A stretch of DNA of 36,300 nucleotides from Phycisphaerales bacterium (lineage in GTDB: Bacteria; Planctomycetota; Phycisphaerae; UBA1845). The stretch covers positions 1 through 36,300 of the forward strand of contig JABFSN010000187.1 in the NCBI GenBank assembly GCA_013140575.1, written 5' to 3'. The notes under the pieces were generated by a model. The model saw nothing but the letters and a program-made list of their open reading frames with translations. It was not told the origin of the DNA and did not search any database. The translations under genes and the position numbers were made by a program. Positions within the stretch are counted from its first letter, which is position 1, and each line of letters begins with the position of its first letter. This document shows, in pieces, positions 1 through 36,300 of the stretch.

Positions 1-1291
1 CCCACAGCCCACCGCCGCCCGCGGGCGTGCTGCGGCGGGCGAGCCATTGCCCGACGGTCAGTGCCGCAAAGGGCGTCAGCAGCATCACCGTGGGCAGGCA
101 GTAGCGCGAGCTGGAGACGTTCACCATCGCGTAGACCAACAGAATGAAGAGCGTGCACAGCACCAGCAATTCCACGGCCGGATCGCGACGGCGGAGCAGC
201 GGAACAAGGGCGACGACGGCCAACACCAGCGTGGGATAATTGACGGCCAGGTTGCCGACGCACTTCGGAACATCGCTCGCGAAGTACCAGAACCGCCACG
301 CGTTGATCAAGAGCTTGCGGGGCAACAGCGACGGCTGCTCGCGGATCATCGCGTAGGCCTCGCTCTTGAACAGCCGGTCGACGTCTTGCGGAATATCCCA
401 ATGCCCGGCCGTCTTTAGCGACGAGCGGCTGTAGGCTGTTCCGTGTCTGCCATTGACGCGTTCAAACGCCCTGGCTTCGCCATGGCGGATGGCGTCGTCG
501 GAATCGGGTCCGGCGTCGATCATGAAATTGCCGGACAACATGCTGAACCCGGGGCCGACGGCCACCGCGACCCACTCGCCCGACACCCGGTAGTTTCGCC
601 ACGTCCACGGCGCGACCAGCGTAAACCCCACCACCGTCGAAAGCGCCGCCGCCCGAAACCACGACGCCCGCCTCGCGGCCGCGTAGACCAGCACGACGCA
701 CGCGAACGGCAGAAGAATCGACTTGGTCAGGACGGTCAGCGCGAACGCCGCGCCGTGTGCGATTCCGCGGCCCGGGCTCGGGCGGCGGATCATGGCGTCG
801 AGCAGGCCGATGTACAGGACCACGGTGAATGAAAAGAACGTGTCCGCGAAACTGCTGGCGCAATAGTAGATCGACAACGGAAACACGACCGCGGGCATCG
901 TCAGCCACAACGCCCGCGAGCGGCCCAAAAGCGACGCCGACAGAAACAGGATCACCACACATGTCGCCGCGGAAAAGACACAATTGACCAGCACCGTGGC
1001 CACCCCCACGTCGGCAATCAGCGTATAAGCCGCGGCCAGCACCATCGGGAAACCCGGCCCGCGGTAGACGGTGGGCGGGGCGTCGGGGCCGAATCCAAAT
1101 ACGCCGTGTTCGACCAGGTTCTTCGCGACGGCCATGTAGCCATCCGTGGACGTGTGAAACTCCCGCGAACCCGGCCCGGTTTGAAGACCGAACACGGGGA
1201 CAATCACGAAACCAAAAAGCAGGCGCAGCAGAAGCGCCGCGACGAACACCGCGCCGGCCTGCGTGCCGATTCCGTATTGACGATCGGTCAT
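1..1291 (-). CDS. Membrane glycosyltransferase, GT39/PMT_2-like (C-terminus beyond window)
   Basis: Translating the minus strand from the ATG at 1291 gives about 430 residues with no stop, and the frame leaves the window at position 1, so the C-terminus is missing. The protein starts MTDRQYGIGT and has many hydrophobic segments, including an N-terminal one (AGAVFVAALLLRLLFGFVIV) and later ones (FPLSIYYCASSFADTFFSFT; LLVLCTLFILLVYAMVN). The first extracytoplasmic loop holds TSTDGYMAVAKNLVEHGVFG followed by YRGPGFPMVLAAAY, the usual layout of polyprenyl-phosphate-sugar-dependent mannosyl/arabinosyltransferase-like proteins (PMT_2 family), which glycosylate lipids or proteins at the membrane. 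The sugar and acceptor cannot be told. The start is the first in-frame ATG before the first membrane segment; no clear ribosome binding site is seen. The overlapping minus-strand reading at 462-1397 is arginine-rich and has no membrane pattern, so it is a shadow. Confidence 0.82.
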   Translation of the reverse strand, partial: MTDRQYGIGTQAGAVFVAALLLRLLFGFVIVPVFGLQTGPGSREFHTSTDGYMAVAKNLVEHGVFGFGPDAPPTVYRGPGFPMVLAAAYTLIADVGVATVLVNCVFSAATCVVILFLSASLLGRSRALWLTMPAVVFPLSIYYCASSFADTFFSFTVVLYIGLLDAMIRRPSPGRGIAHGAAFALTVLTKSILLPFACVVLVYAAARRASWFRAAALSTVVGFTLVAPWTWRNYRVSGEWVAVAVGPGFSMLSGNFMIDAGPDSDDAIRHGEARAFERVNGRHGTAYSRSSLKTAGHWDIPQDVDRLFKSEAYAMIREQPSLLPRKLLINAWRFWYFASDVPKCVGNLAVNYPTLVLAVVALVPLLRRRDPAVELLVLCTLFILLVYAMVNVSSSRYCLPTVMLLTPFAALTVGQWLARRSTPAGGGGLW

Positions 1292-1558
1292 GTTTTCGCC
1301 CACAGCCACACCGCAGTCCCCGGCGGTCGGACAAGTCGCCAACGAGGTTCGGACGACGACCGCGGAACCGCCCCGCGCGTCGCGATTCCAAACACAAGGA
1401 CGCAAGTCGAGCTTATCCCGCGGGCCCGAGCCCTGCCACGATTGAAGATCGGATGTTCTCCGGTCCCATGGTCCGTCCGTTTTAAGCCCGGTTGACTTGA
1501 TTTTCGGATCAAGCGTGGTGACCATACGCAGGGCGGCAGGCGGACTGCCGTTCCGCGT

Positions 1559-1632
1559 GCCGGCGTAGCTCAGTTGGTTAGAGCAGCGGATTCATAGCCC
1601 GCAGGTCACTGGTTCGAATCCAGTCGCCGGTA
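1559..1632 (+). tRNA. tRNA with anticodon CAT (Met, or Ile2)
   Basis: The sequence folds as a full cloverleaf. The acceptor GCCGGCG pairs with CGCCGGT, with one G-U at the end. Then come TA, a D arm GCTC/GAGC around AGTTGGTTA, an anticodon arm with loop TTCATAG, variable loop AGGTC, T arm ACTGG-TTCGAAT-CCAGT and discriminator A. CCA is not encoded. The anticodon is CAT. The base pair closing the anticodon loop is an A-C mismatch (GCGGA against CCCGC), and the initiator hallmarks (unpaired first base, three G-C pairs beside the loop) are absent. It is therefore an elongator Met tRNA or the Ile2 tRNA whose C34 is changed to lysidine; sequence alone does not decide. Confidence 0.93.
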
Positions 1633-1956
1633 ATGACCACCTCCCCCCAGTCGACGTCGCAGGCGACGCCTAACTCATTTGCCAAGCGGATGTTGCGTCA
1701 TGCCCGGGCACCGCTCGATTGCCGCGCCGACGACATCGTCCTCCGTCACTCCACTCCCAGTATTGCGACCGTGCGAAACTTCATCGGCCGATCGCCGACG
1801 GGTCGCTTCGGTTCAAGTTCCCAGCATTGAGAGACCGATAGCGCCAGCGAAGCGGGACCGATAACCGGCTGATTCCCCAACGGGAGCCCGTACAGTCCCG
1901 TGTCGCCGGTCGGGCAGGCACAGTCCAACGAGTCGCATGATCGAAAGCGGGGCACG
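1633..1956 (+). other. Gap between tRNA and parA-like gene; no gene seen
   Basis: I see no convincing gene here. A small hairpin GTCGC-AG-GCGAC lies at about 1657-1668, soon after the tRNA, without a T-run. The reading frame of the next gene stays open upstream to 1900, but those residues have no family character. I found no well-spaced -35/-10 pair for the downstream gene. Confidence 0.5.
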
Positions 1957-3324
1957 ATGAGAACGATCGCCGTTGTCAACCAAAAGGGTGGGGTGGGCAA
2001 GACCACGGTGTCCATCAATCTGGCGGCGTCGCTGGCCCGGGAGGGTCGGCGCGTGCTGCTGGTGGACATGGATCCGCAATCGCACTGCGCGGTCGGGCTG
2101 GCGGTGCCGGACGAGCAGATCGAATTGAGCGTGGTCGACGTGCTCCGCAGCCTGCGATCCGACGTGCGGCTGGGGTTCGAACAGGTCACATGGCAGATTA
2201 CGCCCCGGCTTGAACTGGCCGCCTCGACCAGGATGCTGGGCGAGTTGGAAGCGGACGAGGCCCACCGCGAGGACGGCACCGAGCTGCTCCGCCGGGCCCT
2301 CGAGCCACTAGGGCGGAAATACGATTTCGCGATCATCGACTGCGCCCCGCATGTCGGCGTGCTGATGCGCAACGCGCTCACCGCGGCCACCGACGTGATC
2401 ATCCCGGTGGAGACGGGCTATTTTTCGCTTCATGGATTGACGCGGCAACTCGCAACCATCGAGGGGCTGGTCAATGGAACGGGGCGGCGGATCAACGTGC
2501 GGGTCTTGGCCAATCATTACGACGTGCGGACCAAGTTGGCCCGCGAGATACTGGCCGAATTGCGCCGCAAGTTCGAGCACGTCCTGTTTTCGACGGTCAT
2601 CAACTTCAACACCAAACTGAAAGAGGGAACGAGTTGCGGTCAGCCGATCACCGAGTTCGCCCCGGAAAGCGCCGGCGCCCGCGATTTTCAGATGCTGGCC
2701 CGCGAGGTCGAATCCGGTTCGGCGGCGATGGAGCCGAGCGAAGCCATTCATGCCCTTGCCGAGCGGCTGGGGCGGGAGACGGATCGACTGGTGGCCGCCC
2801 GCGCGCCGTTGATGACGCGTGATCGCGAACCGGTCGCGGCCGGGGCGACGCGAACGGTCGCGCGGCCCCTGGTCCGACCGTCGGTTGTCCCGTCGCGACC
2901 CGTCGAGCGCGTGGCGATGCCCATGCGACCGTTCGAGCGTGTCGCGGTGCCGCCCGGTCTTGTCGCCCAACGGCGTGAAACGCTGCCCGCGGCAGCCGGA
3001 GCCGACGATCTGCACACACGGATTGATGCCCAATTGGCCGAGATTTACGGTCCCCGTCAGACGCCGGGCGGCGTGGTGTTCCGCACGCGTCATCCGGCGG
3101 CCGAACAGGTGATGCTGGCCGGCGATTTCAATGGCTGGATGCCGCACGAAACGCCGCTGGCGCGGCTGGACGAGTCCGGCGTGTTCCAGGCGACGCTGGA
3201 CCTGCGCCCAGGGCGGTATCGCTATCGGCTGGTGGTGGACGGGCGATGGGAATTCGACCGCGAGAACCCGTCAAGCGAGCGGAACGAATACGGCGAGGTC
3301 AATTCGATCGTGGAAGTGCGTTAG
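1957..3324 (+). CDS. ParA/Soj-type ATPase fused to a C-terminal CBM48/AMPK-beta-like glycogen-binding domain
   Basis: 455 residues. Residues 1 to about 265 are a ParA/MinD-type P-loop ATPase. It has the deviant Walker A KGGVGKTT at 10-17, the DMDPQ switch region, and IIDCAPHVGVLMRNAL followed by VIIPVETGYFSLHGL. Such ATPases dimerise on ATP and position plasmids, chromosomes or protein cargo. A linker of about 100 residues rich in Arg, Pro and Val follows, with a repeated RP(V/F)ERVA(M/V)P motif. Residues 370-455 look like a carbohydrate-binding module of the AMPK-beta/CBM48 type: LAGDFNGW (Trp394), a YRYRLVVDGRWEFD strand pair (Trp431) and an ending VNSIVEV. The two tryptophans match those that stack on glucan in AMPK-beta. 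ATG 1957 is chosen because ParA proteins begin just before the first strand (MRTIAVVNQKGG), with a purine-rich GAAAGCGGGG upstream. No parB neighbour is present. A cargo-positioning ATPase for glycogen is inference. Confidence 0.9.
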   Translation: MRTIAVVNQKGGVGKTTVSINLAASLAREGRRVLLVDMDPQSHCAVGLAVPDEQIELSVVDVLRSLRSDVRLGFEQVTWQITPRLELAASTRMLGELEADEAHREDGTELLRRALEPLGRKYDFAIIDCAPHVGVLMRNALTAATDVIIPVETGYFSLHGLTRQLATIEGLVNGTGRRINVRVLANHYDVRTKLAREILAELRRKFEHVLFSTVINFNTKLKEGTSCGQPITEFAPESAGARDFQMLAREVESGSAAMEPSEAIHALAERLGRETDRLVAARAPLMTRDREPVAAGATRTVARPLVRPSVVPSRPVERVAMPMRPFERVAVPPGLVAQRRETLPAAAGADDLHTRIDAQLAEIYGPRQTPGGVVFRTRHPAAEQVMLAGDFNGWMPHETPLARLDESGVFQATLDLRPGRYRYRLVVDGRWEFDRENPSSERNEYGEVNSIVEVR

Positions 3325-3325
3325 C

Positions 3326-3474
3326 ACGCGGCGCTCGCTCTTCAACCGCCCGCGTACGTCGTACCCCAGGAACACGGTGGCCGTCTCGTCAATGCCGGAC
3401 CCCTCGATGCGGGTGATCGGCCCGCGGGCGTCGCAGGTGCAGTCCATCTGCAGCAGAGTGGCCGGCCCGACCTG
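3326..3474 (-). pseudogene. Remnant of a YD/RHS-repeat protein
   Basis: Reading the minus strand from 3474 gives about 49 residues that resemble two YD repeats: CTCDARGPITRIEGSG and then FLGYDVRGRLKSERR. The family pattern is YxYDxxGRLxxE. The frame is closed by a stop codon immediately upstream (3475-3477) and has no start codon, signal peptide or further repeats, so this is a decayed piece. It lies tail-to-tail against the ParA-like gene, and its upstream edge coincides with the left end of the 170-bp inverted-repeat element. RHS/YD proteins are large secreted or toxin-bearing proteins; nothing here tells which kind this was. The call rests on motif resemblance only. Confidence 0.4.
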
Positions 3475-3644
3475 CTAAATAGAACCACAGAATAGGGAAA
3501 CCGATTCCATCATGGCGCGTTTTTCTTCGCCCGCAGGGCGCACGATCTTAGCCAGGGACTTCAGTCCCTGGACGACAGCCCCTGTCTAACTCCCGCCCGG
3601 AGGGCGCACGAAACCCGGTTTCCCTTTTGGGTGTTCTTATTTAG
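3475..3644. mobile_element. MITE-like 170-bp element with imperfect terminal inverted repeats
   Basis: The left end (3475-3503, beginning CTAAATAGAACCACAG) is an imperfect inverted copy of the right end (3616-3644, ending TTCTTATTTAG). Both share the inner block GGGAAACCG / CGGTTTCCC. Inside lie two near-identical 17-bp direct repeats (3529-3545 and 3595-3611, one mismatch), each starting with a small palindrome GCCC-GCA-GGGC or GCCC-GGA-GGGC. Between them is a perfect palindrome CCAGGGACT-TC-AGTCCCTGG (3552-3571). No protein is encoded. No clear target-site duplication was found. It could be a miniature transposable element or a composite of the palindromic repeats common in this genome. Confidence 0.45.
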
Positions 3645-3731
3645 TGGAACACGTGCTCGACGCGGCCGAGACCAGCAAGCAAGATCGTCAAGTTCACGTC
3701 CACGTTCGCGGCCGAACTGTCCGCGCGCCAA

Positions 3732-3940
3732 GCCCGTCGGGCTGCGCACGGACGTTTCACGCCCCGGCCGGGCAATTGCACACGTTCACCCCCGTGAACG
3801 CATCCAGAACGGCCAATATGTCGAAAATGTCGATGATCCCAGCCCCGACGGGGCGGCAGTCCGTAGCCGGGGGTGGAGTCCGCGCCGGCGGACGACACCC
3901 CCGGATCGCATCACCCCCTCGCCCCAAGCCCCAGCGGGGC
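3732..3940. repeat. Short palindromes near the dockerin remnant
   Basis: Four hairpin-forming units are visible: GCCCG-T-CGGGC (3732-3742), GCCCCG-A-CGGGGC (3842-3854), a 17-bp inverted repeat with two mismatches and a 4-nt loop (3867-3904), and GCCCC-AGC-GGGGC (3928-3940). None is followed by a T-run, so they are unlikely to be simple terminators. They resemble the units at 12006-12268 in general form. Confidence 0.55.
3757..3864 (-). pseudogene. Orphan dockerin-like C-terminal tail
   Basis: The minus strand reads IIDIFDILAVLDAFTG, then VNVCNCPAGA and a stop at 3757-3759. This is the same C-terminal segment as in the protein at 4020-5969 (LIDIFDILAVLDAFAG). A 28-bp stretch is identical between the two (3809-3836 and 4066-4093). 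No start codon or secretory N-terminus is attached, and the residues upstream soon lose the family pattern, so this is a leftover from a partial duplication or from a second deleted gene. It sits directly downstream of its relative, in the same orientation. Confidence 0.6.
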
Positions 3941-4019
3941 GAAAGAACCCGTGATCGGATACGCGCTCATAGCGTTGTAGTGGTAGGCCGCTCCCAAAAA
4001 GCCGGATGGTCTCGCGCCT

Positions 4020-5969
4020 CTACGGCAAATCGCAGCATAGGATGGTTCCGGCGAAGGCGTCTAATACGGCCAATATGTCGAAAATGTCGATGAGGCCGTC
4101 GGGCGCGCAAGGGATAAGGTCCACGTCCGGCATCGGGCAGGTGGTGAACACCCCCGCGAAGCCGTCGAGGACGCACAGGATGTCGAAGAGGTCCACCGTG
4201 TCGTCGGTGTTCACGTCGCCCCAGGACTGATTCGGGCAGTCGCATTCGTCGGGAATGGAATTGCCGTTGTCGTCGTCCGATCGGCCGACGGCGATGTCGC
4301 ACTCGTCGGGCACGAGGTTGAGGTTGCAGTCGGGGGCGGCCGCGGCCGCGAGGTCGCATTCGTCGGGGATGGCGTTGGTGTTGCAGTCCTCGCTCGACTT
4401 GGAAATCACGTCGCACGAGTCGGGCAGGCCGTTGGAATTGCAATCCATCGCCTGCCCGCCGCCCACCTCGACCGAGTCGATGGTCCCGTTGTTGTTGCAG
4501 TCCTCGCACGTATCCGGCACGCCGTTCCCATTCACGTCCGCCGCCCCGCCCACGATCTCGTCCGCGTCCGAAACGCAGTCCCCGTCGCAATCGTCGATGA
4601 CTTCGTAGATGTACACGCCCTCGCCGAGTCCCCAACTAGGGGTCATGTCCTGGCTCAACAGGATGCGATTGCCCTCCATGGCTACCATTTGCCCAAGCTC
4701 GGCCCCCGATTGCACAATGTCCGACCCGAGCAACCGCTGTTCCTTGTGCCATTGCCCGCCGGCGTAGCGGAACACGAACCCCGCTCCGGTGTCGAAGGTT
4801 GTGGGGATGTGATTCCAGGCCTCTGCGAGAATGCGATTGCCGCTGACGGCCACGTCCCAGCCGACGTTGTCGAATTTCTTGCCGTTGGCCATCCGTGTTT
4901 CGTAATTCCACGAATCGTCGGTCGGATCGCCGGGGGTGTTCCCGTCGTCGAGCCGAAAAGCGTATACCGAGCCGCCCTGAAGGACGTGAAACGTCTGATC
5001 GCCGGGCATACCCACGGCGATGAGGTCGCCTTCAATGTCCACCGCGTTTCCGAATATCGCGCCGAAATCGATGTACTTTGGAAGCAGCGTGTCCTCAAGA
5101 CTCCATGTGTCGTCGGAGACGTCGCCGGGTGTTCCGGGATCGTCGCGGCGGAAGACGTAGGCTCTTCCCGGCGGATTGCCGGGAGTGAACCCGCCACCCT
5201 CCGGGGCGCCGACGACGACACGGTTCTCCCAGACGGCCACGTCGGCGCCGAAGCTATCGTCCGGATTCTGGGTCACACCGGGGCTGGTGAGCTCCGCGTG
5301 CAGGGGCCACGTGTCGTCGGTCGGATTGTTGGGCGTGGTGTTGTCGTCGCGATGGTAGACGAACGCCGAGCCGCTGCCACCCAGCGAGCGGTTCTTCTCC
5401 GCTCCCACCACGATCCAATCGCCGTGAATGTCCGCGTCCTCGCCGAAGTAGTCCTCCGGTTCGGGGTTCAGGGCGAAAAGCTGGGTCTGTTCCAGCCAGA
5501 CGTCGTCCATCAGGTTTTCCGGCGTGCTCATGTCGTCGCGGCGGAAGACGTAGGCCGAACCGGCGTAACATTCGTAGCCGCCGCAGGGACCGCTGTCCTG
5601 AAACGCACCCACGACGATGTGACTCTGGGTCATGCCCACCGCCGACCCGAGGAACTGCCCCCCCGTGGGGTTGGAAGCGACCAGTCTCTGCCGGTACAAG
5701 ATCTGATCGTTTTCCTGCCAGAGATAAAGGTACACCGCGCCGGAATGAGCCCCGTTCGCGTCCTCTACGGTCGTCCCCTTCGCGCCAATCCCAACCCACG
5801 GGTAGCTCAGATTGAGCTTTACGGAAAACCGGTCGGCTGCCGGTTCAGGAGGATTTAGTCGAAACACTTCGTATTGCGTGCAGAATTGGCCCGCGGCAGA
5901 CTGCGCCAAAACCGCTGTGAGAAAGATGATGACTAGCAACTCCCGTAGTCTCGCGCTTTGTTGGTCCAT
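4020..5969 (-). CDS. Exported FG-GAP beta-propeller protein with TSP3-like repeats and dockerin-like tail
   Basis: 649 residues. An N-terminal signal peptide (LLVIIFLTAVLAQSAAG) shows export. Residues of about 45-455 form repeated units of the FG-GAP kind, each with a pattern such as FGxxVAxxGNRxVVGAP followed by GxAYVFRRD. I count about seven, which fits one seven-bladed integrin-like propeller. Next comes a run of Asp/Asn-rich calcium-binding repeats (DVNGNGVPDTCEDCNNNG; DCNSNGLPDSCD; DCNTNAIPDECD; DDDNGNSIPDECD) like thrombospondin type 3. The end holds two dockerin-like EF-hand/helix units, DVNTDDTVDLFDILCVLDGF and DGLIDIFDILAVLDAFAG. The tail is typical of planctomycete exported proteins and probably helps sorting or surface attachment; binding partners are unknown. 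GGGAG lies about 8 nt before ATG 5969. It is last in the minus-strand cluster, separated from the previous gene by a strong hairpin. Confidence 0.88.
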   Translation of the reverse strand: MDQQSARLRELLVIIFLTAVLAQSAAGQFCTQYEVFRLNPPEPAADRFSVKLNLSYPWVGIGAKGTTVEDANGAHSGAVYLYLWQENDQILYRQRLVASNPTGGQFLGSAVGMTQSHIVVGAFQDSGPCGGYECYAGSAYVFRRDDMSTPENLMDDVWLEQTQLFALNPEPEDYFGEDADIHGDWIVVGAEKNRSLGGSGSAFVYHRDDNTTPNNPTDDTWPLHAELTSPGVTQNPDDSFGADVAVWENRVVVGAPEGGGFTPGNPPGRAYVFRRDDPGTPGDVSDDTWSLEDTLLPKYIDFGAIFGNAVDIEGDLIAVGMPGDQTFHVLQGGSVYAFRLDDGNTPGDPTDDSWNYETRMANGKKFDNVGWDVAVSGNRILAEAWNHIPTTFDTGAGFVFRYAGGQWHKEQRLLGSDIVQSGAELGQMVAMEGNRILLSQDMTPSWGLGEGVYIYEVIDDCDGDCVSDADEIVGGAADVNGNGVPDTCEDCNNNGTIDSVEVGGGQAMDCNSNGLPDSCDVISKSSEDCNTNAIPDECDLAAAAAPDCNLNLVPDECDIAVGRSDDDNGNSIPDECDCPNQSWGDVNTDDTVDLFDILCVLDGFAGVFTTCPMPDVDLIPCAPDGLIDIFDILAVLDAFAGTILCCDLP

Positions 5970-6002
5970 GGACGCAACTCCCCGGCTCGAAGGGAAAGCT
6001 AT

Positions 6003-6037
6003 CCGGCATCCGGCGCGAATTTCGCGCCGGATGCCGG
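6003..6037 (-). terminator. Perfect 17-bp stem hairpin between two exported-protein genes
   Basis: Positions 6003-6019 and 6021-6037 are exact inverted copies around one base, giving a very stable GC-rich hairpin. It lies after the stop of the gene ending at 6105 and 33 bases before the ATG at 5969. On the minus strand only a weak T-containing stretch (ATAGCTTTCCC) follows. It may act as a terminator or attenuator, an mRNA processing or stability site, or be a mobile palindromic repeat. Confidence 0.55.
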
Positions 6038-6104
6038 AAAATTCAATCTACGACGATCCGCCGGGAAATAACGCAACCCGACGGAACGAAGCCATTAGGC
6101 ACGG

Positions 6105-7037
6105 CTACGAGCAGCTCGCTCCGTCGCAGAACAGGGCGGTCTGCGTGCCCGTTAAGGCCTCGGTGTCGACGATTCCATCCTTGGTCATCTCGAACGTACC
6201 GTGAAACTCCAACGGCGTATCGAAGTTCAGCGTTCCGTTTTGCAGCGAAATCAGCCCCGTCGTCGCGCTGACCGTGTCTAGCGCCGAACTGTCCACCAAC
6301 CATTGCATTGACCCGCTGGCGTGGTTTACGGTGATCGTCCCCGACGAACCGGTCGCCAGTCCGTCACCAGTCAACTTGAGGTTGAACGCCTCGGTGACGG
6401 AGATGTCGCCGTCGTTTTCGATCTCGCCGGCAATCTCCAGCGGATCGGTGTTGGCGCTCTTGCCCTTGATGATGCCGCCGCTCGAAACGGTCAGCACCGC
6501 TGCCCCGGTGACTTCGATCTTCGCCGGACCGTCGACCACGATCTCTTGACCGGCGCTAGTGCTGATCACGAACTCCAGCACGGCCGCCGCGCCCGAACCG
6601 GTGAACTCGATCCGGCACGCGGTCTCGCCGCCGCCGGGCGCCTGCATGGTCAACGTTCCGTTGACCGTCAGATCGCCGCCGCCCGCGGCGATGAGCAGCA
6701 CGCCCGTCGAACTGCCGCTTTCGATGATCAGGTCGTCGCACGCTTCGGTGGTAACGTCGGCATCGACGGTCACGGTCATGCCCTCGACTAGGGTCACCCG
6801 GCTGTTGGCGCCGGGCTTCTCGCCGGAGGTCGCGGCGCGGAAGCTTCCGCTGCCGTTGCACACGCACCACGTGGTGTACACGTCGTAGTCCCCCGATTGC
6901 AGACTGACGTAGTCCGCGTCATTGTTGGGGCTCACCGACCCGCTACACGACGTCCCGGGACAGCTCGGCTGGGCCAGCGCAGCACTTCCCAGCGCGAAGC
7001 TGACATAACCTCCCATTACAACAAGTTTCGATCTCAT
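6105..7037 (-). CDS. Exported beta-rich protein, beta-solenoid-like (paralog 3 of 3)
   Basis: 310 residues from the ATG at 7037, which is preceded by AAAGGG at good spacing; an earlier in-frame TTG at 7055 lies within that binding site and is rejected. The N-terminus (MRSKLVVMGGYVSFALGSAALA) is a signal peptide. The mature part is a succession of short Thr/Val/Gly-rich strands (DLTVNGTLTM; KIEVTGAAVLTVSSGGIIKG; NLKLTGDGLATGSSGTITV), as in right-handed beta-helix or adhesin-like proteins. Near the start, SGDYDVYTTW followed by VTLVEGMTVTVDADV matches the layout of the neighbour at 8456-9406. Cysteines cluster near the start and at the very end (FCDGASCS). No catalytic motif or anchor is seen. 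It lies 66 bases after the previous gene, so it probably belongs to the same transcript. The exact function is not recognised. Confidence 0.75.
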   Translation of the reverse strand: MRSKLVVMGGYVSFALGSAALAQPSCPGTSCSGSVSPNNDADYVSLQSGDYDVYTTWCVCNGSGSFRAATSGEKPGANSRVTLVEGMTVTVDADVTTEACDDLIIESGSSTGVLLIAAGGGDLTVNGTLTMQAPGGGETACRIEFTGSGAAAVLEFVISTSAGQEIVVDGPAKIEVTGAAVLTVSSGGIIKGKSANTDPLEIAGEIENDGDISVTEAFNLKLTGDGLATGSSGTITVNHASGSMQWLVDSSALDTVSATTGLISLQNGTLNFDTPLEFHGTFEMTKDGIVDTEALTGTQTALFCDGASCS

Positions 7038-7103
7038 TTTCAACCCTTTCTTCAAGAGTTTTGATGCCTTTTAGAGCTACAATTCCCGCGAAAACCGCCC
7101 CGG

Positions 7104-8459
7104 CTAGTTCGTGGCGATCACGCTGCCGGACGCCAGCAGCGTCGGCGTAAACGTCGTGGTTTTCTTGAACACGATCACATCGGCGAGCAACGCGTCGTTC
7201 GTCTGAGTCACGACATCCGCGTTGTCCGCCCCCTCGCCGACGGTGAGGATTCCGACAACGGTCAGCGAATCACGCAGATCCAGGACGCCGCGCTCCTTGA
7301 TGACCACGTCGTCGAGCGCCGGGTCGGCCGCTCCCGACGCGATCTTGAGCTTGGCGGCCTGTGATGCGCCGTCGGCCCCGATGTAAACGGTCCCTGGACT
7401 GACGTCCAGAATGCCCGTCTCCATGGTCAGCGTGGCCGCGTGGCTGGCGCCGGCGGTGATTGTCAGATTGCCTGCCCCAATAACCGCGATGTCCTGACCC
7501 ACCGAATACATGTAGATGTGGGCGTCGGTGGTGACGCCGTTGGTGTCGACGTCAATGTTGGTGCTCACCGTGTAATTGACGTCGCGGTCGACGTCGAGCT
7601 TGGAATAGGCCCGCATGCGCAGCGTGCTGAGCGTGTTGGTTCCGATCGACGCCGACGTGCCGTAATGGTGGAACGTGGCCAGGTACGAGCCGCTGCTTCC
7701 GCCGAAGATCTCCAGATTGTCGGGCTGGAGCGTGACGTTGCCGTCAAGCTTGAGCGTCGACGACCGCGTGGTGCCGAATGCGTTCACCCGCGTGTAGTTG
7801 CCGACGTCGATGACGCTGCTGCTGCCGCCCTTGAGCGTCAGTGTGGTATCGGCCGTCGAGCACCCGGCGATCAGCTCGTCGAGCGCGTACATCGTCGTGC
7901 CGGTCAGCACGTCGATTTCCGTCGTCTTGCACGCCTTCAGGTCCGTCGGGCGTAGCCCCGAATGGTCGACGTCCAGAATGGCCTTGTGCGTGGTGTGTCC
8001 CACCAGGCTGAGTTCCGTCGTCGCGTAGAGGGGGTTGTCGCCCGTCTTCTGCAAGGTCATGTCGAACGACGAGTTGGCTTCCACCTCGATGCTGCTAAAC
8101 GTGTGGTCGGGATTCGCGCCTTCGGTGTATGTGTATTGAGCGACCAGCGACCCGGCGTCGCAACAGTCGCAATCGTCGCGGGTGGTGCAAGAGCCTTCGT
8201 CTCCACCGAAGCACTGCCCGGCGAAGCAGGCGCAGAAATCGCATCCGTCGCCGCAGTACGCGCTGGCGCCCAGATGGACCGCGCTGGACGTGGGAGCGGT
8301 TCCGCCGAACCAGTTGTTCCCGTTGCTCCAGTAGGCATTGCCGGACGCGCACAGCAACCCCTCGCCGGTCCAGTTCGTCAGGGAGTCGCCCGGAGCGACC
8401 ACCGGCGACAGGACGACCAACAGACCCGGTATCCAGACTGTAATTGCTGAGTTCCTCAT
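7104..8459 (-). CDS. Exported beta-rich protein with Cys-rich insert (paralog 2 of 3)
   Basis: 451 residues. The start is the ATG at 8459, which has a strong GGGAGGTGG just upstream and overlaps the stop of the preceding gene in an ATGA junction, implying translational coupling. The reading frame continues upstream to 8714, but that part is Arg-rich shadow sequence. A signal peptide (MRNSAITVWIPGLLVVLSPV) is followed by YWSNGNNWFGGTAP, a start motif seen in beta-strand-repeat secreted proteins. A cysteine-dense insert (CGDGCDFCACFAGQC, later CTTRDDCDCCD) follows. The rest is repeated short strands rich in Thr, Val, Asp and Gly (SSIEVEANSSFDMTL; SSTLKLDGNVTLQPDNLEI; HAATLTMETGILDVSPGTVY), consistent with a parallel beta-solenoid. 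No enzyme motif is visible. A structural or adhesive surface role is inference. Confidence 0.78.
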   Translation of the reverse strand: MRNSAITVWIPGLLVVLSPVVAPGDSLTNWTGEGLLCASGNAYWSNGNNWFGGTAPTSSAVHLGASAYCGDGCDFCACFAGQCFGGDEGSCTTRDDCDCCDAGSLVAQYTYTEGANPDHTFSSIEVEANSSFDMTLQKTGDNPLYATTELSLVGHTTHKAILDVDHSGLRPTDLKACKTTEIDVLTGTTMYALDELIAGCSTADTTLTLKGGSSSVIDVGNYTRVNAFGTTRSSTLKLDGNVTLQPDNLEIFGGSSGSYLATFHHYGTSASIGTNTLSTLRMRAYSKLDVDRDVNYTVSTNIDVDTNGVTTDAHIYMYSVGQDIAVIGAGNLTITAGASHAATLTMETGILDVSPGTVYIGADGASQAAKLKIASGAADPALDDVVIKERGVLDLRDSLTVVGILTVGEGADNADVVTQTNDALLADVIVFKKTTTFTPTLLASGSVIATN

Positions 8460-9406
8460 CGAACCACCTCCCGCCCGTTGGCTTGATCGGCCGCATCGGC
8501 CTGGATTGCTTTTTCTTCCGTGAGTTGACGCGCCGAGAAGGATTTGCCTTCGCACACCTCGATGCGCCCGGCGGCGCCGCGGGTGACGCGTTCGGCCTCG
8601 AAATCGACGGCCGTTTCCAGCACGCCCTCGCGGACGTCGACCTCGCCCGCGCGGAGATGGACCCGCTTTTCGGTCTCGAACGAGACGCGGGCCCGGGGAT
8701 GGGCGATGACCCACTTGCCCGACGAGCCTTCGCGGACCTCCGGTCCGATGACGCGGACGGCGTGCGGACCGTCGGCGATGACCTTGCCGTCCATGGACAG
8801 CGCGGTGTCGAACGTCAGCGGACCGCCAGTGGCCGAAATCTGCGCGAACCGCCCCACGCCCACGGTGTGGTCCGGATGACGCGTTTCAAACACGCCGCCG
8901 GCCGAACCGATGACCTCAACGTCGCCGCCGATCCCGATCGACGTCCGGGCGAAGATCGTGCCCGGCGCGCGGCCCGCCCCGCTGAACACGATCCGCCCGG
9001 CCGCGAACTCCTGCGGCTGCTGCGGCATTTTCAGCCCTTCGCCGATGGTCAGGACGCTTCCGCCGGTGATACCGAGCGCGCCGGCGTCGGCGTCGGCCGT
9101 GCCGCGTTCGATGAGCAGCTTGCCGATCTCGGCCTTGCCCATCACGGTAACGACGTGCCCGGCCTGAATCGCGGCGCGGTCGTCGATGATCGGAACGCCG
9201 TCATCAATCGTCGCCACGCGCCAGCCGGCGGTCGGGTCGCTGATTTCCCAAGTGGCCGGGTTCAGCCAGTCCCCGCTGGTGCGGCTGCGGTACGTCGCCG
9301 CGCCGGCGTCGGCCAGGGCGGCGCATGGAAGGGCCAGTACGGGCAGAATCGCCCATACGACCGGCGCGGGCGCGATCGCCCGGCCGAATCTGCATTTCGC
9401 TATCAT
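8456..9406 (-). CDS. Exported beta-rich protein (paralog 1 of 3)
   Basis: 316 residues from the ATG at 9406, with AAAGGATCC upstream at good spacing; the in-frame extension to 9496 is basic and lacks family character. The signal peptide is AIAPAPVVWAILPVLALPCAALA. The mature part opens with SRTSGDWLNPATWEIS, then a hydrophobic strand series (AAIQAGHVVTVMGKAEIGKLLIERG) typical of secreted planctomycete proteins that begin a beta-solenoid. It continues with regularly spaced strands (VLTIGEGLKM; RIVFSGAGRAPGTIFARTSIGIGGDVEVIG) to a more charged C-terminus. It is the first gene of a coupled set: its stop overlaps the next start at 8456-8459. No anchor, EF-hand or catalytic residues are seen. Function is not recognised; a cell-surface role is inference. 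Confidence 0.75.
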   Translation of the reverse strand: MIAKCRFGRAIAPAPVVWAILPVLALPCAALADAGAATYRSRTSGDWLNPATWEISDPTAGWRVATIDDGVPIIDDRAAIQAGHVVTVMGKAEIGKLLIERGTADADAGALGITGGSVLTIGEGLKMPQQPQEFAAGRIVFSGAGRAPGTIFARTSIGIGGDVEVIGSAGGVFETRHPDHTVGVGRFAQISATGGPLTFDTALSMDGKVIADGPHAVRVIGPEVREGSSGKWVIAHPRARVSFETEKRVHLRAGEVDVREGVLETAVDFEAERVTRGAAGRIEVCEGKSFSARQLTEEKAIQADAADQANGREVVR

Positions 9407-10007
9407 GTACGGATCCTTTCCGATAGAATTGCGATGCTTTGTTACGCCCCCGCGGCCGTTGGTTTTGCGGCCTCGGCCGCGGCGGGCACTTTTCAATTCG
9501 GTTGCGGATCGGGGAGAATTCCGAACCGCGTCAAAGGTGACGACGGCTCGAGCAAGCGGGGCGGACCGCGTGCGGAGGCGCCCTTATGCGCGGGGGGGGG
9601 CAGCAGTGCGCCTCGATGCTATTCCGGGGTCGATATACATGCTGATAAAAATAGGCCACTGAATGATCGGCCGGAGCGACCCGGAATCCGTCCAGATCAG
9701 GCCCAAGAACTTCACCGACGGTGCTCCGTGAAGTGAGTGGCTGCGCGCGACGCTGAAGTTCCATCATCGCAGTCGCATGCGTTAAAGTCAATGCCTCAAA
9801 GCGTATATTTTTGGTGAATTCAGAAGTTGTCGACAAGACAGAGACGGATGCATACACGAGTGGTGTGCCACTTTCGCGGAATTAGTGTGTTTACCCCAAT
9901 GAATGAGAACATGGGTATTCTGTTTTGATTTCGTATCGTTAGTGCTTCGGCTGGCAATGCGACCAACTAATCGGATTGGAAGACACGTCGCGCCCCAAAT
10001 TTTCCGC
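9407..10007. other. Long gap upstream of the exported-protein cluster; no gene seen
   Basis: No reading frame here has a recognisable product. The stretch around 9780-10007 looks less GC-rich than its surroundings. An eight-G run lies near 9591-9599. A possible minus-strand promoter is listed separately at 9763-9791. Confidence 0.5.
9763..9791 (-). promoter_or_regulatory. Possible sigma-70-type promoter for the exported-protein cluster
   Basis: On the minus strand TTGACT (9791-9786) is followed after exactly 17 bases by GATGAT (9768-9763). Transcription would start near 9756 and leave a leader of about 350 bases before the ATG at 9406. The -35 is strong and the -10 matches four of six positions. 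This is motif matching only. Confidence 0.3.
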
Positions 10008-10065
10008 TTGACTTGGCCGGAAGTACGGCGTATGTTAGGTATGATCGCCGCCCGCGAAAGGGCGG
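10008..10065 (+). promoter_or_regulatory. Strong promoter-like pair followed by a hairpin, with no plus-strand gene downstream
   Basis: TTGACT at 10008-10013 and TATGTT at 10031-10036 are spaced by exactly 17 bases. About ten bases further a hairpin CCGCCC-GCGAAA-GGGCGG (10048-10065) would lie at the 5' end of any transcript. The next annotated gene on this side is the GspE-like gene on the opposite strand (ending at 10224), so a transcript would be a small RNA or antisense to that gene's 3' end. No known RNA family was recognised. Confidence 0.35.
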
Positions 10066-10223
10066 TTGCGGTCAGGAATGAGCAAATGCGTCGGCGGCAA
10101 GTTGATTCTTGTAGGACGCGCGTGGAGCATGCGCTGCGCGGAACCTGCCCCACCCCAATGCCATGCACGAGGTTCGCGACCCCGAGTGAATGGCTCGCGG
10201 CCGCAAGAGAGACCCGAGTCGGT

Positions 10224-11900
10224 CTACGTTTCCGTCACCGTCACGCGAAGGGCTTCTTCGAGGGTGGTGAGGCCGTGCAGGACTTTTTTGACGGCGTCCA
10301 TGCGCAGGGTGACGCAGCCGTGGTCGAGGGCGTGGCGGTAGAGGGCCTCGGTGGAGGCGGTGTTCATAACCAGTTCGGCGAGACCGGAATCGAAGGGGAC
10401 GAATTCGTAGATGCCGACGCGGTCGAAATAGCCGGCTCGGCCGCAGCGGGCGCAGCCGGTTCCGCGGTAGATTTTGACCTGCCCGCGGATGTCGGGGATG
10501 TCGAGGAGCCTGCGTTCGGTGTCGTTGGCGTCGAAGGGTTTCTTGCAGTTGTCGCAGATGCGGCGGACGAGGCGCTGGGCGAGGATGCCGATCATGGCGC
10601 TCGACACCAGGTACGGTTCGCAACCCATGTCCACCAGGCGCGTCAGGGCCCCGACGGCCGAGTTGGTGTGCAGCGTGGCCAGCACGAGGTGACCGGTCAA
10701 CGACGCTTCCAATGCCAGATGGGCGGTCTCTTGATCGCGGATTTCTCCCACCATGATCACGTCGGGGTCGTGTCGAAGAATGGAGCGCATGGCCCGGGCG
10801 AAGGTGACGCCGTGCTCGGAATCCACCTGAATCTGATTGACCCCCGCAATGTGGTATTCGACGGGGTCTTCAACCGTGATGATGTGCTGGTCGATGCGGT
10901 TGATTTGTTGCAACGCGGCGTAGAGCGTGGTGCTCTTGCCGCTGCCGGTCGGACCGGTGACCAGCATGATGCCGTGCGGCCGGCGGATCAGTCGTTCGAA
11001 CGCCTGCTTGGTTTCGATATCCATGCCCAGCGTGCCGAGGTCGATCACCGAGCGGTTCATGTTCAGCAGACGCATGGTGATGCGTTCGCCGTGAATGGTG
11101 GGGATGATGGCCACGCGAATGTCGATGTCCTGCTCGAAACTGCGTTGGGTGAAGCGGCCGTCCTGCGGTTTGCGGCGTTCGGTGATGTCGAGCGTGGTCA
11201 AGACCTTGACGCGGGAGACGACGGCCGGCGCGGCGTCCAACGGCAACGCGCGGGCCTCGATCATGCGTCCGTCGATACGCATGCGCACGCGCAATCGGTC
11301 CTCCTCGGGTTCGATGTGAATGTCGCTGGCGCGGCGGTCGACGGCCTCGTCGATGATGCTGTCGAGCTGTTCGACGACGTTGAGCCCGGAGGCGGAGAGG
11401 GTGGCGGCGGTGCGATGGACGGGGGTTATTTCGGCGATGCGGGCGCCCTTGGTGCGGGCGTCGCCGTAGATTTCGTCCTGTATCTGGGCGATCTGATAGC
11501 GCGGGCCGACCACGAACTGCAACGGCTTGTCGAAATGCTCGCGCAGTGCTCCTGCGACGCGAGCGTCCACCGGGTCGGCCACAACCACAACGAGTTGGCC
11601 GGAGACGTCGCCGAAGACGATGCACTGCAATCGCCGCGAGATGTTCTCGGGCAGCGACAGAACCCACGGGGCGCTCGGGCGGCGGCGGGTCAGGTCCAGG
11701 AAGCGCATGCCGTTCAGATCGGCGTAAGCGCGGGCCACGTCCTCCTCGCTGATGATGTCCTGCAAGAGCAGCGACTCGATCATGGGCAGGCCGGACTGTG
11801 CGGATTCGAGTTGCAGACTGCGGGCGGTGGAGCGGGTCATCGCGCCTTTTTCGAGCATTTTGAGGAGGATTTTGGATTCGGCGTCGAGCGCGGCGAGCAT
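10224..11900 (-). CDS. gspE: Type II secretion / type IV pilus assembly ATPase (GspE/PilB family)
   Basis: 558 residues, a normal length for the family. The N-terminal part (about 1-140) resembles the GspE/MshE N-terminal domain (IISEEDVARAYADLNGMRFL). The motor part has RASDIHIEPEEDRLRVRMRIDG, Walker A GPTGSGKSTT (Lys322), the Asp box ITVEDPVEYHIAGVNQIQV, Walker B DPDVIMVGEIRDQETAHLAL and the His box GHLVLATLHTNSA. The C-terminal zinc loop keeps four cysteines (CDNC and CARC). These hexameric ATPases power extension of pili or pseudopili from the cytoplasmic face of the inner membrane. No other secretion gene (gspF, gspG, gspD) lies within the window, so the ATPase is encoded apart from its machine. 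ATG 11900 is preceded by GAAAGGCC. PilB and GspE cannot be told apart with certainty. Confidence 0.9.
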   Translation of the reverse strand: MLAALDAESKILLKMLEKGAMTRSTARSLQLESAQSGLPMIESLLLQDIISEEDVARAYADLNGMRFLDLTRRRPSAPWVLSLPENISRRLQCIVFGDVSGQLVVVVADPVDARVAGALREHFDKPLQFVVGPRYQIAQIQDEIYGDARTKGARIAEITPVHRTAATLSASGLNVVEQLDSIIDEAVDRRASDIHIEPEEDRLRVRMRIDGRMIEARALPLDAAPAVVSRVKVLTTLDITERRKPQDGRFTQRSFEQDIDIRVAIIPTIHGERITMRLLNMNRSVIDLGTLGMDIETKQAFERLIRRPHGIMLVTGPTGSGKSTTLYAALQQINRIDQHIITVEDPVEYHIAGVNQIQVDSEHGVTFARAMRSILRHDPDVIMVGEIRDQETAHLALEASLTGHLVLATLHTNSAVGALTRLVDMGCEPYLVSSAMIGILAQRLVRRICDNCKKPFDANDTERRLLDIPDIRGQVKIYRGTGCARCGRAGYFDRVGIYEFVPFDSGLAELVMNTASTEALYRHALDHGCVTLRMDAVKKVLHGLTTLEEALRVTVTET

Positions 11901-12274
11901 GGCGGGGCCTTTCGGTTCTTACGAAAACGCCGTGGCATGGGCGTCCAGCCCACTTCGCGATTCGCGCCTTCACGAGTCGTGTGCCACAGTCAGGCATGAA
12001 TGTAGCCCCGCGTTTCAACGCGGGGTACGCTGCAGACCAAATGTCGCCGAGTCCCGAAGGGACGGCTGAAATCCCGCAGGGCGCTTCAGCCGTCCCTTCG
12101 GGACTATGGGCTCCTGGCGCGCCGTCATCCCAGCACTGAAGTGCTGGGCTACATTCACTGCGTCCCGTTGGGACGCCGAACAGGTGCGTACCGTCGTCCG
12201 TGCAACGCATTCGTCACCGGCGGGATGGCCGTACCACGCATTCTTGACGGGCAGGATGCCCGTGCCACGGACGC
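11901..12274. repeat. Palindrome cluster between gspE and the FHA-phosphatase gene
   Basis: This gap has no gene but is packed with hairpin units. They are CCCCGCGTT-TC-AACGCGGGG (12006-12025), a perfect 21-bp inverted repeat with a 14-base loop (arms 12050-12070 and 12085-12105), CCCAGCACT-GA-AGTGCTGGG (12129-12148) and GCGTCCC-GTT-GGGACGC (12160-12176). Two head-to-tail copies of a 31-bp unit follow (12207-12237 and 12238-12268; 25 of 31 positions identical), each with a central inverted repeat (GGGCA-GGA-TGCCC in the second). Several share a TTCA or TGAA centre with stems of differing sequence. Units of this general form occur widely between planctomycete genes, to my knowledge; mobility and function are unproven. 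Confidence 0.7.
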
Positions 12275-13894
12275 TTAACCGTGTCCGACGGCCAGCACCA
12301 GGGCGTCGTCTTCCTGGGGGCGTTCGCCGCGGTGGCGCTCGCAGGCCTGCATCACCTGGTTGACCAACTCCAACGCGGGCGGAAAGCCCGTCTGATTCAA
12401 CAGCAGATCGTGCACCCGTTGATGACCCAGCGCTTCGCCCGACGCATTGCACGTGCCATCGACGCCGTCCGAATGGAACAGCAGACGGAATTTCGACGGC
12501 AAGTCCGCAACCGTTTCCTCGTAGCCGAATTGCGGATCAATGCCCAGCAGCAACGCGGGTTGGTCGAGCGTGATCAACCGGCCGGCGCCGGCCATCAACA
12601 ACGGCGGCGGCCCGCCGGCATTGATGTAGGTGACGCGGCCGTCGGTGGCGTCGATGCAGGCGATCAGGCAGGTCACCAGTTGCCGGGCATGGCGCGTGGC
12701 GCAGATTTGATTGATGGCCGTGATCAGTTTCGGGAGATCGACGCCCTCGGGCTGAACGGCAAGCGCGCTGCCGACGGCCGTGCGGACGCCGGTGGCCTGG
12801 GCCAGTCCCAGCACGCCCTGTCCGCCGGCGTCGACCATCAGCACGTAGGTGCGCGTGTCGCTGACATGGATGACGTCGCAGAAGTCGCCGCAACGGGCCG
12901 CGCCCGAAATCACGCGCATGGCGATGTCGTAGGTCTTGTTGCCCTCGACGGGGACGGCCAAGGCCCGCTGCATCCGCCGCAGGGTGGCCACCCACGGCGC
13001 GGAGATCGATTTCACGGCGTCCGACAGGCGCCGCGTGGCGTCGGCCATCAGCGAGCCGATGACGGCGCCGGCCGCGGTCATTTCGTGCAACGTGGCGTCG
13101 GTGAACGCCTGGGCGGTTTTGGGCCGGTCGACGTAGACCACGCCGATCACCTGGTTCTCGTGCATCAGCGGGGCAACCATGCCGGCGGCCGCGAATCCCG
13201 CGTCGCCCTGAATCTGTCCATTTTCCTGCGGATATCGGCCGGCGACGGATTGCAACAGCGCGGAATAGACGAATGTCTGACTGACCGGGGTCACGTTGGC
13301 GCCCGGGTCTTTCCGCAGACCGCGCTGGGCGACGATGCGCAGTTCCTTTTTCTTGTCGGCGCGAAGGGCGACAAGGCCGCGTTCGGCGCGGACGAGCAGC
13401 ATCAGCCGGGCCAATGCGGCCGACGCCACGTCCTCGGCGCGGGCGGGATAGGGCACGTCGGCGGCGATGGCGGCGAGTCCGCCGATGCGTTCGACGGCCA
13501 ACGACACGGGCATCTTTATTTTGATCCACTGGGTGCCGGCGGGATCGCCGCGGTCGGGCGTGAAAAACGAGAGGTCGGCGGGGGATTCGTTGAACGAATC
13601 GTCGAGGAACTCGAAAACGCGGTTTCCAATGCGAACCATGTCGCCGTGGTTCAGAAGCGTTTCGGAGATCATCTCCCCGTTGACGAAGGTCTTGTTTCGA
13701 CTGCCCAGGTCGCGGATGCGGAAGCGTCCGTCGGGATCGCGGTCGAGCCGGGCGTGCTCGCGGGAGACAAGGTCGTCGTTGAGGATGACCTCGCACGATT
13801 CGACGCGCCCGATCAGGAACTTCTCGGGACCGAGCGCACGGGTGTGCAGGGCGTTGTGTTCGTCGAGGTAGCGCAGCTGGGCCATGGCCGGCAT
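12275..13894 (-). CDS. FHA-GAF-SpoIIE-type (PP2C) serine/threonine phosphatase
   Basis: 539 residues, cytoplasmic, with three domains. Residues of about 20-95 are an FHA phosphothreonine-binding domain with the key residues: FLIGR, SREHARL, DLGSRNKTFVNGE. About 135-290 look like a GAF sensor domain (VASAALARLMLLVRAERGL; VIGVVYVDRP). About 320-535 are a SpoIIE/RsbU-type PP2C phosphatase: CGDFCDV and VDAGGQG carry the two metal-binding aspartates, then YINAGGPPPLL, LLFHSDGVDG and EDDALVLAV. The usual His of NAGH is Gly here, but the metal-binding residues are kept, so activity is likely. Such proteins dephosphorylate anti-sigma antagonists or kinase targets in partner-switching networks; no partner is visible nearby. 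ATG 13894 and 13885 are both possible starts, and neither has a clear ribosome binding site. Confidence 0.85.
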   Translation of the reverse strand: MPAMAQLRYLDEHNALHTRALGPEKFLIGRVESCEVILNDDLVSREHARLDRDPDGRFRIRDLGSRNKTFVNGEMISETLLNHGDMVRIGNRVFEFLDDSFNESPADLSFFTPDRGDPAGTQWIKIKMPVSLAVERIGGLAAIAADVPYPARAEDVASAALARLMLLVRAERGLVALRADKKKELRIVAQRGLRKDPGANVTPVSQTFVYSALLQSVAGRYPQENGQIQGDAGFAAAGMVAPLMHENQVIGVVYVDRPKTAQAFTDATLHEMTAAGAVIGSLMADATRRLSDAVKSISAPWVATLRRMQRALAVPVEGNKTYDIAMRVISGAARCGDFCDVIHVSDTRTYVLMVDAGGQGVLGLAQATGVRTAVGSALAVQPEGVDLPKLITAINQICATRHARQLVTCLIACIDATDGRVTYINAGGPPPLLMAGAGRLITLDQPALLLGIDPQFGYEETVADLPSKFRLLFHSDGVDGTCNASGEALGHQRVHDLLLNQTGFPPALELVNQVMQACERHRGERPQEDDALVLAVGHG

Positions 13895-13939
13895 TCTAAT
13901 GGCTGCTCGATCGGGAGGGCAATGTCTGGACGCAGCGAA

Positions 13940-15337
13940 TCAGAACGGAACGGCCGTGCCGCGGGCGGTGATACGCAGGCGGACGACCGCGGGATGTTGG
14001 AATTCCCATTCGAGATAAGCGCTGTCGAGCAATGTCTTCACGTCAGGTTTCAGGCGGCCGTCGAACACGCGAATGCCGTTGTGATGAATCGCGACGGGTT
14101 TGTCGAAATCAACTACGCCGGCCGGGAGGTGCAGTTCGATTGCATCGCATAGGGTCGAGCGGATGTCGATCGATTGACCTTCGATTCTCGCCGTGAACTT
14201 CGGCAGTTTGGAATCCAAAACGGACGTGACGTACGCGGACGGGTCGGTATGTCCGACCGTCAGGATGTGAAGCTGATCGCCCTGCCACGGCGAATGGGCA
14301 TCGCCCGGCGCGCCGGGCGGCAAGTCGATGGCCCGGACAAAATGCGATCGGCCCTGCGCCGGAAACCGGAATTGTCTCGCGGTATCGGCCACCCGTGGGC
14401 GGCGACGGGTCATCCAATCGTTCAGGAACGAGTAATCGGGTACCTCCCCTGGACGCAGCACCGTTTCGGTGATCGGTAGATCGAGCCGCGCGGCGGTTTC
14501 ACGAACGATCATGCCGGTCAATGCCACGTCGTAATCACGGCCCACGAGCAACTCACCGACCGGCATCAGCGGCTCCGTCCAGATCAAGCGCAACGGGGTG
14601 TGCCGCACGTTGGGCAACAACAGGGGCAACAACTCGCGTCCGTACGGCCCGTCAAACGCCCCCTCGTTGATGATCGCACCCGCGAATACATCGGGTTGCG
14701 TCAGGATCAGCGTCAGCGCCGCATCGGCGCCGGCGGCCGCGCCGTACAGGTACACGCGGTCGCCATCCACGTGGAAGCGCCGGCGGACGGCCACAAGCCA
14801 GGCGCGGACTTCGTCGGTCCCTCGCTCCGATGCGTGAAAACTCGACGGCGGCGCCGCTCGCGGCACGATGACCACGAACGGTTCGTCAAGACGGCTGATC
14901 GCTTGAACGATCGGATCGTGATCGACGGGTTTGTCCGCGGCGGTCAGGACGATCGCAACGGGATGAGCTTTCGCCGAGTCGTAGCCGGTCGGAAGCCGCA
15001 CGTCGAATGCCGTCGTTTGACCATTGGCCTCCGTAGGCACGGTCGAGGCGGCGCGGGGGTCGGCCGCCGTCCAGACCTGAACGGCGCGGAGCGCGGCCAA
15101 CACGTCCGGGATGGACCCCGTGGCGGCCTCGGCAATCCGCGGAACAAGCACGTCGCGTTTTTCGGCGGGTTCCGCGGCAAAATACTCCTGAACCAATTGC
15201 GCGAGCGACGGTGTTTCGTTGTCGGGCGGTTGCGCCGAGACAATACCCGGCGCCGCGATGAACATCGCAGCGTGCAGGGCAATCGTCGCGCGGCGGTGGC
15301 CTGTCTGAAAACGCCGGACCCCGACTTGTTCGTTCAT
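13940..15337 (-). CDS. Exported alpha/beta-hydrolase-fold protein lacking the nucleophile serine
   Basis: 465 residues with a probable signal peptide (ATIALHAAMFIAAPGIVSA). The middle matches the esterase / PHB-depolymerase-like fold: FDVRLPTGYDSAKAHPVAIV leads into the first strands, EPFVVIVPRA forms a second, and DGDRVYLYGAAAGADAALTL occupies the nucleophile elbow, followed by QPDVFAGAIINEGAF. In active relatives the elbow is G-x-S-x-G; here it is Gly199-Ala-Ala201-Ala-Gly203, so serine is absent. The rest of the fold reads intact with no frameshift, so the protein is probably expressed as a non-enzymatic or differently acting member. The C-terminal part (about 340-465) may be a separate beta domain (TARIEGQSIDIRST; VAIHHNGIRVFDGRLKP), as in planctomycete exported peptidase-like proteins. 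It is expected in the periplasm. The next gene upstream is another exported protein. Confidence 0.72.
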   Translation of the reverse strand: MNEQVGVRRFQTGHRRATIALHAAMFIAAPGIVSAQPPDNETPSLAQLVQEYFAAEPAEKRDVLVPRIAEAATGSIPDVLAALRAVQVWTAADPRAASTVPTEANGQTTAFDVRLPTGYDSAKAHPVAIVLTAADKPVDHDPIVQAISRLDEPFVVIVPRAAPPSSFHASERGTDEVRAWLVAVRRRFHVDGDRVYLYGAAAGADAALTLILTQPDVFAGAIINEGAFDGPYGRELLPLLLPNVRHTPLRLIWTEPLMPVGELLVGRDYDVALTGMIVRETAARLDLPITETVLRPGEVPDYSFLNDWMTRRRPRVADTARQFRFPAQGRSHFVRAIDLPPGAPGDAHSPWQGDQLHILTVGHTDPSAYVTSVLDSKLPKFTARIEGQSIDIRSTLCDAIELHLPAGVVDFDKPVAIHHNGIRVFDGRLKPDVKTLLDSAYLEWEFQHPAVVRLRITARGTAVPF

Positions 15338-15446
15338 GCCATCAGATGGTAGTCAGCCGACCGCGAGGAGCAACTCGACGGTCGAATGGCGGCGTTGTGG
15401 AGTGGGTATTTTACGCCTCGCACGGAATCCGACGAGGATTATTATT

Positions 15447-16949
15447 TCAGGGACCGGCGAGCAGGCAGAACGAAAGGTCGTAGACCTCGGGAACCGTGCT
15501 GGCGCCGTCGTCGACGATGTGAAAACCCTCTCCATCTTGGCCGCTGCTCATCCATAGGAACACGCAGTTGTCTACGTTGGCGAGACCCTGCACCGAAACC
15601 CAGCCGGCACCGAGGCTGCAACACGCAGGCAGCGTCGCGTCATACTGGATCAGCGGATACAGATCCCCACCGGCCGTCGCGTAACTGGTCGCGGTCACCG
15701 TCCGCGTCGGCGTCAGCGTGTGGTCGCAGACCACGGCGCCGGGTTCACCCAGATTGTCCGCATGGAACCGCACGCGATAGGAATCGGGGTTTTTCACGCA
15801 CGGGTCGTAGTTGTCTCCGTCGGTCGTACGTGCGTTCACGCCCCACCACCGTACTTGGCAGATGGGCGATCCGACCGCGCTGAACTCCTCCAACCTGTTC
15901 ACCGCACCGGCGAACCAGCCCAAATCCGACGCACCGGCCACCCACAATCCCGTCGGCGCGGTGGCCCCGGCACCGGCCAGCGTTCCGCCCGGGCACGGCG
16001 GGGGCGGCGGTCCGCACAGGCTCAATGCCGCCTGCACGCAGAACGGGTCCCAAACGCCGTCGCCCTCGATGTTCTGGCCGCAGCAAAACGCGTCCGCCGC
16101 ACAGACCAGTCCGCAGCAAGTCTCGTCTTCGCACCCCGGTGTCGCATGTGCGACAAAACAACTCCCGGTTCCCGGGCAAACCATGGTGGCCTCCGACACG
16201 TCCAGGGTGTACAGGCCGCAGCCGTCGTTCGGGTCGCCGGGAGCATCGTAGCCATCGATAACGATGTAGTAGGTGTGTCCGGCGAACAGCGGCACTTCCG
16301 GCAATTGCGACACCCACGCGCCCGCCGTGAAGCTGGGCGTGAAGCAGTCGTCGTCGTTGCAGGCGATGGCCGTGTCGGATTGACGGACGCCGCACACGTC
16401 CTCGTAAACGTATAACTTGGAGTCGTAGTTCGAGTTTCGGCACAGCGTGATGTTCACGATGACGTTTGACGTCGGCGAGAAGGCATATACGACGTCGGGC
16501 GCGCCCGGCGTGTTAAAATCACAAATCTCGTCGTAATCGTCGGTGAAACCGCAGTTGGTGTTGTCCGACGTGAACGGGATCGCGGCGATGGTCTTCGGTC
16601 CCGCGCAGGTGTCGCCCTGTTGTCCGGGCAAAAAGCGGATCATGAACTCGGCGTAATCGAGAAGATTCACTTGCCCGTCGCCGTTGAAATCGAATGGTTC
16701 ACACCCCGGTCCGCCACCTACCAACGCACAGGCATGGAACCCGACGAAATCGTCGAGGAACAGCACGTCGCCGGCCACGTGCGGAGCCGACGCCGCCACG
16801 GATGGCGCCGCACCCGTCGAACTTCGCAACTCCGAAATCTGTCCGTGGCGCAACCCGCGTTCCGATTGGCCGAACGCAACGATCGGCGAACCGAATGCGC
16901 AGGCGCACGCGAACAAGGTGATGAATCTGGCGCGGATTACCCCGGTCAT
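15447..16949 (-). CDS. Exported Cys-rich protein with dockerin-like EF-hand
   Basis: 500 residues from the ATG at 16949, which has GGGGGAAG upstream; the frame is open further upstream to 17078 but that part is not protein-like. The signal peptide is FITLFACACAFGSPIVAFG. Near residues of about 70-110 is a segment with a calcium-binding loop and helix (EPFDFNGDGQVNLLDYAEFM), as in planctomycete exported proteins, but N-terminal rather than at the end. A domain of about 130 residues follows (AAIPFTSDNTNC; PDVVYAFSPTSNVIVNITLC; YDSKLYVYEDVCG; HTYYIVIDGYD), resembling the pre-peptidase C-terminal type beta-sandwich. A Cys-rich stretch (CEDETCCGLVCAADAFCCGQ) and a further beta domain complete it. 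No catalytic residues are recognised. Extracytoplasmic location is clear; the role is unknown. Confidence 0.78.
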   Translation of the reverse strand: MTGVIRARFITLFACACAFGSPIVAFGQSERGLRHGQISELRSSTGAAPSVAASAPHVAGDVLFLDDFVGFHACALVGGGPGCEPFDFNGDGQVNLLDYAEFMIRFLPGQQGDTCAGPKTIAAIPFTSDNTNCGFTDDYDEICDFNTPGAPDVVYAFSPTSNVIVNITLCRNSNYDSKLYVYEDVCGVRQSDTAIACNDDDCFTPSFTAGAWVSQLPEVPLFAGHTYYIVIDGYDAPGDPNDGCGLYTLDVSEATMVCPGTGSCFVAHATPGCEDETCCGLVCAADAFCCGQNIEGDGVWDPFCVQAALSLCGPPPPPCPGGTLAGAGATAPTGLWVAGASDLGWFAGAVNRLEEFSAVGSPICQVRWWGVNARTTDGDNYDPCVKNPDSYRVRFHADNLGEPGAVVCDHTLTPTRTVTATSYATAGGDLYPLIQYDATLPACCSLGAGWVSVQGLANVDNCVFLWMSSGQDGEGFHIVDDGASTVPEVYDLSFCLLAGP

Positions 16950-17253
16950 GCTTCCCCCTCGACCCACCGCCCGCGGTGCGCTGGCGATTCCCGCGGTCCC
17001 GAACCCCGAATCGTCGACCTGCGTCGTGCGACATCCCCGGCCACGCACACCCCCGGTGTTTCCACACAATAGGGCCACTGGATCGGAAAATCCAGCGATC
17101 CGCCGCCTCGGGGTTTCAATTGACCCGGATCACCGCGTATTATACGGCCCGACGCAATGATCGTAGAAGTGGGGCTGAATCGGTGACGAATTCTCACGAC
17201 CGAATATCAGGCCTCTTCAAATGGCACCGCAAGGCGCGAGGCGACAGGATCCC
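16950..17253. other. Divergent intergenic region; no gene seen
   Basis: This region separates the minus-strand exported-protein gene from the plus-strand dehydrogenase gene. The only promoter-like signal is a weak one facing the dehydrogenase (listed separately). No hairpin or repeat stands out, and no frame is convincing. Confidence 0.5.
17118..17144 (+). promoter_or_regulatory. Weak promoter candidate upstream of the dehydrogenase gene
   Basis: TTGACC (17118-17123) and TATACG (17139-17144) are separated by 15 bases, shorter than ideal. Transcription would begin near 17151, about 100 bases before the ATG at 17254. Confidence 0.22.
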
Positions 17254-18039
17254 ATGGGTGATTTGAATGGCAAGCGGGCGTTGGTATGCGGTAGCACGCA
17301 GGGCATCGGTCGTGCATGTGCCGTGGCGCTGGCCGAACGGGGTGCGGAGGTCATCCTCGCCGCCCGCAACCTGGCGGCATTGAACGATGTTTGTGCGTCG
17401 CTCGATCGGCGCGGCGGCCAGGCGCATGCGACGGTCTGCGTTGATTTCTCGCAGGGGGAACCGGCTCGCGAGACGATTCAGAAACACCTGACCGGGACGG
17501 GTCCGGTCCAAATCCTGATCAACAACACCGGCGGTCCGCCGGCCGGTCCCATCGTTCAAGCCGGCGCGGATGCGTTTCTGACCGCGTTCCGGAACCACGT
17601 CATCAACAATCACCTGCTCGTGCAATCGGTGATGGACGGGATGAAGTCGGCGGGCTATGGCCGGATCGTCAACATCGTATCGACATCGGTGATTCTGCCG
17701 ATCCGCGGATTGGGCGTCTCCAACACCACACGCGCTGCCGTCGCCAATTGGGCCAGAACCATGGCCGCCGAATTGGGGCCGTTCGGCATCACCGTCAACA
17801 GCGTGTTGCCCGGCTACACGGATACCGCGCGTCTGCAATCGCTGATCAAGCACAAGGCCGTCGAACGCGGCGTATCCGAAAAGACGATCGTCGACGAATG
17901 GGTGGCGGCGATCCCCGCGGGCCGGTTGGGACGCCCGGACGAGATTGCGGCGGTGGTCGCGTTTCTGGCATCGCCGGCGGCGAGCTATGTAAATGGCGTC
18001 AGCATTCCGGTCGACGGGGGGCGGTTGGCGACGCAATGA
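17254..18039 (+). CDS. Short-chain dehydrogenase/reductase family protein with atypical active site
   Basis: 261 residues, standard SDR length. The dinucleotide-binding motif is GSTQGIG (13-19), followed by AEVILAARN. The structural NNAG motif reads NNTGGPPAG. The catalytic Ser is present (Ser143, in VNIVSTS), but 13 residues later, where Tyr is expected, there is Ser156, and Lys is replaced by Arg160 (SNTTR). The C-terminus is typical (GRLGRPDEIAAVVAFLASPAASYVNGVSIPVDGG). Proteins annotated as 3-oxoacyl-ACP reductase-like SDRs include a subgroup with this SNxxR pattern, so the change is probably a subfamily trait rather than damage. The substrate is unknown. ATG 17254 is preferred over 17221 because GACAGGA lies just before it and the Rossmann strand follows directly. 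The aldehyde dehydrogenase downstream suggests a shared catabolic pathway. Confidence 0.85.
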   Translation: MGDLNGKRALVCGSTQGIGRACAVALAERGAEVILAARNLAALNDVCASLDRRGGQAHATVCVDFSQGEPARETIQKHLTGTGPVQILINNTGGPPAGPIVQAGADAFLTAFRNHVINNHLLVQSVMDGMKSAGYGRIVNIVSTSVILPIRGLGVSNTTRAAVANWARTMAAELGPFGITVNSVLPGYTDTARLQSLIKHKAVERGVSEKTIVDEWVAAIPAGRLGRPDEIAAVVAFLASPAASYVNGVSIPVDGGRLATQ

Positions 18040-18191
18040 CGACATCGTTCAGAACCGGTGCGTCGGATGCGACGTGGTGGCGATTGGCGAAATGGCGGAA
18101 TTCGTGCGATGCACGGTATCCGCGAGCTGGCGCTCCCGGCTCTGAATCGCCGCGGGCGCCGGGCTGGACGCTGGACGGGCCGGAATCATGA
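18036..18191 (+). CDS. Possible small coupled ORF between dehydrogenase genes (doubtful)
   Basis: A frame of 51 residues starts in an ATGA overlap with the stop of the dehydrogenase gene and ends in an ATGA overlap with the start of the aldehyde dehydrogenase. Double coupling is suggestive, but the product (MTTSFRTGASDATWWRLAKW...) has no recognisable motif, signal peptide or membrane segment, and its Pro/Ser/Arg-rich second half looks like chance translation. It may only be spacer, or allow ribosomes to travel from one gene to the next. Confidence 0.2.
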   Translation: MTTSFRTGASDATWWRLAKWRNSCDARYPRAGAPGSESPRAPGWTLDGPES

Positions 18192-19639
18192 TGGCCATCA
18201 AGAATTACATCGGCGGCGAGCTGGTCGAACCTGTTTCGCGCGCGTATCTCGATAACGTCGATCCATCGACCGGCCAGGTCTATTCCCAGGCGCCCGATTC
18301 GGATCACCGCGACGTCGAGCACGCCGTCGCCGCCGCCGAACGGGCGTTTCCGTCGTGGTCGCGAACGCCCGCCGACGAACGCTGCCGCCTGATGCTGCGC
18401 GTCGCCGATGCGCTGGAGCGCGATCTGGATCGGTTCGCCCTCGCCGAGTGCATCGACAACGGCAAGCCGCTGAAACTGGCGGCCACATTGGACATTCCCC
18501 GTGCGGTCAAGAATCTGCGGTTCTTCGCGACCGCGGTGACCCATTTCCATTCCGAATCGCACGTCACCGACGGCGTGGCGTTGAATTACACGTTGCGTCA
18601 GCCCCGTGGCGTCGCGGGCATTATCTCGCCCTGGAACCTGCCGCTGTATCTGTTCACCTGGAAAATCGCCCCGGCACTGGCCACCGGCAACACCGTCGTC
18701 GCGAAACCGTCGGAATTGACGCCGATGACGGCGTATATGCTGTCCGAACTGTGTCGGACGATACTGCCGCCGGGTGTACTGAACGTTGTTCACGGTCTGG
18801 GCGCCAAGACCGGTGCGGCGATCACCGCCCATCCCCGCGTGCCGACCATTTCGTTCACCGGGGGTACGGTCACGGGGACGGAAGTCGCCCGCACGACGGC
18901 CCCGCTATTCAAGAAGGTCGGCCTGGAAATGGGCGGCAAGAATCCCAACGTTGTGTTTGCCGACGCCGATTTCGACGCCGCCATCGACGGAACGCTGCGT
19001 TCCTCGTTCGCCAATCAGGGGCAGGTGTGCCTGTGCGGGTCGCGCATTTTCGTCGAACGGCCGATCCTCGACCGGTTTCTGACCGCGTTCGTTGACCGCG
19101 CCCGGAAACTGAAGGTGGGCGATCCGCTGGAATCGTCCACGGATCAGGGCGCGCTCGTCTCGCGGTCACACGTCGAAAAGGTCGGCCGCTACGTCGAACT
19201 GGCCGGACAGGAGGGCGGAACGATCCGCTGCGGCGGCCGGCGGCCCGATGCGGTCAGCCCACGCTGCCGCGACGGGTTCTTTTTCGAGCCGACGGTCATT
19301 ACCGACCTGCCCGTCGACTGCCGCGTCAACCGCGAGGAGATATTTGGACCGGTCGTCAGCGTGACTCCTTTCGAATCTGAAGACCAAGTCATTGATTTCG
19401 CCAATTCCACGGACTACGGCCTGTCCGCGTCGGTCTGGACGCAGAATCTGTCCCGCGCCCATCGTGTGGCCGAGCGCATTCAATCGGGCACCATCTGGAT
19501 CAATTGCTGGCTGGTGCGCGACCTGCGCGTGCCGTTCGGCGGCATGAAAAACAGCGGCGTCGGCCGTGAAGGTGGGCTGGAAGCGCTGCGGTTTTACACG
19601 GAACCGAAAAACGTCTGCATCCACGTCGCCGGATCGTGA
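18188..19639 (+). CDS. NAD(P)-dependent aldehyde dehydrogenase, (amino/hydroxy)muconic semialdehyde type
   Basis: 483 residues, the normal length for the superfamily. Visible motifs are ISPWNLPLYLFTWKIAPALATGN, VAKPSELTP, ISFTGGTVTGTEVA, the general base Glu247 in LEMGGKNP, and the catalytic Cys281 in NQGQVCLCGSRIF, with the usual 34-residue spacing between them. EEIFGPVVSV and PFGGMKNSGVGREGG close the protein. The GQVCLCGSRIFVERP segment is most like 2-hydroxymuconic or 2-aminomuconic semialdehyde dehydrogenases (ALDH8-like), enzymes of aromatic or tryptophan breakdown that oxidise the semialdehyde to the acid. No ring-cleavage gene is present here to confirm the substrate. Two ATGs in a row (18188, 18191) are possible starts. 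It lies 148 bases downstream of the SDR gene, same strand. Confidence 0.88.
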   Translation: MMAIKNYIGGELVEPVSRAYLDNVDPSTGQVYSQAPDSDHRDVEHAVAAAERAFPSWSRTPADERCRLMLRVADALERDLDRFALAECIDNGKPLKLAATLDIPRAVKNLRFFATAVTHFHSESHVTDGVALNYTLRQPRGVAGIISPWNLPLYLFTWKIAPALATGNTVVAKPSELTPMTAYMLSELCRTILPPGVLNVVHGLGAKTGAAITAHPRVPTISFTGGTVTGTEVARTTAPLFKKVGLEMGGKNPNVVFADADFDAAIDGTLRSSFANQGQVCLCGSRIFVERPILDRFLTAFVDRARKLKVGDPLESSTDQGALVSRSHVEKVGRYVELAGQEGGTIRCGGRRPDAVSPRCRDGFFFEPTVITDLPVDCRVNREEIFGPVVSVTPFESEDQVIDFANSTDYGLSASVWTQNLSRAHRVAERIQSGTIWINCWLVRDLRVPFGGMKNSGVGREGGLEALRFYTEPKNVCIHVAGS

Positions 19640-19668
19640 ATCGCGGGACGGGAGTTTCGCGTTGCCGT

Positions 19669-20829
19669 TCACCCGCGCGATGCCGAACCAATCGATTCCA
19701 ATCGCGCCACGATCTGCGGCATCAACCGGCAGACTTCATCCACCTCGTCCGCCGAATTGAAATGCGACAGGCTGAACCGGATCGCCCCGTGCCCGATGCG
19801 CGGGTCCACGCCCATGGCCGCGATGACGTGCGACGGTTCCAGCGATCCGCTGCTGCACGCCGACCCGCTGGACGCGCAGATTCCCGCCCCGCTTAGCAGG
19901 ATCAAAATGGCTTCCGCCTCCAGACCCGCGAAGGCGACGTTCGTGGTGTTGTAAATGCGTTCCGCGCCGCCGCCCATCACCACGGAAGTGCCAATGGTTG
20001 TCACCAATCGTTGCTCCAGCCGATCGCGCAACGCCCCCACCGCGACCGCGTGCGCAGCCATGTCGCGTTCGGCCGCCTCCGCAGCCACGCCCATGCCGAC
20101 GATGCCGGCCACGTGCTCCGTCCCGCCGCGCAGTTCCCGTTCCTGGCTGCCGCCGACGATCTGCGCGTCGATTCGCGTGCGTCGCCGCACGTAGAGCGCC
20201 CCGGTCCCCTTGGGACCGTGAAATTTGTGCCCCGACAGGCTCATCAACGTCATCGGGCAGGCCTGCACGTCGATCGGCAGCTTGCCGACCGACTGCACCG
20301 CGTCGACGTGCAACGGAACCCCCCGTTCCGCGCAAATCGCCGCGACCCGCGCGATCGGAAACAGCACACCCGTCTCGTTGTTGGCGTGCATCACGCTGAC
20401 CAGCGCCGTGTCCGGCCGCAGACGATCGGCCAGTTCGTTCGGAACGAGCCGCCCCGACCCATCGACGCCGAGCACGTCCACCGCAAACCCCTCGTCGGTC
20501 AACCGGCCGCACAGATTCCGGACCGCGCTGTGCTCGACGGCCGACGTGATGACGTGCCGCTTCTCGCGGCTCGCGCTCAACACCCCCCGAATGGCGAGAT
20601 TGATGCTTTCCGTCCCGCCGCTGGTGAACACGATTTCCCGCGCCGACGCACCGATCAACGCCGCGGTCTGTTCCCGCGCCACTTCCACGCGATGCCGGGT
20701 CTGCTGTCCGAATTGATGAATGCTCGACGGGTTGGCATAGCCATCGCGCAGAATCGGCACCATGGCCTCAATCACCGCGTCCAGCGGCCGCGTCGTGGCG
20801 TTATTGTCGAAATAGATGACCCGATCCAT
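19669..20829 (-). CDS. Cysteine desulfurase (NifS/IscS family, class V aminotransferase fold)
   Basis: 386 residues, typical of NifS/IscS. It begins with MDRVIYFDNNATTRP and contains NPSSIHQFG, FTSGGTESINLAI, HVDAVQSVGKLPID, the PLP-binding Lys202 in SGHKFHGPKG, RGGTEHVAGIVG and the catalytic Cys325 in SSGSACSSGS. The enzyme takes sulfur from L-cysteine as a persulfide for Fe-S clusters, thiolated tRNA or cofactors, releasing alanine. No IscU/SufU scaffold or MnmA gene is in the window, so the acceptor is open. The family often serves more than one route, so a symbol is not given. The gene is convergent with the aldehyde dehydrogenase (29-base gap) and follows the helicase gene on the same strand. 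Confidence 0.92.
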   Translation of the reverse strand: MDRVIYFDNNATTRPLDAVIEAMVPILRDGYANPSSIHQFGQQTRHRVEVAREQTAALIGASAREIVFTSGGTESINLAIRGVLSASREKRHVITSAVEHSAVRNLCGRLTDEGFAVDVLGVDGSGRLVPNELADRLRPDTALVSVMHANNETGVLFPIARVAAICAERGVPLHVDAVQSVGKLPIDVQACPMTLMSLSGHKFHGPKGTGALYVRRRTRIDAQIVGGSQERELRGGTEHVAGIVGMGVAAEAAERDMAAHAVAVGALRDRLEQRLVTTIGTSVVMGGGAERIYNTTNVAFAGLEAEAILILLSGAGICASSGSACSSGSLEPSHVIAAMGVDPRIGHGAIRFSLSHFNSADEVDEVCRLMPQIVARLESIGSASRG

Positions 20830-20917
20830 GTTTCACCCGTTGCGGTCGGGCGCTAATCCGCCGCAACTCAATCGCCGCGTCCCCGTCGCAAACGGACGTC
20901 CTCCATGGACCGCACGA

Positions 20918-23278
20918 TTAACGCCGCAACCACCCGCGCAACGCGCTCACCGTGGCGTCTTTGTTTGGAATGGCGTACCCCGGTCCCACGTCCGGATCGC
21001 TGTGCAGCGGCGGGCGGACGTTGGCCAGTCCCACGCACGACGGGCAACCGCGATCACACGGACACGACCCGACCAGGTCCAGACACGCCCGTAACAGTTC
21101 CTCGAAATGTTCATAACCCAGCCGCGCGTATCCGATTCCGCCTTCATACCGATCGTAGACGAACAGCGCCAACCTGCCAAGATTGGACGAATCCACGCAG
21201 CCGCTGATGTCCCGCCGGTCGCACATGGCCATCATCGGCAACGTCACCAGCAGTAGATTTCGCACGCCGACCAGCGCCTCGACCACCTTGAAACCACCGA
21301 CCATCAACTCGCGCGTGACCGACTCCGGAAATGTCGCCCAGACACCGATCGTGTCTATGGTCTGCGGCGGCAAATCCAGACCGTCCTGTCCGATCACCTC
21401 CAGCGTGTAGTATTTGATCTTCTTGAACGCGACGGTCTGCCAGGTGACCGCCAGCCGACCGACGTATTTCCGGCCGCCGCCGCATGCCTCGTCCGAATGC
21501 GTCTCCAGCACGCGGCAATGGTCCGACAACACGGCCTGCGTGTAGTAGTCCGCATTGATCCTTTCCACGCTGGCGATTTTGGCGTTGAAATCCAGATCAC
21601 GCACCAGGTAGTCCTGACCGTCGTGCAGATAGACGGCGTTGGGATAGACCAGCTCCGGGGCCGAAATCGAATCCACCACGCCGATGGAAACGCTCTCGCC
21701 GTTTGTCCGATCGATGATATCGAACGTCTGGTTGCCGATCAACCGCAAATTGATCCCATGATGCGGCAGATAGCCGTCCTTGTCCTGGTATTTGATGCGC
21801 CCGTCCGGCCAGCGATGCCACGGGCTGTCCGGCCCGTTCGAATCCGGCAACTCGTCCACAAATGCCGCAATACTGCACCCGAATACGTGGTCGTCGTCGC
21901 CCGAAAGGGGCAACTCCTGTGCGGCGCACTGCAACTGGCTCGCCAGAATCCGGCGATTTAACGGATCAATGGCCGCGTGTTCCGGCGACTGCTCGAAAAA
22001 ATAGCGTGCGTGGCGCATGAAATACTGGTCGATGGGGTCGTTATACGCCACGAAGACCGCCAGCGAATCGTCCCGCGTCCGACCAGCGCGGCCCGCCTGC
22101 TGCCAGACGCTGCAAATGGTGCCCGGGAATCCGACGACAATGGCCGCATCGAGTGTGCCGACGTCTATACCGAGTTCCAGCGCATTGGTGCTGCAAACGC
22201 CCAGTAACGATCCCGAAAACAACTCCTGCTCGATCTTGCGCCGCTCGTTGGCCAGATAGCCGCCGCGATAGGCCCGCACGCGATTCACCAGCTTCGGCGC
22301 GTAACGCTTCAGATCATCCTGCAGATACTTGTAGATCAATTCCGCGACGACCCGGGCCCGCGCAAATGCGATGGTCTGCGCCCCGTCGAGAATCAAATCC
22401 CGCATCAAACGCTGCGCTTCGATATTGGCCGACCGGCGCTCCAGTTCGCTGCGGTCGATAAACGGCGGGTTCCATAGCACGAACAGTTTACGCCCCCGCG
22501 GCGACCCGTCTTGATCGACCACGGTCAATTGATCTTCGTTTACGCCAATCAACCGGGCCGTCAATTGGCCGGGATTGGCGATCGTCGCGGAACTGGCGAT
22601 GAACGTGGGATCGGACCCATAGTGCCGGCAGATGCGCCGCAGCCGCCTCAACACGCCGGCCACGTGCGATCCAAACGTCCCACGATAGCTGTGCACCTCG
22701 TCAATGACGACGTAATGCAGGTTGGAAAAGAAACCATCGCGAGCCCACTTGGCGCTCTGCGGCAGAATGTTGGCGTGCAGCATGTCGGGGTTGGTCAGGA
22801 TGACGTTGGCATTAGCCCGGGCGGACCGCCGTTTTCCCACGGGCGTATCGCCGTCGTACGTCGAGGCGCGTACCCGCTTACTCAATCGCGCGTCGGCGGC
22901 GCACAGTCGGTCGAGGGCGCCCAGTTGATCCTGGGCCAGCGCCTTGGTCGGATACAGATACATCGCGCGCGCATCTGGATTTCGCAGAAACGCATTGATG
23001 ACCGGCACGTTGTAGCACAACGTCTTGCCCGACGCCGTCCCCGTGACCACGACCGCGTGCCGGCGCGCCGGCGGACTGACCGCGTCTATCACCGCCGCCT
23101 GATGGCTGTAGAATTGCGATATTCCCAATGCGGCCAGCGCATTGCGAAGACAGGGTTCGATCGCCGCCACCGGCTCGGCATGACGCGCCTCCCGCGCCGG
23201 GATGACATGGGTATGAACGATCTGCCCCTGGTAGTCGCGGGAAGACCGGACGTGATCGAGAAACCGCTGCGTGTTCAA
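20918..23278 (-). CDS. DEAD/DEAH-box helicase of the MrfA/YprA type with C-terminal Cys-rich (DUF1998) domain
   Basis: 786 residues, close to the roughly 750 of Bacillus YprA/MrfA. RecA domain 1 has Walker A TGTASGKT (79-86), YPTKALAQDQ and the DEVH box (VIDEVHSYRG, 193-196), then FIASSATIANP. RecA domain 2 has TIAFARARVVAELIYKYL, STNALELGIDVGTLDAAI and QQAGRAGRTRDDSLAV. The C-terminal region carries five cysteines at 732-748 (CLDLVGSCPCDRGCPSCVG) that probably bind zinc. MrfA is known in B. subtilis as a 3'-5' helicase that helps remove mitomycin C adducts; MrfB, its nuclease partner, is not seen here. The start codon is TTG at 23278, preceded by GGAGG at 8-base spacing; no in-frame ATG occurs for about 100 residues. 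The Sir2 gene ends 25 bases upstream. Confidence 0.9.
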   Translation of the reverse strand: MNTQRFLDHVRSSRDYQGQIVHTHVIPAREARHAEPVAAIEPCLRNALAALGISQFYSHQAAVIDAVSPPARRHAVVVTGTASGKTLCYNVPVINAFLRNPDARAMYLYPTKALAQDQLGALDRLCAADARLSKRVRASTYDGDTPVGKRRSARANANVILTNPDMLHANILPQSAKWARDGFFSNLHYVVIDEVHSYRGTFGSHVAGVLRRLRRICRHYGSDPTFIASSATIANPGQLTARLIGVNEDQLTVVDQDGSPRGRKLFVLWNPPFIDRSELERRSANIEAQRLMRDLILDGAQTIAFARARVVAELIYKYLQDDLKRYAPKLVNRVRAYRGGYLANERRKIEQELFSGSLLGVCSTNALELGIDVGTLDAAIVVGFPGTICSVWQQAGRAGRTRDDSLAVFVAYNDPIDQYFMRHARYFFEQSPEHAAIDPLNRRILASQLQCAAQELPLSGDDDHVFGCSIAAFVDELPDSNGPDSPWHRWPDGRIKYQDKDGYLPHHGINLRLIGNQTFDIIDRTNGESVSIGVVDSISAPELVYPNAVYLHDGQDYLVRDLDFNAKIASVERINADYYTQAVLSDHCRVLETHSDEACGGGRKYVGRLAVTWQTVAFKKIKYYTLEVIGQDGLDLPPQTIDTIGVWATFPESVTRELMVGGFKVVEALVGVRNLLLVTLPMMAMCDRRDISGCVDSSNLGRLALFVYDRYEGGIGYARLGYEHFEELLRACLDLVGSCPCDRGCPSCVGLANVRPPLHSDPDVGPGYAIPNKDATVSALRGWLRR

Positions 23279-23303
23279 GCTTTCCGCCTCCCCGCGCGCG
23301 TCT

Positions 23304-24068
23304 TCAGCCTCTATCCGACGAGTTCATCGCCTCCACAATGGCCGGCAACGCTTCACCCGCCGGCATTCGAATGCACATGTTCATAATGCGCGACAGCGGC
23401 GTCTCTTCCGGGTTGATTTCCACCGTAAAGGCACCGTGGAGCCGGGCCATTTCCGCAAGCCCCGCGGCCGGATGGACCACGGAACTCGTCCCCACGACCA
23501 GCATCGCCTGGCACGAGCGGGCGGCCGCGTCCGCCTTCTGAATCGCGTCCAATGACAGCATCTCGCCGAACCAGACGACGCCGGGGCGCATCATGGCGCG
23601 GCACTCGGGACAAATCGGAATGGTTTCGAATCCGCCGTCTGTCGCCGCCTGCGTTTCCAACGCGCAGGCCGTGCACCGATCGACCATCAGATTCCCGTGC
23701 AGTTCCAGAATGTTGGCGCTGCCCGCCGCCCGATGCAGGCCGTCGACGTTTTGCGTCACGAGCGTGAATTGCGGGACCAATCGCTCGATGGCGACGAGCG
23801 CGTGGTGTCCGGCGTTCGGACGTTTGGTCACCAATTGGCTGCGACGCCATAGACAAAACCGCCAAACCGTTTCGGGATCACGGGCGAACGCTTCCGGCGT
23901 GGCCAGATCGAACGCCGACCGCCCCGCCCAGAATCCGTCCGGGCCGCGGAACGTGGGGATGCCGCTTTCCGCGCTGATCCCCGCACCGATCAGACAACAG
24001 ACGTGTTGGGCGCGTCGCAGCCGATCGGCGACGGCCACCATGCAATCGTCGATCGCCTTCGCGGCCAT
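23304..24068 (-). CDS. Sir2-family NAD-dependent protein deacylase (sirtuin)
   Basis: 254 residues, typical for a bacterial sirtuin. The NAD-binding segment is IGAGISAESGIPTFRGPDGFW, followed by TQNVDGLHRAAG, the catalytic His124 in LELHGN, four zinc cysteines (132, 135, 153, 156, in CTAC and CPEC), RPGVVWFGEML, VVGTSSVVHPAAGLA and EINPEETPLS. These enzymes remove acyl groups from protein lysines, using NAD and releasing nicotinamide. The Tyr and Arg that give CobB its desuccinylase preference are not evident in the matching loop (FDLATPEAFARDP), so ordinary deacetylation is the better guess. It is first in a same-strand set with the helicase and cysteine desulfurase genes, and its start is 58 bases from the divergent TolC-like gene. 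Confidence 0.92.
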   Translation of the reverse strand: MAAKAIDDCMVAVADRLRRAQHVCCLIGAGISAESGIPTFRGPDGFWAGRSAFDLATPEAFARDPETVWRFCLWRRSQLVTKRPNAGHHALVAIERLVPQFTLVTQNVDGLHRAAGSANILELHGNLMVDRCTACALETQAATDGGFETIPICPECRAMMRPGVVWFGEMLSLDAIQKADAAARSCQAMLVVGTSSVVHPAAGLAEMARLHGAFTVEINPEETPLSRIMNMCIRMPAGEALPAIVEAMNSSDRG

Positions 24069-24126
24069 GACAGGATTCTACAGCCCCCGCTTGACAATTG
24101 CAGGCGTCGCGGGTGTCGTCACCGAC

Positions 24127-25995
24127 ATGACTCGTCCCGTCGGTACGCGATTCGCCATTGCCGGCGTTATTCCACTCGTGACATTCGGCTGTCGACAATT
24201 GTATCTGGACGGCGCCGATCGCGAGGTGGCTCGACTGATTGAATCGAGGCAGAAGGCGGCGTTGGGAATCACCGGCGATGCCCGTCTGGACCGGGAATCG
24301 GGCGACGTCGCGCGGTCACCGGACATGTACCAGTTCGTTCCGACACCGGTCGATCCGACCGTGCCGGACGCGTTCCGACAGGCCACGACCGAACGGTCAG
24401 GCGTTCCACCTGCCGGCGGCGAAGAATCATCCAATGAGGCGACGCCCGCGGACGCACCCGTCGATTCCGTCGGCGAGACCGCCACTGTCGACGGTGCGGC
24501 GGCGGCGAACGAGGCGCCCGCAGCCGAACCGCAGCCGTTCACCCTGTCCGATGCGCTGCTGTACGCCATGCGCCACGCCCGGCAATACCAGACCGAAAAA
24601 GAAATGTTGTATCTGGCCGCCTTGGACCTGACGCTGGAACGGTTCCTGTGGACGCCGCGATTCGTCGAAAGCGCGCTTACCCTCGGGTACGACAACGCCG
24701 GCCAGCTCGCCGATTGGGACCAGACCATGGACGCGGTGGCCGCGTTCGCCGTCGAACAGCGTTTACCCTACGGCGGCGAGGTGACGGCCCGGGTGGTGCA
24801 TTCGCTGGTCCGCCATTTAAGCGACAACGTTTCCACGTCGGAAACCGGGCAGGTCGATCTGGACGTGTCTTTTCCGTTGTTGCGCGGGGCCGGACCGGCT
24901 GCGTACGAAGACCGTTATCAGCGGGAACGCGAGCTGGTCTACGCGGTTCGCGATTTTGAGCGCTTCCGGCGGGTGTTTCTGGTGGATATCGCCGGCGACT
25001 ATTTTGATCTGTTGTCCGCCAAAACGCAGATCGCCAGCGCCGAATCGCAGGCGACGAATCTGAATAAGGACTACGACCGGGACAAGGCCCGCGCGGATGC
25101 GGGCTTTATTCTGCCGATCGACGCCGACCGCGCCCGCGTGGCCATGTTGAACGCCCAAAACAACGTCGTGAACACTCGCGAGCGATACGAAACGACGCTG
25201 GACGTGTTCAAGATCCGAATCGGCATGACCACCGAGACGCGGATCGACGTGGTGGAGGAGCCGCTGGCGCTGTACGACCCGCGCGTGTCCGAATCGGTCG
25301 CCATCGAGACGGCGTTGAAGACCCGTCTGGACCTGGTAACGCGGCGCAACATCATCGATGACGCCCGGCGGCACGTGCTGGTGGCCCGCAACGACTTGCT
25401 CCCCGGGTTGGATGTGTCCGGCGGTGGCACGTTGAACACCGATCCCGAACACTTGAGTTCGCGGGACTTCAACACCGACCGCACATCGTGGCGGGCGGGC
25501 GTCACGCTGGAACTGCCGTTGAATCGTCAGGCCGAACGGAACACCTTGCGCCGGCGCATAATCGACCTGCGCCGGGCGGAGCGGGCCTACGACGAGGAAG
25601 CCGACAACGTGCGGGCGCAAGTCCGCCGCGCGCTCCGCCGGATTGACCAGGCCCGATCCACGCTCGATATTCAGGAAGAGAACATCAAGATCAACGAGTT
25701 GCGCGCGGACATGGCCCGCTTCAAATTCGAATTGGGCGAAATCCCCAGCAACCGCGACGTGGTGGAGGCCGAAAGCGATCTGCGCAATGCGCGCGACGAC
25801 TACGCCGTGGCGTTGTCCGACTATCGCCGCGCGATTCTGGAATTCCTGCGCGACACGGAAACGCTGCGCATCTCCGACGACGGCAAGTGGATTCGTTACG
25901 ACGCCGTCACCGGTGAACCGGTGAACGCGGGGGCCGTCGGCGACACCGATTCATCAATTGAGAATGCGCCGGAAGCCGCCCCCGCGGGCGGCTGA
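24127..25995 (+). CDS. TolC-like outer-membrane efflux lipoprotein (OEP family)
   Basis: 622 residues from the ATG at 24127. The N-terminus (MTRPVGTRFAIAGVIPLVTFGC) looks like a lipoprotein signal with Cys at the cleavage site, though the lipobox (TFGC) is not ideal. An unstructured stretch rich in Ala, Glu and Pro (about 60-140) precedes the OEP part, which has the usual long helices and strands: FTLSDALLYAMRHARQYQTE; FAVEQRLPYGGEVTA; VDLDVSFPLLRGAGP; YFDLLSAKTQIASAESQATN; WRAGVTLELPLNRQAERNTL; FKFELGEIPSNRDVVEAESD. These proteins form the outer-membrane tunnel of tripartite exporters, and the adaptor and ATPase genes follow on the same strand, supporting that role. The frame remains open far upstream, across the antiparallel Sir2 gene, but that part is shadow sequence. 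A start at 24068 cannot be excluded. Confidence 0.87.
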   Translation: MTRPVGTRFAIAGVIPLVTFGCRQLYLDGADREVARLIESRQKAALGITGDARLDRESGDVARSPDMYQFVPTPVDPTVPDAFRQATTERSGVPPAGGEESSNEATPADAPVDSVGETATVDGAAAANEAPAAEPQPFTLSDALLYAMRHARQYQTEKEMLYLAALDLTLERFLWTPRFVESALTLGYDNAGQLADWDQTMDAVAAFAVEQRLPYGGEVTARVVHSLVRHLSDNVSTSETGQVDLDVSFPLLRGAGPAAYEDRYQRERELVYAVRDFERFRRVFLVDIAGDYFDLLSAKTQIASAESQATNLNKDYDRDKARADAGFILPIDADRARVAMLNAQNNVVNTRERYETTLDVFKIRIGMTTETRIDVVEEPLALYDPRVSESVAIETALKTRLDLVTRRNIIDDARRHVLVARNDLLPGLDVSGGGTLNTDPEHLSSRDFNTDRTSWRAGVTLELPLNRQAERNTLRRRIIDLRRAERAYDEEADNVRAQVRRALRRIDQARSTLDIQEENIKINELRADMARFKFELGEIPSNRDVVEAESDLRNARDDYAVALSDYRRAILEFLRDTETLRISDDGKWIRYDAVTGEPVNAGAVGDTDSSIENAPEAAPAGG

Positions 25996-26040
25996 CAAGA
26001 TTTGACAGCGCTCGTGCGTCGAATTCCGGCAACCCCATTG

Positions 26041-26069
26041 TTGGTGAACACCGATTGACCCGTTACAAT
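26041..26069 (+). promoter_or_regulatory. Promoter candidate upstream of the membrane-fusion-protein gene
   Basis: TTGGTG (26041-26046) and TACAAT (26064-26069) are spaced by 17 bases. The -10 matches five of six consensus positions and the -35 three. Transcription would start near 26076, about 67 bases before the chosen ATG at 26143, allowing the adaptor and ATPase genes to be expressed apart from the TolC-like gene. Confidence 0.4.
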
Positions 26070-26142
26070 GGACCGCAGGGGTCGACGTCGGTGGTGTCCG
26101 GCATGGAGCCGCCGCCGGGCAGTTGTTGAAGGAATGCCGCCA

Positions 26143-27846
26143 ATGAGTTCCGTTGCCCAATCCGGGGTTTCCGTCGAGGTTCATGCGCTTCAACCATCAC
26201 GACCGGTCGTCGCGACCGCGCGGCGAGCGCCGGCCGCACGCGCCTTGCGCCCGTGGATGATCGTCATGATGGTCGCCGTGTTGGGCGGGGGCGGATGGCT
26301 GGCGGTCAGCGTGTTCAAGCCCGCGGGCGATGCGAGCGAATCGACGCTGCACACCGTCGCCCGGCGGTCGTTTCCGGTCATCATCGAATCCAAGGGCGAA
26401 CTGAAGGCCAAAAAAACCACCGAGGTCAAATGCAAGGTTGAGGGTCGCAGCACGATCATCTGGTTGATTGAGGAGGGCACGACCGTGGCGGAGGGCGACC
26501 TGCTGGTCCGCCTGGCCAGCGATCAGATCGACGAACGCGTTCAACAGGAGGAAGCGAACGAGGCCAGCGCCATCGCAGCGCTGGAGGCCGCCGAGAAGGA
26601 CCTCGAAATCCTGATCGACCAGAACTTGAGCGACATCCGCAAATCCGAACTGGCCGTCGAAATCGCCGGGATTGAACTTGAGAAGTACACGAAGGGCGAC
26701 GCCGTGAAGACGCTGAAAACCAACGAGTTGGCCATCGACCGTGTGGCTCAATCGTTGAAGCGCGCCGACCTGGAGTTTACGGCCGCCCGTCAATTGCGGG
26801 AAAAGGGTTGGATGACCGAGTCCGACTACCTGGAGAAGGAATTCGCGTTGAAGGAGGCCGAGCGCGCCGTCGAAACGTCCAATCTCGATTTGCACGTATT
26901 CCAGACGTACACCCATCCCAAGGATCTGCGGCAACGCGAAAGCGACGTTGACGAGGCCAAGAAGGAATTGGAGCGCGTTCGCAAGAGCGCCCTGGCCAAG
27001 GAGGCCCAGCGCAAGGCCGAAGTGGAAGCCAAGCGCGCCGCCCTGTTGAACGCGCAGAACAACCTGAAGAAGTTTCGCGAGCAGAAAGAGTACACGGAAA
27101 TCAAGGCGCCCGCGCCGGGCCTGGTGGTATTCGACACCGGCAACCGCTGGGATCCGGCGAAGATCGCCGAGGGCGGCGAAGTATTTGAGTATCAAACCAT
27201 CGTGTCCCTTCCGGACACGACCGTAATGATCGTCAGCGTCCGCATTCATGAAGCCAAAACCAACCTGATCACCATCGGCCAGAAGGCGACGATCGAAATC
27301 GAGGGCATCCCGGACGTGATTTTCAGCGGCGAGGTATCCAAGATCGCCCCGCTGGCCGATTCTCGCAACCAGTGGCTGAATCCCGATTTGAAAGAGTATG
27401 AAACCGAAATCACGCTCGAAACAAATGAACACGACCTGAAGCCGGGCGTCACCGCCCGGTCTGAAATTCTGGTGAGCGAGTTGAAAGACGTGGTCGCGGT
27501 TCCGCTGCAGGCTGTCTACAGCAAGGGCGGCAAGCATTACGTATTCAAACCGTCCGGGCCGGCGGCGGAACCCATCGAAGTCAATCTGGGCGAGTCCAGC
27601 AACGACTACGTGGAGGTCACCAGCGGGCTGGACACGGGGGAGCGGGTTTACCTGGCGGTTTCCGACGACGCCAAGCGATTGCTGCCGGAGGTCGATTCGT
27701 CGGCCGCGGGTCCGATGAACGCGTCGGCGGTGTCATCTGGTGGCACGCGTTCCGTGTCCGGATCCGGAGGTGCACCGGCGCGTCGCGCCGGCGGTCCGGG
27801 GCGCGGTCCCGCAGGCGGATCCCGGGGCGGCGGCCGTCGCGGCTAG
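26143..27846 (+). CDS. Periplasmic adaptor (membrane fusion protein, HlyD/MacA-like)
   Basis: 567 residues. The ATG at 26143 has AAGGA nine bases upstream; the ATG at 26134 lies too close to it. After a cytoplasmic N-terminus comes one membrane anchor (PWMIVMMVAVLGGGGWLAVSVF, about residues 37-58). The periplasmic part has split lipoyl-like halves (FPVIIESKGELKAKKTTEV; GTTVAEGDLLVRL and YTEIKAPAPGLVVFDTG) around a long coiled-coil of about 200 residues rich in Glu, Ala, Lys and Arg. Beta-barrel segments follow (TTVMIVSVRIHEAK; GQKATIEIEGIPDVIFSGEVSKIAPLAD), then a membrane-proximal domain (DVVAVPLQAVYSKGGKHYVF). The last 45 residues or so are rich in Gly, Arg and Ser and look disordered. It would link an inner-membrane pump to the TolC-like protein. 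The ATPase gene begins 12 bases later. Confidence 0.9.
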   Translation: MSSVAQSGVSVEVHALQPSRPVVATARRAPAARALRPWMIVMMVAVLGGGGWLAVSVFKPAGDASESTLHTVARRSFPVIIESKGELKAKKTTEVKCKVEGRSTIIWLIEEGTTVAEGDLLVRLASDQIDERVQQEEANEASAIAALEAAEKDLEILIDQNLSDIRKSELAVEIAGIELEKYTKGDAVKTLKTNELAIDRVAQSLKRADLEFTAARQLREKGWMTESDYLEKEFALKEAERAVETSNLDLHVFQTYTHPKDLRQRESDVDEAKKELERVRKSALAKEAQRKAEVEAKRAALLNAQNNLKKFREQKEYTEIKAPAPGLVVFDTGNRWDPAKIAEGGEVFEYQTIVSLPDTTVMIVSVRIHEAKTNLITIGQKATIEIEGIPDVIFSGEVSKIAPLADSRNQWLNPDLKEYETEITLETNEHDLKPGVTARSEILVSELKDVVAVPLQAVYSKGGKHYVFKPSGPAAEPIEVNLGESSNDYVEVTSGLDTGERVYLAVSDDAKRLLPEVDSSAAGPMNASAVSSGGTRSVSGSGGAPARRAGGPGRGPAGGSRGGGRRG

Positions 27847-27858
27847 TCGCAAACCTTC

Positions 27859-28584
27859 ATGACCAACGTCATCGCCTGCGTTCACGAGCTTTCCAAAGTC
27901 TACACCCAACCCGGCACGACCATCGCGGTTCATGCCCTGCGTACGGTGTCGATCGATTTCGTTGAAGGCGAATCGGTGGCCGTGCGTGGCGCCAGCGGAT
28001 CGGGCAAGAGCACGCTGCTGAACGTTCTGGGCTGTCTGGACCGTCCGACGGGCGGCACCTACACCCTCGGCGGGCAGGACATCGCCCAACTGGACGACGA
28101 CGAGTTGTCGTTGCTCCGCGGCCGCAGTCTGGGGTTTGTATTCCAGAATTTCAATCTGATTCAGCAGTTGACCGTCCTGGAGAACATCGAGGTGCCGCTG
28201 TTCTACCAGTCCGTGCCGGCAGTCGAACGCCGCGCCCGGGCCGAACGGTACATCGAGATGGTGGAGCTGGCCGACCGCGCCCACCATCGGCCGATGGAAC
28301 TGTCCGGCGGTCAACAACAACGGGTGGCCATCGCCAGGGCGCTGGTCAACGAACCGCTGTTGATTCTCGCCGACGAACCCACCGGCAATCTTGATTCCAA
28401 AACGGGCGAGGTGATTCTCTCGCTTTTCGACCGGCTGCACGATGAGGGCAAGACCATTCTGATGGTCACGCACGACATCAACGTGGCCTCGCGTTGCGAT
28501 CGGGTGATTACCCTTCGCGATGGCCGCATTCTGACGGACGAGCGGCGGACGAACGGCGCGCCGGTGGCGCTTGGCGAACTGTGA
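27859..28584 (+). CDS. ABC transporter ATPase of the MacB/LolD/FtsE type
   Basis: 241 residues, one nucleotide-binding domain without membrane segments. Motifs are all present: Walker [11 protein letters not shown]-loop FVFQNFNLI, signature [15 protein letters not shown], Walker [15 protein letters not shown] and switch His in ILMVTHD. The pattern [32 protein letters not shown] and [14 protein letters not shown] fits the MacB/LolD group, which works with FtsX-like permeases as mechanotransmitters rather than by moving substrate through the membrane. That permease would normally lie next to this gene, but the next gene is the unrelated Sua5 fusion at 28841, and none is present elsewhere in the window. 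The pump must be completed by a permease encoded elsewhere, or one has been lost. The start has no clear ribosome binding site and may depend on the adaptor gene 12 bases upstream. Confidence 0.92.
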
Positions 28585-28790
28585 TCCGCCAAGGCTCTTC
28601 AACTCGATTCGACGGCGTATGAACTGACGGGGAACCGCGAAATCAATCGATCTGTCGAGCAGGCGGTCGCACGATGGGCTCGCCCGTTTCGTTTCACGCG
28701 GCAATGCCGGCGATTGGCCGGAAAGTGTCCACGGATCGCACGTGCCCCGACCGTGGGCGGATTCCAAATCCGGCCGGTTCAATTGAAATC

Positions 28791-28819
28791 TTGACACCCC
28801 AGGCAGCGCGAACCAGAAT
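28791..28819 (+). promoter_or_regulatory. Promoter candidate for the Sua5-phosphatase / rpiB operon
   Basis: A perfect -35 box TTGACA (28791-28796) is followed after 17 bases by CAGAAT (28814-28819), which matches four of six -10 positions. Transcription would start near 28826, leaving a leader of about 15 bases that contains the GGAG ribosome binding site of the GTG-start gene at 28841. Confidence 0.5.
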
Positions 28820-28840
28820 GGTTGGGTTTGGAGTGCGTCC

Positions 28841-29965
28841 GTGGCCATCAGGACCGTGCAAGTCGATGGGGCCGGGGGTTTCGGCGACGGCGTCCGCGAC
28901 GCGGTCGACGTGCTGAACGGCGGCGGGCTGGTCGTATTTCCGACGGAAACGGTGTACGGGATCGCGGCCCGGGCGGACCGTCCGGACGGGTTGCGTCGCT
29001 TGCGGGAGGCGAAAGACCGGACCGATGGCAAGCCGTTTACCATTCACATAGGCGATCGCGCGGATGCGGCGCGGTACGTCCCCGACATGGGACCGCTCGC
29101 GCGGCGGCTGACAAAAAAAGCGTGGCCCGGACCGCTGACGGTCCTGTTGACCACGGCCGATCCGGCGTCCACGCCGTTCGGGTCGGCGCTGGACGCGGAG
29201 GCGCTGGACGCGGTATACGACGCCGGGACGGTGGGGCTGCGATGTCCGGATTCGGCGGCGGCGTGCGATCTGTTGCGGCGAATAGACGGCCCGGTCGCGG
29301 CGGCCAGCGCCAATCGCGCGGGGCGGCGTCCGGCGCGCACGGTGGATGAGGCACTGGCCGACTTGAACGGATTCGTCGATCTGGCCTTGGACGGCGGTCC
29401 GGCGCGACATCAACGCGCGTCGACCATCGTGCGGATTCGAGGCGACGATTTTGAAATCGTGCGTGACGGCGTGTACGACGAACGCATGTTGCGATCGTTC
29501 GCGCGATTGAACCTGCTGTTCGTCTGCACCGGCAACACCTGCCGCAGTCCGATGGCCAAGGTGGTCGCCGAACGGCTGGTGGCCGAACGGTTGGGTTGCG
29601 ACGTCGGGGATCTGGCCGGTCGAAACATCGACATCACGTCGGCGGGCACGTCGGCGGGGTCGGGTAGCCGGGCCGCGGCCAACGCCGTGGAGGTGATGCA
29701 GCGGCGGAGGCTGGAATTGAACGGGCATCGGTCGCAGCCGTTGACGGTGGGATTGGCGAATCAGGCCGACCACATCTTCGTCATGACGGAATCGCATCGG
29801 GAGCAGGTGCTGGAGCTTGTGCGTTCGGCGGGGGAGCGTGCGGTGCGGCTGGCCGGGGAGGGAGACATCGACGATCCGATCGGGGGGGACGTGGAGGCGT
29901 ACGAAAAGTGTGCGTCGCAGATTGAGACGGCGCTCCGGGTGCGGCTGGCGGAGGTGGCGTTATGA
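28841..29965 (+). CDS. Fusion of Sua5/TsaC (threonylcarbamoyl-AMP synthase) and YwlE-type low-molecular-weight phosphatase
   Basis: 374 residues, starting at GTG 28841 with GGAG seven bases upstream. Residues of about 5-205 are a Sua5/YrdC domain (GGLVVFPTETVYGIAARAD; REAKDRTDGKPFTIHI; KKAWPGPLTVLL; TVGLRCPDS; PVAAASANRAG; STIVRI). It makes threonylcarbamoyl-AMP from threonine, bicarbonate and ATP for the t6A modification at position 37 of ANN-decoding tRNAs. Residues of about 222-370 are a low-molecular-weight phosphatase with P-loop CTGNTCRS (Cys229, Arg235) and a general-acid loop DDPIGGDVEAY. Thr233 in the loop, and a loop like DPFGG, match Bacillus YwlE, a protein-arginine phosphatase, rather than tyrosine phosphatases, which have Ile there. 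Both active sites look intact. The stop overlaps the rpiB start (ATGA). Arginine specificity is inference from Thr233. Confidence 0.9.
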   Translation: MAIRTVQVDGAGGFGDGVRDAVDVLNGGGLVVFPTETVYGIAARADRPDGLRRLREAKDRTDGKPFTIHIGDRADAARYVPDMGPLARRLTKKAWPGPLTVLLTTADPASTPFGSALDAEALDAVYDAGTVGLRCPDSAAACDLLRRIDGPVAAASANRAGRRPARTVDEALADLNGFVDLALDGGPARHQRASTIVRIRGDDFEIVRDGVYDERMLRSFARLNLLFVCTGNTCRSPMAKVVAERLVAERLGCDVGDLAGRNIDITSAGTSAGSGSRAAANAVEVMQRRRLELNGHRSQPLTVGLANQADHIFVMTESHREQVLELVRSAGERAVRLAGEGDIDDPIGGDVEAYEKCASQIETALRVRLAEVAL

Positions 29966-30411
29966 GAGTCGCGTTGTCCAGTGATCATCGCGGGTTCGCG
30001 GCGAAACAGAAAATCGTCCTGCTGCTGCAGCAACTGGGCCACGAGGTGAAGGATTTCGGCTGCGACAGCATGGCGAGCTGCGATTACCCGGACCACGGTT
30101 TGCGGGCGGCCGAAAGCATTTCGGTGGGGCAGGCGGACGCGGGCATCATGATCTGCGGGACGGGAATCGGCATGTCCATCACGGCCAACAAGGTGCGGGG
30201 CGTGCGTGCGGCGTTGTGTCACGATGAGTTGACGGCGGAGATGTCGCGGCGGCACAACGACGCCAACGTCTTGTGCCTTCCGGGTGACCTGCTGGGGGAC
30301 GAGTTGATCAAGCGGGTGGTGGACGTGTGGTTGAATACGAAGTTCGAGGGCGGTCGGCATCGCCGGCGGCTGGAGAAAATCGCGCACTATGAAACCAACG
30401 GGCGTGGTTGA
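29962..30411 (+). CDS. rpiB: Ribose-5-phosphate isomerase B (RpiB/LacAB family)
   Basis: 149 residues, the full length of the family. Motifs are SSDHRGFAAKQKI at the start, DFGCDSMASCDYPDHGLRAAESI, the active-site Cys in GIMICGTGIGMSITANK, and GVRAALCHDELTAEMSRRHNDANVLCLPG. The enzyme interconverts ribose-5-phosphate and ribulose-5-phosphate in the non-oxidative pentose phosphate pathway, in the cytoplasm. The start ATG overlaps the stop of the Sua5-phosphatase fusion (ATGA), so the two are translationally coupled. In Bacillus subtilis the orthologues ywlC, ywlE and ywlF (rpiB) are near neighbours, and the same order is seen here. Allose-6-phosphate isomerase activity is possible in this family. 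Confidence 0.95.
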   Translation: MRVALSSDHRGFAAKQKIVLLLQQLGHEVKDFGCDSMASCDYPDHGLRAAESISVGQADAGIMICGTGIGMSITANKVRGVRAALCHDELTAEMSRRHNDANVLCLPGDLLGDELIKRVVDVWLNTKFEGGRHRRRLEKIAHYETNGRG

Positions 30412-30634
30412 TGGGCGTGCGGCGGTTTGCCGGGGAAGAGAGTCGCGCAGCGGCGCAAGGCTCGCAAATGGTTCTGGGGGGGGGGCAAGGAGACGGGACT
30501 CGCGAACGGCATGACCGCCGGCGTGAGCGGCAGTTGGCGGTAATCGGCGAGTTGACGCGGGGTTGTCCCGAAGAATTGCTTTTCAAGTTTGGAGGTTTTT
30601 AGACATTCATCCAACTGGGTCAACGCTGAAATGT

Positions 30635-31729
30635 ATGGGCCGTGTCCGACGCGCCGCCGGTCGCAACACCGGCGCGATTCTGGGCGCCGTGGCGGTCGCC
30701 GCGGTCGTTCCGGGCGGTCCTTGGGCGCTCGGCCAGGACAAGGCCGTGCGATTCATCGACAGCGATTACCAGGTTCAGGTAACACCGCCGTCGGGCTGGG
30801 AGGAAGGGCACCTCGTTGAGTACAACGTGTCCGGCGAATTGCGCGCCGTGTGGAAGCGTCCCAATGGAGCGAACATCACCCTGTTCATTCAAAAGCCCGG
30901 ACAGGCGCTGTCGCCCGATCTGCTGACCGCGGAGAGCGCGCGGGCCGTCGCCGAGACGTTGAAGGCGGACGTGCGCGAACGCGAGGTGCGGACCGTCGCC
31001 GGCAAACGGGCGATGTGGCTGGTGTTCGCGGCCAATGGCAACGGAGCGGCCATCAACCCGGCCGAGAAGCTGCGAACCGTGCAGCATTGGGTGGCGATTC
31101 CGCGGGCCGAGGATATCGTCGTGTTGATGCTGACCGCGGCGGATTCGGCGTATGCGGAGTTGGGCGGCGAATTCAAGAAAATGGTCGATTCGCTGCAGGT
31201 CGGGGGTGAACAGACGCCGGCCCAGCGGGGCGAGTATGCGCCGGTGCCGATGAATCTCAATTTCGAGGCGGTCGAAGGGGACATGCCGGTGGTTTGGAGC
31301 GGGGCCGGCAAGGGTTACGAGGTTCGTTCCGACGAGCAGGTCGTCCACGGCGGAAAGCGGGCGGCGCGAATTCAATACGCGGGATCGGGCGAGGCGGGCG
31401 AAGCGCGGTTCGGAACGATCGTCCAGGCTGTTTCGGCCGAGCGGTTCCGAGGGAAGCGGATTCGATACACCGGCCATTTGCAAACCAAGGAGGCGAAAAC
31501 AGGTTGGGCGGGATTGTGGCTGCGCGTGGATACGGCCGACGGCAAGTCGCCGGTGTTCGACAATATGAACGACCGCGGGGTCACCGGAACGAGCGAGTGG
31601 AAGGAATACACCATTGAAAAGGATGTGCCCGCGGACGCGGCGGTGATTCACGTGGGGGCACTGCTACTGGGCGACGGCGCCGTATGGGTTGACGACCTGT
31701 CGCTGGAGGCGGTGTCGGGCGTCCCGTAG
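30635..31729 (+). CDS. Exported two-domain protein: PsbP-like N-terminal and C-terminal beta-sandwich domain
   Basis: 364 residues from the ATG at 30635; the frame is open further upstream (to 30563) but without a better start. The N-terminus (GRNTGAILGAVAVAAVVPGG) is a basic-hydrophobic signal peptide ending near ALGQ. Residues of about 40-185 look like the PsbP/DUF1795-type fold (DYQVQVTPPSGWEEG; ANITLFIQKPGQALSP; GKRAMWLVFAANG; EDIVVLMLTAADSAYAEL; EFKKMVDSLQV). Residues of about 200-360 match a widespread galactose-binding-like beta-sandwich (RFRGKRIRYTGHLQTKEAKT; WAGLWLRVD; NMNDRGVTGTSEWKEYTI; LLLGDGAVWVDDLSLEAV), which also occurs alone or attached to transcription factors. It is probably periplasmic or surface-bound. 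The ligand is unknown. It stands apart from its neighbours by gaps of more than 200 bases on either side. Confidence 0.75.
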   Translation: MGRVRRAAGRNTGAILGAVAVAAVVPGGPWALGQDKAVRFIDSDYQVQVTPPSGWEEGHLVEYNVSGELRAVWKRPNGANITLFIQKPGQALSPDLLTAESARAVAETLKADVREREVRTVAGKRAMWLVFAANGNGAAINPAEKLRTVQHWVAIPRAEDIVVLMLTAADSAYAELGGEFKKMVDSLQVGGEQTPAQRGEYAPVPMNLNFEAVEGDMPVVWSGAGKGYEVRSDEQVVHGGKRAARIQYAGSGEAGEARFGTIVQAVSAERFRGKRIRYTGHLQTKEAKTGWAGLWLRVDTADGKSPVFDNMNDRGVTGTSEWKEYTIEKDVPADAAVIHVGALLLGDGAVWVDDLSLEAVSGVP

Positions 31730-31956
31730 CGGATGAGTGTGCTTCCGAGCGTGCCGACGCGCGGACCCGACGATCGTGAAAAGATGGGCCGGAATCCGAT
31801 GCCGGGGGTTGGGGCCCGGTTGGTCGGGTCAAACGTCGACCCCAACGGTCCGCGGCATCGGACCGGATCGGCCGGAATCATTTCGCCAATCAAATCGGAA
31901 CGACGGCGCCGACCGTCGTGCGGGGGCGGCAGGGTGGATCGTCCACGGCGACAATC

Positions 31957-32889
31957 ATGAGCGAACCGCTGGAAATCGTTTTTCTGCTGGGTTGCACGGG
32001 GTGCGGGAAAGGGGAGGCCGGCCGACTCGTGGCGCGGCGTCTGGGGGCGGAGATCATCAGCGTCGATTCGATGAAGGTCTATCGGGGAATGGACATCGGG
32101 ACGGCCAAGCCGTCGGTCGAAACGCGACGGGCAGTGCCGCATCATGTCATCGACGCGGTGGATGCGTACGAGACGTATTCGGTGGCCGATTTCGTGCGGC
32201 AGGCGGAGGAAGCGGCCGCGGAAATCACCGCCCGGGGGCGGAGAGTGCTGGCGGTGGGTGGGACGGGGCTGTACATCAAAGCGCTGAGCGAGGGTTTGTT
32301 CGAGGGCCCGGGCGCAAACGCCGAAGTGCGCGGGGCGTTGCACGCACGAGTGAGCGCGGAAGGCGCGGAAGCGTTGCATGGGGAGTTGTGCGCGGTCGAT
32401 CCGGAGGCGGCGGCCAGGATTCACCGCCACGATGAACGGCGGATCGTGCGGGCGCTGGAGGTCTATGCCTTGACCGGGCGCCCGATCACGGCGTTGCAGC
32501 AGCAATGGGACCGGGGCCGGACGCGGCATCGGTGCGTGTACGTGGGTCTGCGACGGTCGATGGAAGATCAGAACCGGCGGACGAATGCACGGGTCAGGCG
32601 ACTGTTGGAGCTGGGCTGGGTGGAGGAGGTGCGTCGACTGTTGGGCGATCCACGGGGATGGAGCCAATCGGCCCGGCAGGCGCTCGGGTATCCCGAGTTG
32701 GCCGACCATGTCGCGGGACGGCTGTCCCTTGCAGACGCGGTCGAAAAGATCAAAATCTCGACGCGGCAGTTCGCGAAATCGCAGAGAACGTGGTTCAAGC
32801 GGTTTCGCGAGACGCGTTGGGTCGATGTGTCGGCGGACGAATCGGCCGATGCTGTTGCGGACAAGGTATCGGCGGGGGTGGGCGCGTGA
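31957..32889 (+). CDS. miaA: tRNA dimethylallyltransferase (MiaA), divergent P-loop
   Basis: 310 residues from the ATG at 31957, normal for MiaA. Motifs: ISVDSMKVYRGMDIGTAKP, HHVIDAVDAYETYSVADFV, VGGTGLYIKALSEGLF, HRHDERRIVRALEVYALTGRP, RRLLELGWVEEVRRLL, SQSARQALGYPEL and TRQFAKSQRTWFKRF. MiaA adds a dimethylallyl group to the exocyclic amine of A37 in tRNAs reading UNN codons. The P-loop is unusual: GCTGCGKG (12-19) instead of the family GPT(A/G)xGKT/S, so Gly19 stands where the Mg-binding Ser/Thr normally is. All other hallmark segments are present, so the gene is unlikely to be dead. The stop overlaps the start of the ABC ATPase gene (GTGA at 32886-32889), indicating coupling. An extension of the frame upstream to 31918 is judged shadow. 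Confidence 0.92.
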   Translation: MSEPLEIVFLLGCTGCGKGEAGRLVARRLGAEIISVDSMKVYRGMDIGTAKPSVETRRAVPHHVIDAVDAYETYSVADFVRQAEEAAAEITARGRRVLAVGGTGLYIKALSEGLFEGPGANAEVRGALHARVSAEGAEALHGELCAVDPEAAARIHRHDERRIVRALEVYALTGRPITALQQQWDRGRTRHRCVYVGLRRSMEDQNRRTNARVRRLLELGWVEEVRRLLGDPRGWSQSARQALGYPELADHVAGRLSLADAVEKIKISTRQFAKSQRTWFKRFRETRWVDVSADESADAVADKVSAGVGA

Positions 32890-33854
32890 CATTGCAGGTG
32901 ACGGAAATCACCAACCTGGCCATCGACCTAATCGGCGTGCGGAAAACGTATCGGAAGAAGGTGCAGGCGCTTCGCGGCGTGAATGTGCAGGTGGGCAGGG
33001 GGGAGATATTCGGCCTGTTGGGTCCGAACGGAGCGGGCAAGAGCACGCTGGTCAAGATCATGATGCGCGTCGTGCGTGCCGACGCGGTGATGGGAACGGT
33101 TCTGGGTCGGCCGCTGGGGAATAAGAACAAACTGGCCGTCACCGGGTATCTGCCGGAGAGCCACCGGTTTCCGGGATACCTGACCGGGATGCAGGTATTG
33201 GATTTTTACGCGGCGCTGGCCCGGGTGCCGCGGCCGGTGCGTCGATCGCGAGCCCCGGGTCTGTTGGATCGCATGGGATTGACGCGATGGGCCGATCGGC
33301 CGACACGCGAGTATTCCAAGGGCATGCTACAGAGGTTGGGCATCTCGCAGGCGCTCATGAATGACCCGGAACTGATCGTGTTGGACGAGCCGACCGACGG
33401 ACTGGACCCGATGGGGCGCCGCGACGTGCGGAGCATGCTGTTGGAATTGAAGAAGGCGGGCAAGACGATCTTCCTGAATTCGCATCTGCTGAGCGAACTG
33501 GAAATGGTGTGCGACCGGGTGGCCATTCTGAACGAGGGGCTGGTGGCGCGGCAGGGGACGCTCGCGGAGCTGACGCAGCGGACGGTGGAATACCGTATTC
33601 GAACGTCCGGCGATTTACAGGCGATTCGAGGAGAGATTGAGAAGAGATCGGGGACAATCCGCAACGGGCAAATCGTATTGGGCGGCCGCGACGCGCAGGG
33701 GGTTAATGAATTGATCGACCTGCTGCGTCAGAATGGGCATCTGATTGAGGCGGTCGAGCCCCATCGGTTGAGCCTGGAAGACATATTCGTCGAGGCGTTG
33801 GGACAGTCGACGGCGGCGCCGGCGGTTTCGCAAACCGGCGGGCGGAAAGCGTGA
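32886..33854 (+). CDS. ABC-2 type transporter ATP-binding protein
   Basis: 322 residues starting at a GTG (32886) that overlaps the miaA stop. Motifs: Walker A GPNGAGKST (46-54), Q-loop region ITGYLPESHRFPGYLT in the MsbA/CcmA-like ABC-2 style, signature YSKGMLQRLGISQAL, Walker B LIVLDEPTDGLDP and LNSHLLSELEMVCD. The C-terminal 80 or so residues (EYRIRTSGDLQAIRGEI; LIDLLRQNGHLIEAVEPHRLSLEDIFVEAL) are the usual extension of ABC-2 ATPases. It should form an exporter with the permease encoded next; the substrate could be a polysaccharide, lipid or drug, and nothing here decides. The frame extends far upstream through miaA, but that is shadow. Confidence 0.93.
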   Translation: MTLQVTEITNLAIDLIGVRKTYRKKVQALRGVNVQVGRGEIFGLLGPNGAGKSTLVKIMMRVVRADAVMGTVLGRPLGNKNKLAVTGYLPESHRFPGYLTGMQVLDFYAALARVPRPVRRSRAPGLLDRMGLTRWADRPTREYSKGMLQRLGISQALMNDPELIVLDEPTDGLDPMGRRDVRSMLLELKKAGKTIFLNSHLLSELEMVCDRVAILNEGLVARQGTLAELTQRTVEYRIRTSGDLQAIRGEIEKRSGTIRNGQIVLGGRDAQGVNELIDLLRQNGHLIEAVEPHRLSLEDIFVEALGQSTAAPAVSQTGGRKA

Positions 33855-33855
33855 C

Positions 33856-34800
33856 ATGCAAGTTTGGGCCTTGATCGTCGATTCGTTCCGCGATGCCATC
33901 GACCGGAAGATTTTCTGGATCATGCTGGTTCTGAGCGCGGCCACCGCGGGCGCAATGGCGTGCGTGTCATTTGACGCGGAAGGAGTGAACGTTTTATTCG
34001 GGACATGGCATATTGACTCGGAGTTTTATGCGGTCGGAAGCGAGACGGGCCGGAGTGCGATTGCGGCGACCATTATCAAGATTGTGTTTGATTTGAGCAT
34101 TGGTTGGGTCGGAATTATTCTGGCGTTAATCGCCACTGCGGGAATGGTTCCGGCAATGATGTCGCCGGGGGCTGTGGACATTTTGGTATCAAAGCCGATG
34201 TCGCGGCACAAATTGTTTTTCGGAAAATACGTCGGCGCGATGGCGTTTGTGTTGATGCAGGCGACCGTGTTCGTGTTCTTGACCACGTTTGTGGCCGGTT
34301 GGCGGTGGAAGTGCTGGATTCTGGAGTTATTGTGGTTGATTCCGTTGACCGTGCTGCTGTTCAGCTATGTCTACGGGTTTTGCGCGTTGTTCGGCGTGCT
34401 GACACGAAACGCCATGGCGTCGTTGTTATTGACATTGGTCGCGTGGGTGGGAGTGTGGGCGCCGCAGACACTGTATGAAACATTCGTGACGTTTGAAGAG
34501 CAAATCGACCCCGACCAGCGCTATCAACGAGCGGTCGGGGCGTTGAAATGGGTGCTGCCCAAGACGCAGGACATTCCGTTAATCGCGGGCAAACTGGCGG
34601 GAGCGGCGTTGATGTCGGATGTCATCGCGACTGAGTCTGGCACAGTGACGGACGGCAAAAAAGAACCGACGATCGATCCCCGTCAGGCGGAAGAGAGGCT
34701 TTCGGACGTGAATATCGCCGTGTCGATCGCGTCATCGCTCGCGTTTGAGGGTGTGCTGGTGGCGGCCGCGTCGATTCTGTTTCGTCGGAAGGATTTCTGA
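33856..34800 (+). CDS. ABC-2 type transporter permease
   Basis: 314 residues with about six hydrophobic membrane segments: FWIMLVLSAATAGAMACV, VGIILALIATAGMVPAMM, GAMAFVLMQATVFVFLTTFV, LLWLIPLTVLLFSYVYGFCA, ASLLLTLVAWVGVW and ASSLAFEGVLVAAASILF. The GAVDILVSKPMSRHKLFFGKY loop after the second segment is characteristic of ABC-2 permeases (compare NosY-like and bacteriocin-exporter permeases), where it meets the ATPase. A soluble loop of about 100 residues between the fifth and sixth segments faces one side of the membrane. The gene starts one base after the stop of its ATPase partner. Confidence 0.88.
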   Translation: MQVWALIVDSFRDAIDRKIFWIMLVLSAATAGAMACVSFDAEGVNVLFGTWHIDSEFYAVGSETGRSAIAATIIKIVFDLSIGWVGIILALIATAGMVPAMMSPGAVDILVSKPMSRHKLFFGKYVGAMAFVLMQATVFVFLTTFVAGWRWKCWILELLWLIPLTVLLFSYVYGFCALFGVLTRNAMASLLLTLVAWVGVWAPQTLYETFVTFEEQIDPDQRYQRAVGALKWVLPKTQDIPLIAGKLAGAALMSDVIATESGTVTDGKKEPTIDPRQAEERLSDVNIAVSIASSLAFEGVLVAAASILFRRKDF

Positions 34801-34829
34801 GGCGGGGAATCCGGGTTACGGGGGCGACG

Positions 34830-35954
34830 GTGAACGGCACGCGGATCACGTATGTGATCACCGATCTGGATGTCGGAGGCGTGCCGTTGCATTTGGCGCG
34901 ACTGGCCCACGCCATTCGTGAATTCGGGTTTCTGCCGCGGGTCGTGTCGTTGGCGCCGATCGGCGCTATCGGAGAGCGCCTGGTCGCGGCCGGAATTTCG
35001 ATCGAATCCTGTTACGCCCGCGGGCCGTCGGACGTGGGCGTCATCGCACGGCTGTCGCGGCTGCTGTGCCGTCATCGCCCGTCGTTGGTTCACGCGTTTT
35101 TGTTTCACGCCAATCTGGCCGCTTGTCTGGCGGCGCCGTTGGCGGGCATTTCATCGCGGCGCGTTATCTGCGAAATCCAAACGGTTGAGATCGAGCGGCC
35201 GTGGCATCTAACGGTGGGCGGCATGACGCACCGGATGTGTGCGTGTGTCGTGGGCAATTCCCCGTCGGTGGTGGAGCATCTGCGCCAGCGCGCGCACATG
35301 GCCGCGAGTCGATTGTGCTGTATCAGCGGCGGAGTGGACGTTGCAGCGATTCAGTCGGCGCAACCGTTGCCCCGTGCGGAACTGGGTGTCGATGACGATT
35401 GCGCGATCGTGTTGTGGGTGGGGCGGTTGGACCCGGTCAAGGGGCTGGATGAATTGCTGGCGGCGTTTCGAATCGTGGATACGGGGCGTCGAACGATGTT
35501 GTTGTTGGTGGGGGATGGTCCCTATCGGCCGAGGGTTGAGTCGATGATACGCGAATACGGGCTTGGCAACCGTGTGCGCTTATTGGGTCGGCGATCGGAT
35601 GTGGCGGAGGTGATGAAGACGGCCGACGTGTTCGCCTTCCCGTCGCGCACGGAAGGCATGCCCAATGCGTTATTGGAAGCCATGGCGGCGGGACTGGCGG
35701 CGGTTGCGACGGACGTGGCGGGTTGTCGAGATGTGGTCGTTGATGGTGAAACGGGATTGCTGGTGCCGGGCGGCGACGTGGGCGCGCTGACGGCGGCGAT
35801 GCGGCGACTGTTGGTCGACGACGGATTGCGGCGAGCGCTGGGGGCGCGGGCGGCGCGGCATGCGGGGGCGCAGTATTCGTTCCATCGATGCGTCACGCGG
35901 TATGCGGCGCTGTACGATCGCGTTTTGCGCGAAGTGCCACTACGTGTCATCTAG
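34830..35954 (+). CDS. Glycosyltransferase family 4 (GT-B fold) protein
   Basis: 374 residues with a GTG start (34830) and GGGGGCGAC upstream. The N-terminal half opens with ITYVITDLDVGGVPLHLARLAHAI, the acceptor-binding Rossmann start with its Gly-rich loop. The C-terminal half holds VLWVGRLDPVKGLDELLAAF, LLVGDGPYRPRVESMI, VRLLGRRSDVAEVMKTADVF and the donor-binding EGMPNALLEAMAAGLAAVATD, with the E-x7-E spacing of GT4 enzymes. Such retaining enzymes transfer a sugar from a nucleotide-sugar donor in the cytoplasm, usually in lipopolysaccharide or exopolysaccharide assembly. Acceptor and sugar are unknown. It lies 29 bases after the ABC-2 permease, so glycan export is a reasonable but unproven link. 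Confidence 0.9.
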   Translation: MNGTRITYVITDLDVGGVPLHLARLAHAIREFGFLPRVVSLAPIGAIGERLVAAGISIESCYARGPSDVGVIARLSRLLCRHRPSLVHAFLFHANLAACLAAPLAGISSRRVICEIQTVEIERPWHLTVGGMTHRMCACVVGNSPSVVEHLRQRAHMAASRLCCISGGVDVAAIQSAQPLPRAELGVDDDCAIVLWVGRLDPVKGLDELLAAFRIVDTGRRTMLLLVGDGPYRPRVESMIREYGLGNRVRLLGRRSDVAEVMKTADVFAFPSRTEGMPNALLEAMAAGLAAVATDVAGCRDVVVDGETGLLVPGGDVGALTAAMRRLLVDDGLRRALGARAARHAGAQYSFHRCVTRYAALYDRVLREVPLRVI

Positions 35955-36300
35955 CGAGTTTCCGGCGCGGGGACGGAAGAGAACACCCCGACGGCCGTGG
36001 GTATTCAGTTGTCCGGTCGTTTTGTTCGCGCTGCGCGAGGCCTCGGACGTCGACTGGCCGTTGCGGGCCTCACCCTTGGGGATACGCTCCGTGCACGGGG
36101 ATCACTCCTCGGGGCGGAAACCGACGCTACGGCGCGGCGCGATGCTGCATGGTGTGCTCCTCGTGACTCGGCCAGACGGGTCGGCAAACGACGCCGAACC
36201 ACCCCGGCCTTCAACTAAATAACTCCGGCAGCGCGCTAAAGATTTTTCGGATTCGTCGATCAGCAGGGGGCGGGGGCGCGGGAGTGGAGATTATAGGACG
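35955..36300. other. Window end; no gene supported
   Basis: Short readings here on either strand (for example plus 35997-36218 and minus 36005-36214) are Arg-rich and match no known pattern. On the minus strand a TATAAT-like -10 (36295-36290) lies near the edge, but its -35 would be outside the window, so no promoter can be called. Confidence 0.4.

Follow-up and report, generated by a model that had tools for sequence, protein, structure and literature searches.

The locus described here raises the question of why a ParA-type ATPase should carry a carbohydrate-binding module (CBM). ParA/MinD ATPases place chromosomes, plasmids, carboxysomes, flagella and chemotaxis arrays, and the protein in question, called ParA-CBM below, joins an ATPase of this type to a module of the AMPK beta type. 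The initial annotation had proposed such a fusion and a direct coupling to glycogen. The fusion is real, with both domains above the Pfam cut-offs, and on the strength of the sequence the coupling appears plausible. The term window is used for the whole stretch of DNA that was analysed (36,300 nucleotides). The following features of the window are relevant to the argument:

1957..3324, plus strand: parA-CBM gene, 455 aa (Pfam domains and orthologue alignment)
1957..2724, plus strand: Soj-type ParA ATPase domain, residues 1-256 (PF13614, PDB match, fold)
1981..2007, plus strand: deviant Walker A motif, QKGGVGKTT, residues 9-17 (conservation of K10 and K15)
2527..2529, plus strand: R191, aligned with the DxRT arginine of Soj (sequence alignment)
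2614..2616, plus strand: K220, aligned with the second DNA-contact arginine of Soj (sequence alignment)
2740..3066, plus strand: helix and low-confidence variable linker, residues 262-370, with a second helix at residues 349-364 (AlphaFold pLDDT)
3067..3321, plus strand: AMPK-beta-type CBM48, residues 371-455 (PF16561, PDB match, pLDDT)
3136..3138, plus strand: W394, equivalent of AMPK beta-1 W100 (alignment to the AMPK beta-1 CBM)
3226..3228, plus strand: R424, equivalent of AMPK K126 (alignment)
3247..3249, plus strand: W431, equivalent of AMPK beta-1 W133 (alignment to the AMPK beta-1 CBM)
3301..3303, plus strand: N449, equivalent of AMPK N150 (alignment)
3325..4019, no strand: intergenic stretch, the site of an FlhG-like partner gene in most other families, none here

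According to the open reading frame analysis of the window, the gene starts with the ATG at 1957 and ends with the stop codon at 3322-3324. A GTG at 1900 lies upstream in the same open frame; in the alignment, M1 matches the start positions of 18 orthologues. The gene is flanked on the 5' side by a membrane protein gene (1-1525, minus strand), the multi-pass product of which resembles GT-C glycosyltransferases, and on the 3' side by the gene for an FG-GAP protein (4020-5969, minus strand) with four FG-GAP_2 repeats. No sigma-70-like promoter was found for parA-CBM in a promoter scan, which is uninformative here.

The N-terminal domain has the deviant Walker A motif and the fold of the ParA/MinD superfamily. 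Residues 1-172 match AAA_31 (PF13614) with an E-value of 5e-43, and the same half of the protein has weaker Pfam matches to CbiA and to BcsQ; against NCBIfam, BcsQ scores under the cut-off. A sequence search of the PDB returns 8ray (5e-40), and the model of the ATPase domain superimposes on H. pylori Soj with a Z-score of 31.2 and an rmsd of 2.3 over 245 residues, the structural alignments to known folds covering the ATPase part only. Conservation was assessed on 152 distinct fused sequences, each verified by the CBM profile on fetched DNA. The Walker A lysines K10 and K15 are invariant (152/152). R191 and K220 align with two arginines of Soj, which we take to be R189 and R218 in the B. subtilis protein. 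The former position is arginine in 133/152 sequences, and the latter is lysine or arginine in 140/152. The contacts of these Soj arginines with DNA have been reported (PMC7229837).

Between the two domains, the AlphaFold model, which was built from an input alignment of 19 sequences, has pLDDT values below 50 across most of residues 284-348. The linker is indeed rich in arginine and proline in the window protein, as had been remarked, but its length and composition differ between orthologues: it is long and variable in planctomycetes, and short in Myxococcota and Omnitrophota. The suggestion that the linker contacts DNA non-specifically is therefore unsupported and was rejected. A predicted DNA contact is better explained by the Soj-type residues of the ATPase domain.

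The C-terminal domain is assigned as a CBM from its sequence and from the pLDDT of the full-length model. AMPK1_CBM (PF16561) matches residues 379-455 with an E-value of 4e-14 and a score of 53 bits, the cut-off being 26.8, CBM_48 matches with 1.4e-9, and a PDB sequence search identifies the CBM of AMPK beta-1 (7.5e-9). In the AlphaFold model of the full-length protein, this region has an all-strand core and pLDDT values of 88-96. The tryptophans 394 and 431 are exactly where they had been placed, and they are the equivalents of the AMPK stacking tryptophans, since the FNGW and VDGRW segments align with both stacking segments. Tryptophan is found in 151/152 and 147/152 distinct fusions at these two positions, arginine or lysine in 139/152 at position 424, and asparagine or aspartate in 145/152 at position 449. 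The corresponding AMPK residues are presumably numbered 100, 133, 126 and 150. These residues suggest that the conserved site is a putative alpha-glucan site. It differs from the AMPK glycogen site at the position of T148, which is non-acidic in AMPK and is occupied by E447 in the window protein, and by E or D in 100/152 distinct fusions. The T148D exchange in AMPK abolishes carbohydrate binding (PMC4416872).

The fusion is not a peculiarity of one organism. All of the 60 nearest genomes have ParA matches, and most of them have the fused protein. With the orthologue profile (E 1e-75), it is found in 136/218 genomes of the class, probably Phycisphaerae, since the Sedimentisphaerales record L021 sits within the clade. 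At the same threshold it has no match in any of the eight genomes of family f4, which belongs to the window's own order, nor, among the genomes listed, in those of f107 and f13 and in several of f102. A contig scan identified three further hosts of the full-length fusion: one MAG each from the Myxococcales and the Omnitrophota, and one other bacterium. By an approximate, by-eye tally of the matches listed, long-frame and high-scoring family members are present in at least about 150 of 334 Omnitrophota genomes and in about 80 of 377 Myxococcota genomes. The fusion is thus widespread in at least three phyla, and the concern that it might be confined to a single genome is answered.

A maximum-likelihood tree was calculated from the ParA domains of 56 fused and 55 plain sequences, the latter being the nearest plain ParA proteins by profile, with more distant ParA/MinD types outside the sample. 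A branch with 100/100 support has 54/55 of the plain sequences on one side and all 56 fused ones on the other. The window genome's own Soj (contig C220) groups with the plain ParA proteins, and ParA-CBM does not group with chromosomal Soj in this tree of 111 domains. Only one plain sequence breaks this pattern: it comes from the Myxococcota, has no CBM that was detected, and is nested among the fused ones; otherwise the CBM is present in essentially every sampled member of the fused family. The fused ParA domains are one family, separate from chromosomal Soj, and in view of the clean split the fusion looks old, with a single origin of its ATPase type. Two members have unusual architectures: in the Myxococcota, the fused-clade member at L335 (near 5582) has a lost or frame-shifted CBM and has kept the FlhG-like partner, and at L191 (6875-10363) a frame of 1163 aa, counted from a candidate start, has a long N-terminal extension ahead of the ParA-CBM part.

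A profile scan of ten window ORFs near parA-CBM detected no member of the ParB family, in line with the initial annotation, but most relatives do have an adjacent partner gene, which is not a parB and had been missed, together with its N-terminal motif. This gene, FlhG-like, is next downstream of parA-CBM in families f2, f9, f10, f11, f12 and f15, in f101-f106, f108 and f111, and in nearly all sampled Myxococcota loci. It lies on the same strand and usually overlaps parA-CBM or follows it within 200 bp. Among the planctomycete and Myxococcota proteins that were tested, none has a Pfam match. FlhG is the best match of the partner profile in the PDB (4rz3, 5.6e-8) and the top fold in a Foldseek search with the partner model (4rz2, 5.6e-6), so that the partner has both the MinD-like fold and the sequence profile of FlhG/FleN. 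The P-loop (Walker A) is missing in 72/73 partner homologues. Sequence and model point to an FlhG/MinD-like pseudo-ATPase that has not been described before.

In the partner model, a lone N-terminal helix is separated by disordered sequence from the MinD-like domain, behind which another domain forms the C-terminus. The N-terminal motif reads EISHLFLSS or DLADLFLTG in planctomycetes, DVLDYFLP in Myxococcota and DVSHVFLSS in Omnitrophota. In the Omnitrophota, an unrelated membrane-spanning protein encoded just upstream of the fusion has a motif of the same kind, IYEHLAKIYLDA, at its N-terminus, followed by a transmembrane segment and, behind it, another domain. The motif pattern is present in 27/37, 13/21, 4/4 and 12/12 partners versus 6/240 control genes, counts that are descriptive only, because the pattern was fitted after inspection of the partners. 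Several of the partners that miss it have doubtful start sites. In A/D ATPase systems, approximately 30 N-terminal residues of the partner make contact, and N-terminal peptides are the part of ParA/MinD partners that docks on the ATPase (PMC10241942). Most relatives encode an adjacent partner with an N-terminal peptide that may dock on the ATPase, the arrangement expected of McdAB-type positioning; in the window genome, the profile search detected no such partner.

Partner genes are also absent from the sampled loci of f1 (the window's family), f8, f14, f109 and f110. No partner ORF was detected in the window, and searches of the whole window genome with two profiles gave no partner hidden elsewhere. 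Related f1 and f8 genomes do contain matches to the partner profile of about 300 aa, which look like ordinary FlhG. Gene neighbourhoods vary in other ways as well. In another Omnitrophota clade (L298, L299, L300 and L307), parA-CBM is located directly behind purL/purQ-like genes, with no partner detected. In other Omnitrophota loci (L315, 6489-6812, and L312, 4799-5110), it is followed by a gene for a small multi-pass membrane protein, weakly similar to DUF4870. In the Myxococcota loci L320 and L323, a gene for a MerR-like regulator closely precedes parA-CBM, and a divergent gene for an HldE-like ADP-heptose kinase/transferase is conserved upstream in f8 (L134, L136, L137, L138 and L140).

As to whether glgA or glgB lie nearby, there are no glg genes beside parA-CBM in the window, and GlgA and GlgB were not found in the window genome. 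Above the cut-offs, GlgA is present in 1/218 and GlgB in 23/218 genomes of the class. Neither protein is enriched with the fusion, and the classical glycogen pathway was dropped as support. Glycogen phosphorylase has no match in the window genome, and a genome search of G009, which has the fusion, yields no match for GlgB, GH57 or phosphorylase. The co-occurrence of GH57 and glycogen phosphorylase with the fusion was likewise dropped as an argument, as fusion-less families carry both; GH57 in particular does not discriminate, because it is present in the fusion-less families f4 and f107. Other loci speak in favour of a glucan link. Contig C133 of the window genome has a locus for a GH133 debranching enzyme (4e-111), a GT4 protein with a starch-synthase-like domain and a GH57 protein, a gene set that resembles an archaeal route (reviewed in PMC11046441). 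In six Omnitrophota loci, a GH57 gene is found two genes upstream of the fusion; all four such loci in the tree fall into one clade, and the adjacency may be a single event. In the fusion-less f13 genome G392 (contig C1, approximately 230949-236765, minus strand, part of it L176), a stand-alone AMPK1_CBM protein of 109 aa is encoded next to a glycogen phosphorylase, a GT5-like synthase and a GH13 enzyme, which suggests that the AMPK1_CBM type goes with glucan in this class.

We favour the reading that ParA-CBM is a ParA-type positioning ATPase with a cargo or anchor domain of its own, which is tethered to glucan and, where a partner exists, triggered by it, and assign to this reading a probability of about 0.4. 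The ATP-bound dimer would sit on the nucleoid, and its CBMs would hold it, through avidity, on an alpha-glucan particle inside the cell or on a complex that makes glucan. The N-terminal peptide of the partner would dock on the dimer and trigger ATP hydrolysis and release, as the peptides of ParB and McdB do. As a consequence of this triggered release, the glucan store would be spread along the nucleoid and divided between the daughter cells. Since no partner was found in the window's lineage, there may be another trigger there, or a static tether between nucleoid and glucan. The model draws on the fusion itself, the single family, the conserved Walker, DNA-contact and CBM residues, the partner with its motif, and the GH57/GH133 loci. 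The rarity of GlgA and GlgB, the lack of glucan genes in G009, the fusion-less families with GH57 and the acidic residue at the T148 position speak against it.

Alternatively, instead of binding sugar, the CBM fold could serve as a protein-docking module for the partner or for an envelope machine, in a system that positions a protein or surface complex. AMPK1_CBM domains can sit embedded in protein complexes, the N-terminal motif shared by partners and Omnitrophota membrane proteins is a possible CBM ligand, classical glycogen genes are mostly missing, and E or D is common at the T148 position. However, conservation at the two stacking tryptophans, at the basic residue and at N/D449 greatly exceeds that of most positions around them, which fits a sugar site, and the fusion persists in lineages without the partner, so that we regard this explanation as unlikely. 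A role of the CBM as a sensor would leave the sugar site in place: binding of glucan or oligosaccharide would switch the ATPase or its DNA binding, and chromosome or cell-cycle behaviour would follow the carbohydrate status. AMPK beta responds to glycogen, and ParA-CBM has a CBM of this type with a conserved site, a single copy per ATPase, and a linker that is short in Myxococcota and Omnitrophota. The long flexible linkers of the planctomycete proteins, on the other hand, fit tethering more than allostery, and positioning systems are characterized by an operon partner with a docking-type peptide, which makes the sensor role rather improbable.

The cargo may also be sought at the envelope. Together with the FlhG-like or a membrane-anchored partner, ParA-CBM could place a machine for polysaccharide synthesis or export, with the CBM recognizing a cytoplasmic glucan intermediate or a lipid-linked sugar. 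BcsQ, which places the cellulose machinery in the cell, turns up as a relative both in Pfam and in the fold comparison, the Omnitrophota partner combines a transmembrane segment with a further domain, and HldE, which makes ADP-heptose, is the divergent neighbour in f8. As the BcsQ match stays under its cut-off, the HldE adjacency was observed mainly in f8, and this type of CBM is known for alpha-glucan, we consider an envelope function quite improbable. It is far less credible still that ParA-CBM is a second, ordinary ParA for chromosome or replicon partition, with an incidental CBM. The ATPase is close to Soj in fold and sequence, but the family is separate from Soj, which the window genome encodes elsewhere, the ten ORFs scanned at the locus contain no ParB, and the CBM has been kept in essentially all members sampled in the tree.

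If the favoured positioning model is true, it would provide a function for proteins that are annotated as plain ParA. Bacteria with the fusion may actively position a carbohydrate store, because a ParA-like motor with a CBM has been kept in at least three phyla, usually with a partner. Only tentatively do we extend this to a hitherto undescribed, multi-phylum class of ParA positioning systems, in which an ATPase with a carbohydrate-binding cargo domain and a Walker-less FlhG-like switch would partition glycogen-like stores on the nucleoid. How bacteria distribute such reserves to daughter cells is largely an open question, which the built-in glucan-type domain, the one conserved partner and the candidate docking peptide make testable. 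In the open-access literature, with most subscription journals outside it, we found no paper on a ParA with a CBM48 or AMPK1_CBM domain, and neither glycogen nor polysaccharide is mentioned in two papers on ParA (PMC10241942 and PMC9178275).

With the Soj/ParA proteins of ParABS systems, ParA-CBM shares the fold, the Walker motifs and the aligned DNA-contact positions. It differs from them in forming a separate family in the tree, in its C-terminal CBM, and in the FlhG-like partner that, where there is any, takes the place of ParB. The McdA/McdB system is similar in the nucleoid-type ParA fold (Z-score 28 for McdA) and, in most relatives, in the adjacent partner with a conserved N-terminal peptide. 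In contrast to McdA, ParA-CBM has its cargo or anchor domain on the ATPase itself, its partner is a pseudo-ATPase of the MinD type, and no carboxysome genes were seen. The CBM belongs to the same sequence family as that of AMPK beta (PF16561, CBM48), with the W100, W133 and N150 equivalents and with R or K at the K126 position, but it sits on a ParA ATPase, and in most fusions the T148 position is acidic. The partner, finally, resembles FlhG/FleN by profile and fold and in the short N-terminal helix ahead of the domain. Unlike FlhG/FleN, it lacks the Walker A P-loop in nearly all homologues, was not seen among flagellar genes, is encoded together with parA-CBM, and in planctomycetes has an added C-terminal domain.

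Follow-up and report, generated by a model that had tools for sequence, protein, structure and literature searches.

The window analysed here is a 36,300-nucleotide stretch of a Phycisphaerales genome, where it makes up contig C207 of a 5.05 Mb assembly (268 contigs, 96% complete). On its forward strand, to which all features given below for the window belong, a single ORF of 374 amino acids with a GTG start (28841-29965) encodes a TsaC-type L-threonylcarbamoyladenylate synthase half (28910..29470) followed by a YwlE-type low-molecular-weight phosphatase half (29516..29938). Pfam assigns residues 24-210 to Sua5_yciO_yrdC (PF01300, E 2.3e-42) and residues 226-366 to LMWPc (PF01451, E 2.6e-24), both above the curated cut-offs and separated by about 15 residues; the protein also scores above the cut-off of TIGR00057, L-threonylcarbamoyladenylate synthase. 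The end of the fusion overlaps by 4 bp (ATGA) with the start of rpiB, which encodes ribose-5-phosphate isomerase B (29962..30411; PF02502, E 2.3e-57, with TIGR01120 likewise above its cut-off). The original prediction had placed a t6A enzyme and a YwlE-type phosphatase in one chain coupled to rpiB, and both points are borne out. It had likened this arrangement to ywlC/ywlE/ywlF, which we take to be the gene order of Bacillus. An assembly artefact is excluded, since both domains lie in one ORF in 150/150 genomes fetched from the phylum, the window's own included. This count takes in three fusions cut by contig ends and one genome (G192, locus L173) in which the TsaC half falls into two reading frames and which was counted as a fusion. 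From the 150 fusion proteins, 75 were chosen among which no pair shares at least 50% identity. The fusion beside rpiB is confirmed as real.

The AlphaFold2 model of the whole fusion is confident (pLDDT 96.2, pTM 0.89). Residues 2-222 of the model superpose on Pyrococcus abyssi Sua5 (6f89_B; Z 29.6, rmsd 1.8, 209 residues aligned) and residues 222-374 on YwlE (4etn; Z 24.5, rmsd 1.6, 143 aligned). The tRNA half had been named Sua5 in the original prediction. This name has to be corrected, because PF01300 and PF01451 are the sole Pfam matches and the Sua5_C domain (PF03481) is absent from the fusion, and the half is therefore TsaC-type and not a two-domain Sua5. Like E. coli TsaC (YrdC, 1hru) it has one catalytic domain without SUA5, an intact set of KxR/SxN and T/S/R residues, and a Lys where Sua5 has Asn62 (mapped by alignment); unlike TsaC, it bears a C-terminal phosphatase. 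The two-domain Sua5 proteins (PF01300 and PF03481) share with the fusion a homologous catalytic domain and a second domain at the same chain position, yet in the fusion this second domain is an LMW-PTP instead of PF03481, and a gap of about 15 residues hardly offers space for the PGM/HY loop. TsaC-like domains joined to another enzyme are also found in TobZ, HypF and TsaN (8ide), but there the partners act in (threonyl)carbamoylation, whereas the partner here is a phosphatase.

According to PMC10321239 and PMC9654439, the KxR and SxN motifs form the ATP site of TsaC/Sua5 and the T/S/R residues its threonine site, and the former source states that yeast Sua5 requires all of them. In the alignment the window's protein keeps K58-D-R60 (29012..29020) and S156-A-N158 (29306..29314) as well as T35, S194 and R208; these and all catalytic residues below were taken from a MAFFT alignment, which may misplace residues in gapped loops. 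Apart from HypF (L184), the fusion is the sole PF01300 protein found in its genome. It can be argued that the TsaC half is inactive in the window's organism and that t6A is made with another enzyme, as 35/147 genomes of the survey have lost at least two of the four ATP-site residues. The window's protein retains all four, and its genome, at 96% completeness, yielded no PF01300 protein besides the fusion and HypF; we consider this alternative very improbable. The N-terminal half, as the only TsaC detected in the organism, would convert threonine, bicarbonate and ATP into threonylcarbamoyl-AMP for t6A37 of tRNA.

In the phosphatase half, the P-loop C229-T-G-N-T233-C-R235-S-P (29525..29551) carries the predicted motif with Cys at residue 229 and Thr233 at the fifth position, as originally claimed. 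The general-acid loop D345-P-I-G-G (29873..29887) was placed by aligning 150 fusions. The claim that it matches YwlE holds (DDPIGG, against DPFGG in B. subtilis YwlE) except at the Phe position, which is Ile in the window's protein and in 75/150 fusions and Phe in 22. Among the aligned fusions, 150/150 keep Cys, Asn and Arg of the P-loop and 149/150 keep Asp345, with a gap in the remaining one. This half would be a YwlE-type cysteine phosphatase with Cys229 as nucleophile, Arg235 binding the phosphate, Asp345 as general acid and Thr233 setting selectivity.

The likeness to YwlE had also been proposed from the start, and the YwlE entries are indeed the nearest solved relatives by sequence (1zgg, 2.1e-19; 4kk3; 4eti; 4pic, 9.6e-19), followed by the T. 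tengcongensis phosphatase 4egs (1.1e-14) and Vibrio Wzb 7dhd (1.3e-11). With YwlE/PtpB of Firmicutes (1zgg, 4kk3, 4pic) the window's phosphatase shares the LMW-PTP fold, the CTGNTCRSP motif with its Thr and the DPxGG loop, at 31-34% identity in the structural alignment; it differs in sitting behind a TsaC domain and in the Ile of the acid loop. Firmicutes with YwlE/PtpB have McsB in the same genome, and so does the window's organism.

Which substrate such a phosphatase would prefer is linked to the fifth P-loop position (PX5): according to PMC8001253, which reports the YwlE selectivity result of Fuhrmann et al., YwlE/PtpB is steered towards pArg by Thr and towards pTyr by Ile. Of the 150 fusions, 119 have Thr at PX5 and 16 have Ser, followed by Leu (8), Arg (3), Ile (2), Met (1) and Val (1), and the position changes 20 times on the tree of the phosphatase half. 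All 15 fusions with neither Thr nor Ser come from genomes with McsB. This variability would suit another explanation, namely that the half is a general LMW protein-tyrosine or small-molecule phosphatase with a chance Thr and that the arginine kinase of the genome is unrelated to it. The fold comparison fits this as well, with Z 24.5 for YwlE (4etn) against 24.0 for the tyrosine phosphatases (4egs, 2cwd, 7dhf); fold alone cannot tell the two apart. A clade that has McsB and mostly lacks such a phosphatase (15/18 genomes, described below) points the same way. We nevertheless find this explanation unlikely: YwlE comes first by sequence, with E-values some three to five orders of magnitude below that of the next LMW-PTP, Thr or Ser is retained in 135/150 fusions, and CTGNTCRSP is present in 9 of the 12 standalone YwlE-like proteins examined (L330, L332-L339). 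As for the other three, L347 (CTGNLCRS) and L348 (CSGNICRSP) are extra copies in fusion genomes and L340 has an unreadable motif. Most fusions, not all, are thus predicted to be arginine phosphatases.

The P-loop also varies elsewhere. In family f63 (12 fusions, for example L076, L081 and L104) Asp replaces the second P-loop cysteine in 12/12 (CTGNTDRS and variants). This cysteine is presumably the redox-switch cysteine of YwlE. In genus g88, in the context of the same family, dN/dS is higher for the phosphatase half than for the TsaC half in 14/15 pairs.

The original prediction had considered that no genome with the fusion might hold an arginine kinase, which proves not to be the case. In the window's own genome the single guanido kinase (352 residues) matches 6fh1, a protein-arginine kinase, along residues 10-348 (E 2.7e-83), a match that spans the guanido-kinase and C-terminal McsB domains and identifies the McsB partner. 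McsA lies directly upstream of it, with a UVR motif found by Pfam and CxxC pairs seen by eye. The genome further encodes a ClpC-like ATPase (868-aa frame) with two GTEH motifs, which we take to hold the residues of the pArg pocket. The fusion is the sole YwlE-like LMWPc protein found there; the second LMWPc protein (L003) has the motif CTANACRSQ and is ArsC-like. Two further frames of 153 and 243 aa, L297 (G000:C192:86251-86631) and L299 (G000:C250:9522-10172), hold Clp N-domains with no ATPase in frame.

The reading that fits these data best, to which we give a probability of roughly 70%, is that of a bifunctional protein, TsaC and YwlE-type arginine phosphatase, tethered but catalytically separable. 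The phosphatase half would most likely dephosphorylate arginines that McsA-McsB marks for a ClpC protease. The fusion itself probably arose early in Planctomycetota by the joining of adjacent genes in a tsaC-ywlE-rpiB cluster.

The survey for the fusion in planctomycetes, proposed with the original prediction, found it widespread. A query with the fusion protein matches 280/294 genomes of the phylum. The 150 best matches, which fall in 150 different genomes, were fetched; as these were chosen by score, the sample favours fusions. From the 144 remaining genomes 77 more were taken, 71 at at least 90% completeness and 6 without McsB, and full-length fusions were found in 27 of these by profile coverage, with 4 more (family f29) having a diverged phosphatase half, so that 31/77 add to the best 150 out of 294. 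The nearest named relatives, among the best 80 of 590 loci, are Phycisphaerae and other planctomycete MAGs, the best at 50% identity. A search beyond the phylum, with C[TS]GNTCRSP required, gave among these best 80 only loci named as planctomycete or simply as 'bacterium' (L269, L271, L288), and none of 93 matching plasmid records covers over 80% of the query. The fusion, a novel form of known enzymes, is genuine and occurs widely across the phylum.

The gene that keeps company with the fusion is rpiB. It lies downstream on the same strand in 105/150 genomes, was not found despite room in 40 and could not be judged in 5; at named loci with room it follows the fusion in 60/73. When the window's neighbours were compared across the 80 named loci, rpiB was kept in 63 and an ABC ATPase in 3, while the HlyD-like, hypothetical, MiaA-like and second ABC neighbours were seen in 0/80 (the flanks reach at most 3 kb, and MiaA could lie outside them). 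Among the neighbours in the window, rpiB is therefore the only conserved one. The MiaA-like tRNA dimethylallyltransferase, recognised by eye at 31918-32889 on the forward strand, 1.5 kb past rpiB, would also act on tRNA position 37.

McsB (PF00217) is found in 280/294 genomes, which answers the doubt about an arginine kinase for the phylum. For the same reason the joint presence of McsB and fusion says little, and co-occurrence was dropped as evidence. The genomes without detected McsB number 14: six are among the 150 fusion genomes (G053, G102, G162, G189, G219 and G263; 73-93% complete) and the other eight show no full-length fusion. With several of them incomplete, the 14 are too few for a co-occurrence test. 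The B. subtilis control genome gave no match to PF00217 or Clp_N. In B. subtilis mcsB and clpC are adjacent genes, and this stretch seems absent from the control, so the zero there is not informative.

The most interesting part of the survey, in our view, is the repeated occurrence of a pseudo-TsaC state, in which the ATP site of the fused TsaC half is lost. The four residues K58, R60, S156 and N158 are all kept in 97 of the 150 fusions, while 16 fusions retain three, 15 two, 10 one and 12 none; in 79 named loci, L293 being left out, the corresponding numbers are 51, 5, 0, 10 and 13. Where at least three of the four are kept, T35, S194 and R208 are also kept in 166/169 fusions. The phosphatase P-loop is kept where the TsaC half has decayed. 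A second, standalone full-length PF01300 protein (a match other than the fusion, with E <1e-50 and an open frame <700 aa) occurs in 36 of the 150 genomes, and the two of these that were checked by Pfam are two-domain Sua5 proteins with PF03481. In a table of 147 genomes, from which the contig-end rows L116, L183 and L177 were left out, fused TsaC halves with at most two of the four residues are found in 32/36 genomes with the second gene and in 3/111 without it (G274, G188, G289). The second gene is present and at least three residues are kept in G031, G219, G209 and G261.

How strongly the second gene and the decay are tied depends on how kinship is treated. The Fisher value is 1.5e-24, a figure that ignores kinship and should not stand alone. 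The decayed state is found in 9/60 families, with 9-11 changes of state on the tree of the phosphatase half and 8-9 on the full-length tree. Independent pairs were taken on supported branches. With decay defined as at most two of four residues, on average 4.0 of 8 pairs on the phosphatase-half tree and 5.4 of 10 on the full-length tree go in the same direction and none in the opposite one, with no difference in the remaining pairs (median p of the sign test 0.125 and 0.06). With decay defined as at most one residue, 3.2 and 4.5 pairs go in the same direction (p 0.25 and 0.125), and on the phosphatase-half tree one pair is opposite in a few pairings. By phylogenetic pairs, of which there are few, the association is not significant (median p 0.06-0.25). 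In genomes with a standalone Sua5-type gene as well, the active site of the fused TsaC has usually decayed, and the decayed domain is mostly kept as a folded, selected part of the phosphatase chain; in some relatives the domain is missing.

What the decayed halves do can be approached through their conservation. They keep WPGP and mostly PTE(T/S)xY, and the one dead member modelled, L267, gives a confident structure (pLDDT 94.4). Simple Nei-Gojobori estimates of dN/dS for dead TsaC halves are close to those of the phosphatase halves on the same chains: 0.046-0.104 against 0.033-0.085 in genus g62 (0/4 residues; three of ten pairs with unsaturated dS), 0.25 against 0.24 in g66 (one residue left) and 0.11-0.20 against 0.09-0.19 in f2 (two residues left), with 0.06-0.26 in intact fusions; folding constraint alone could yield such low values. 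On these grounds the dead TsaC halves are selected, folded and probably non-catalytic domains. One further step is to see in them a lasting non-enzymatic scaffold or regulator of the protein-arginine phosphatase in several planctomycete lineages, which we offer tentatively, as it is more doubtful than probable. If true, a tRNA-modification enzyme would have become a pseudoenzyme domain in the arginine-phosphorylation system, typically in lineages whose t6A synthesis passed to a separate gene of Sua5 type. A threonine sensor, with the ATP site lost and the threonine site kept, was dropped as a general reading, since only 12/45 dead halves keep all three threonine-site residues.

Another hypothesis is that the fusion is a frozen accident, a lost stop codon that left two independent halves, and that a dead TsaC is a relic on its way to deletion. 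Such an origin is compatible with the bifunctional protein proposed above. The eroded threonine site fits it, and so does the dead pair L152/L164, with a dN/dS of 0.47 in the TsaC half against 0.19 in the phosphatase half, as well as four genomes in which the TsaC half is missing and a separate TsaC/Sua5 is present (G231, G242, G251 and G278). The confident fold of L267, the kept motifs and the dN/dS values of g62, g66 and f2 speak against it. We regard the hypothesis as a serious one that falls somewhat short of an even chance.

The relatives in which the halves have come apart are found in several families. Family f5 alone has an intact fusion (G185), a dead fusion together with a second gene (G111), and two genomes, G231 and G242, with a standalone CTGNTCRSP phosphatase and TsaC/Sua5 as a protein of its own (344- and 353-aa frames); in G242 rpiB still adjoins the phosphatase, and in G231 no rpiB lies within the fetched stretch. 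In family f8, G251 has YwlE adjoining rpiB and a separate TsaC/Sua5 frame. In family f2, G278 encodes a 317-aa YwlE-RpiB fusion with CTGNTCRSP (L333, reverse strand, 2048-2999) and also a separate TsaC/Sua5 protein (399-aa frame). A similar pairing may be suggested by the T. tengcongensis LMW-PTP 4egs, deposited as 'Ribose 5-phosphate isomerase RpiB', a link that exists by name; there is no TsaC half in that entry, which sets it apart from the window's protein. Families f49 and f77 (two genomes examined in each; for example L349-L352) have instead a single-domain TsaC followed by rpiB with no phosphatase. These states show that rpiB often stays with whichever part remains, and those of f5, f2 and f8 that the phosphatase can outlive the t6A enzyme. 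Judging from kinship codes in place of a rooted tree, we infer the unfused states to be descendants of the fusion. To the extent that sequences can tell, the TsaC and phosphatase functions are separable. The original view that the two functions stay together is contradicted, as TsaC residues are lost, or the half is missing, in several lineages in which the phosphatase persists.

The f49 and f77 genomes also bear on arginine phosphorylation. All 18 of them (14 + 4; 93-100% complete) are McsB-positive, and in 15/18 no LMWPc protein was found; in the other three, two LMWPc proteins are ArsC-like by motif (CVENACRSQ) and the motif of the third was unread. The kinase thus does not need this phosphatase, and in the 15 genomes arginine phosphorylation, if any, is reversed otherwise. 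Since, in addition, Thr at PX5 is not universal (119/150, with Ser in 16 and other residues in 15), arginine dephosphorylation cannot be deduced from the fusion everywhere. The original interpretation as a whole is partly supported.

In a literature search whose result lists were covered in part, we found no paper describing the TsaC-YwlE fusion and none on McsB or arginine phosphorylation in planctomycetes; in the passages of PMC4395418 examined, McsB appears in a reference only and Planctomycetes in the abbreviation list only. The data point to a McsA-McsB-ClpC system of arginine phosphorylation across an entire phylum. They also provide a natural series, from the intact fusion through the dead-TsaC fusion, the standalone phosphatase and the YwlE-RpiB fusion to TsaC-rpiB without phosphatase, which permits a direct test for mutual influence between t6A synthesis and arginine dephosphorylation. 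Because one active site is repeatedly lost while the other is kept, a domain-deletion test would be meaningful.

Two observations concern a single fusion and a small group of fusions. In L126 (G018) the fusion continues in frame into a sequence that by eye resembles aldehyde dehydrogenase, within an open frame of 995 aa, and this extension is either a further domain fused to the first two or an error of assembly. The four f29 loci (L341-L344) have a fusion beside rpiB with the P-loop C(L/V)GNLNRS and a weak phosphatase half (E 1e-10 to 1e-4), while the TsaC half matches at 1e-34 in one pair of loci and at 1e-20 in the remaining pair, a mirror case of the TsaC decay.
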